A stretch of DNA of 36,532 nt from Opitutaceae bacterium (GTDB taxonomy: Bacteria > Verrucomicrobiota > Verrucomicrobiia > Opitutales > Opitutaceae), in contig JAHCLN010000017.1 in assembly GCA_026125215.1 (NCBI GenBank), positions 1 through 36,532 on the forward strand, in the 5' to 3' direction. Every line of letters begins with the position of its first letter. Within the stretch, counting starts at the first letter, position 1. The translations under genes and the position numbers were made by a program. The notes below the pieces were generated by a model. The model was not told where the DNA came from, made no database searches, and saw only the letters and a list, made by a program, of their open reading frames with translations. This document shows positions 1-36,532 of this stretch, piece after piece.

Positions 1-25
1 TGCCCGCCTGGGCAACAGCATCCCC

Positions 26-421
26 ATGCTATTCGAACCCTTCGCCCTCAACGTGACGGACGCCCGTGCCGTCGCCGCCTGGTATGTCGAACATCTCGGC
101 TTCGCCGTCGCCCACCGCCGCGAGGAATCGCCCTACACCCACTTCCTCGCCGACGACACCGGGCGGGTGATCGTGGAATTCTATTCCAACCCTGCCGCCC
201 CGGTGCCCGACTACGCCGCCGCCCACCCCCTCTGCTTTCACATCGCGGTCGTGGCGGCCGACGCACGCGGCGAGTGCAGCCGGCTCGTGAAGGCCGGCGC
301 CAAGCTCCTCCGCGACGAGCCCCAGCCCGACGGCTCGCTGCTCGTGATGCTGCGCGATCCCTGGGGCGTGCCGCTCCAGCTCTGCGAACGCGCCCGGCCC
401 ATCGCGCCCCGGGCGGGCTGA
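26..421 (+). CDS. VOC (glyoxalase/bleomycin-resistance) family protein
   Basis: A 131-residue single-module protein of the vicinal oxygen chelate fold. The beta-alpha-beta-beta-beta pattern is seen twice: FALNVTDARAVAAWYVEHLGF opens the first half and LCFHIAVVAAD the second, and the protein closes with the typical DPWGVPLQLCE strand. Family members chelate a metal with a His/Glu set. Here E (IVEFYSN) and H (CFHIAV) are present, but the usual first ligand is N and the last strand has Q where Glu is common, so metal binding may be altered and the substrate cannot be named. The reading frame is open upstream to the window edge, so the ATG at 26 is the most sensible start but a longer N-terminus is not excluded. 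It is probably cytoplasmic. Confidence 0.8.
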   Translation: MLFEPFALNVTDARAVAAWYVEHLGFAVAHRREESPYTHFLADDTGRVIVEFYSNPAAPVPDYAAAHPLCFHIAVVAADARGECSRLVKAGAKLLRDEPQPDGSLLVMLRDPWGVPLQLCERARPIAPRAG

Positions 422-507
422 GCGGTCCGGCAACTTCACATTTTTTTGGCAGAACCCGGCTTGGCTCCGGCGGGTCTGGATGCATCATCGCCTTATCGTC
501 CGCCGCC

Positions 508-906
508 ATGTCTCCCCAGACTTCATCCTTCCCGGCCCGCGGCCCGCAGCCACGCCGTTTTCTTTACGTCGAGGATTTTCCCTCCATGCGCGAGTTGATG
601 GAAGTGGTCCTGACCGGTGACGGCCACGCGCTCGCCTGCGCCGCCAACGGCCTGGAGGCACTGGAATTGATCATGGCCGAGCCGCACGGTTTTGACTTCG
701 TGATCACCGACCACGAGATGCCGCTGATGAACGGCGTCGAACTGGTCACCGCCTTGCGTTCCATCGGCTTTCGCGGCCGCATCCTGGTGTTGAGCGCCGC
801 GCTGACCCCGGAGATCGAGGAGGCCTACGCCGGGCTGCGCGTCGATTGCGTGCTGGCCAAGCCCGTCGCTCCGCTCGTCCTGCGCACCTTGATTTCTACG
901 TTATAA
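508..906 (+). CDS. Single-domain response regulator (receiver only)
   Basis: A 132-residue protein that is only a CheY-like receiver domain. The acidic pair is E22-D23 in FLYVEDFPSM, the phosphoacceptor is D68 in FVITDHEMP, a Ser follows the fourth strand (ILVLSAA), and the conserved Lys lies in VLAKPVAP near residue 115. There is no output domain, so it should relay phosphate or act by protein contact in the cytoplasm. No histidine kinase is encoded nearby, so its partner is unknown. The ATG at 508 gives a normal-length receiver; the frame is open further upstream, but that part reads as low-complexity Arg/Ala sequence and overlaps the preceding gene. Confidence 0.85.
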   Translation: MSPQTSSFPARGPQPRRFLYVEDFPSMRELMEVVLTGDGHALACAANGLEALELIMAEPHGFDFVITDHEMPLMNGVELVTALRSIGFRGRILVLSAALTPEIEEAYAGLRVDCVLAKPVAPLVLRTLISTL

Positions 907-964
907 CACCGGGATTTTCTCCCGGATGGACAGCCGGGTTGCCCTCCGGCATATCGGCCGGCGC

Positions 965-2065
965 ATGGATTCCACCCTGGTCCTTGAATTGCCCGCCCGC
1001 CCCGGCCACCCGCGCAATTCCGAGGGGGCCTTCCTCACGCTGGCCGACGGCCGCATCCTCTTTGCCTACTCGCACTACCTCGGCGCCAGCTGGCAGGATC
1101 ACGCCCGGGCCGACATCGCCGTGCGCCAGTCCACGGACGGCGGCCTCACCTGGTCCGCGGAAGACCGCATCATCGTCGCCAACGAGGGCGGCTGCAATGT
1201 CATGAGCGTTTCGCTGCTGCGCCTGCCCGACGGCCGTATCGCGCTGTTCTACCTGCGCAAGAATTCCGCCCGCGATTGCCGGCCTTACCTGCGCATCTCG
1301 GCCGACGAGGGCAAAACCTGGAGCGAAGCGTCCTGCTGTGCCCCGTCGGTCGGCTACTTTGTCGTCAACAACGACCGGATCCTGCGTCTCTCCTCCGGCC
1401 GGCTCATCATCCCGGCCGCCTGGCATCGCCCGAAAAATCCGGCCGATCCGGATGACTTCGCCATCGAGGCCCACGCCGAGGACCGCTTCTTTCTGTCCGA
1501 TGATGACGGCATCACCTGGCGGGAAAGCCGGCAGCGGCTGCGCGTGTCCGCGGCCGTCGCATCCGGTCTGCAGGAGCCGGGCCTCATCGAACGGCGCGAC
1601 GGTTCCCTCTACGGCTGGGCCCGCACCAGCGCGGGGCAGCAATGGGAATTCGAATCCCGCGACGGCGGCGAAACCTGGAGCGAGCCGCGCCCGTCCCGCT
1701 TCACTTCCCCGTGCAGCCCGCTCTCGGTCAAAAATATCGGCCCGCGCGCCGAGCCGCTCTGGCTCGCCGTCTGGAACGATCCCACCGCGCTTGGCGCCAC
1801 CGTGCATCAGGAAAAAGTTTACGCCGAAAGTTCCAGCTGGGGCCGCACCCCGCTCGTCGCCGCCTTCAGCCGTGACGAAGGTGCCGGTTGGAGCGCGCCG
1901 CACCTGCTCGAAGACGACCCCGCCCGCGGCTTCTGCTACACGGCCATCCACCGCACCGGCGATGCCGTGCTGCTCGCCTACTGCTGCGGCGGCCGCGGCA
2001 CGGCGGTCCTGCAAAACCTCTGCATCCGCCGGCTGAAACTAAAAATAGATTCCCGAAGGAGATAA
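965..2065 (+). CDS. Sialidase-superfamily (BNR/Asp-box) protein, GH33-like
   Basis: A six-bladed beta-propeller protein of the sialidase superfamily, about 366 residues. Five Asp-boxes (S-x-D-x-G-x-T-W type) are visible: STDGGLTWS near residue 56, SADEGKTWS near 112, SDDDGITWR near 178, SRDGGETWS near 231 and the degenerate SRDEGAGWS near 302. The family includes exo-sialidases that remove terminal sialic acid, but Asp-boxes alone do not prove this activity and many bacterial relatives have other glycan substrates. No signal peptide is seen from the ATG at 965 or from the earlier in-frame ATG at 926, so either it is cytoplasmic or export is not by a standard signal. The start at 965 was preferred because residues before it (MDSRVALRHIGRR) look untranslated. 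Confidence 0.8.
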   Translation: MDSTLVLELPARPGHPRNSEGAFLTLADGRILFAYSHYLGASWQDHARADIAVRQSTDGGLTWSAEDRIIVANEGGCNVMSVSLLRLPDGRIALFYLRKNSARDCRPYLRISADEGKTWSEASCCAPSVGYFVVNNDRILRLSSGRLIIPAAWHRPKNPADPDDFAIEAHAEDRFFLSDDDGITWRESRQRLRVSAAVASGLQEPGLIERRDGSLYGWARTSAGQQWEFESRDGGETWSEPRPSRFTSPCSPLSVKNIGPRAEPLWLAVWNDPTALGATVHQEKVYAESSSWGRTPLVAAFSRDEGAGWSAPHLLEDDPARGFCYTAIHRTGDAVLLAYCCGGRGTAVLQNLCIRRLKLKIDSRRR

Positions 2066-2106
2066 TTTTTGCGAAGAAATTACACTGGCGCAAACCGCGA
2101 TAATCT

Positions 2107-3018
2107 ATGGATTGGCGCAGCTTTGCCATCCCGGCAGACGACCAACCATTCATGTCCGATCATTCCCACGGTGGCAAAACCGAGCCCAAGTTTTCGCTCG
2201 GGCTTTTCCTGCTCGTCAACTCGCTCTCCTTTGCCGGCCTCTGCGGCTTGGTGGCGCTGATTGCTCCCGCGGTTTGGTCGGCGCAATTGGCCGCCGGGTG
2301 GCCGGCCGTGCTCGGCGTCTTCCTCGGCGTCCACCTCGCGGCCGCGTTCGTGGAGTTTTTCTTCCACCGCTACGTGCTCCACGCGCCGCTGATCCCCTTT
2401 CTCGCCTACTTCTACAAGCAGCACACCCTTCACCACGCCCTGACGCGCATCGGCTACCAGAAGGGCCGCCAGGCCGGCGAAACCATCCCTCACCTCGTGG
2501 AAAACGTCTACCCCATCACCGAGGAGAAACAATACGAGGCCTCCTACTTCCCGTGGTATTCGCTCATCGTCTTCACCGGCGTGGCCGCGCTTGTCCTCGT
2601 CCCGCTCCAGTTCTTTATTCCGGCCGCGCCCATTTTGCTCGGCGGCATGATTGCGGTGCTCTGGTCGCTCGTGCTTTACGAGACCATCCACGCCATCGAG
2701 CATCTGCCGCAGGAGGTGTGGGACCGCCTTGTCGCCCGCCCCCGCACGGGCCGCTTCTGGCGCAAGGCCTACGCCTTTCATCTCCGGCACCACGCCGACA
2801 TCCGCTGCAACGAGGCCATCTCCGGCTTCTTCGCCCTGCCCTTGGTGGATTTCCTCTTCGGCACCTACGTTGACCCCAACACGCTCTACCGGCACGGTCA
2901 GAGCGCCCTGCCGGAGGAATTTGTCAGCCCCCGTCCCCGCTTCGGCTTTCTCCGCTGGCTCGACCGGCGCGCCGACCAATCGGTCGCCCTCCGTCGCCAG
3001 CGCCGCGCCGCGGCTTGA
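2107..3018 (+). CDS. Fatty acid hydroxylase / sterol desaturase superfamily membrane protein
   Basis: An integral-membrane di-iron enzyme of about 303 residues. The three histidine boxes of the superfamily are present: FFHRYVLH and KQHTLHH in the first half and HLRHH in the C-terminal half. Hydrophobic segments surround them: LGLFLLVNSLSFAGLCGLVAL, a segment before the first box, and the pair FTGVAALVLVPLQFF / PILLGGMIAVLWSLVLY. Relatives hydroxylate or desaturate lipids using O2, so a membrane lipid substrate is likely; which one is not visible. The start is uncertain: the ATG at 2152 (protein MSDHSHGGKTEPKF) is an equally good choice, and a -10-like GATAAT at 2099-2104 lies so close to 2107 that it would favour 2152. 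The stop codon overlaps the region just before pepT. Confidence 0.82.
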   Translation: MDWRSFAIPADDQPFMSDHSHGGKTEPKFSLGLFLLVNSLSFAGLCGLVALIAPAVWSAQLAAGWPAVLGVFLGVHLAAAFVEFFFHRYVLHAPLIPFLAYFYKQHTLHHALTRIGYQKGRQAGETIPHLVENVYPITEEKQYEASYFPWYSLIVFTGVAALVLVPLQFFIPAAPILLGGMIAVLWSLVLYETIHAIEHLPQEVWDRLVARPRTGRFWRKAYAFHLRHHADIRCNEAISGFFALPLVDFLFGTYVDPNTLYRHGQSALPEEFVSPRPRFGFLRWLDRRADQSVALRRQRRAAA

Positions 3019-3065
3019 GCGGAATTCGGATTGTGACCGGCCCCGCGGCACGCGAAGCTGCCGGC

Positions 3066-4313
3066 ATGTCACCCGACTCCGCCGACCTTCTGGACCGCTT
3101 CTGCCGCTATGTGCGGATTGACACGCGCAGCGACGACGCCTCGCCCACCACCCCGAGCACGCCCGGCCAGTGGGATCTGCTGCGGTTGCTCGAACGCGAA
3201 CTGCGCGAACTCGGCGCCCAAGAGGTGACGATCGACGCGCACGGTTACGTGCTCGCCACCATCCCGGCCACCGTCCCGCACCCGACGCCGGTCATCGCCT
3301 GGTTCGCACACGTGGACACCGCCACCAACCTGCCCGGCGCCGCGCAGCCCATCGTCCACCGCGCCTACGACGGCCGCCGCATCGTGCTGCCCGACGATCC
3401 CACGCAGGTGCTCACGGTGGAGGACACGCCCTTTCTCCGCGAGGCTGTCGGCCACGACCTCATCACCGCCAGCGGCACGACGCTGCTCGGAGCCGACGAC
3501 AAGGCCGGCGTCGCCATCGTCATGGCCGCGGCCCGCCATCTGCTCCGTCATCCGGAAATCCCGCACGGCAAAATCCGCGTGTGCTTCAATCCCGACGAGG
3601 AGATCGCCCGCGGCGTGGAGAAGCTCGACCTCGCCGCCGTCGGCGCGGATTTCGCCTACACCCTCGACGGTTCCGAACGCGGGGAAATCTGCTACGAAAC
3701 CTTCAGCGCCGACTCCGCGCTCCTGGAAATCCACGGCGTGGCCTCCCATCCCGGCTGGGCGAAGGATGTCATGGTCAATGCCCTCCGGCTGGCCGGCCGC
3801 TTCGTGGCCGCCCTGCCGATGGAGCTTTCGCCCGAGCACACGGCCGGCCGCGGCGGCTTCATCCATCCGCTGGGCCTCACCGGCAGCGCCGAACATGCCA
3901 CCGTCCGCTTCATCCTGCGCGACTTCGAGCTCGCCGGTCTCACCGCCAAGCGCGCGTTGATGGAAAAGATCGCCGCCGAGCTGCGCGCGGCCGAACCCCG
4001 CGCCCGGATCACGCTCACCTTCACCGAGCAATACCGCAACATGCGCTACTGGCTCGAAAAAGACATGCGGCCGGTCGAGCTCGCCCGCGCCGCCGCCCGA
4101 CGCGCCGGCGTCGAGCCCTTCGACCAACCCATCCGCGGCGGCACCGACGGCTCCCGCCTCACCGCCCGCGGCCTGCCCACGCCCAACATCTTCACCGGCA
4201 TGCACGAGGTGCACAGCCAGCGCGAATGGGTCAGCCTGCAGGACATGACCAAGGCCGCCGAAACCCTGCTCCACCTCGCCCGGCTCTGGGCCGAACCGCA
4301 TAACCCGCGCTGA
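3066..4313 (+). CDS. pepT: Peptidase T (tripeptide aminopeptidase), M20B
   Basis: Matches PepT over its full length (415 residues; the family has about 410). Conserved landmarks are STPGQWDLL near residue 31, the HVDT motif (H82, D84), LLGADDKAG (D144/D145), NPDEE (E178/E179), TLDGSE (D201), the IRGGTDGSRL loop, and MHEVHSQ near the end supplying the last metal-ligand His. These are the two-zinc ligands and the general-base Glu of family M20B. The enzyme releases the N-terminal residue from tripeptides in the cytoplasm. The start at 3066 aligns with known PepT N-termini; the frame is open earlier only through a TTG overlapping the previous stop codon. DUF502 follows 3 bases after the stop, so the two are probably co-transcribed. 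Confidence 0.93.
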   Translation: MSPDSADLLDRFCRYVRIDTRSDDASPTTPSTPGQWDLLRLLERELRELGAQEVTIDAHGYVLATIPATVPHPTPVIAWFAHVDTATNLPGAAQPIVHRAYDGRRIVLPDDPTQVLTVEDTPFLREAVGHDLITASGTTLLGADDKAGVAIVMAAARHLLRHPEIPHGKIRVCFNPDEEIARGVEKLDLAAVGADFAYTLDGSERGEICYETFSADSALLEIHGVASHPGWAKDVMVNALRLAGRFVAALPMELSPEHTAGRGGFIHPLGLTGSAEHATVRFILRDFELAGLTAKRALMEKIAAELRAAEPRARITLTFTEQYRNMRYWLEKDMRPVELARAAARRAGVEPFDQPIRGGTDGSRLTARGLPTPNIFTGMHEVHSQREWVSLQDMTKAAETLLHLARLWAEPHNPR

Positions 4314-4316
4314 ACC

Positions 4317-4913
4317 ATGCCCGCCCGCTCCCCTGTCTGGTCCCGCCTGCTGCGTTATCTCGGCCACGGCATCCTCATCCTCGGCCCGCTGGTGCTCACG
4401 GTCATCGTCCTGCACTGGCTCTTCACGCGGGTGGACGGTCTGCTGCGCCCCTACGTCAACCTGCCCGGCCTCGGTTTCGTCATCGTGCTCGGCTTCGTTA
4501 TCCTTGTCGGCTGGATCGGCTCGTTCTTCCTCATGCGGCGCGCGCTCGCCCTGATCGACGGCTGGTTGGAGCGCACGCCGGGCGTGAGCTTCGTTTACTC
4601 CTCCATCCGCGATTTCTTCGACGCCTTCATCGGCGAAAAGCGGCGTTTCACCAAGGCCGTGCTCGTGAATGTCTTTGCCGACGAGGTCTGGCTGGTGGGT
4701 TTCCTGACCGACGAGGACGTCACGAACTTCCGGCTCGGGGCCGAATACGTCTCCGCCTACGTGCCCCAGGCCTACAACGTCGCCGGCCAGCTCTATCTGG
4801 TGAAACGCGAACGCATCCGGCTGATCGACCACCTGCCGTCCGCCGATGTCATGAAATACGCGGTGACCGGCGGCGCCGTGGACATCGTCACGCCGACGAA
4901 CAATCGCAATTGA
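4317..4913 (+). CDS. DUF502 family membrane protein
   Basis: A 198-residue protein matching DUF502. Two N-terminal membrane segments are visible (GHGILILGPLVLTVIVLHWLF and GFVIVLGFVILVGWIGSFFL), followed by a soluble domain with the family pattern of a VYSSIRDFFDAF helix, WLVGFLTDE, and a Tyr/Pro-rich AYVPQAYNVAGQLYLV strand. DUF502 proteins sit in the inner membrane of many Gram-negative bacteria and chloroplast relatives; the biochemical role is not established. It starts 3 bases after the pepT stop, consistent with translational coupling. The C-terminus is a short polar tail. Confidence 0.85.
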   Translation: MPARSPVWSRLLRYLGHGILILGPLVLTVIVLHWLFTRVDGLLRPYVNLPGLGFVIVLGFVILVGWIGSFFLMRRALALIDGWLERTPGVSFVYSSIRDFFDAFIGEKRRFTKAVLVNVFADEVWLVGFLTDEDVTNFRLGAEYVSAYVPQAYNVAGQLYLVKRERIRLIDHLPSADVMKYAVTGGAVDIVTPTNNRN

Positions 4914-4953
4914 GCATTGCCCCCGGTTTCGGTCGCGCAAAGCCTCCGCCGCC

Positions 4954-6882
4954 GTGCCCGCCCCTCTCGCTTCCGCCCTGTTGTTCAACTCCGCCGAGCT
5001 GCCGCGCATCCGTGCGACCCTAGCGCGGCCGGAGTTCGCCGTATTCTGGAACGCCGCCCGCGGGGCCGACCTCGCGGCCGACGAGCGTTTCCTGCGCGGC
5101 GAAATCAAGCTGAACGAGCCGGTGAAGGACCTCGCCCGCGCCGCCAACATCCTGCTGCGCTCGGCCTTCGTGCAGGTGATCGAACCCGCTCCGGCCCACG
5201 CCGCCCTCGCCAACCTCGCGCTGGAGCGGATGCTCGCCTACCGCCGCTGGGACTGGTTCCTCGAAGCCGGCCGCGACACCGTCGGCATCATGCGCAACGG
5301 CTCGACCTCCATCGCCGCCGTGCTCGCCGCCGACTGGCTGGGCGACGACCTCGACCCGGCCCTGCGCGTCCGGCTCGACCGGTTCATCGCGGAGGAAACC
5401 GGCCCCGCGGCCGAACGGGCCGTCTTCGGCATGACGCACCACGATCAGGTCGTCGGCTGGAGCATGGACCCGGAGATGACCGGCTATGCGAAAGTGGATG
5501 TCAGCCGCTGGCCCGCGATCCTCGACCGCAACAACCTGCGCATCATCGCCACTTCCGGCCTTGCAGCCGCGGCCGCCCATCTCGGCCCCCGCGATCCGCG
5601 CTCGGCGCGCTGGGCGGCCCAGACCGCCGACAGCCTGCGGCTCTTCGCCTCGCGGCTGCCGGCCGACGGCTCTTTTCCGGAGGGGCCGGACTATTGGTAT
5701 TTCACCTTCACGTATTTCATCATGTCCGTCGAGCTGCTGCACCGGCACTGCGGCCTCGACCTGCGCAACGTCTGTGATTTTCCCGCCATGGCGCGGTATG
5801 TGCAGTCCGTCACCCTGCCCACGCACGGCAAACCCGACGGCTGCCTCAACATCGGCGACGCCTTCCTGACCAGCGGCGCCGAGCCGCTCGCCTGGATCGG
5901 CCGCACCTTCCGCGACAGCCAGGCCAACCACCTCGTCCTCCAGCCCGGCTGCATCCGCGACACCGCCGTCAACGCCTTTGGCGCGATCTGGTTCGATGCT
6001 TCGGTGCCGCCGCGGCGCGCCGCCGACCTTGCGACCGACCGCGTGCTCTTTCCCGGCATCGTGCTCTCGCGGACCGGTTGGGAGACCGCCGACTCCGTCC
6101 TCAGCCTGCGCAGCGGCGAGCCCGAAAACCACGAACATGCCGACCGCAACAGCCTGCTCTTCACCGCGCACGGCGAGCGCCTGCTCAACGACCCGCTCAA
6201 GGCCGCCTACCCGCGCCACGATCCGAAATGGCTGCTGCGCCTGACGGCCGCGCACACCGCCGTGCTCGTTGACGGCAAGGGCCATGTTTACCACGAGGGC
6301 GAGGAAGGCACCAACGCCTCCACCGCCGCGGCACACCTCGTGGACCACCGCCTTGGTCCGAACTGGATGTGGGCGGTCAGCGATGCGACCGATGCCTACC
6401 GCCGCGCCGGCCTGCCGGTCACGCTCGTGCGCCGCAGCGTGCTGTTCCTGAAACCGGACGTGTTGATCGTCGCCGACGAAGTCGCGCTCACCACCGCGCT
6501 GCCCGTGCAGACCCGCTGGCAGGTTTACAACAACGACGACCAAGGCACCGTCTCCGCAGAAACCGCCGCCTTCAGCATCGGCCGGCCGCATGCCAGCCTG
6601 CGCGCCAGTCTCGCCGCGGCCGGCGATTTCACCGTCCGCACCGACCGGCTGCCCCTCCCGGCCGATGGCGGCACCTACCCGTTCGCCGAGGTCGTGTCCG
6701 CCGCCGCCCAAAGCCATCTTTTGCTGACCACGTGCACGGCCTGCCCTGCGGGCGACAATCACAGTCCGCTGACGCTCCGGCGCACGCCCGCCGGCTGGCA
6801 CATCACCGGCACCCACCGCGGCCTGAAGGTGGACGTCAGCCTTGATTTTTCAGTCGCCACACCCCCGGCCCTCCGGCTCTGA
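4954..6882 (+). CDS. Heparinase II/III-like polysaccharide lyase family protein
   Basis: About 642 residues with the two-part layout of heparinase II/III-type lyases: an N-terminal alpha/alpha toroid and a C-terminal beta-sandwich. The toroid carries MTHHDQVVGWSMDPEM and, near residues 241-254, SFPEGPDYWYFTFTY, a region that holds a catalytic Tyr in characterised lyases. The sandwich starts around residue 390 with ENHEHADRNSLLF, the conserved His-rich strand of the family. The likely reaction is beta-elimination of uronate-containing polysaccharide; the actual substrate is unknown. No signal peptide is visible, unusual for a lyase acting on polymers. The start is a GTG at 4954 with no clear ribosome binding site, and an unseen upstream start cannot be excluded. 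The gene is separated from DUF502 by only about 40 bases. Confidence 0.8.
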   Translation: MPAPLASALLFNSAELPRIRATLARPEFAVFWNAARGADLAADERFLRGEIKLNEPVKDLARAANILLRSAFVQVIEPAPAHAALANLALERMLAYRRWDWFLEAGRDTVGIMRNGSTSIAAVLAADWLGDDLDPALRVRLDRFIAEETGPAAERAVFGMTHHDQVVGWSMDPEMTGYAKVDVSRWPAILDRNNLRIIATSGLAAAAAHLGPRDPRSARWAAQTADSLRLFASRLPADGSFPEGPDYWYFTFTYFIMSVELLHRHCGLDLRNVCDFPAMARYVQSVTLPTHGKPDGCLNIGDAFLTSGAEPLAWIGRTFRDSQANHLVLQPGCIRDTAVNAFGAIWFDASVPPRRAADLATDRVLFPGIVLSRTGWETADSVLSLRSGEPENHEHADRNSLLFTAHGERLLNDPLKAAYPRHDPKWLLRLTAAHTAVLVDGKGHVYHEGEEGTNASTAAAHLVDHRLGPNWMWAVSDATDAYRRAGLPVTLVRRSVLFLKPDVLIVADEVALTTALPVQTRWQVYNNDDQGTVSAETAAFSIGRPHASLRASLAAAGDFTVRTDRLPLPADGGTYPFAEVVSAAAQSHLLLTTCTACPAGDNHSPLTLRRTPAGWHITGTHRGLKVDVSLDFSVATPPALRL

Positions 6883-6960
6883 TCAGCTTGGCATGGAACC
6901 TGCCGGAACATTTGCTTCGGGAATAAATCCCTTCACGTTAACTCCAACCCTCAACCTCCC

Positions 6961-7380
6961 ATGAAAAAACTAGCCCTCATCTGCACCGTCGCGCTCACCG
7001 CGCTCGCCCTCACTTCCACCGCGCTCGCCCGCTCGAAGCCCGAAAAGCCCGAGCGCATCGCCTTCGGCCAGGAAGTGGACATCAAGCAATACCTCGTCCC
7101 CGGCAAGACCGTGGTCTTCGACTTCACCAGCGATTTCTGCCCGCCCTGCCGCGCCATCAACCCCTACCTCGACAAGCTCCATGCCAACCGGGCCGACGTC
7201 GTCGTGGTGAAGGTGGACATCAACCGGCCCGACGTGCGCGGCATCGACTGGCAGTCGCCCGTCGCCAAGCAATACAACATGCGCAGCATCCCCTATTTTC
7301 AGGTCTACGGCCCGGACGGCGAGATGATCGCCGACGGCCAGCAGGCCCGCCAGATGGTGACGGCTTGGTTCGAGGAGTGA
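6961..7380 (+). CDS. Exported thioredoxin-like protein
   Basis: A 139-residue thioredoxin-fold protein with an N-terminal signal peptide (MKKLALICTVALTALALTSTALA, cut predicted near residue 23). The active site is C60-P-P-C63 in SDFCPPCRAINPYLDKL, and the cis-proline is P111 in MRSIPYFQVYG. CPPC is less common than the CGPC of cytoplasmic thioredoxin and is seen in several periplasmic reductases. It probably works in thiol-disulfide exchange in the periplasm; no partner is obvious nearby. The gene has its own 78-base upstream gap and ends at a strong intrinsic terminator, so it is likely a single-gene unit. Confidence 0.88.
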   Translation: MKKLALICTVALTALALTSTALARSKPEKPERIAFGQEVDIKQYLVPGKTVVFDFTSDFCPPCRAINPYLDKLHANRADVVVVKVDINRPDVRGIDWQSPVAKQYNMRSIPYFQVYGPDGEMIADGQQARQMVTAWFEE

Positions 7381-7401
7381 GCCGCTGAGTTATTAAAAGC
7401 G

Positions 7402-7433
7402 AAACGCCGCCGGAAATTCCGGCGGCGTTTTTT
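7402..7433 (+). terminator. Rho-independent terminator after the thioredoxin gene
   Basis: A perfect GC-rich hairpin, arms 7402-7413 and 7419-7430 (AAACGCCGCCGG pairing with CCGGCGGCGTTT) with a five-base loop, followed by a run of six T. It lies 22 bases after the thioredoxin stop. The A-rich left flank may let it work weakly for the opposite-strand gene ending at 7457. Confidence 0.92.
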
Positions 7434-7456
7434 GTTGGCTGAACTATGCCGGCCGG

Positions 7457-7804
7457 TCAGTCCGCGGCCGTCAGCAGTTCCACGGTCACGGCGAGCAGGC
7501 TGCCGTCGCTGCCGGGCGTGGTGCTCACGCGCACCTCGGCGCCGGTCTTGACGTCATCGGGCGAGATCGTGCGTCCGCCCTGGACATACACCGTCGCGTC
7601 GGTGAGCAGGAGGCTGTGGCCTTCGACGATCATGACCGTGGCGCTCTTGGCCACCACGCGGCCGGTGACGGTTTCACCCTCGGCCGCAGCGGTGATGGCG
7701 GCGAGCGGTTGGACGGGCACCGCCGTCACGGCCAGCGGCAGAGCCAGCGCGCCGACGAAGAGAAAACCGAGGAAGGATTTGATGAGGTTATTTTTGTTTT
7801 TCAT
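7457..7804 (-). CDS. Small exported protein of unknown function
   Basis: A 115-residue protein with a clear signal peptide (MKNKNNLIKSFLGFLFVGALALPLAVTA). The mature part, about 85 residues, is rich in beta-strand pattern: GETVTGRVVAKSATVMIVEGHSLLLTDATVYVQG and TGAEVRVSTTPGSDGSLLAVTVELL. This resembles the small OB-like domains of DUF5666-type proteins, which also alternate 'G.V..i....i.v.g..v.v...t.v'. That similarity is only by eye. It is convergent with the thioredoxin gene and divergent from the beta-helix gene. The function is not known. Confidence 0.72.
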   Translation of the reverse strand: MKNKNNLIKSFLGFLFVGALALPLAVTAVPVQPLAAITAAAEGETVTGRVVAKSATVMIVEGHSLLLTDATVYVQGGRTISPDDVKTGAEVRVSTTPGSDGSLLAVTVELLTAAD

Positions 7805-8013
7805 AGCACCCTTGGCTTTGCATCGCGCGTGCCAACCACTCCGGTGACCCCCAAGCCATTCGTTATCAACATCTGGAAAATTCCACCCCTAAATCGGCGG
7901 TGCATTTTGCGCGATGCTGGCGGCCGGATTCATGCACTTTGCCACCAGCAGACCGGTGGATCATTTTCCCTTCGCCAACCAACCCTTCGCCCCCTTTGGC
8001 TCCCCGCGCTCCC

Positions 8014-10140
8014 ATGGACGTCTTCCACCTCTCGCCCCAAGGTAATGACAACTGGTCGGGCCGCTTCGCGCGGCCGGCCCGCAACCGCCGCGACGGCCCG
8101 TGGGCCACGCTCGCCGGCGCCCGCGACCAACTCCGCAAGCTCCGCGCCGCCGGCAAACTGACCGGCCCGGCCACCGTCCTCGTGCACGACGGGGTTTACG
8201 AACTGGGTGAGACCGTAAAATTCGGTCCGGAAGATTCGCACACCCGTTTTCAGGCCGCACCCGGCGCCGCGCCGGTCTTCGACGGCGGCGAACGCCTCAC
8301 CGGCTGGCAGGTCGGCGAGCGCAACGGCCGCACCGAATGGACGCTCGACCTGCCCGATGTGCCCAAGGGTAAACGTTTCTTCCGCTCGCTCTTCGTCAAC
8401 GGCCGCCGCGCCCCGCGCGCCCGCTACCCCAAGTTCACGCCCGATGCCGTCGGCGGCAAAAATGTCCTCCGTATCGGCGAGATCCTCGAGCCGGAGAAAA
8501 CCTGGCTCGGCGACGGCCGCGACACCTTCAAGCCCCGGGCCGGCGATGTTTCGCCCGACTGGGCCTCGCTGCCCGATGCGGAATTCGTCGTGCTGCACTA
8601 CTGGATCGAGGAGCGCCTGCCGAAGCCCGCGCTCAACCCCCGCACCGGCTGGGTGAGCTTTGCCCGCCGCAGCGCCTTCTGTCTCTACGAAGCCCACGAG
8701 GACGCGCACGGCAACAACGCCCTCGCCCGCTACTACATCGACAATCTCTTCGAGGCCCTCACCGAGCCCGGCGAATGGTATCTCAACCGCGAGACCGGCC
8801 GGCTCCACTACCTGCCCCGCCCGGGCGAGACCCCCGCCAACACCGAGATCCGCGCCCCGCGGGTGCACTCCTTCATCCGCGCCTACGGCGTCGTCTTCGG
8901 CCAGACCGGCGACCGCGTCGCCGTGGACGGTCCGCGCCACCTCCAGGGTCTGGAATTCTCCGGCCTCACCTTCCGGCACGCCGACTGGTTCTCGCCGCTC
9001 ACCGAGAAACACCTGCCCACCCACGATTTCTACGAGGACAACGACCTGCCGCTCGGCGGCAGCGTGCAGGCGGCCATCGCCGTGCCCGGCGCCGTGCAGT
9101 TCCGCGCCGCGCGCGACTGCGCGGTCACCGATTGCACGATCGAGCACATCGGCCTCTACGGCGTCGAGTTCGGCACCGGCTGCCGCGACTGCCGCGCCAC
9201 CGGCAACCGCCTGCACGACCTCGGCGCCGGCGGCATCCGTGCCGGCGGCACCGACTACAACGGCCTCGGCGCCAACCGCACCGGCGGCCTCGTGATCACC
9301 GACAACCACATCCACCACATCGGCCGGGTGTTTCACCAGGGCATCGGCGTCCTGCTCACCAACGCCGCCGACTGCACCGTCGCCCACAACCACATCCACC
9401 ACACCTGCTACACCGGCATCTCCGTCGGCTGGAACTGGGGCTACCGCGACACCGTCACCTCGCACAACCGGATCGAGCACAATCTCATCCACGACATCGG
9501 CGCCGGCGTCCTCAGCGACATGGGTGGCATCTACACCCTCGGCATCCAGCCCGGCACCGTCATTCGCGGCAACCACCTGCACCACATCTGGTCGCAGGCC
9601 TACGGCGGCTGGGGCATCTACCTCGACGAAGGCACCGCCCACCTCATCGTCGAGCACAACCTCGTGCACGACACGAAGGACGCGCCCTTCAACATCCACT
9701 ACGGCCGCGAAAACGTCATCCGCCACAACATCTTCGCCCGCGGCGCCCATGCGCTCGCCTCGGTCTATCGCGTTGAGGACCACCGCAGCGCAAATTTCTT
9801 CAACAACCTCCTGCTCGGCCCCAGCCAAAAACTTTTCTCCGGCGGCTACAAAGGCGACATCCGCGACGCCCTCGAATCCAACACCAACCTCTTCTGGTCC
9901 CCCGGCGGCCAGCTCCCGCCCAGCGGCCACCCCGACACCCGCAAGGACGTGCCGCTGCGCCTCAGCTTCGCCGCTTGGAAGAAAGCCGGCCACGACTCCC
10001 TCTCCCTCATCGCCGACCCCAGGCTCACCGAGGGCAAAAGGACCTGGAAACTCGCCAAGAACTCCCCCGCCCTGAAACTCGGCTTCAAGCCGTGGGACTG
10101 GTCGAAGTGCGGCGTGCGTCCCAAGAATAAACGCCACTGA
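8014..10140 (+). CDS. Right-handed parallel beta-helix protein
   Basis: A 708-residue protein. The N-terminus (VFHLSPQGNDNWSGRFARPARN) is the typical entry of secreted or cell-associated beta-helix proteins of the pectate-lyase/GH-like clan, followed by a DGPWATLAGARDQLRKL cap. From about residue 290 onward the sequence runs in short turns rich in N, H, D and G (TDNHIHHIGRV, VAHNHIHHTCYTGIS, IEHNLIHDIGAG, IRGNHLHHIW), the stacked-coil pattern of a right-handed helix. Such proteins bind or cleave polysaccharides. No catalytic residues can be assigned by eye. The ATG at 8014 is chosen because the fold begins immediately after it; upstream in-frame sequence adds no signal peptide. It is divergent from the small exported gene, so 7805-8013 should hold both promoters. 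Confidence 0.82.
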   Translation: MDVFHLSPQGNDNWSGRFARPARNRRDGPWATLAGARDQLRKLRAAGKLTGPATVLVHDGVYELGETVKFGPEDSHTRFQAAPGAAPVFDGGERLTGWQVGERNGRTEWTLDLPDVPKGKRFFRSLFVNGRRAPRARYPKFTPDAVGGKNVLRIGEILEPEKTWLGDGRDTFKPRAGDVSPDWASLPDAEFVVLHYWIEERLPKPALNPRTGWVSFARRSAFCLYEAHEDAHGNNALARYYIDNLFEALTEPGEWYLNRETGRLHYLPRPGETPANTEIRAPRVHSFIRAYGVVFGQTGDRVAVDGPRHLQGLEFSGLTFRHADWFSPLTEKHLPTHDFYEDNDLPLGGSVQAAIAVPGAVQFRAARDCAVTDCTIEHIGLYGVEFGTGCRDCRATGNRLHDLGAGGIRAGGTDYNGLGANRTGGLVITDNHIHHIGRVFHQGIGVLLTNAADCTVAHNHIHHTCYTGISVGWNWGYRDTVTSHNRIEHNLIHDIGAGVLSDMGGIYTLGIQPGTVIRGNHLHHIWSQAYGGWGIYLDEGTAHLIVEHNLVHDTKDAPFNIHYGRENVIRHNIFARGAHALASVYRVEDHRSANFFNNLLLGPSQKLFSGGYKGDIRDALESNTNLFWSPGGQLPPSGHPDTRKDVPLRLSFAAWKKAGHDSLSLIADPRLTEGKRTWKLAKNSPALKLGFKPWDWSKCGVRPKNKRH

Positions 10141-10185
10141 TCGAACACTGCTTTGCCCGGTCCTAAGCTGGAAAGCAGCACTTTC

Positions 10186-10258
10186 TTATCTGGAACTCAG
10201 GAACACTGGAAAAGACCCTGGATTTGCTTGGGTCCCAGAGTTCCTGTGTTCCAGATAA
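10186..10258. repeat. Long imperfect palindrome between the beta-helix and M20 genes
   Basis: Two 24-base arms, 10186-10209 and 10235-10258, are inverted copies with two mismatches. Just inside them GACCC (10214-10218) and GGGTC (10230-10234) can extend the stem. No T-run follows on either strand, so it is not a classical terminator. The rest of the 10141-10345 gap shows no gene. Confidence 0.75.
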
Positions 10259-10345
10259 ATTCCTGCCTTGGTCCGTTTCCAAACTTCCTGATTTCCACAT
10301 TCACGTTTGCGACTTGCCCCACCGCGGTTTCATCCTTGCCGCACG

Positions 10346-11506
10346 GTGGACCCATCCGCTCTCCAAAACCTCCTCATCCGCTGGTGCCATCAGAACTCCG
10401 GCAGTGATCACGTTGCCGGGCTGGAAGCGATGCGCGGGCTGCTCGCCACGGAGTTCGCCACGCTGCCCGGCGCGACGGTGGAACACATCACCTTGCGCGA
10501 CACACCGGCCAAAGCGCTGCGCGTCCGCGTGCGGCCGGCGGCGCCGGTCCAATTTCTTTGCAGCGGCCACTACGACACGGTCTATGGTGCGGACCACCCG
10601 TTCCAGACCTGTTCGCAGCCGGAGCCCGACATCCTGCGCGGCCCCGGGGTCGCCGACATGAAGGGCGGGCTCGTCGTGATGCTGGCCGCCCTGCGCGCCC
10701 TGGAGTCATCGCCGGCGGCCAAAAATCTCGGCTACGAGGTGCTGCTCACGCCCGACGAGGAAACCGGCTCGCACGGTTCCGCCCCGGTGATCGCGGAGTC
10801 CGCCGCCCGCCACCGTTTCGCCCTCGTGTTCGAGCCTGCGCGGGCGAACGGCGACCTCGTCCGCTCGCGGATGGGCACGGGAGTTTTCACGCTCACGGTC
10901 CACGGCCGGGCGGCCCACGCGGCCCAGGTGCCCAACGACGGCCGCAACGCCATCCTCGCCCTCTGCGAACTCCTGCCGGCCGTGGCCGCGCTGCCCGCCA
11001 AGCTGCCGGGCGTGCTCGTGAATGTCGGCCACATCACCGGCGGCGACGCGGTCAACATCGTGCCCGACCACGCGGGCGCGAAGATCAATGTTCGGATTAC
11101 GAACAGAGGTGATGACCGCCGCGTCCGCGCGGCGCTGGAGGAAATTGCCGCGCCCGTGCAGGCGCGCGAAGGTTTCCGCGTGGAAATCACCGGCGGCTTC
11201 GACCGCGGCCCGAAGGTCGAGACGCCCGCCGAGACCGCGCTCTTTGCCGCCTGGCAAACCTGCGCGCGGGAAGCCGGCGTGAACCTGGACTGGCAACACG
11301 TGGGCGGCGGCTCCGACGGCAACCTACTCTCCGCCGCCGGCCTGCCCAACCTCGACGGGCTCGGCCCGGTCGGCGCCCACCTGCACAGCGACCGCGAACA
11401 GATCCGCCTGTCCAGCCTCGCCGAGCGGGCCCGGATCGCGGCGAGTTTTCTGACCAAAGTCGCCGACCATCTCATCCCCCTCCCCGATGCAAATCACCCG
11501 TCGTGA
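10346..11506 (+). CDS. M20 family metallopeptidase, carboxypeptidase G2-like
   Basis: About 386 residues and close in pattern to glutamate carboxypeptidase (CPG2) of family M20A. Metal and catalytic residues visible are H75 and D77 in CSGHYDTVYG, D104 in GPGVADMKGG, E138/E139 in TPDEETGSHGS, E163 in VFEPAR, and the last His in GAHLHSDRE near the C-terminus. The lid/dimerisation domain lies between (FTLTVHGRAAHAAQVPNDGRNAI). It should hydrolyse a C-terminal amide, possibly an acyl-glutamate, in the cytoplasm; the exact substrate is unknown. The start is the GTG at 10346, giving VDPSALQNLLIRWCHQN; an in-frame TTG at 10307 only adds unlikely sequence. The 3' end overlaps tspO by 20 bases, so the two are probably coupled. 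Confidence 0.85.
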   Translation: MDPSALQNLLIRWCHQNSGSDHVAGLEAMRGLLATEFATLPGATVEHITLRDTPAKALRVRVRPAAPVQFLCSGHYDTVYGADHPFQTCSQPEPDILRGPGVADMKGGLVVMLAALRALESSPAAKNLGYEVLLTPDEETGSHGSAPVIAESAARHRFALVFEPARANGDLVRSRMGTGVFTLTVHGRAAHAAQVPNDGRNAILALCELLPAVAALPAKLPGVLVNVGHITGGDAVNIVPDHAGAKINVRITNRGDDRRVRAALEEIAAPVQAREGFRVEITGGFDRGPKVETPAETALFAAWQTCAREAGVNLDWQHVGGGSDGNLLSAAGLPNLDGLGPVGAHLHSDREQIRLSSLAERARIAASFLTKVADHLIPLPDANHPS

Positions 11507-11969
11507 CTGGCTCGCCCTGGTGGGATTTTTCGTGGCCTCGTTTGCCGCGGCCGCGGCCGGCAGCGTGGCCACCGCCGCTTCGGTGCAGGAATGGTATCCG
11601 CTGCTGAACAAGCCCGCCTGGAACCCGCCGGCTTGGCTCTTCGGCCCGGTGTGGACGTTGCTCTACGCGCTGATGAGCATTGCGGCTTGGCGCATCTGGC
11701 GACGGGAGGGCCAACCGGGAGCCCGGCGGGCGCTGGCGTTGTTCTTTGTGCAGCTCGGCCTCAACGCCCTGTGGTCGGTGCTCTTCTTCGGGTTGCGCGC
11801 GCCCGGCCTGGCCTTGGTTGAAATCCTCATGCTCTGGGGCTGCCTCGCCTGGCTGCAGCGCGCTTTCTGGCGGATCGACCGCCCCGCCGGCTGGCTCTGG
11901 CTGCCCTACCTGCTGTGGGTGTCCTTCGCCACCGTGCTTAACGCCAGCCTTTGGTGGCTGAACCGCTGA
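11487..11969 (+). CDS. tspO: TspO/MBR family tryptophan-rich sensory protein
   Basis: A 160-residue protein with five hydrophobic helices, the standard TspO/MBR size and layout. The diagnostic stretch WYPLLNKPAWNPPAWLFGPVW is at residues 32-52, followed by LYALMSIAAWRIW and the FFVQLGLNALWSVLFFGL helix with its conserved Asn-x-x-Trp. TspO proteins bind porphyrins and related ligands in the membrane and are linked to tetrapyrrole and stress regulation. The start codon lies inside the end of the M20 gene (20-base overlap). Confidence 0.92.
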   Translation: MQITRRDWLALVGFFVASFAAAAAGSVATAASVQEWYPLLNKPAWNPPAWLFGPVWTLLYALMSIAAWRIWRREGQPGARRALALFFVQLGLNALWSVLFFGLRAPGLALVEILMLWGCLAWLQRAFWRIDRPAGWLWLPYLLWVSFATVLNASLWWLNR

Positions 11970-12038
11970 ATCCAATTCTTCCGCCTTTTGTCCAGTTTTC
12001 CTGTAACCCGGAGAGGGTGTGCGGATACTCACTCCCAC

Positions 12039-13688
12039 ATGAAGCCCATCGTCATGAAAAAACTGCTGCCCTCCCTTGCCCTCGGCCTGCTGCTGCTCGT
12101 CCGCCCCCTCGGGGCGGAGATTTCACCGCTCACGCAGGCCATCATGCAGGCCGCCGCCGAATTGCCGGCGGGCGGCTTCGTGCTCGCCGAGGTCGCGGAC
12201 GGCAACACCACCTACGCCGCCGCAGGCCGGCCGATTGCGCGCAAGGACCTGCCGCCCGAAGCCATCATCTTCGAAATCGGCTCCATCACCAAGGTTTTCA
12301 CCGGTCTGCTGCTCGCCCAGGCCGTGCTCGACGGCAAAACCGGCCTGGACGACCCCATCGCCAAACATCTGCCCGCGGACCTCACGCTCGATCCGTCCGT
12401 GGCCGCAATCACCCTCGCCCAACTGGCGTCGCACACCTCGGGCCTGCCGCGCCTGCCCGACAACCTCAATCCCACCAATCCGGCAGATCCCTACGCCAAC
12501 TACGGCACCGAGCAGCTCCATGACTTCCTGCGCCGGCACCGGCTGGAAGCGCCCGCGCCCCAGCCCGCCGCCTACTCCAACCTCGGCACCGGCCTGCTCG
12601 GGCACCTGCTGGCGGGTATCTACGGGATGACCTACGCGGAACTGGTCGCGGCCAAGATCACCCGGCCGCTGGGACTCGACGACACGGTGATCACGCTGAA
12701 TCCCGAGCAGGAATCGCGCTTCGCCATCCCGCACTCCGGCAGCACCGCCGTCCTGCCGTGGAGCCTCAACGTGCTGGCCGGCGCCGGCGCCCTGCGCTCC
12801 ACGGCCGCCGACCTCGCCTACTTCGCCCAGGAACTCATGAATCCCGAAAGCCCGCTCGCCGAAGCCTTCGCGCTCGCGCGGCAGCCGGTGGCGCCCTTCG
12901 GCGGCAGAAGCCGGATCGGGCTGGGCTTCATGATCGCTAACCGCAACGGACAGGACGTCTATTATCACGGCGGCGGCACGGGCGGCTTTCGCTCGGTGCT
13001 GGAGCTGATCCCCGCGACCGGCAAGGCGACCGTGCTGCTGCTGAACAACGACGCCCTTGAGCCCGCGGCGATTGTGTCGGCGGCAAACCGTCCGCAACCC
13101 GCCGGTGCCAACCCCGCCGGGCGCGAGGAAGCGGCCATCGGACCCGAGGAGCTGCGCGCGTTCACCGGCGTGTTTGCCATTGATGCCCAAGGCCGGTTTA
13201 CCGCCGTCGTGGACGCGGACGGACGGCTGCGCATCCGTCTCACCGGCCAGCCGTTTCTGCCGGTGTTTTACGCCGGCAAGGACCGTTTCTTCGCCCGCGC
13301 GGTCGCCGCGGAGTTCCAGTTCAGCCGCGACGAAGCCGGTGCGATCACCGGACTGACGCTGCACCAAAATGGAAATGAAGTGGCCGCCCGGCGCACCGGC
13401 GATGCTCCCGCCGTCCTTTTCCCCAAGGCCGAGGAGCTCGCTCCCTATGTCGGACGCTATGAGCTCGCGCCGGGCCTGATCTTCGACGTGACGGCGCGCG
13501 GCGCCCAGCTGCTGGCCAAGCTCACCGGACAACCGACCTTCCCGGTCTTCAACATCGCGCCCGACCGTTTTGTCTACGACGTGGTCGAGGCCGCGCTGAC
13601 CTTCGAACGCGACGAGCGAGGTGGCGTAACCGCCGTCACCCTGCATCAGGGCGGCCGCGACATGCGCGCCCCGCGGCTGGGTGAATAG
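12039..13688 (+). CDS. Exported serine hydrolase, class C beta-lactamase family
   Basis: About 549 residues. A signal peptide (KKLLPSLALGLLLLVRPLGA) leads into a beta-lactamase/DD-peptidase fold with S82-I-T-K85 (SxxK), Y179-S-N181 (YxN) and H310-G-G-G in the third motif position. This set is typical of class C-like esterases and D-aminopeptidases rather than true resistance enzymes. The C-terminus carries two related beta-rich modules of about 75 residues (FTGVFAIDAQGRFTAVV and YVGRYELAPGLIFDVTA), each with an LTGQP..PVF core, like the lipocalin-type domains attached to such hydrolases. The ATG at 12054 is an equally plausible start. It acts outside the cytoplasm; the substrate is unknown. 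Confidence 0.85.
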   Translation: MKPIVMKKLLPSLALGLLLLVRPLGAEISPLTQAIMQAAAELPAGGFVLAEVADGNTTYAAAGRPIARKDLPPEAIIFEIGSITKVFTGLLLAQAVLDGKTGLDDPIAKHLPADLTLDPSVAAITLAQLASHTSGLPRLPDNLNPTNPADPYANYGTEQLHDFLRRHRLEAPAPQPAAYSNLGTGLLGHLLAGIYGMTYAELVAAKITRPLGLDDTVITLNPEQESRFAIPHSGSTAVLPWSLNVLAGAGALRSTAADLAYFAQELMNPESPLAEAFALARQPVAPFGGRSRIGLGFMIANRNGQDVYYHGGGTGGFRSVLELIPATGKATVLLLNNDALEPAAIVSAANRPQPAGANPAGREEAAIGPEELRAFTGVFAIDAQGRFTAVVDADGRLRIRLTGQPFLPVFYAGKDRFFARAVAAEFQFSRDEAGAITGLTLHQNGNEVAARRTGDAPAVLFPKAEELAPYVGRYELAPGLIFDVTARGAQLLAKLTGQPTFPVFNIAPDRFVYDVVEAALTFERDERGGVTAVTLHQGGRDMRAPRLGE

Positions 13689-13691
13689 ACC

Positions 13692-14339
13692 TCAGCCGCG
13701 CGGCACCACGTAGCCCCACACCGCGATCCAGTGGCACCCGCTGCCGGCCAGCACGAACAGGTGCCAGACTGCATGGTGGTAGGGCAGCCGTTTCCAGAGA
13801 TAAAACACTGTGCCCGCGGAATAGCAGGCCCCGCCCGCGAGCAGCCATTTCAAGCCCGTCGGCGGCAAGGCGGCCACCAAGGGCTTGAAGGCGATCAGCA
13901 CCAGCCAGCCCAAGCCGAGGTAGAGCAGCGTGGAAAAGACACGGAAGCGGCCGGCAAACCAAAATTTCAGCGCCATCCCCACCACCGCCAGCCCCCACAC
14001 CACCCCAAAGAGACTCCAGCCCCAGGGCCCGCGCAGGGTCACCAGCAGGAACGGCGTGTAGCTCCCCGCGATGAGCAGAAAGATGGCCGCATGGTCGAAC
14101 TTGCGCAGCCGCTGCTTCAGCGCCACCGGCCGCAGGGCATGGTAGAGCGTCGAGGCCGTGTAGAGCGCGACCAGCGAAGCGCCAAAAACCGCCGCACCGG
14201 TGATGTGCCAGGCATCCCCGTGCAGCGCCGCGAACGTCACCAGCACGGCGAGCCCAGCCGCGCTGAGAACCGCTCCCACCCCGTGGGTAAGGCTGTTGGC
14301 CAGCTCTTCGCGCGGCGTGTAAGCGGTCGTGGACATCAC
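13692..14339 (-). CDS. trhA: Hemolysin III / TrhA family membrane protein (PAQR)
   Basis: A 215-residue, seven-helix protein of the PAQR superfamily. The family motifs are visible: ELANSLTHGVGAVLS at the N-terminus, STLYHAL, FDHAAIFLLIAGSYTPF in the middle, and YHHAVWHLFVLAGSGCHW at the C-terminus, where the His residues are the putative metal ligands of PAQR proteins. Bacterial members are annotated as hemolysin III and have been linked to membrane energetics and lipid homeostasis; cytolysis is not established for most. The second codon is also ATG. The gene is convergent with the serine hydrolase, their stops being 3 bases apart with no hairpin between. Confidence 0.9.
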   Translation of the reverse strand: MMSTTAYTPREELANSLTHGVGAVLSAAGLAVLVTFAALHGDAWHITGAAVFGASLVALYTASTLYHALRPVALKQRLRKFDHAAIFLLIAGSYTPFLLVTLRGPWGWSLFGVVWGLAVVGMALKFWFAGRFRVFSTLLYLGLGWLVLIAFKPLVAALPPTGLKWLLAGGACYSAGTVFYLWKRLPYHHAVWHLFVLAGSGCHWIAVWGYVVPRG

Positions 14340-14459
14340 CGGAACTTCGTGCGTGCAGGCCGCCGCCGCAAGCCCGCGGTGGCCATCGCTCCCAGCCTCA
14401 GTGCGATGGCCACAATTTTAACCGCCCTATTGATCTTTACCCAAAGAAGTAACGGCAAG

Positions 14460-14573
14460 GTAGGGCCCGACCTTCCGCCGTCGCCCCACCTTCGCCAGAG
14501 GCTTCGGCGGACACAGCAAGGCTATGGCGGACAGGCCGAGCGGACCGCGGCCTGCCCGGAGGTCAGGCCCTAC
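14460..14573. repeat. REPIN-like inverted pair in the 14340-14686 intergenic gap
   Basis: GTAGGGCCCGACCT at 14460-14473 is matched by an inverted copy at 14560-14573 with one mismatch. On the minus strand the right copy reads GTAG followed directly by a hairpin GGCCTG / CAGGCC (arms 14564-14569 and 14549-14554). The body between contains further GC palindromes. No gene is visible in this 347-base gap. The arrangement of two inverted GTAG units about 100 bases apart is that of a REP doublet. Confidence 0.6.
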
Positions 14574-14686
14574 CCATCCGGGACTTGGCGGCAGGAGTCG
14601 CAAAAAAGGCGGGGCCGAGGGGCCCCGCCTGAAATTGTCCTCCAATCAACCGCGGCGAGGGCGCCGCGGCTCCAACGAGCCGGTGT

Positions 14687-16339
14687 TCACGGATTGTGAT
14701 CGATCGGATCGTCGGGCTGCTGGTAACGCGTGCGGTAGGTCTGGTTGCTCGCGGCCTTCTTCAGGAAGACGTCCACGGGCACGACCTCGACGGGCTCGGT
14801 GAGACTGTCGAAGATCTCTTTGACCTTCTCGATCGTGTTGCTCTCCCGGATGTGGATGAGCATGAAATACGGCCGCACCGGGTTGAGCTGGATCAGCTCC
14901 TCCAGGTCGGCCGCCGCCTCCTCGATGGGGCGGTTCACGTCGAGGTAGTAGTCGTAGCTGATCATCGGCACGCCGTTGCGCAGGTCGAAGGTGCGCGCAC
15001 TGCCATAGCCGTTGATGAAGCCGATGGCGTCGGGGAACTCCTCGTAGTAGCGGTCCACGACCTCCTTGGTGAGGTCGGTGTTGCCGACGTGGCGGTTGCC
15101 CTCGGAGTAGTCCATGATCTCCATGACGTTCAGGTCGAGCTCGGCCATGAGTTCGCGCGCCGCCGCCATGAGCGGCGGAAATTTGTCGGCCGGGATGGAC
15201 TTGGGATACATGTAGCCGGGACCGCTGAGGCCGCCGACGAAGTAGTCGTTGGGCGACTTGTCCTCGTAGAAGAACTGCAGGGCGACGGGGTTGAGCCGCA
15301 GCCAGCCCATGAGCACCTGCCAGCCATAAGGAATCTCGCCGCGGCCGGGCTTGGTCCACGTGCCGATGCCCATCGCGTCCGTCGCGAGCGCAGCGATATA
15401 GACCTTGTTCTCCGCCTTGAGCGTCTCACCCGGCTTCACGCTGTGGTTGTTCTTGAACTTGAAATCCGGCGTGAGCGGAATCTGGCAGGTGTAGGAAACG
15501 TTGGGCAGGTTGTGCAGGCCCTCCATCTTGAGGCCGAGGTTGCCGGTGAGCGTGGTGTGCTGCCCCTCGGTGTCCTTGGCGTAGGAGTGCCAGCCGATGA
15601 CGGTGCTGGCCGGGTTCTGGCGCTTGAGCAGGTCGGTCAGCAACGCGAGTTCCTCGGGATGCGCCGGGTTGGCCGAGAGATCGGCGCAGAAGGCCCGCTG
15701 CATGATGGCGAAGTCGGCGACGCCGGGCTGCATCTCCATGCCGGCATGCCCGCCGAGCACGGCATAGTAATCGCGGGAGCAGCGGTCCCAGTATTTCTCG
15801 ACCGCCCACGAATAGATCTCGAAGTCGGACTTGCCGCGGAAGATGCCGCGCAGGTCCTCGACCATTTTGAGGCCGTGTTTTTCGGCGAGCGGGATGAGCT
15901 CCTCGGAGACGACGACGGCATCAAGCACGCCGGCGGCGGTGAAGGCGACATTGACGGAGGTGCGCACCGCGCGGTCCCAGACCACGTAACCCTTGGCATG
16001 CTTCGCGTAGAGCGCGAGCGCGGCATCGGCATCATTGAGGCCGAGGCGGTTGAACTTGGTCCCATGCCGTTTCTCCATGAACGTGATGAGCGGACGCACG
16101 GTCTCCCACTGCCAGTGCGTGGGATACTCCAGGTAGATGCGCGGGTAGTCGCGGTTGGCGAGACCCTGGAGCGAGATCAGGAGGACATTTGTCGGGATGT
16201 CGCCATCCATGCGCCAGTTTTCCGACAGCGGGATGATGGTGGCCTCGGCGGGCGCGCGCTCCACGCGGGTCGGCACGGGCTGGGCCAGCGCGGTGGCGCT
16301 GACGGCGAGGGCAAGAAGGAGGGAGAGAAATTTTTTCAT
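14687..16339 (-). CDS. Exported GxGYxYP domain protein
   Basis: A 550-residue protein with a signal peptide (MKKFLSLLLALAVSATALAQ) and, near residue 375, GLSGPGYMYP, the signature that names the GxGYxYP family. The C-terminal part (FINGYGSARTFDLRNGVPMISYDYYLDVNRP) also fits this family, which is predicted to be a carbohydrate-active, possibly glycoside hydrolase, module in Bacteroidetes, Verrucomicrobia and relatives; no reaction is proven. It begins 11 bases after the stop of the small secreted gene 16351-16860, on the same strand, so the pair is probably one transcript. The periplasm or cell surface is the expected location. Confidence 0.82.
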   Translation of the reverse strand: MKKFLSLLLALAVSATALAQPVPTRVERAPAEATIIPLSENWRMDGDIPTNVLLISLQGLANRDYPRIYLEYPTHWQWETVRPLITFMEKRHGTKFNRLGLNDADAALALYAKHAKGYVVWDRAVRTSVNVAFTAAGVLDAVVVSEELIPLAEKHGLKMVEDLRGIFRGKSDFEIYSWAVEKYWDRCSRDYYAVLGGHAGMEMQPGVADFAIMQRAFCADLSANPAHPEELALLTDLLKRQNPASTVIGWHSYAKDTEGQHTTLTGNLGLKMEGLHNLPNVSYTCQIPLTPDFKFKNNHSVKPGETLKAENKVYIAALATDAMGIGTWTKPGRGEIPYGWQVLMGWLRLNPVALQFFYEDKSPNDYFVGGLSGPGYMYPKSIPADKFPPLMAAARELMAELDLNVMEIMDYSEGNRHVGNTDLTKEVVDRYYEEFPDAIGFINGYGSARTFDLRNGVPMISYDYYLDVNRPIEEAAADLEELIQLNPVRPYFMLIHIRESNTIEKVKEIFDSLTEPVEVVPVDVFLKKAASNQTYRTRYQQPDDPIDHNP

Positions 16340-16350
16340 GGCGGGTGAAA

Positions 16351-16860
16351 TCAGGGGTTCACGCGTTCGAAGACATAGACGACGGGCCGGTTGCGCGTGC
16401 TGCGCAGCTCGGTGAGCGTGAGCTGCGCGCCGTTGGCGGAGACCTTGTAATCGCTGAGGATGTTGACCTCGCGGGGACCCTGCTGGGTGTCGAGCACGAG
16501 GTCGGAGCTGAGCCGCAGCAGTCGGCGGCCGTCCAGCCACTCGGCGCGGACTTTTTTGGTTTTGTCGCCGCCCATGTAGGCGCCGAGGTGGCGGTTGTCG
16601 GGCCAGAAATCGGCGGGCACGACATTGACCGGCGTGGCGACATTGACCGGGGTGACGTCCTCGTAAACCCGGCGGCCCCAGGCGAGCTTGCGCTTGATGG
16701 TGACGTCGTCGCCGGCGACCTCGATCGTCAGGTCATAGGTGCGCCACGGGCTGAGTTCCGTGCTGCGCTCCAGGTTGATGCGCCACACGCCCGCGATGGG
16801 GCTGGCGCCGGCGGCGGTGAATCCGCCAAGCAGGAGAATTAGGAGGAAGAAGCGATGCAT
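16351..16860 (-). CDS. Small exported beta-rich protein of unknown function
   Basis: About 169 residues with a signal peptide (MHRFFLLILLLGGFTAAGA). The mature part opens with SPIAGVWRINLERS, followed by alternating strands (YDLTIEVAGDDVTIKRKLAWG, RRLLRLSSDLVLDT), which looks like a lipocalin-type or small beta-barrel domain. The ATG at 16860 is used rather than the upstream one because it places the signal peptide at the very start. It is immediately upstream of the GxGYxYP gene and probably co-expressed with it. The function is not known. Confidence 0.7.
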   Translation of the reverse strand: MHRFFLLILLLGGFTAAGASPIAGVWRINLERSTELSPWRTYDLTIEVAGDDVTIKRKLAWGRRVYEDVTPVNVATPVNVVPADFWPDNRHLGAYMGGDKTKKVRAEWLDGRRLLRLSSDLVLDTQQGPREVNILSDYKVSANGAQLTLTELRSTRNRPVVYVFERVNP

Positions 16861-16934
16861 AGCGGTCCATAGCAAGGCGCGGCACCGCGACGGTTCAAAT
16901 CAAAAGCCCTGAAAAACATCCCCGGTGGGAATAA

Positions 16935-19219
16935 TCAGACCGGGGCGATCGTGAAGCGCGTGGCCAGATCGAACGCGATCGCTCCGGGTGGCCGGCGACA
17001 CTCCAGATGCCAGACCGGTTCATAACGATGGTCGATCGAGTCCTCCCGCTGGCGGATTTCCTCCGCCCACGGCGCATGGAGCGTCAGCCGCCAGCCGGGG
17101 ACGGCCAGGGTCGCCGTCCGCTGCGCAGCATCAATCACCCACCGTTCGCGCGTGTGGAGATGAAAAACGAGTGTTTGCGGTGCGCGCAGCTCGCCCCGGT
17201 CGTGCACGGTGAACTCCGCGGGAGTGTCCGACACGATGGCGCGTTCACAACGCGTCATCACCTGCGCCCAGACCGCACCGAGGTCGATGCGCGCCCGCAG
17301 GCGGCGCTCATCCCCCTCGCCCGCCGGGATGATCGGCACCTCGGGCAGCGGCTGGCCGATGGGCCTGCCGTCGGCCGTCTCGGGCGCGAGGACGTTGTGG
17401 AGATGGGTGAGTTTGAGTCCGAAGCCGCGGATGTCGTCGTAACGGATCATGCCGCGGTCGATCAGCACCGGCAGTTCGTCGAGCTCCAGGGTGAAGGCGC
17501 CCTTGTCAAAATGCGTGTGGCTGGCGCGCGCCTTGCAGCCGCTGAGGTGCAGGCGCACGTTGCGGCCGGGGCAATCTCTTCGCGCCGGCTGGTGAGCTGG
17601 ATGGTGTGCGGCAAGCACGTTTGAGGCCGGCACGATGCCGGACGGTTCTGAGCTTCCTCCGGCCCGGCAATGAAGGCGAAAGGCCCGTCGATCATGTATT
17701 GCCGGTAATAGGTGTTGCCGCGCATCTGCAGCAACGTGCCCAAGGCGATCTTCGCATACACGTCCTGCGGATAACAGGCCGCCAGCAGCGCGATCGCGTC
17801 GCCGGTGAACCGGCTGTTGCTGTTGTCCGTCGGCGCACCACGCCCGCCGGGGCTCATCGCGGACATCACTGCCACGAAATGACTGCTGTGCGCGAGCCGC
17901 GGCGGCAACACCTGCGCGATCGGCATTCCCCGCGCGCGGGCGTAGGCGAGCAGGCCGGACAGCACGGCGTGCAACGTCACGCTGAAATAGCCCACGCCCT
18001 CGTCCACGCCGCCATCCGGCAGGATGTAGTTGGCCATGCCCTCCTGCATGTCGGCGTGCGCCTGCTCCACATAGCTTTTGGCCCGCGGCCACGCCGGTTC
18101 CAGCACCAGCCCGCCGAGGATGCGCGCGCGACAGAACCACGGCCCCTGGTTGATCGCGTAAACATATTCCCACTTCACCATGTCGCGCTGGAGGATGCTC
18201 AGGCCCTTGTCCCAGATCGCCACGCGCACCAGGTCGCGCGCCCGCTCCGTCAGCGCAAAATACAGCCAGTCGAACACCAGCGCACAGGTCGTCACCGCCA
18301 TCTCCTCCAGGAAGCAGCGCTGGTCCCAGGTGGACCCGCGCGCCCGGCTCTCGGCCGACTGGCACCAGTGCTTCGTGTGGACAAAGCACATCAGGAACCG
18401 CAACGCATGCCGTATCAACGCCCGGTCCTCCCGCACGAGGCCGACCAGCGCGCACAGCACCGGCTCGGCCATCCACGGATCGAGCCCCTGTTCCCGCTCG
18501 CGCAGGTAACGGTAGTCCGACCACGGCAGATAGTCGCCGATTTCCTTCTCCGGCTGACGCGCCAACGACTGCCGCGCCCGCTCCTCGATGATCCGGAAAT
18601 GCCCCGACCACGTGGCGCTGGCGGCACGGGCCTTCAGTCCCGGCAAATCGCCTTCGGCAAACAACAGTCCGCGCGCAAACTTGACCTCCGGCCATTCCGC
18701 CTCGGGCAAGATCAGGCCCTCCCAAGTCGCGTCGTATTCCGGCCGGGCTTTTTCCAGCCGCGCCAGCAAGGCCGAGTCCGCCACGCCCCACCACTGCAGG
18801 CTGACCATCTGCGCCCCGGGCTGTAGCGCGGTGAATTCCGCCCGCACCGCCGTTGCCGGCGCGCCCACCGGCAGGTTGATTTCCATCCGCAGGCTGTTGC
18901 CGCGGACCGGCGCGCCGAGCGAACTCCACTCGCCACCCCGACAGGCGAAAAACTCCACCGACACATCTGCCGGCACCACGACGCAAAAGACATAGCGGTC
19001 GAAACGCGCCGGCAGCCCCGCCACCGGCAGACTGAAGGAACCGGCCACCGCCCCGGCCGCGCAATCATCCCAGCGCGCCTTGGTGCTGTCCCAAAATGAA
19101 TCGCACCGAAAATTGACGGCGCGACCGGGCGTCACGGTGAGCGGCAGTTGCTCGGCGGCATGGCCGTCGTGGAACGGCGCATAGATGGACTCGGCGGGGT
19201 TCAGCTCGAAAAGTTGCAT
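16935..19219 (-). pseudogene. Heparinase II/III-like gene broken by a single-base frameshift
   Basis: Two overlapping frames on the minus strand give one heparinase-type protein of about 760 residues. From the ATG at 19219 the first frame runs through an N-terminal beta domain, the toroid (LPWSDYRYLREREQGLDPWM, WEYVYAINQGPWFCRARILGG, MANYILPDGGVDEGVGYFSVTL) and TIQLTSRREEIAP. After about 17570 the family sequence continues in another frame as GRNVRLHLSGCKARASHTHFDKGAFTLELDELPVLIDRG to the stop at 16935. The switch falls at a CCCC run (17568-17571); one extra C would restore the whole protein. It is either a real inactivating deletion or a homopolymer sequencing error. No signal peptide is visible. 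The conserved His strand (SHTHFDKGAF) lies after the shift. Confidence 0.8.
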
Positions 19220-19442
19220 GGGGAGATGGGCCGGGAGCGGAGGCTGTCCGCCCGTTTTGTAGCGTCACCAACAAAATGCCCGCCGGCCATGCCACTTGAC
19301 ACGATCGCCCTGACCGCAGGCGCGACTCATCGCGGACAGGGCAAACAACAGTCATTTTTTTCCCGTCCCAAACCCTCCTCGCCCTTGCCTGCCCAATCAG
19401 ATGGCGAAACCTGACGGATACGGCCACCTAACACCCAACGGC

Positions 19443-19476
19443 GCGACCCCATCTGGTTGGCGACCCCATCTGGTTG
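19443..19476. repeat. 17-bp tandem duplication
   Basis: GCGACCCCATCTGGTTG occurs twice in immediate succession at 19443-19459 and 19460-19476. It lies in the gap upstream of the heparinase pseudogene (19220-19508), where no gene is seen. It marks the left edge of the accessory patchwork. Confidence 0.7.
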
Positions 19477-19508
19477 ACGCCTGGCCCAAGCGCATGGGCA
19501 TGCGGTTA

Positions 19509-19718
19509 TTATCCTTCGAGTGTTCTGCTCCGGGTCACCAACCAGCCGCGCAGGCGGTTGAAGACTTCGGTGAGGGTAGCTTCTTTCACCTTGGTGGAGG
19601 TCTTGCCATTGACTCGGATGCGGTAGCGCTTGGCTGCGGGATTGGATGCAAATGGCGTCTCGTTGGGTGCCGGGATCAGTTCCACCTTAAGCGTCGCGCC
19701 GGTCAGATGGTCCTTCAC
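19509..19718 (-). CDS. Short hypothetical protein, possibly a remnant
   Basis: A 69-residue frame with good high-GC codon use (C/G-rich third positions) and a protein-like composition: TLKVELIPAPNETPFA, AAKRYRIRVNGKTSTKV, LTEVFNRLRGWLV. It begins at a GTG immediately after an in-frame TAG and has no ribosome binding site, so it may be the 3' remnant of a longer gene. No family is recognised. The following stretch, 19719-19851, shows no gene. Confidence 0.4.
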   Translation of the reverse strand: MKDHLTGATLKVELIPAPNETPFASNPAAKRYRIRVNGKTSTKVKEATLTEVFNRLRGWLVTRSRTLEG

Positions 19719-19867
19719 CTAGAGCCGAAAACGTGCACCGGGCCTGCCCATGGGCGGACAAGAATAATGCACCGTTGCCAAACGCAAGCTCTTGGTCTCT
19801 CGTGGTCGCCATGAAAGCGGCGATAAAAATCCCCGAAGCCGAATAACACTGTTGGCCGGAAGATAGC

Positions 19868-20296
19868 ATGACTCGCGCACTTCTAATCGTCGTTCTCGTT
19901 GGGTTGTTCAGCGGCTGCCAGGCGCCGCTACCAGAAATCAATTACCGTGGCTCGCTCGATGGGAGCGTTGCCGATGTTGTAGCAGCGGGTGAAGCTTTCG
20001 TCAGCGCATTCAGCCAAGAGAGCGGCTTCAGGGTAGACAGCCGTATGCCAAGCAGCGGAGCGTCAAAAGAAGTTGATCGTGTGGATTACCACTTGCGCAC
20101 TGATTCGACGAAGCGGGTTTGGATTTATGTGACCGCATACAAGAAAGAAAGAATGATTGCCGTCACCATTGGTGGGGATTTCTCGTCGGCTGCCGCCATC
20201 GATGCAGCGAAAGTATCCGAGAAAATTTTTGCGCGGCTATTCCCGGGATCGACTTATTCTCCGTTTCAGAGATATCAGGGACTTCTTGGACCATGA
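19868..20296 (+). CDS. Small cassette-borne lipoprotein, function unknown
   Basis: A 142-residue protein with a lipoprotein signal: MTRALLIVVLVGLFSGC, lipobox FSGC with Cys17, followed by QAPLPEINYRGS. The mature part has an alpha/beta pattern (VADVVAAGEAFVSAFSQESGFRVDSRM, KRVWIYVTAYKKERMIAVTIGGDF, AAKVSEKIFARLFPG). It should be anchored to a membrane after lipidation. Codon use is less GC-biased than in the neighbouring genes, which fits a gene acquired in a cassette. No family is recognised. Confidence 0.72.
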   Translation: MTRALLIVVLVGLFSGCQAPLPEINYRGSLDGSVADVVAAGEAFVSAFSQESGFRVDSRMPSSGASKEVDRVDYHLRTDSTKRVWIYVTAYKKERMIAVTIGGDFSSAAAIDAAKVSEKIFARLFPGSTYSPFQRYQGLLGP

Positions 20297-20304
20297 AAAA
20301 GAAG

Positions 20305-20366
20305 GGCCAACCAGTCGGCACAGACAACTCCGTGGCTGCGCCCCGTCGTGTCTGACCTCAAACGTT
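20305..20366 (+). other. attC site of cassette 1, 3' core separated by the IS
   Basis: The R'' core is GGCCAAC (20305-20311). The 3' half ends TGACCTCAAACGTT at 20353-20366, very like the end of known attC sites (for example aadA cassettes end in ACTCAAGCGTTAG). CAGAC / GTCTG pairing is possible between the L'' and L' regions. The R' core is interrupted after GTT; its missing AGGC is found at 21969-21972 on the far side of the IS, so the unbroken site would end GTTAGGC and be about 66 bases long. Confidence 0.6.
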
Positions 20367-20723
20367 GATCTAGCTGCGTTTGATCAAGAGGAAAAACGAA
20401 GGACCTGTCCGAGGCGGTGAGGCGACGGTTTGATGGCAGGGTAATGCTACCGTGGCGGCAGAGGACAGGGACCGGGTTGTCTGATAAACGCGTGCGTTGA
20501 TGCGTATCGCGGCTGAACCGTGATCGTGCTGATCTTCGTGGATAGGTGCCAACGGCACCCCCAGCTTTTCATTGGTGCGTCGTGCCCGCACTCCCTAGGC
20601 TCGGACCTGACGTGACGCCATCGTCGCGCTGTCCCGAACGTCATCGTGCATGGGCCGGCCACCCAGTCCCTGACTTCTGCCGCCGTGCGGCGGCTATTTA
20701 AAAGAACCTCTTCAGCCCACGAC
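20367..20723 (-). ncRNA. Candidate guide (seek/bridge) RNA region, 3' of the transposase
   Basis: This long non-coding stretch inside the IS contains several perfect hairpins: GGTGCC/GGCACC with an AAC loop (20545-20559), TGACGT/ACGTCA (20608-20613, 20638-20643) enclosing GACG/CGTC, and GCCGCCG/CGGCGGC (20679-20694). IS1111-type elements encode their guide RNA downstream of the transposase, so this is the expected place. The exact ends and guide loops cannot be set by eye. Confidence 0.4.
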
Positions 20724-21833
20724 TCACGTCGTCTTTGGCACCTGCCGGAGCATGGCCCAGACAAAGCCGGTCATCTCCCGGGCCAAGGCCACGCTGACCT
20801 TCGCCTTCATCACCCCGCGCTGCAGCAGGTGCCAGCCGCGCTTGTGCAAGCGGGTCTGCACCTGCCAGGACAGCTCCTTGTAGCGGTCCGGTTGGTCGCG
20901 CTGGCGTTCGGTCAGTTGCGTCGAGACCTTCGGCGGCAACAGCGCGTGCTGCACCACCTCGATCATCATCCAGCGCGCGTGCGCGTTGCCCGACTTGGTG
21001 ATCCCGCCGAGCCGGCGGGTCTCACCACTGCTGGCCTCCCGGGGCACCAGACCGAGGAAGCCCATCAGGTGCCGCGGATGCCGGAACCGGTGGATGTCGC
21101 CGATCTCCGCCACCAGCACCGTCGCGGCCGTCAGCTTGATGCCTCGAAAGCACATCAGGGCCGCCACGGCCGGATACATCCGCCACGAGAGCACCTGCAC
21201 GGCGATCAGCTCGTCGAGCCGGGTGATCCGGCCCTCCGCCTGGTCCACCGCCAGCAGATACTCTTCCAGCACCGACTTGAGCGCGGTCACCGGCAATTCC
21301 AGTTCCCGCAGGTAACGGCGGTGCGCTTCGCTCCAGTTGGCCTTGCCGGTGTAGTGGTAACCCTGCCGCAGGAGGAACGACTTGAGCCGCTGCCGCGCCC
21401 GCGTCAGGTCGTGCACCGCATCGCTGCGGGCGCGGGTCAGGTCCCGGATCGCCTCGTCCGCGGCGTCCGGGATGTAGATCGCGGTCAGCTCCCCGGCCCG
21501 GTGCAGCCGCGCCAGTTGCTCCGCGTCCCGCCGGTCCGTCTTTTGCCGCAGGCCCTTTTCGGCCGGCAGCTTCGAGGGCGCCACCACGATGCAGTCGATC
21601 TTCAGCGCCGTCAGCCGCCGGTGGATCACAAACCCGGTCGGCCCGGCTTCATAGACCACGCGCAACTCCCCGGCTTCGCCCCGGATCTTGCGCAGCGCCT
21701 TCTCCAGCGCCCGCAGGTCCGAGCTGATCTGCCCGTAGAGGCGCACCTCGCCCTGGCGGCTGCCCTCGGCCACCGCGATCGTGATCGTATCTTTATGGAC
21801 ATCCAGGCCCACATATCTTTGCTTCGGCTTCAT
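20724..21833 (-). CDS. IS110-family transposase (DEDD)
   Basis: A 369-residue transposase. The N-terminal RuvC-like DEDD domain shows D in YVGLDVHKDTITIAVAEG, E in VVYEAGPTGF and the DxxD pair in QKTDRRDAEQLARL. The C-terminal Transposase_20 domain shows MCFRGIKLTAATVLVAEIGDIHRF, LGLVPREASSGETRRLGGITKSGNAHARW with its conserved Ser. These recombinases insert circular element DNA using an RNA guide. The start at 21833 (MKPKQRYVGLDVHKDT) matches family N-termini; the frame is open further upstream only through the structured leader. It appears intact. Confidence 0.93.
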   Translation of the reverse strand: MKPKQRYVGLDVHKDTITIAVAEGSRQGEVRLYGQISSDLRALEKALRKIRGEAGELRVVYEAGPTGFVIHRRLTALKIDCIVVAPSKLPAEKGLRQKTDRRDAEQLARLHRAGELTAIYIPDAADEAIRDLTRARSDAVHDLTRARQRLKSFLLRQGYHYTGKANWSEAHRRYLRELELPVTALKSVLEEYLLAVDQAEGRITRLDELIAVQVLSWRMYPAVAALMCFRGIKLTAATVLVAEIGDIHRFRHPRHLMGFLGLVPREASSGETRRLGGITKSGNAHARWMMIEVVQHALLPPKVSTQLTERQRDQPDRYKELSWQVQTRLHKRGWHLLQRGVMKAKVSVALAREMTGFVWAMLRQVPKTT

Positions 21834-21928
21834 GTGCTTGTCCTTGGTTTTGGTTGTTTCGGTTACACGCCACACCACTGCGGATAGGCTCTCCTCGAGA
21901 GTAACCCGCGTCCCCCAAGGACAAGCAC
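21834..21928 (-). promoter_or_regulatory. Structured leader hairpin directly before the transposase start
   Basis: A perfect 14-base inverted repeat GTGCTTGTCCTTGG: arms 21834-21847 and 21915-21928, the inner arm touching the start codon. Inside are GGTTAC/GTAACC (21861-21866, 21901-21906) and CTCTC/GAGAG (21889-21893, 21897-21901). A further GCTGC/GCAGC hairpin lies at 21943-21958. It could limit transposase translation or, if the element behaves like the IS110 group, be the body of the guide RNA. Confidence 0.55.
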
Positions 21929-21981
21929 CCCTCTTTCGCTCTGCTGCTTCATCGCAGCTATAATGCCTAGGCAAAAGCGGC

Positions 21982-22329
21982 ATGCGCATTTTCTACCACG
22001 GTGCTTATCAAAAGTCCGACGTCCCATCAGCGGCGCCGATCGAGTCCAGCGAGACCGAAGCCAAGAGTATTTTCGCACGTCTATCCGGCGAAGGCAGCTT
22101 TCTCGGCATATTGCTCCGCGCGGACCACACGTTGCAGCTCTACCGAAAGTCGGACGGGACTCTGCATGCCGAAGTCCTCAACGAACCGAAGCGCACCATT
22201 CGCTATTGCACCATCAACGTTCCGCTCGCGGAATTGCTCATCGAGGCCGCATTCCGCGGGGAGAGTCTCGAGCAGAAGATCGCGTTCGCGAGAGTCACTT
22301 GGAATGACGACCATCTCCAATCGGCCTAA
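21982..22329 (+). CDS. Cassette-borne protein of unknown function (cassette 2)
   Basis: A 115-residue protein without signal or membrane segments. Strand-like runs alternate (GSFLGILLRADHTLQLYRKSDGTLHAEVLNEPKRTIRYCTINVPL), ending in a helix (AELLIEAAFRGESLEQKIAFARVTW). It starts 9 bases after the cassette core (T)TAGGC, and its stop codon TAA lies inside the attC R'' core GCCTAAC, the usual compact form of integron cassettes. A perfect TATAAT at 21959-21964 in the end of the IS may drive it. No family is recognised. Confidence 0.65.
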   Translation: MRIFYHGAYQKSDVPSAAPIESSETEAKSIFARLSGEGSFLGILLRADHTLQLYRKSDGTLHAEVLNEPKRTIRYCTINVPLAELLIEAAFRGESLEQKIAFARVTWNDDHLQSA

Positions 22330-22390
22330 CAAGGCGCCAGAGCCAACGACGCTACGTGTCACGCCTCGTGCTTGCGCACGAGTCGCGCCC
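22324..22390 (+). other. Truncated attC site of cassette 2
   Basis: R'' GCCTAAC (22324-22330) is the exact reverse complement of GTTAGGC, the core at the start of the same cassette (reconstructed across the IS). The variable hairpin CTCGTGC-TTGC-GCACGAG is intact at about 22365-22382, but the expected L' and R' halves do not follow. The sequence instead changes to a 15-base unit CAAAGCCGACGGGGT repeated twice (22391-22420) leading into the MITE-like element. Confidence 0.55.
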
Positions 22391-22413
22391 CAAAGCCGAC
22401 GGGGTCAAAGCCG

Positions 22414-22603
22414 ACGGGGTCAGGCCGTAAATTGTAAATTAACGTCGTCGAGGCTACCAAGTGCTCATCACGGATAGCACATGAGGTCGCTCTCAATTGA
22501 ACCACCTTATTTCGAATGAATTAGGCTTGGAACCTTGATCGACCGACCACGCTTCCGCTCCTAAAGTCCACTCCTTAATTTACAATTTACGGCCTGACCC
22601 CGT
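22414..22603. mobile_element. MITE-like element with 29-bp perfect terminal inverted repeats
   Basis: The first 29 bases (22414-22442, beginning ACGGGGTCAGGCCGTAAA) are repeated exactly in inverted orientation at 22575-22603. The 132-base interior has no coding frame and is clearly more AT-rich than the surroundings. It is a small non-autonomous element; the mobilising transposase is not identifiable from this window. It sits between a truncated attC and a gene fragment, suggesting it took part in the rearrangement. Confidence 0.75.
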
Positions 22604-22756
22604 TCACGCCAGCGCCGGCCAGCGGCGGAAGGCGGAGAAACGCGCTTGGGTGCGGTCGTAAGTCTCCCGGCGGCGGACATATTCCGCGTAGTCGGTCACC
22701 TGCTCCGGATGCGCGCGGCTATGCACGAGGAAATCGGCCTCGGGCGGAAGACAGCG
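22604..22756 (-). pseudogene. 3' fragment of a phytanoyl-CoA dioxygenase family gene
   Basis: In the frame ending at TGA 22604-22606 the minus strand encodes CLPPEADFLVHSRAHP, then EQVTDYAEYVRRRETYDR and TQARFSAFRRWPALA. This is nearly identical to the last roughly 47 residues of the intact gene at 29608-30621, with one Lys-to-Arg change in the PPEADF...RRWPAL core. At DNA level the two copies differ at about one base in eight, mostly at silent positions. The fragment begins only a few bases after the higA stop and has no start, so it is a remnant. Confidence 0.85.
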
Positions 22757-22762
22757 AAGGGA

Positions 22763-23083
22763 TTAGGCCGCGGTTTGCTGCCCGCGCTCAGCCAATTTTG
22801 CTGCAGGCCGGATTTTGGCCGTAAGCCGTTTCCGATCCTTGGCCAAGGCCCGGAAGTCACACTCCACTTGCAGCCCGTGCCAGAACTCAGGCGACTGGGA
22901 GAAGAAGGCCCCAAAACGGATGGACATGGCCGGCGTGATGGCCCGCTTGCCCAGCACGATCTCGTTGATGGCACGAGGGGACACGCCGACGGCGCGGGCC
23001 ATGGCATTCTGGGAGATGCCCAGCGGCTGAAGGTATTCCTCCAGAAGAATCTCACCGGGTGTGATAGGCAGGTTCACAGCCAT
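22763..23083 (-). CDS. higA: HigA-type antitoxin (XRE helix-turn-helix)
   Basis: A 106-residue antitoxin. The N-terminus [30 protein letters not shown] is the classic HigA/VapI pattern, with the helix-turn-helix at residues 22-46 ([25 protein letters not shown]) and the following [20 protein letters not shown] segment. HigA neutralises HigB and represses its own operon. It lies 24 bases downstream of higB on the same strand (toxin first, as is normal for higBA). A palindrome covers its start codon. The stop abuts the phytanoyl-CoA-dioxygenase fragment. Confidence 0.9.
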
Positions 23084-23099
23084 AACGTATGACGTTATG
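23081..23099. promoter_or_regulatory. Palindrome at the higB-higA junction, probable HigA operator
   Basis: CATAACGT (23081-23088) and ACGTTATG (23092-23099) form a perfect 8-base inverted repeat with a 3-base spacer, overlapping the higA ATG. It is AT-rich against a GC-rich background, like known HigA boxes. No copy is seen upstream of higB. Confidence 0.55.
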
Positions 23100-23107
23100 A
23101 GGGGATT

Positions 23108-23386
23108 TCAATGATAATCCACGATGGCCACCTTCCCCGGCCCCGCGTCGGTCCAACGAAAGATGATGCGCCATTGGTCGTTGATGCGGATGGAGTGAAA
23201 CCCGGCGTATTTGCCCGCCAGCGCTTCCAACCGGTTGCCGGGCGGCACGGCCAGATCGCTCAAGCGTCCGGCACGGTTGAGCTGATAGAGCTTGCGCAAA
23301 GCCACGCGGGCGATCGCGGAGAACCGACGACTGCTCTCCTCCAGGAAGAGTTCCTCGGTGTCGGCATCGGCGAACGACTGAATCAT
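23108..23386 (-). CDS. higB: HigB-type toxin (RelE/ParE superfamily)
   Basis: A 92-residue toxin. [17 protein letters not shown] opens it, and the core [47 protein letters not shown] is typical of HigB/'killer'-type RelE-fold proteins, including the [10 protein letters not shown] strand with its conserved basic residues. HigB cleaves mRNA at the ribosome. It is the first gene of the higBA pair. The 182 bases upstream (23387-23568) contain no gene and should hold the promoter. Confidence 0.9.
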
Positions 23387-23568
23387 GGCTGTAGATGTCG
23401 GTCCAAACCACGAGGTCCGGCCGCGAATTTATGCTCATTCAAACTGACCGAGAAATCCAGCCCACACCGGAACGCCGCCGCACCAAACCGGCCTCCAAAA
23501 CAGGGTCAGGCCCGGCCTGGCCCATTCAGGGCCGGCATCATACCCCGTCGCGAATCTCAGCGCCGGGA

Positions 23569-24504
23569 TCATGGCGCGAGGTCGTAGGCCCGGTCGCGGG
23601 AACCGGCCGGCCGCAGCAGGTTGCGCTGCGGGTCGTATTCAACGTTCCGGGTGCCATCGGGGTTCAGATAATAGGTCAGGTCAAAAAAATCTCCGTAGAT
23701 CTTCCCGTAAAGAGCCTGCTTCACCTTGCCGTCTTCATCCAGCACGGTGCGCACGCGGAAGTAATATCCGGCCTTATGGTCAAAGGTGGTCTGCTCGCGG
23801 ACTGCCGGTCCTTCGCGCCAGCGCCGCAGCTTCCACTCAGCTAGGTAACCCTCCTCGGGAGCGGCGTAATCTGATCGAAACGCAGCATGATCAGGGCCGG
23901 GCGAGAAACGCTGCAAACCGTCACCAGGATTGGAGAAAGTGACGAGCAACTCCCAGTCAAAATCGCGATCACCGCCTTGGCGAAGCTTACCGCGAAAGAC
24001 CATGTCGGTGTTCTGGCCCCGGCCATATGGCGCCACCCAGTCGCCGGCCATAAAATCATATCCGACTGGCTCGTCCAATTTCGGCAGGCTTGCCGATACC
24101 CGCCGCGCATACATCGGCACCGGATTCCGAATCCGCTTGAGCACCACCTCGATCGTCGGGTTCCATGGCTGCCACCGCCGCCAGGTAGAGCCGGTGAACC
24201 GATGATACAGGCTGCTGACCGGATAGTGTCCCGCCCGCTCCGCCCCATACGCGATTTGATAAGCCGCCGTCTTGCCCTGCAAGGTCACCAGCCCGTTCTC
24301 ATCGCTCGACCCATACGCCAAGCCAAACCGCTCCGACGGCTTGCGGTAGCCCAGGCGCTCGTAGGCGATGCCTGTCTTCGCTCCGGCCACCGGCTGCCCG
24401 ACGTCGTCCAACACCCGGAAAGTGACCTCAAAAGAACGCTCCCTAGCCGCCAGCGGAACGGCCAGCAGCATACCGCAAAGCAATCCAAGCATCATGATTC
24501 TCAT
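23569..24504 (-). CDS. Exported protein of unknown function (third gene of the operon)
   Basis: A 311-residue protein with a signal peptide (MRIMMLGLLCGMLLAVPLAARE). The next 100 residues (SFEVTFRVLDDVGQPVAGAKTGIAYE, GSSDENGLVTLQGKTAAYQIAYG) have the look of a carboxypeptidase-regulatory-like or Ig-type beta domain. The C-terminal half is rich in aromatic and charged residues (FDHKAGYYFRVRTVLDEDGKVKQALYGKIYGDFFDLTYYLNPDGT). The start overlaps the stop of the large hydrolase gene by 4 bases (ATGA), so translation is coupled. No family is recognised. Confidence 0.75.
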   Translation of the reverse strand: MRIMMLGLLCGMLLAVPLAARERSFEVTFRVLDDVGQPVAGAKTGIAYERLGYRKPSERFGLAYGSSDENGLVTLQGKTAAYQIAYGAERAGHYPVSSLYHRFTGSTWRRWQPWNPTIEVVLKRIRNPVPMYARRVSASLPKLDEPVGYDFMAGDWVAPYGRGQNTDMVFRGKLRQGGDRDFDWELLVTFSNPGDGLQRFSPGPDHAAFRSDYAAPEEGYLAEWKLRRWREGPAVREQTTFDHKAGYYFRVRTVLDEDGKVKQALYGKIYGDFFDLTYYLNPDGTRNVEYDPQRNLLRPAGSRDRAYDLAP

Positions 24505-27500
24505 GGCCCGTCACGATTGAGTTCACCCAACTCCACGATCTTTTTATACAAACCGTGCGTGTAAACGTAGGCCACCTCACGCAGATCGCTGTGCAACCAC
24601 TTTTTCTCCGGCCCGCGCTCCGCCGGCCACGGCTCGCCGACACCTCGGATTGCTGCGCTGCTCAGGTCGAAGTTGCGGGCTTCGCCTGCATCGACGGTAA
24701 GCTTTTCCACCGCATCGAACCCCGTGGCGAAGCTCATGGCGGGGATCATCCGGGCCAGCAGCGAGCTGCGGTGCCGGGCGGCGAAGGCGCTGCCGGTTTC
24801 GGGACCGTAGAGCAGGCCGAGCCGATCGGTGACAGCTTGGGTGGCGCCGCCGGGGCCGGTTTCCACCCAAGTGGTGAGCCGCAGGCGATGGCGGCCGGGC
24901 CGGAAAAACGGCTCCTCGCGCAGAGTCTCGGGGGTGAACACGCTGTCGAGCAAGGCCACCGCCTGCGGCGGGGTCAATCCGTTGGGGCGCAGCTCAGGGC
25001 CGAGGCCGTCGCGGCCGGGCCGCCGCCGGAAATCGAAATAATTAAACCCCCAGCCGCCGAAGCGGCTGCCGGCGATCTTGCCGGTGAGCAGGCGGCCCTT
25101 GAACTGCTCCTGGTAGGCCCACGAGCGAGTGCCGGCCGGCTCGGCCGCGCGGGTGGGCAGCAGAAACCACAGGTAATTGTCCAGTTCGCGTGCCAGCACC
25201 AAGGCCAGATTGGGCGTGTCGCCCCCGGCCGGCGGTGCCAGGATATCCTCCCCGGTGGAGTGGAAATTGTAGTATGCGGTGTTCGGACGAGGCGCGAGGC
25301 GGTCGCGCCAGGTCAGGGCGGCGCGGGCATCGCCCTCCGGGAAGAGCCGGTGCCACTCGGTCGCCCACAGTCTGTCCGGATAGGGCTCGCCCCGCTCGCG
25401 GTGCCACTCGGTGTGGGGCATGGCGGCGGCGGCGGCGGGCGGCTGGGCCTGGCTGCCATCAAAGGCCTCGGTGGGCACGGCGGCATCGATGAGGTAGAGC
25501 CGGTCCACCGGGGCGGTGTGATCGGAGATGGCGGCGGAAATCACCAGGGCGCCCAGGCTGAAGCCGGCCGCCTGCACCCCACCCGGACGCCGGGCGCGCA
25601 GCGCGTGGAGAAACGCGGCGCAGGCCGGCGCCGTGCCGAAGGCGTTGACCACGTTGCTGTGGTAGTCGGGCGAAACCCGCGCGCCCCCGAGTCGCTTTTG
25701 CGACTCATGGCCATACCAAGTGACGCCCCAGAACTGGGCGCGCGAACCGCTCCAGAAGAACCGCTTGAACACCTCCGCGTGCCAGCCGCGCGCCTGCTCG
25801 GGATTGTTGTTGTAACCGTGCAAGAAAACGAAGGCCTGGTCGTTCTCCAGCTCCACCGGCCAGTTGGGCGCGCCGCCGCGTGACTTCGTGCGCGGGGCGA
25901 GGCCCACCGCACCGGTCAGGTTGACGTGCCGAAACATATCCTCCACGCCGGAAAAACTCAGCGGCAGCGTCAATTGGGCCAGCCGCGCGGGACCGCGCCA
26001 GACTTCGAGCCGCAAGGGGGCTTGGGTAAGCCGACGGGCCTCGCAGAGAATGATGCCTTGGCCGGAGGTCAGAATCCGACCGAGAAAAGCGCGGTCAAGG
26101 ATGGCGCCCTCTTCGGTAGCCACAGTGACTGCAGCCTCGCCCAGTGCATCCGCCACCGCCGGCACGCGCAGGTAGTCTCCGGCTCGATCGGGCGTAAGCT
26201 CGGTGGCGAAGAAGGCGAGCGCCGCATCGGCTTGGGCGATCCGGTAGGTGATGGCGGGATCTTCAGGCGAAAAGGCGCGCAGCAGCGGGGCGATGTCGAG
26301 ATGCACCGGGAAAAAATCCACCAGATCGCGCGGGCCGTTTACGCGGTTGTCGGCGTGGTTGGGATTACCGGCCTCGGGAATGTCGTCACCTTCGGTCGCA
26401 CCGGCGTCGTCATCGTCGTTGAGCCAGTAATGCCAGGGCAGCCCCTCACGGGTCAGCAGAAGATCGGGATTGTCGGGATCGGTGCCGGCCTCGATGCGGC
26501 CATCGCGATCAACGTCCACCCGCAGCCGGGACGGCAAGAGCAGGAACGCACGGATTTCATAAAATCCATCACCGGACTCGGGGTCCAGGTAGAGGCCGGT
26601 GCCTACGAGGGCGCCGTCATCGTTGATGTCGGCAACATCCACCACCTCCCAACCCTCCGGAAAAAGGTCCTCAATCAGGTAGGGGGTGTAGTCGAAGTCG
26701 GGGGCATCCAACGCCTCCGGCAGGGCCTCGACGGGCAGGAGCACCCAGCCGTCGGCGGTTTCACCCACGATGTCGCCGCGCTGGTTGATGCGCGTGGGAC
26801 GCAGGCCAAGCAGGACATGGGCCGCGCCTTCACGCCAGAACACACCCTGCCCATCGAGCCAGTCATAGCCCACCACCCAGCCGGCCTCGTTGATGGCCGC
26901 CGGTGCAAAGTCCACGGCCTGGTGACCGATAAAATCCTCCGCCGAGCCTCCGTGAAACACCCGCCAGCCGACCATGGTGCCGGCGGTGTTTACGTCGGTC
27001 AGTTCGATGCTCGGTCCCGGGGGGATTTGCTCCAGGTAGTAGTGGTGGCTTTGGTCGTAGCCAATTTGCGAGGGCGGACTGGAGGCGCCGGTCCAGCGCA
27101 CAAGACCCCAGAGAGCCGTCGCCTGATCATCAAGCGCTTGGTAGGGAGCGTAGCCCCAGATACGCCGGTCGTCATCCACCCAGCCCGGCCAAACGCCACT
27201 GATCCGGTGAAACGAAGCGCTGCGTTCATCGTAGCCGAGGTAGGTGACCGGGCTGAAAATCTCCTGACCGAATGCCTCCCCTGCCGGCCAATACCAACCG
27301 CGCTGGGTGGAGAGGGTGGAATTGTCATCCGGCACGCCCTGTGAAGTGGATCCAATCACATCACCGTGACGGTTCATGTCCCAATCCAGATTGAGATATC
27401 CGGAGGGAAACAACAGGTCCTCACGGTGGCCGGCACGCCAGCGAAAGACATCGGTATAGGTGCTGACCAAGACGGTGCCGTCGGCAGCCAATCTTTCGCC

Positions 27501-27722
27501 AAAAGTGCCGACCGGCAAAGCCACCACGGCATGGGTGGGAGTGTGGACGCGCGGCGGCGGCGCAGCGGGAAAATCAAATTGCCGGGCCACCGGACCCGCC
27601 GCGGTGGCAGCCTCGGCATCAACGGCCCCCGAAGGTGCGGTTCGCGACGACGATGCGCTCCCAGCCACCAGCAGCGTGAGCAGCAGCCGGGCCGGCAGCA
27701 ACGCGAACCGGGTAGAGTTCAT
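24501..27722 (-). CDS. Large exported protein: HAF-type repeats plus alpha/beta-hydrolase domain
   Basis: About 1073 residues. A signal peptide (MNSTRFALLPARLLLTLLVAGSA) precedes roughly 350 residues with repeats of the HAF type (MNRHGDVIGSTSQG, NTAGTMVGWRVF, INEAGWVVGYDW, INQRGDIVGETADG, INDDGALVGTGLY). A Ca-binding-like stretch (DVDRDGRIEAGTDPDNPD) and a beta region follow. The C-terminal third holds an alpha/beta hydrolase: FVFLHGYNNNPEQARGW as the oxyanion strand and AAGFSLGALVISAA with the nucleophile Ser in G-F-S-L-G; NFHSTGEDIL is a candidate acid/His region. This resembles DUF900/PGAP1-like lipases or esterases. The start at 27722 overlaps the previous stop by 4 bases. The frame extends further upstream, but that is inside the preceding gene. 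Confidence 0.8.
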   Translation of the reverse strand: MNSTRFALLPARLLLTLLVAGSASSSRTAPSGAVDAEAATAAGPVARQFDFPAAPPPRVHTPTHAVVALPVGTFGERLAADGTVLVSTYTDVFRWRAGHREDLLFPSGYLNLDWDMNRHGDVIGSTSQGVPDDNSTLSTQRGWYWPAGEAFGQEIFSPVTYLGYDERSASFHRISGVWPGWVDDDRRIWGYAPYQALDDQATALWGLVRWTGASSPPSQIGYDQSHHYYLEQIPPGPSIELTDVNTAGTMVGWRVFHGGSAEDFIGHQAVDFAPAAINEAGWVVGYDWLDGQGVFWREGAAHVLLGLRPTRINQRGDIVGETADGWVLLPVEALPEALDAPDFDYTPYLIEDLFPEGWEVVDVADINDDGALVGTGLYLDPESGDGFYEIRAFLLLPSRLRVDVDRDGRIEAGTDPDNPDLLLTREGLPWHYWLNDDDDAGATEGDDIPEAGNPNHADNRVNGPRDLVDFFPVHLDIAPLLRAFSPEDPAITYRIAQADAALAFFATELTPDRAGDYLRVPAVADALGEAAVTVATEEGAILDRAFLGRILTSGQGIILCEARRLTQAPLRLEVWRGPARLAQLTLPLSFSGVEDMFRHVNLTGAVGLAPRTKSRGGAPNWPVELENDQAFVFLHGYNNNPEQARGWHAEVFKRFFWSGSRAQFWGVTWYGHESQKRLGGARVSPDYHSNVVNAFGTAPACAAFLHALRARRPGGVQAAGFSLGALVISAAISDHTAPVDRLYLIDAAVPTEAFDGSQAQPPAAAAAMPHTEWHRERGEPYPDRLWATEWHRLFPEGDARAALTWRDRLAPRPNTAYYNFHSTGEDILAPPAGGDTPNLALVLARELDNYLWFLLPTRAAEPAGTRSWAYQEQFKGRLLTGKIAGSRFGGWGFNYFDFRRRPGRDGLGPELRPNGLTPPQAVALLDSVFTPETLREEPFFRPGRHRLRLTTWVETGPGGATQAVTDRLGLLYGPETGSAFAARHRSSLLARMIPAMSFATGFDAVEKLTVDAGEARNFDLSSAAIRGVGEPWPAERGPEKKWLHSDLREVAYVYTHGLYKKIVELGELNRDGP

Positions 27723-29521
27723 GGGGCCAAGGGCTCGAGGTAAACCTGCGCAAGACCGGAGGCGTCCGCACGCACCGTCAGTTGATAAACGTAGTCTGGT
27801 CCACCCGGCACCGCCGCAATGCGCCGCTGGCCTTGGCGAACCGTAAACGTGACCGGTGCGCCGGGCCAAGGTGTGCCATCCGGTCGGCGCACGATCATGG
27901 CCAGCTCATCCTGCGGGCCTGGCCCGCCGTCGTGCAGACTGTCGAGCACGGGCTTCACGGCGTTGTAAAAATCCAAGGGATCGCTGCCGGCGACATACTC
28001 CTGCGCGTTGCTCAAGCCGTCACCGTCGGGGTCATCTTCCGGCAAAGGGTCGTCTTCCTCGGCAAAATACTTGCGCACCCATTCGTCCGGCAGACCGTCG
28101 GCATCGCTGTCCTCCGGCAGGGTAGCGATGTCCACCTCGGGGCCGTCGGTGGAGAGATTGCCAGCGAAATCAAAGCTCCGCACCTGATAGGTGAACTCCT
28201 CCCCGGCCGGCAGATCTTGATCCGTGAAAGTCGTGGTGCGAATCGGGTCGGCGGTCTCAATCGGCTGGCCATCGCGATAAACGATGTAGCCGGCCACGCC
28301 GAGGTTGTCCGCCGCCGGCTGCCAAGTGAGCGTGATGCGGTCGGAGCCGGCGGAAGCCGCGGTCAACCCCGCCGGTGCACTGGGCGGCTGGGTGTCCGGA
28401 TTGGGTGCTTTCGGGTTCAGGCCAAGATGGATCTCATCGCCATCATAGAGCCCATCGCCATCGGTGTCGGGGTTGTTGGGATGCAAGCCCAGCAGATACT
28501 CCTCATGGTTCGTCAACCCGTCTCCGTCCGGATCAAAATCCCGCTCGTCAATGTTCGGATCCAGGCCGTGGGCGAGCTCCCAGTCATCGGGCATGCCATC
28601 GCCATCGGTGTCCGCGGGCCCCGTTGGAAGCATCGCTGCGACCAATCGCAGCACTGCGCCGCCATTCACAGTCAGACGATAGGCGGCAACCCCGCCGATA
28701 AGTTGCGCATTACCGTTGAGCGTAACCGCGCCTGCGGGGACCTCGACCCGCGCATGGGTCCGCGCGCCGCCGTTGAGCGTGAGCCCGCCGGCCGCGAACC
28801 GCAGATTCAGCCACTCCGGGTGTCCGGCGAGGCCAAGGGTGGCGTTGGTCGCAAGGCCATTGGCCAGTGTCACAACGACGGGCCCGACCACCTCCAACGT
28901 GCTCGCGCCGTTGAGCGTGAGCCTTTGGAAGGCATATTCGGCAGGGGCGGTCGATCCCGCAATCCCGAGCACGAAACCGCCGGAACCGTTGGCAGTAAAG
29001 TTTCCATAAGCGCCGGGAGGCACGGCGATCCGACCGGCGTTGCCGTTGAGTGTGAGATGGCGCAGTGTGCTGAAATCACCGGCCAACTGGCCGGGGCCGT
29101 TGAGCGAAACACTCCTCACACCTGTTGGAGCCGGCGGCGGCGCAACCACAGGCAGGGCCGTCGGATCGGTCCGGCGCACGACATGACGGAGCTGGGCGCC
29201 CCCGTTGAGCGTGATACGATGATGCGTGGGGGTCACGGAACCCGGGCCGTCAATCGTGCCTTCATAATCCGGTCGTCCATTTAGTCGCACTTCCGGCATC
29301 CCGGGGACCAACAAATCGCCCGAGACACGGGCACCGCCATTGAGGGTCGTGCTCTCAGCAAACAGCTGCTGGATCGAGCCCTCAACTGTTCCATTCAGTG
29401 TCGGGGCCCTTTGCACAAGTGCGGTGCCCGTCCCACCATCCTGAGCCATAGCCACAAGGCCATCCCCAATCCCCGCACAGAGGATGAGCACGAGCATCGG
29501 CCTCACACGTAATAGGCCCAT
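27719..29521 (-). CDS. Exported 'LNG'-repeat beta-solenoid with TSP3 Ca-binding repeats and FN3 domain
   Basis: 600 residues. After a signal peptide (MGLLRVRPMLVLILCAGIGDGLVAMAQ) come about eleven repeats of 15-30 residues centred on T-L-N-G(-G) (TLNGTVEGS, TLNGGARVSG, TLNGGAQLRH, LTLNGNAGRI, LTLNGASTLEV, LTLNGGARTH, VTLNGNAQLI, LTVNGGAVLRL), a pattern expected to stack into a beta-solenoid. Thrombospondin type 3-like repeats follow (DTDGDGMPDDWE, DPDGDGLTNHEEY, DTDGDGLYDGDE), then an FN3 domain (PSAPAGLTAASAGSDRITLTWQPAADNLGVAGYIVYRD), two more Ca-binding turns and a C-terminal beta domain. It is likely a surface or matrix protein. An in-frame ATG at 29497 with GTGAGG before it is an alternative start, but it loses the positively charged signal n-region. 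Confidence 0.78.
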   Translation of the reverse strand: MGLLRVRPMLVLILCAGIGDGLVAMAQDGGTGTALVQRAPTLNGTVEGSIQQLFAESTTLNGGARVSGDLLVPGMPEVRLNGRPDYEGTIDGPGSVTPTHHRITLNGGAQLRHVVRRTDPTALPVVAPPPAPTGVRSVSLNGPGQLAGDFSTLRHLTLNGNAGRIAVPPGAYGNFTANGSGGFVLGIAGSTAPAEYAFQRLTLNGASTLEVVGPVVVTLANGLATNATLGLAGHPEWLNLRFAAGGLTLNGGARTHARVEVPAGAVTLNGNAQLIGGVAAYRLTVNGGAVLRLVAAMLPTGPADTDGDGMPDDWELAHGLDPNIDERDFDPDGDGLTNHEEYLLGLHPNNPDTDGDGLYDGDEIHLGLNPKAPNPDTQPPSAPAGLTAASAGSDRITLTWQPAADNLGVAGYIVYRDGQPIETADPIRTTTFTDQDLPAGEEFTYQVRSFDFAGNLSTDGPEVDIATLPEDSDADGLPDEWVRKYFAEEDDPLPEDDPDGDGLSNAQEYVAGSDPLDFYNAVKPVLDSLHDGGPGPQDELAMIVRRPDGTPWPGAPVTFTVRQGQRRIAAVPGGPDYVYQLTVRADASGLAQVYLEPLAP

Positions 29522-29529
29522 ATGGACCT

Positions 29530-29560
29530 AGTATAGACGGATAAATTGAAGCCGTGACAA
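29530..29560 (-). promoter_or_regulatory. Probable sigma-70-type promoter of the three-gene operon
   Basis: On the minus strand TTGTCA (29555-29560) and TATACT (29530-29535) are each one base from consensus, with a 19-base spacer. The predicted transcript start, near 29523, would make the ATG at 29521 almost leaderless, or favour the ATG at 29497. Confidence 0.45.
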
Positions 29561-29561
29561 C

Positions 29562-29592
29562 AAAAAAGCCCGCCGGCGCGCGGCCGACGGGC
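29562..29592 (-). terminator. Rho-independent terminator of the phytanoyl-CoA dioxygenase gene
   Basis: On the minus strand GCCCGTCGGC (29583-29592) pairs with GCCGGCGGGC (29568-29577), ten pairs with one G-U, followed by six U (29562-29567). It lies 15 bases after the stop at 29608 and just before the promoter of the next operon. Confidence 0.88.
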
Positions 29593-29607
29593 GGATTGAT
29601 CATAGTG

Positions 29608-30621
29608 TCACCTTCCGGCGGTTTCCAGCGCCGGCCAGCGGCGGAAGGCGGAGAAACGGGCCTGAGTGCGGTCGTAGGTCTCGCGGCGTTTCACGTATTC
29701 CGCGTAGTCGGTCACCTGCTCAGGATGCGCCCGGCTGTGCACGAGGAAATCAGCCTCAGGCGGGTAGCAGGCGATGTTGCCCTTCTCGTAGAACTCGGGA
29801 TTGGCCACGCCCTCGGCGTCGAGCGACTCGGGCCAGAGACCGACATTGTTGGGCACCTCGGCCGACTGGTAGCGCAGGTCCACGCTCCAGCGGATGTGGT
29901 CGGAATAGTTGGGCGTCGAGCAGTGCGGCGTGCGGTTGGTCATGAAGACCACCCCGCCGCGCGGACAGGCCGCGGTGATCGCCTTGCGGGGATCGTCCGG
30001 CAGGTCGTTGTCCTTGATAACCAGAAAACCGGCGTTGCCGCCGGTGTGGTGCGTGGCCACCCGGCCGCGGTGCGTGCGCGGGAGGATCTGCATGCAGCCG
30101 TTTTCCACGGTGGCGTCCACCAGCGGCACCCAGCAGGTGATGATGAGCGACTGGTCGCAATGCGAGGCGAAGTAGCCGCTGTCCTGATGCCACGGCACGA
30201 CCCCGCGGCCGATGTTGGGCAGCTTGGGCCGGACGCGATAAACGGAGGAGGCCACGATCTCCTCGGTGCCGAGCAGCGAGGCGACCTTCGCCAGCAGCTT
30301 CGGGCTGGCGATGACATCAAACATCTCGGGCGCATGAAAGCCGCCGCCGCGCAGCCCCTCGAGGTGCCGCATGATGGCCTCGCCGTTTTCCTTCGAATCC
30401 CGGTGCAGCGCGGCCAGCCGGTGGTCGAAGTCGAGCTCCGCGTGGAGATTCGTCAGCTTGCCCTCGGCCTGCAGCTGGCGGGCCTTGCGGTCGATCTCCT
30501 GGTGCAGCTCCCGGCGGAGCGGCTCCAAGTCGGCCGGAGCAAAGACGTCGGGCACGATCACATAGCCTTCCTCATGGAAGAAACCGATTTGTTGCGGGGT
30601 GAGTGGCGCTGGGGCGTTCAT
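29608..30621 (-). CDS. Phytanoyl-CoA dioxygenase (PhyH) family protein
   Basis: A 337-residue Fe(II)/2-oxoglutarate-dependent oxygenase. The facial triad is visible as H145 and D147 in VPWHQDSGYF and H233 in TPHCSTPNYSDHIRWSVDLRYQ, with R244 as the likely 2-oxoglutarate-binding Arg. Relatives hydroxylate diverse small molecules, so the fatty-acyl substrate of the founding member should not be assumed. It is a single-gene unit with its own terminator, divergent from the SDR gene across a 118-base gap. Its last roughly 47 codons have a diverged copy at 22604-22756. Confidence 0.88.
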   Translation of the reverse strand: MNAPAPLTPQQIGFFHEEGYVIVPDVFAPADLEPLRRELHQEIDRKARQLQAEGKLTNLHAELDFDHRLAALHRDSKENGEAIMRHLEGLRGGGFHAPEMFDVIASPKLLAKVASLLGTEEIVASSVYRVRPKLPNIGRGVVPWHQDSGYFASHCDQSLIITCWVPLVDATVENGCMQILPRTHRGRVATHHTGGNAGFLVIKDNDLPDDPRKAITAACPRGGVVFMTNRTPHCSTPNYSDHIRWSVDLRYQSAEVPNNVGLWPESLDAEGVANPEFYEKGNIACYPPEADFLVHSRAHPEQVTDYAEYVKRRETYDRTQARFSAFRRWPALETAGR

Positions 30622-30739
30622 CGGGACCTACTGTGCCAGCAGTCGGGATTTCGCGCAATGGCCCTGTTTCACCTTTGGTGGTAAATAAAAATCTTCCATC
30701 CGCTTTTGACGCCAGCCGGCCGCCGGCCAGGATCGGCCC

Positions 30740-31543
30740 ATGCGCTTCACCGATCGCGTGGTTTGGATCACGGGCGCCTCGTCAGGCATCGGCGAGGCGC
30801 TGGCCCGGCAATTGGCCGGCGAAGGCGCCCGGCTCATCCTTTCCAGCCGCAGGCGGGAGGAGCTGGAACGGGTGCGGCGGTCCTGCCCGCACCCGGAACG
30901 ACACCGGGTGCTGGTTCTGGACCTTTGCCGGCCGGAAACCTTCGCCGCCGCGGTGGACGCAGCCATGGCCGCCGACGGTGGCATCGACGTGCTGGTCAAC
31001 AATGGCGGTGTGAGCCAGCGGGCCCTCGCCGCCGAGACCACCCCGGAGGTCGAGCGAACCCTGATGGAGGTGAACTACTTCGGCGCCGTCGGACTGACCA
31101 AGGCCGTGCTGCCGCACATGCTCAAGCGGCGCAGCGGACACATCGTGGTCGTGAGCAGCGTGATGGGTTATCTCGGCACGCCGGGACGCTCCACCTACGC
31201 CGCGGCCAAGCACGCCCTGCACGGCTATTTCGACTCGCTGCGCGCCGAAATCTGGCGGGAAAACATCAAGGTCACCCTCGTCTGCCCCGGCTACGTGAAG
31301 ACCGCGGTCAGCGCCAACGCGCTGGATGCCCGCGGCGGGCGGCACAGCGTGACCGATGCGACCCATGAACACGGCATCGCCCCGGAAAAATGCGCCCGGG
31401 CCATCGTCAACGCCGTGGCGCGAGGTCGCGAGGAGGCCGCCTTCGGCATGGGCGGACCGGAGATTTTTGCGATCTATCTCAAGCGCTGGCTGCCGTGGCT
31501 GGTCTCGCGCGTCGTGCGGCGGATGCGCGTGGCGACCAAGTAA
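30740..31543 (+). CDS. Short-chain dehydrogenase/reductase (SDR)
   Basis: 267 residues of the classical SDR family. TGASSGIG (residues 11-18) binds the dinucleotide, NNGG is at 87-90, the catalytic Ser at 139/140 (VVVSSVMGYLG) and Y153-x-x-x-K157 in STYAAAKHAL. SSRRREEL after the second strand suggests NADP preference. The C-terminal basic region with KRWLPWLVSRVVRRMRV may contact the membrane, as in DHRS7-like members. The substrate is unknown. It starts at the ATG at 30740, divergent from the phytanoyl-CoA dioxygenase gene. Confidence 0.9.
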   Translation: MRFTDRVVWITGASSGIGEALARQLAGEGARLILSSRRREELERVRRSCPHPERHRVLVLDLCRPETFAAAVDAAMAADGGIDVLVNNGGVSQRALAAETTPEVERTLMEVNYFGAVGLTKAVLPHMLKRRSGHIVVVSSVMGYLGTPGRSTYAAAKHALHGYFDSLRAEIWRENIKVTLVCPGYVKTAVSANALDARGGRHSVTDATHEHGIAPEKCARAIVNAVARGREEAAFGMGGPEIFAIYLKRWLPWLVSRVVRRMRVATK

Positions 31544-31574
31544 TGATCGCGGTGCAAGCCCCGCGGCCTTGGCG

Positions 31575-31721
31575 GGTCCACCTTCGCGTGGACCGCTTCT
31601 TGCGCGGACCGGCAATCCACGGTCCGCTCGGAGAGCGGACCCTACCGGCGCTGCCGCGCCCGGGGTGTGACGAATGCAGTTTTCCTTTAACGGGCCTGGC
31701 CGGCAGAGAGACCTGCCGGCC
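31575..31721. repeat. Cluster of three perfect palindromes in the 31544-31850 gap
   Basis: GGTCCAC/GTGGACC (31575-31594), GGTCCGCT/AGCGGACC (31621-31641) and GGCCGGCAG/CTGCCGGCC (31698-31721) each form a perfect hairpin. On the minus strand the second is immediately preceded by GTAG (31642-31645), the REP signature recognised by RAYT transposases. No gene is seen in this roughly 300-base gap. Confidence 0.7.
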
Positions 31722-31800
31722 CACCCCAAGCATCGGCCAAACCAAAGTCTGATTCTTTTGGAGAGACGTTGGTGTTACCACATCCGGTCCACAGCGCATG

Positions 31801-31829
31801 AAAAAGGCCGGCGGATACCGCCGGCCTTT
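31801..31829 (-). terminator. Rho-independent terminator after the rhamnose isomerase gene
   Basis: AAAGGCCGGCGG / CCGCCGGCCTTT (31803-31814, 31818-31829) with a 3-base loop. On the minus strand it is followed by a U run (31801-31805). It lies 22 bases after the isomerase stop and may also stop plus-strand transcripts. Confidence 0.9.
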
Positions 31830-31850
31830 GCACGATGACTGAAGCCGTGT

Positions 31851-33050
31851 TCACGCAAAGCTGCCGCCGCGGGCGATGCCCATCGCCTTGCGGCGGGCGC
31901 GGCGCTCGGCAGCGGCGGTCTTTTCGTAGCCGCTGCGGCGGTGTTCGGCGAGCGGGTCGGCCGGGAGGCCGTTGGCTTTGCGCCATTTCGCGAGCGCGGG
32001 GCCGACGTCGGTGAAGAACGCCTGCTTCAGGAGCAGCTCGGCATCGATGACGTTGTTCTTCGCCTGGGCCCGGCGCAGCGCGTCGTGGTCCACGATCGCG
32101 GCCTTGGCGTAGAGTTCCTGCGCCATGACGACGGTCTGGATCATGGCCTCGACCTTGGGCTTCTCGTTGTGGCACTGGTCCACCATGTAGGCGATCTTGG
32201 GCATCCTGCCGCGGTCGGCGGCGAAGGTGTGGATTTCGTGGAAGATGCGGAAGATCTGGTAGGGGTCGATCGAGCCGAGCGTGAGATCGTCGTCGGCGTA
32301 ACGGCGGTCGTTGAAGTGGAAGCCGCCGAGCATGTCCTCGTCGAGGAGCCACGCGACGATCTGCTCGATGTTGGTCGCGTTGTAGTGGTGGCCGGTGTCC
32401 ACGAGCACCTTGGCGCGCGGGCCGGCCTTCTTGGCGTAAAGGTAGGCCATGCCCCAGTCCGCGATGTCGGTGGCGTAGAACGCGGGCTCGAAGGGCTTGT
32501 ATTCGACGAGCATCGTCTGCTTCGGGCCGAGCTTCTTGTGCAGGGCCTTGAGGCTTTCCTCGAAGTAGCCCTTGCGCTCGCGGATGCTGCCCTGCCCCGG
32601 ATAGTTGGTGCCGTCGGCAAACCACAGCGAAAGGTATTCGCTGCCGGTGGCTTTCATGATGGCGACGGAATCGTAGCAATGCTGGAGCGCCTGCTGACGG
32701 ACCTTCGGGTCGTTGTGGCCGAAGGAGCCCCACTTGTATTGCTGGTCCTGAAAGAGATTGGGATTGATGGCGCCGATCTTCACGCCGTGCCTGCGCGCCT
32801 GCCGCGCCACCTTCGCCGGATCCTCGCCGGCCACGAAATCCCAGAGCACATGCACTGCCACGGTCGGGCAGCAGCCGGTGAGCGCATGCACCTGGCCGGC
32901 GTCGGCCAGCTTGTCGTTCATGTCGATCGCCGCGGCGTCCTGGAAAAACTTGCCGAAACGGGTGCCGGTGTCGGCGAAGCCCCAGCTGGGGGTTTCAACG
33001 TTGAAAGTATCGAGCGCCTCGACGGCGCGACGGAGGGTTTTGGGTGTCAT
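31851..33050 (-). CDS. rhaI: L-rhamnose isomerase-like TIM-barrel sugar isomerase (RhaI type)
   Basis: 399 residues and similar throughout to the Pseudomonas stutzeri/Rhizobium-type L-rhamnose isomerase rather than to E. coli RhaA. Landmarks are DTFNVETPSWGFADTGTRF at the N-terminus, SLWFADGTNYPGQ, then the metal-ligand strands LVEYKPFEP (E183), VLVDTGHH (D218) and GGFHFNDRRYADDDL (H245), and a later Asp in AYMVDQCHNEKP. It would interconvert L-rhamnose and L-rhamnulose in the cytoplasm; members also act on other aldoses, so rhamnose is inferred. No rhamnose kinase or aldolase is adjacent. It ends at its own terminator. Confidence 0.85.
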   Translation of the reverse strand: MTPKTLRRAVEALDTFNVETPSWGFADTGTRFGKFFQDAAAIDMNDKLADAGQVHALTGCCPTVAVHVLWDFVAGEDPAKVARQARRHGVKIGAINPNLFQDQQYKWGSFGHNDPKVRQQALQHCYDSVAIMKATGSEYLSLWFADGTNYPGQGSIRERKGYFEESLKALHKKLGPKQTMLVEYKPFEPAFYATDIADWGMAYLYAKKAGPRAKVLVDTGHHYNATNIEQIVAWLLDEDMLGGFHFNDRRYADDDLTLGSIDPYQIFRIFHEIHTFAADRGRMPKIAYMVDQCHNEKPKVEAMIQTVVMAQELYAKAAIVDHDALRRAQAKNNVIDAELLLKQAFFTDVGPALAKWRKANGLPADPLAEHRRSGYEKTAAAERRARRKAMGIARGGSFA

Positions 33051-33093
33051 CGCCCGCTGTTTTGCGGATCACGCCGGCGGAAGTCAGCCCAAA

Positions 33094-33297
33094 ATGTGCG
33101 GCGTCTGCGGACTTGCGGTGCGGGCCGCGGCGGCCGACGCTGCGGCCATGTGCGACGCCTGCCTGCAATTGGGTTCCCCCTGGCTGCCCGCCCTGCACGG
33201 CGGCCGGCCGCGGCCGCGGGCCAAGGCCGTGAAGCTGAAAAAGCACCGGGTGCCACCGCCGGCCGGTGCCGAACGGCCGCTCAGGAAAGCTCCGTAA
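33094..33297 (+). CDS. Small four-cysteine (zinc-ribbon-like) protein, tentative
   Basis: A 67-residue frame filling the gap between rhaI and lnt on the opposite strand. It begins MCGVCGL and has MCDACLQLG 15 residues later, giving C-x2-C-x14-C-x2-C, which could hold one zinc, followed by a basic tail (RPRPRAKAVKLKKHRV). The last 17 bases overlap the lnt 3' end. High-GC DNA makes chance frames common, so this is only a candidate. Confidence 0.4.
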   Translation: MCGVCGLAVRAAAADAAAMCDACLQLGSPWLPALHGGRPRPRAKAVKLKKHRVPPPAGAERPLRKAP

Positions 33298-34963
33298 CCT
33301 CCGTGGCCGACCGCGGGGCCGCGGCGGGCGGCGGAGCCAGCCGCAGCAGCGCGTAACCGGCCGCCGCGAGGGCCAGGCAGACCATGACAAACCAGTCGCC
33401 GTGCTCGACGTAGAAGGAGTTGCGGTCGATCCACCGCACATCCCGCGTGAGGTTGAGCGTGCGCGTGCCCCGGAAATAGACGCTGTCATTTCCGTCGGTC
33501 ATCACCTCGCGCACGGCGCCAAACTCATCGATCCAGCCGCTCCAGCCGCCGTTGCCGACCCGGATGACCGGCCGGCGCGTCTCGACGGCGCGCAGCACCG
33601 AATGCGCCGCATGCTGGTAGGCCGCACCGCCTTCGCCGAACCAGCCGTTGTTGGTGAGCACGACCAGCAGCTCCGAGCCGGAGCGCACGCTGGCGACGGC
33701 CAGGCCCGGGAAAATATCCTCGTAGCACAGCAGCGGCCCGAGCACGAGCGTGCCGTCCCGCAACCCCGCGACGAGCGGGCGCGGATCCTCACCGGGCACA
33801 AAATCATCTCCGACCGGAACGAACTTGCTGATCCAGCCGAGCACGGGACGAAAGGGCACGAATTCACCGAACGGCACCAGCCGCCGCTTGGCGTAGTAGA
33901 CCGGCTGCAGGCCGAAATCGGGCGTGACGAGCATCACGCCGTTGAACCACTGCTCATCGGCCGCGTCACGGCCCTCGACCGCAATGGAGCCGAGCACCAA
34001 CGGCACGTCGGCGCGGGCCACCAGCGACTCGACGAACTCCTGCACGCGGGCATCGCCGCGCAGCGCCCAGGGCGTGACAGCCTCGGGCCAGAGGATGAGG
34101 TCGGGCCGCGTGCGGGCGGCTTCCAGGGTGAGCTCCTCGAGGGTGCGCAGGATGGCGGGGCCGTCGGCGGGGTTCCACTTCACGGCCTGGGGCACGTAGG
34201 GCTGCACCAGCGCGAGCCGGGCGAAATCCTGGCTGAACCGGCCGCGGTTGAACGTCTCCTGCACGTGCAGGGACATGCACACGATGAGCAGAAACAGCGC
34301 CAGCATGAACTCCTGGCTGCGCCGGTTGAGCCCGGTGGGCTTCTCGCGGATGAGCCGGTGGGCAAAGGCCGCCATGCCGAGATTGAGCATCACCAGCACG
34401 AACGAGATGCCGCCCGCGCCGGTAAACGCGGCCAGCTGCAGAATGGTGGAGCGCTGCCACTGGCTGGCCGCGAGCGGCAGCCACGGGAAGCCGCTGAACA
34501 GCCAGCCGCGCACCCATTCGAGCACGACCCAGCCCGCGGCGAGGGCGAGGACCGCGAGCAGACGCAGGGGAATCGCCCGCCCCGGCAGCTGCGGCAGCAT
34601 CCAGCGGGCGAAGACAAACCAGACGCCCGTGAGCCCGCCCATGAAGAGGGCCAGCAGCACCAGCCCGCCCCAGGTCACATGGTGCAGCCAGAACAGCAGC
34701 GCGAACCAGACGACGACCTGGGCGGCGAACATCGTGCCGAGATAAAGCCGCCAGACGGGACGGAGGTAGGCCCAGAAAAGCGCGGGCACGAGCGCGATGT
34801 AGGCGAACTCGGCGGAGTTGAACGGCGGAAAGGCCATCACCGTGCCGACGGTCGTCAGCACGAACACCCCGGCCGCCCAGAACCAGCCGCCGAAGCGCGG
34901 CCAAAAGGCCGGGCGTTCGGCATAGGGATCCGCGGCGGAAGCAATGGAGGATGGAAGCGTCAC
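33281..34963 (-). CDS. lnt: Apolipoprotein N-acyltransferase
   Basis: 560 residues. An N-terminal half with six or more membrane helices precedes a nitrilase-type periplasmic domain. The catalytic triad is visible: E294 in LWPEAVTPWAL, K359 in YYAKRRLVPFGEFVP and C413 in LLCYEDIFPG. Lnt adds the third acyl chain to diacylated lipoproteins, which fits a Gram-negative host and the lipobox protein at 19868. The start is a GTG at 34963 (MTLPSSIASAADPYAERP); no good alternative is seen. A REP hairpin lies just upstream at 34978. Confidence 0.93.
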   Translation of the reverse strand: MTLPSSIASAADPYAERPAFWPRFGGWFWAAGVFVLTTVGTVMAFPPFNSAEFAYIALVPALFWAYLRPVWRLYLGTMFAAQVVVWFALLFWLHHVTWGGLVLLALFMGGLTGVWFVFARWMLPQLPGRAIPLRLLAVLALAAGWVVLEWVRGWLFSGFPWLPLAASQWQRSTILQLAAFTGAGGISFVLVMLNLGMAAFAHRLIREKPTGLNRRSQEFMLALFLLIVCMSLHVQETFNRGRFSQDFARLALVQPYVPQAVKWNPADGPAILRTLEELTLEAARTRPDLILWPEAVTPWALRGDARVQEFVESLVARADVPLVLGSIAVEGRDAADEQWFNGVMLVTPDFGLQPVYYAKRRLVPFGEFVPFRPVLGWISKFVPVGDDFVPGEDPRPLVAGLRDGTLVLGPLLCYEDIFPGLAVASVRSGSELLVVLTNNGWFGEGGAAYQHAAHSVLRAVETRRPVIRVGNGGWSGWIDEFGAVREVMTDGNDSVYFRGTRTLNLTRDVRWIDRNSFYVEHGDWFVMVCLALAAAGYALLRLAPPPAAAPRSATEVTELS

Positions 34964-34977
34964 AACTATGGGCAGTA

Positions 34978-35000
34978 GTAGGAGCCTGCTTGCAGGCGAT
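34978..35000 (+). repeat. REP hairpin, left flank of the RAYT gene
   Basis: A 23-base unit that starts with GTAG and contains the perfect palindrome GCCTGC-TT-GCAGGC. It is identical, in inverted orientation, to 35641-35663. Confidence 0.85.
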
Positions 35001-35062
35001 AATGTGGCAATGGAAGCCCAAAATGGAAATCAACCCACCCCGCGTATGCAAGCGGACCCCAG

Positions 35063-35590
35063 TCAGCCATTTTCAGCCAACCACTCCGGCACTGGCCGAT
35101 CAGAGTTCAGCATGTCGCGGAACCAAGCCCAGTCTGAAGCTCCACAATAATACCAAGGCCATGAATCCCGGCGTTGGCAAAGTGCGGCGCGGTAGGGATT
35201 GAGAAATACATAGAGAAACAACGAGAGACGATCATCTTCAGGCCGGATGTGATGATCGAAAAAACCTCGCTGCCATTGCAGTTGGGCATACGCGCCCAGT
35301 GTGCTGCCAGACTTTGCCTTCAAGCGCGCCACCGCCCGGCTCAATGGGAGCCGGTCTCCCAAGATGACCAACAGGTGCAGATGGTCAGGCATCACCACGG
35401 CACATCGCACCTGCCAGGTGCCGTCGGATTCCATCCGATGCATTTCATCCATGATGGCTGTTGCCACGGGCGAAGCCGTTAATCCCGGTTGGCGGGATTG
35501 AGTGCAAATGGTCAAAAAATATTCAGCGCCGGTGCTAGAAAACCGGCCGCGACGCAGGGCGGCATGTCCTTTGGCAGGATCACGTGGCAT
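35063..35590 (-). CDS. REP-associated tyrosine transposase (RAYT, Y1/HUH family)
   Basis: About 175 residues. The N-terminus (GRFSSTGAEYFLTICTQSRQPG) is typical of RAYTs. The HUH motif is MPDHLHLLV (H70, H72) and the catalytic Tyr is in the LFLYVFLNPYRA helix (Y127), following WQRGFFDHHIRPEDD. RAYTs nick single-stranded REP hairpins next to a GTAG tetranucleotide; exactly such units flank this gene on both sides in inverted orientation. The ATG at 35590 places the family N-terminus at the start; the ATG at 35605 is also possible. It appears intact. Confidence 0.92.
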   Translation of the reverse strand: MPRDPAKGHAALRRGRFSSTGAEYFLTICTQSRQPGLTASPVATAIMDEMHRMESDGTWQVRCAVVMPDHLHLLVILGDRLPLSRAVARLKAKSGSTLGAYAQLQWQRGFFDHHIRPEDDRLSLFLYVFLNPYRAALCQRRDSWPWYYCGASDWAWFRDMLNSDRPVPEWLAENG

Positions 35591-35640
35591 GGGGATCGAC
35601 CGCATGGCAGCGGCCACTGACCCACATTGCCAAGCCAAGC

Positions 35641-35663
35641 ATCGCCTGCAAGCAGGCTCCTAC
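35641..35663 (-). repeat. REP hairpin, right flank of the RAYT gene
   Basis: An exact inverted copy of the 23-base REP unit at 34978-35000; on the minus strand it reads GTAG followed by the GCCTGC-TT-GCAGGC hairpin. Confidence 0.85.
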
Positions 35664-35701
35664 CTCCGGAACCCTTGCAAGGGGGAGCGCAGCCCTGCCG
35701 C

Positions 35702-36532
35702 TCAGGCGCCGTGGCAGTGCTTGTATTTTTTGCCGCTGCCGCAGGGGCAGGGATCGTTGCGGCCGACCTTGGGCGCCTCGCGGCGCACGGTGACCTTGGG
35801 CAGCTGCACCTCCCCTTCCCCGGCCGCGGTGCCCGGTTCGCCCGGGGCCGCGGCCCGCGGAGCCGCCGCCGGCGCGTCGGCCGGCCCCACGGCCTTGGCC
35901 GTGCGGCTCAGCAGCGCGAGCATGTTCTCAAAGGCCTGGATGTTGGAGGCACTGCGGAACAGGCCGGTGCAGATCTGCAGGCGGACGTTGTTCATTAGTT
36001 CCTCGAAATACTTGAAGGCCTCGCCCTTGTATTCGACGAGCGGGTCCTTCTGGCCGTAGCTGCGCAGGCCGATGGAGCGGCGCAGCTCCTCCATCTCGGT
36101 GAGGTGTTCCTGCCAGTGGTGGTCGATGGCGTTGATGACGACGTAGCGCTCCAGCGCGCCGAGCGCCTCGGGGATCTCGACGGATTCCTTGACGGCGTAG
36201 GCCTGTTTCACGCGCTCGAGAATCTGTGCGGCCAAGGGCTCGATCTTGTCGCCCTTCAGCTCGTCGGCTTTCAGGCCGATGGGGAAATGGGAATTGATCC
36301 AGCCGGTGAGCGTCTCGAGATCGGTCTGGGCGGGCGCGGTCTTGCCCTCGAAGCCAGCAACCTCGAGGCGGAGCATGATCTCCTCCTCGATCTGCTCGAA
36401 GATGATGTCCTTCGGGCGGTCGGCGTGGATGGCGGCGTTGCGGATGCCGTAGACGACCTCGCGCTGCTGGTTGAGCACGTCGTCGTATTGGAGCAGGCGC
36501 TTGCGCTGGGAGAAGTTCTGCTGCTCCACCTT
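35702..36532 (-). CDS. secA: Preprotein translocase ATPase SecA, C-terminal part (cut by window edge)
   Basis: The last roughly 276 residues of SecA; the gene continues beyond the right edge. [31 protein letters not shown] is the helical scaffold entry, and [50 protein letters not shown] is the conserved scaffold/wing region. After an Ala/Pro linker it ends in the zinc-binding SEC-C tail [18 protein letters not shown], which binds SecB and lipids. SecA drives protein export through SecYEG. The visible part is intact. Confidence 0.95.

What the first reader, a model, noticed from the sequence alone, without database searches (positions are those of the whole stretch)
21834..21968. 14-bp perfect stem sealing the transposase start
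The 5' end of the IS folds into a nested structure: a 14-pair stem whose inner arm ends at the ATG, inner stems GGTTAC/GTAACC and CTCTC/GAGAG, and a terminal GCTGC/GCAGC hairpin. It could hold the start codon closed in read-through transcripts, or be a second guide-RNA candidate as in the IS110 group. Structure at both ends would be unusual.
Basis: partly seen in the sequence, partly recalled or inferred. Interest (0 to 1): 0.6.

Follow-up and report, generated by a model that had tools for sequence, protein, structure and literature searches.

The report
Conserved leader RNA on transposase mRNA
The long stem in front of this jumping gene is part of a folded RNA kept by matched mutations in related elements from very different bacteria, and it most likely hides the ribosome's landing site so that little transposase is made.

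Summary
The 14-bp stem is real: arms 21834-21847 and 21915-21928, on the minus-strand transposase mRNA. It does not enclose the ATG. It ends exactly at it, and its 3' arm holds the Shine-Dalgarno-like AAGGA. It closes a ~95-nt leader with a conserved core (GNGGGTTR-hairpin-AGAGCCNCA or variants) and, in the window's group, a third helix. In 26 distinct relatives, 21 of 28 pairs show changes on both sides (73 cells; shuffles 22; slid registers at most 13). Stem and core recur in IS110/IS1111-type relatives from Acidobacteriota, Armatimonadota, alpha-, beta- and gammaproteobacteria (including ISSso6), Bacillota and Actinomycetota; no Rfam family matched. Most likely it is a cis-acting leader that holds the ribosome-binding site closed, as shown experimentally for ISPpu9, though homology to that leader was not tested. 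The predicted circle-junction promoter lies upstream of the 5' arm, so the element's own mRNA carries the stem, not only read-through RNA. The guide RNA candidate lies at the other end (3' non-coding region, attC-core-like sequence), so a second guide is unlikely. What opens the leader, and what its conserved core binds, is unknown; nothing was tested at the bench.

The parts
20366..21970 (-). whole insertion sequence (about 1604 bp), IS110 family, IS1111 type; ends read from repeated copies in a relative and from target flanks
20724..21833 (-). transposase gene, 369 aa (DEDD_Tnp_IS110 + Transposase_20)
21915..21928 (-). leader helix P1, 5' arm GTGCTTGTCCTTGG
21834..21847 (-). leader helix P1, 3' arm CCAAGGACAAGCAC, ends at the base before the ATG
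21841..21845 (-). Shine-Dalgarno-like AAGGA inside the P1 3' arm
   Evidence: sequence; coordinates; predicted occluded
21904..21909 (-). leader helix P2, 5' strand GCGGGT (start of conserved core)
21880..21885 (-). leader helix P2, 3' strand ATCCGC (end of conserved core)
21897..21901 (-). leader helix P3, 5' strand CTCTC
21889..21893 (-). leader helix P3, 3' strand GAGAG
21872..21877 (-). leader helix P4, 5' strand (weaker; 77-83% of cells paired)
21851..21857 (-). leader helix P4, 3' strand
21943..21958 (-). hairpin GCTGC/GCAGC near the left end, not constant in relatives
21953..21960 (-). left subterminal inverted repeat TAGCTGCG
20371..20378 (-). right subterminal inverted repeat CGCAGCTA
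21960..21965 (-). predicted -10 CATTAT of the junction promoter
   Evidence: read by eye; inferred
20382..20387 (-). predicted -35 TTGATC of the junction promoter (17-bp spacer when the ends are joined)
   Evidence: read by eye; inferred
20454..20684 (-). candidate guide (seek/bridge) RNA region in the 3' non-coding region, closed by a 24-nt 88% repeat; holds GACGTTCGGG, GAGCCTAGGG and GAAGATCAGCACG

Best explanation
The stem is the closing helix of a conserved, structured leader of the transposase mRNA of an IS1111-type element. Shown by comparison: the structure is kept as RNA on the sense strand, its closing helix ends at or within a few bases of the start codon, and helices and core are kept in relatives from many bacterial groups. 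Inferred: in mRNA made from the promoter formed when the element's ends join in the circle, the leader folds and the 3' arm, with its ribosome-binding sequence, is held closed, so translation is low by default. Something that acts on the conserved core (GNGGGTTR / AGAGCCNCA), most simply an element-encoded partner, or an antisense RNA as in ISPpu9, opens or tightens it. The guide RNA is separate and lies downstream of the gene.
For: Covariation: 16-row alignment, 13 of 28 pairs changed on both sides, 33 cells against 11.3 in shuffles; 26 distinct rows, 21 of 28 pairs, 73 cells against 22.1, covariation score 0.300 against 0.125, no shuffle of 500 as high, slid registers 10-13 cells. The stem ends exactly at the base before the ATG in 22 of 22 distinct leaders. 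With one search rule for all, a leader's own 3' arm scores 27.9 on average against 16.7 for arms of other groups; 18 of 574 foreign arms score as high as the own one (counted from the rows). The arms differ wholly between groups, e.g. GTGCTTGTCC, GGTGTGGTTG, GGCTGACCTCC, GGCCCGTCCC, GCTGGCC, CTGGGGCC. P2 changes as a pair: GCGG/CCGC, GTGG/CCAC, GAGG/CCTC. G-U pairs are used, and where the antisense strand matches at all it scores 17-23 bits against 76-96 for most sense matches: RNA, not DNA. Predicted openness of the 14 nt before the start codon is 0.17 with the leader, 0.54 without the 5' arm and 0.42 with shuffled leaders, lower than both in 28 of 28. Experimental precedent: in ISPpu9, weakening the 5'-UTR fold raised translation 26-fold (PMC8450116, section 18 read).
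Against: No expression, probing or reporter data. Alignment A3 was fitted to the model, which favours it; A2 was not, but its structure was chosen on it. Two inner P1 pairs fail in 9 and 7 of 26 rows, and the outer P4 pair in 15 of 25. The ATG itself is mostly unpaired (0.63 mean). The diverged leader L018 has no clear Shine-Dalgarno sequence in its arm, though the arm is still paired. 8 of 20 plasmid relatives lack the core. In a fully closed leader nothing explains how enough transposase is ever made.
Confidence: 0.8

Rival explanations
1. The leader is a second guide (bridge/seek) RNA, or the true one, processed from the 5' non-coding region as in the IS110 group.
For: Size (~95 nt) and a closed, conserved fold resemble the 70-100-nt seekRNAs of PMC11187229; IS110-group elements carry the guide on this side.
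Against: Leader and joined insertion-site flanks share only 4-6 nt in 14 copies, while the 3' region carries GACGTTAGG/GACGTTCGG, like the attC core, and sequences like both element ends. The 3' region looks conserved in the 14 relatives printed apart from L061, which diverges early (by eye). The leader's most constant part is its core, not a variable loop. The closing helix is tied to the start codon.
Confidence: 0.07
2. The stem protects only against read-through transcription from outside, as recalled for IS10 and IS50, while the element's own mRNA starts inside and is open.
For: Shape of the arrangement; predicted opening of the binding site when the 5' arm is missing.
Against: The end sequences place the predicted junction promoter upstream of the 5' arm in the window and relatives (read by eye). 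The consensus scan found no promoter in 21500-22100, so none inside the leader by that rule. A conserved internal core would not be needed.
Confidence: 0.1
3. The inverted repeat acts as DNA, e.g. as a transposase binding site or cruciform.
For: IS1111 elements do use inverted repeats near their ends.
Against: Those repeats are separate (TAGCTGCG, 21953-21960 and 20371-20378). The leader uses G-U pairs and scores far better on the mRNA strand.
Confidence: 0.03

Closest known systems
ISPpu9 transposase 5'-UTR of Pseudomonas putida (PMC8450116; abstract, passages and section 18 read)
   Same: An IS transposase mRNA with a long 5'-UTR whose fold buries the ribosome-binding site; a further RNA from downstream of the gene.
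   Different: There an antisense RNA, Asr9, opens the fold; no promoter-like site was found on either strand of 21500-22100 here. No conserved motif or covariation was described in what I read.
IS1111-type elements that insert in integron attC sites, such as ISKpn4 and ISPst6 (PMC11187229; parts 1 and 2 of the text read)
   Same: Subterminal repeats, GL-P----SG motif, longer non-coding region downstream with guide features, insertion at one end of attC, circle-junction promoter (predicted here).
   Different: The transposase is longer (369 aa against 330-350) and a structured 5' leader is present; whether ISKpn4 or ISPst6 have one was not tested.
IS110-group bridge RNA, e.g. IS621 (PMC11208160; passages read)
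   Same: Structured non-coding RNA between the left end and the recombinase gene.
   Different: No target match was found in the leader; the guide features lie at the other end.
ISSso6 and ISSfr2 (names from plasmid annotation)
   Same: Carry the same leader core and a closing stem at the start codon.
   Different: Arm sequences differ entirely; ISSfr2 has a helix enclosing P2 where the window has P4.

Membership tests
IS110 family | DEDD transposase with PF01548 and PF02371 | tested here: met
   both above the curated cut-off
IS1111 group | subterminal inverted repeats (7-17 bp per PMC11208160; usually 11-13 per PMC11187229) | tested here: met
   8 bp in the window, 8-14 bp in most relatives; in 5 of 21 rows (L012, L028, L016, L023, L056) the script picked another repeat. 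Short by the stricter figure
IS1111 group | longer non-coding region downstream of tnp | tested here: met
   about 356 nt downstream to the end repeat against 127 nt upstream
IS1111 group | GL-P----S(T)G motif in the C-terminal domain | tested here: met
   GLVPREASSG in P0001; motif from PMC11187229
IS1111 group | transposase of 330-350 aa | tested here: not met
   369 aa; a described range rather than a strict definition
attC-targeting IS1111 elements | insertion at one end of attC, fixed orientation | tested here: met
   14 copies have GCC or TCC just left and ACGT just right of the element, mostly followed by a GRTSAG-like stretch (by eye; L010's right flank differs); two integron integrases over cut-off in the genome. 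attC identity is by eye
RBS-occluding IS leader (ISPpu9 kind) | 5'-UTR fold that covers the ribosome-binding site | tested here: met
   predicted only:
RBS-occluding IS leader (ISPpu9 kind) | weakening the fold raises translation | not testable with these tools
   needs a reporter
RBS-occluding IS leader (ISPpu9 kind) | antisense RNA across the leader | tested here: inconclusive
   no sigma-70-like site on either strand in 21500-22100; other promoter types not covered
IS110-group bridge RNA | upstream RNA matching target and donor | tested here: not met
   4-6-nt target matches in the leader; donor match not scored for the leader
known Rfam RNA family | match to a covariance model | tested here: not met
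   0 matches at E<=1 in 20200-22600 and at E<=0.5 in eight relatives' loci

The most novel reading that the evidence does not exclude
The leader is a sensor for the element's own guide-RNA/transposase complex: its phylum-spanning core (GNGGGTTR / AGAGCCNCA) binds the transposase or its guide RNA, so that translation is coupled to the supply of guide, a riboswitch-like feedback in an RNA-guided transposon. Short leader-to-3'-region complements of 8-9 nt occur in several elements, but not in the window, and foreign regions did as well in 43% of comparisons, so RNA pairing is the weaker version and protein binding the stronger one.
Probability: 0.25. Interest if true: 0.78.

Novelty: new variant of a known kind. 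Interest (0 to 1): 0.58.

Why it matters
IS110/IS1111 elements are RNA-guided recombinases of interest as editing tools, yet how they limit their own transposase is hardly studied. A leader motif shared from the window's group to ISSso6 of Shigella and E. coli plasmids, with no match in Rfam, would be a common control layer for one large branch of them. It can be tested with simple reporters, and its conserved core points to a partner that travels with the element.

Tried and rejected
Leader as guide RNA: compared with joined insertion-site flanks; only 4-6-nt matches. Leader core paired with the element's own 3' region: mean rank 7.25 of 20 against 10.5 expected with whole cores, but for the 9-nt element the mean chance p is 0.25 and foreign regions do as well in 43% of comparisons; the window has only 6 nt. 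Not accepted. GGTTAC/GTAACC as the inner stem: not kept. Antisense promoter: none found. Finding the motif by a sequence pattern alone: 30 viral contigs, of which 7 are ISSso6-like copies with the stem at the start codon and 23 have no such context; the pattern is not specific. The own/cross pairing figure (97% against 48%) is biased, because only own stems were optimised; one search is the fair version. Of the 33 leaders I named there, 30 entered; L017 and L060 failed the automatic search and L037 gave no start. Those 33 had been chosen for having the core, so they say nothing about prevalence; prevalence figures are 12 of 20 plasmid relatives (labels also) and 7 of 387 genomes of the phylum with a model hit. 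In the tree, 5 of 42 named rows were dropped for lack of a long enough protein. The genome-contig scan gave only 5 relatives. Literature: 8 searches showed no description of this motif; many subscription papers are not held, including the two attC-IS papers I know by name (Tetu and Holmes, recalled; Post and Hall, seen as a reference).

Full report
What is there. The transposase gene is on the minus strand (20724-21833) and belongs to the IS110 family. The two 14-nt arms at 21834-21847 and 21915-21928 are perfectly complementary. On the mRNA strand the order is: 5' arm, a 67-nt inside, 3' arm CCAAGGACAAGCAC, then ATG. The 3' arm contains AAGGA, placed like a Shine-Dalgarno sequence. In 3000 simulated leaders of the same make-up no stem was as good.

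The element. Five copies in one relative and the flanks of 14 copies place its ends near 21970 and 20366. Subterminal repeats are TAGCTGCG / CGCAGCTA. The 3' non-coding region is long and strongly conserved. In the window's group it carries GACGTT(A/C)GGG, like the attC core, and GAGCCTAG and AGATCAGCACG, like the two element ends. The transposase has GLVPREASSG, which fits the IS1111 motif given in PMC11187229. The copies sit in attC-like sequence; the genome has two integron integrases above cut-off. The element is thus IS1111-type, inserted like the attC-targeting members, with its guide RNA most likely downstream.

Conservation. Relatives came from 200 genomes of the family (13 with a hit, the window's own among them), 387 of the phylum (5 with a DNA hit; 7 with a model hit; own genome included), genome contigs (5 loci) and plasmids (731 records at E<=1e-30, and 798 at E<=1e-20, of which I fetched 20). 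In 22 of 22 distinct leaders from the first sets the closing stem ends at the base before the ATG. A structure with P1, P2, P3 and P4 was written on a 16-row MAFFT alignment: 89.4% of cells pair and 33 cells changed on both sides against 11.3 in shuffles; 'further pair types' was not above shuffles there (20 against 20.3). On the model alignment of 28 matches (26 distinct), 21 of 28 pairs have changes on both sides, 73 cells against 22.1, and further pair types are 37 against 27.9. Slid registers give 10-13 cells.

Spread. In the 20 plasmid loci, 12 have the core and 8 do not (tree). In most of the 12 the stem abuts the start codon or overlaps it by two bases; in L061 and L062 it is two bases away; in the Bacillota locus L067 it is five bases away. 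L060 has the core, but the script did not return the stem; by eye its stem leads to a TTG start. On the transposase tree of 37 rows the label needs two changes (shuffled mean 7.4): the absence is one clade of seven plus L058. Two long branches, L067 and L071, are placed unsurely. A control with one search rule for all gives 27.9 for own arms against 16.7 for arms of other groups; own beats every foreign arm in 21 of 30 rows. L007 and L008 were counted as different groups though their arms are alike, which works against the result.

Sense strand and RNA. G-U pairs occur in P1, P2 and P4. Of the loci where both strands match the model, the sense strand scores 76-91 bits and the antisense 17-23. 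This speaks for RNA and for the transposase strand.

How it likely works. Folding predicts the 14 nt before the start codon to be 0.17 open with the leader, 0.54 without the 5' arm and 0.42 with shuffled leaders; with the leader it is lowest in 28 of 28. The start codon itself is mostly open (0.63). When the ends are joined, TTGATC (right end) and CATTAT (left end) stand 17 bp apart; relatives have TTGACA-like and CATAAT-like sequences in the same places (read by eye). Such circle-junction promoters are reported for these families (PMC11187229). The predicted start lies upstream of the 5' arm, so the whole leader is in the element's own mRNA. Hence I read it as a default brake on translation, not merely a guard against read-through. 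In ISPpu9 the same kind of brake was shown: weakening the fold raised translation 26-fold, and an antisense RNA is proposed to open it. I found no sign of an antisense promoter here.

What is not explained. The most constant part, GNGGGTTR on one side and AGAGCCNCA, CCTATCCNCA or CCGAGCCNCA on the other, is not needed for a plain brake. It suggests a partner. Pairing with the element's own 3' region was tested and is not general. Binding of transposase or a host factor could not be tested.

Known or new. No Rfam family matched the window's element (E<=1) or eight relatives' loci (E<=0.5). Eight literature searches gave the ISPpu9 paper as the nearest report and none of this motif. I call it a new variant of a known kind: a ribosome-site-occluding transposase leader with a conserved, widely shared core.

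Noticed in passing
L034, L038, L049 (two), L053 (genome G049): Five copies of left end + leader + roughly the first 50 codons of tnp, followed by a shared ~140-nt stretch, without the rest of the gene: an internally reduced, multi-copy derivative.
   Followed up: partly
L002 (G000:C13), about 1501-1721: A left-end fragment with the leader and about 24 codons whose right side joins attC-like sequence just at G|TT, the integron crossover point (by eye).
   Followed up: partly
window 22414-22442 and 22575-22603: Perfect 29-bp inverted repeat (ACGGGGTCAGGCCGTAAATTGTAAATTAA) 132 bp apart, beside an attC-like stretch and a toxin-antitoxin-like pair.
   Followed up: no
window 22763-23083 and 23108-23386, minus strand: Two small adjacent ORFs that look like a HigA/HigB-type pair (by eye, from memory).
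   Followed up: no
window 22330-22400 plus: Looks like an attC site after a small ORF (21982-22329), so the window seems to hold integron cassettes; two integron integrases lie on other contigs.
   Followed up: partly
3' non-coding regions of L007 and L054-L072: A strongly conserved segment like GGTAACCAACCCGCGNATATCAG downstream of tnp across phyla, apparently the core of the guide RNA of this branch.
   Followed up: partly
L065 (ISEc45), L055, L059, L063, L070: Relatives without the core still seem to have a simpler hairpin near the start codon, so covering the binding site may be common in the IS110 family (by eye).
   Followed up: partly

Follow-up and report, generated by a model that had tools for sequence, protein, structure and literature searches.

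The locus described here raises the question of how the 3' end of a phytanoyl-CoA dioxygenase (PhyH)-family gene came to lie 7 kb from an intact copy of the gene. The window, meaning the whole 36,532-nucleotide stretch analysed, corresponds to contig C79 in a draft genome that totals 3.46 Mb over 224 contigs, and the nearest named relatives of this genome are Opitutaceae MAGs, UBA2377 first. The presence of a diverged 3' PhyH fragment, proposed in the initial annotation, was confirmed. Together with the end of the intact gene, it forms a direct repeat (139 nt, offset 7016) far longer than any other in the window, with both members on the minus strand, and a search of the whole 3.46-Mb genome recovered the match at E = 3e-47. 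The relevant features are as follows.

20724-21989, minus strand: IS110-family transposase gene, inside the same insertion (Pfam PF02371, PF01548)
22409-22608, no strand: mobile inverted-repeat (MITE-like) element (bounded by 29-bp terminal inverted repeats; its DNA fold has z -7.4)
22609-22747, minus strand: orphan 3' tail of a diverged PhyH-family gene, 46 codons, which may extend in frame to 22756 (89% identity to 29625-29763; dN 0.024, dS 0.52)
22763-23083, minus strand: HigA antitoxin gene (TIGR02607, E 1.9e-25, above cut-off)
23052-23438, minus strand: presumed HigB toxin gene, by position (an about 50% identical partner lies beside HigA in related genomes)
23569-29521, minus strand: three genes of 311, 1122 and 600 aa between HigBA and the intact PhyH gene, given no role (partial relatives of all three in genome G013, another member of the family)
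29608-30621, minus strand: intact PhyH-family dioxygenase gene, 337 aa (Pfam PF05721, E 3e-28; 96% identical orthologue in UBA2377)
29625-29763, minus strand: stretch of the intact gene corresponding to the fragment (repeat alignment)

The partner of the fragment had initially been placed at 29608-29760, which is out of register by 12-17 bp; positions 29608-29624 hold the last residues and stop of the intact gene (ETAGR*), and the fragment lacks them. The copies disagree at 15 of the 138 bases of the strict core (10.9%), and the earlier figure of about 13% results if the ragged 5' edge is included. At this edge, up to three further codons (CGC TGT CTT, to 22756) may be homologous and in frame, because the Cys is kept. 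The intact gene passes the PF05721 gathering score (100 bits versus a cut-off of 22), and its PhyH domain spans residues 15-244 of the protein. The fragment covers only about residues 285-332, so that the catalytic domain is absent, and it is probably without function now.

Among the 46 codons compared, 12 differ silently and 1 by replacement, which is the single Lys/Arg difference already reported for the shared 46-residue core. These counts correspond to dN 0.024, dS 0.52 and a dN/dS of about 0.05. When the changes were polarised with relatives, those assignable to the fragment (codons 23, 27, 29 and 34, probably also 9 and 14) were all silent. No replacement change is clearly the fragment's own, because its Arg at codon 25 is also present in two other members of the genus. 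In a random-mutation simulation, five changes without an amino-acid change had a probability of about 0.001. Together with the silent bias, this indicates that most of the divergence arose while both copies were working genes and that the truncation is recent. The count of synonymous and non-synonymous changes suggested in the initial annotation thus bears out its view that both copies were under selection before one was truncated. The locus therefore provides a small, clean example in which silent-site counts show a truncation to be younger than the split of the two copies.

A simple recent local (tandem) duplication was ruled out, as had been claimed, by the level of divergence (dS 0.52, dN 0.024), the silent bias and the zero fragment-assignable replacement changes. 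Neither near identity nor dead-copy substitutions across all codon positions, one of which such a duplication should leave, were found. For comparison, the body of the intact gene differs from its orthologue in UBA2377, the nearest species, by dS 0.47. The tails would therefore have split roughly as long ago as these two species, with the tail dS being a rough value that rests on 46 codons, since windows of that size taken along the gene give values between 0.20 and 0.91.

In relatives with a conserved gene order, about 0.1-3.2 kb separate the PhyH gene from the heparinase-like gene that comes next (16935-19219 in the window), compared with a gap of 10.3 kb here. The gap encompasses the IS110 transposase gene, a small ORF, the inverted-repeat element, the fragment, HigA, the presumed HigB and the three further genes, of which the 600-aa one encodes TSP3 repeats and matches fn3 weakly. 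In UBA2377, this gap measures 2.3 kb and contains an IS110 element end together with a relative of the inverted-repeat element seen here. The 6.9-kb block between the fragment and the intact gene is absent at the corresponding place in relatives. The gap between the PhyH and heparinase-like genes is thus a site of repeated insertion in these bacteria. In comparison with UBA2377 and other relatives, the heparinase-like gene itself (minus strand) falls into two frames, with several small indels and a break near 17540-17850, and represents either a pseudogene or an assembly error.

Our tentative preference is to derive the fragment from a second, diverged allele of the PhyH locus, whose 3' tail would have been displaced and left behind by one-sided recombination. 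Incoming DNA from a related cell would have carried a PhyH copy, followed by the three genes and HigBA. It would have paired with the resident DNA on the homologous side, comprising PhyH and the upstream SDR gene, while the other side would have joined illegitimately inside the tail of the resident gene (homology-facilitated illegitimate recombination). The last 46 codons of the resident gene would then have been left behind as an orphan, downstream and in the same orientation. We infer both the recombination step and the resident and newcomer roles of the copies from one genome. This displacement is supported by the silent-only private changes, by the similarity of the tail and body dS values, and by the position of the fragment downstream of the intact gene on the same strand, separated from it by a block not found at the locus in relatives. 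Furthermore, the inverted-repeat element lies next to the fragment, and its close relative in the UBA2377 gap is as expected if the fragment end is the resident side.

Against the displacement stands the distance to UBA2377, which is 18.8% for the fragment and 13.8% for the intact tail, so that the intact copy, not the fragment, looks vertically inherited. On the homologous side, a check for a mosaic break found the divergence of the intact gene from UBA2377 to be even, and this evenness leans towards the intact copy as the native one. The same observation (uniformly about 10% along the gene, with no break at the tail) favours a different origin, in which the fragment, as the odd one, came from a sister species together with the left-hand block (HigBA or the inverted-repeat element) and settled beside an untouched resident gene. 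We consider this distinctly unlikely, as the element and HigBA are both found elsewhere in relatives without a PhyH tail, and, unless homology guided it, a same-strand landing 7 kb downstream of the homologous gene would be a coincidence.

When 252 genomes of the family were searched for a donor, the best match to the fragment was the intact copy in its own genome (89%), followed by ACE_VER3 (86%). No full-length donor or resident allele for the fragment was present among these 252 genomes, which weighs against the displacement. The viral contigs searched gave no match. The tail-only tree joins the two copies as weakly supported sisters (62/92), the outcome named beforehand as speaking against a homologue from another lineage. 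When the gene bodies were included, the intact copy joined UBA2377 (80/99) and the fragment fell outside; forcing both copies together in this tree costs 0.7 log units (AU p 0.475). The informative sites among the fragment, the intact copy, UBA2377 and ACE_VER3 are tied 4 to 4, and the trees and AU tests on 138 bases rejected no topology. The claim that the fragment is a remnant from another lineage is accordingly not established, given the weak sister grouping and tied sites, although the synonymous distance equals a between-species one. On sequence grounds, the 138 bases appear compatible with an unsampled sister species as well as with an old within-lineage paralogue and cannot decide between them.

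The weak sister grouping, which also counts against the displacement, fits a local paralogue equally. Here, a local duplication around the time of the UBA2377 split would have given two functional copies, one of which later lost all but its tail when HigBA and the inverted-repeat element came in. The codons at positions 12 and 36, common to the fragment and the intact copy, point in the same direction. Such a history seems rather unlikely, given that the gap holds no second PhyH copy of this type at any of about 40 related loci, and that the fragment agrees with ACE_VER3 at four bases of codons 24-25, against the intact copy and UBA2377.

Both borders of the fragment were characterised. On one side, the HigA stop codon lies 6-15 bp from it, and the homology of HigBA to other loci ends at this stop. 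Here the fragment meets no microhomology-free alternative, for example the end of a transposon, which speaks for the displacement. The presumed HigB had zero profile matches in Pfam and NCBIfam. Within 22600-22763 (minus strand), the orphan tail lies in the HigA reading frame, directly behind the HigA TAA, where read-through would yield a fusion; this shared frame is probably due to chance. The HigA junction also bears on the assembly. A chimera of the alleles of two species in a metagenome bin would be in keeping with a draft of 224 contigs, with MAGs as the nearest named relatives and with the resemblance of the fragment to the allele of another species. Such an artefact is nevertheless very unlikely, as the two flanks of the insertion are similarly distant from UBA2377 and the junction offers no shared repeat on which an assembly could go wrong.

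On the other side, the inverted-repeat element begins where the fragment homology stops and supplies a TGA, so that the fragment reads ...RRWPALA*. The terminal sequence of the element, (C)GTGAACGGGGTCAGGCCGTAAATTG, with variable outermost bases, recurs in this genome and in UBA2377. Most occurrences form facing pairs with a spacing of 0.13-1 kb, and one such pair, a 1-kb copy at G000:C222:6820-7834 (L016), encloses a Y1 transposase. Within the bacterial family, these inverted repeats with a variable interior are largely confined to this genome and UBA2377. A partial match to a Y1 (IS200-like) transposase was also observed at 35288-35530 (minus strand). Behind a 115-aa ORF, an attC-like start, GCCTAACAAGGCGCCAGAGCC (22324-22400), is truncated by the inverted-repeat element. 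The genome encodes two integron integrases that score above cut-off (contigs C207 and C168). A cassette array at the attC-like motif (22325) was considered and rejected, as the searched 5' half was found once in the genome and no array was seen.

In E. coli, e14-type elements integrate at the 3' end of icd, where the carried tail restores the gene and the old tail stays at the far end. Integration of this kind by an integrase would produce the same topology as found here, with a restored gene, a block and a silently diverged tail on the same strand. As in icd/e14, two diverged, mostly silently differing 3'-end copies flank the block. Unlike icd/e14, however, profile searches recognised no integrase gene between 22763 and 29608, and about 40 related loci showed no recurrence in the form of tail fragments beside PhyH; this origin is scarcely to be expected. 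The broader idea that incoming DNA lands preferentially at the PhyH 3' end and, repeatedly and without an integrase, exchanges the tail of a gene that stays functional is barely plausible. Whichever explanation holds, the locus carries an ordinary genomic scar of a known kind, and the general picture is unchanged by the finding.

Two published systems also offer close comparisons. The inverted-repeat element resembles the REP and Y1-transposase-associated inverted-repeat elements, a published class (PMC2817692), in its hairpin-forming inverted repeats and in the 1-kb copy enclosing a Y1 transposase in the same genome. It differs from them in its variable interior (0.13-1 kb) and low copy number. 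For the preferred displacement, orphan genes and orphan 3' ends have been described in T6SS effector-immunity and Rhs loci of Vibrio, where homology-facilitated illegitimate recombination is the proposed cause (PMC5361080); this type of recombination has also been shown in E. coli conjugation (PMC3240628). As in the T6SS and Rhs orphan ends (PMC5361080), a newcomer gene and cargo would occupy one homologous end here, and a diverged remnant lies downstream on the same strand, with cargo that is absent at the locus in relatives. In contrast to those loci, the gene concerned is a metabolic PhyH-family gene without toxin-immunity logic, it left a single remnant, and the recombination is proposed from one genome.
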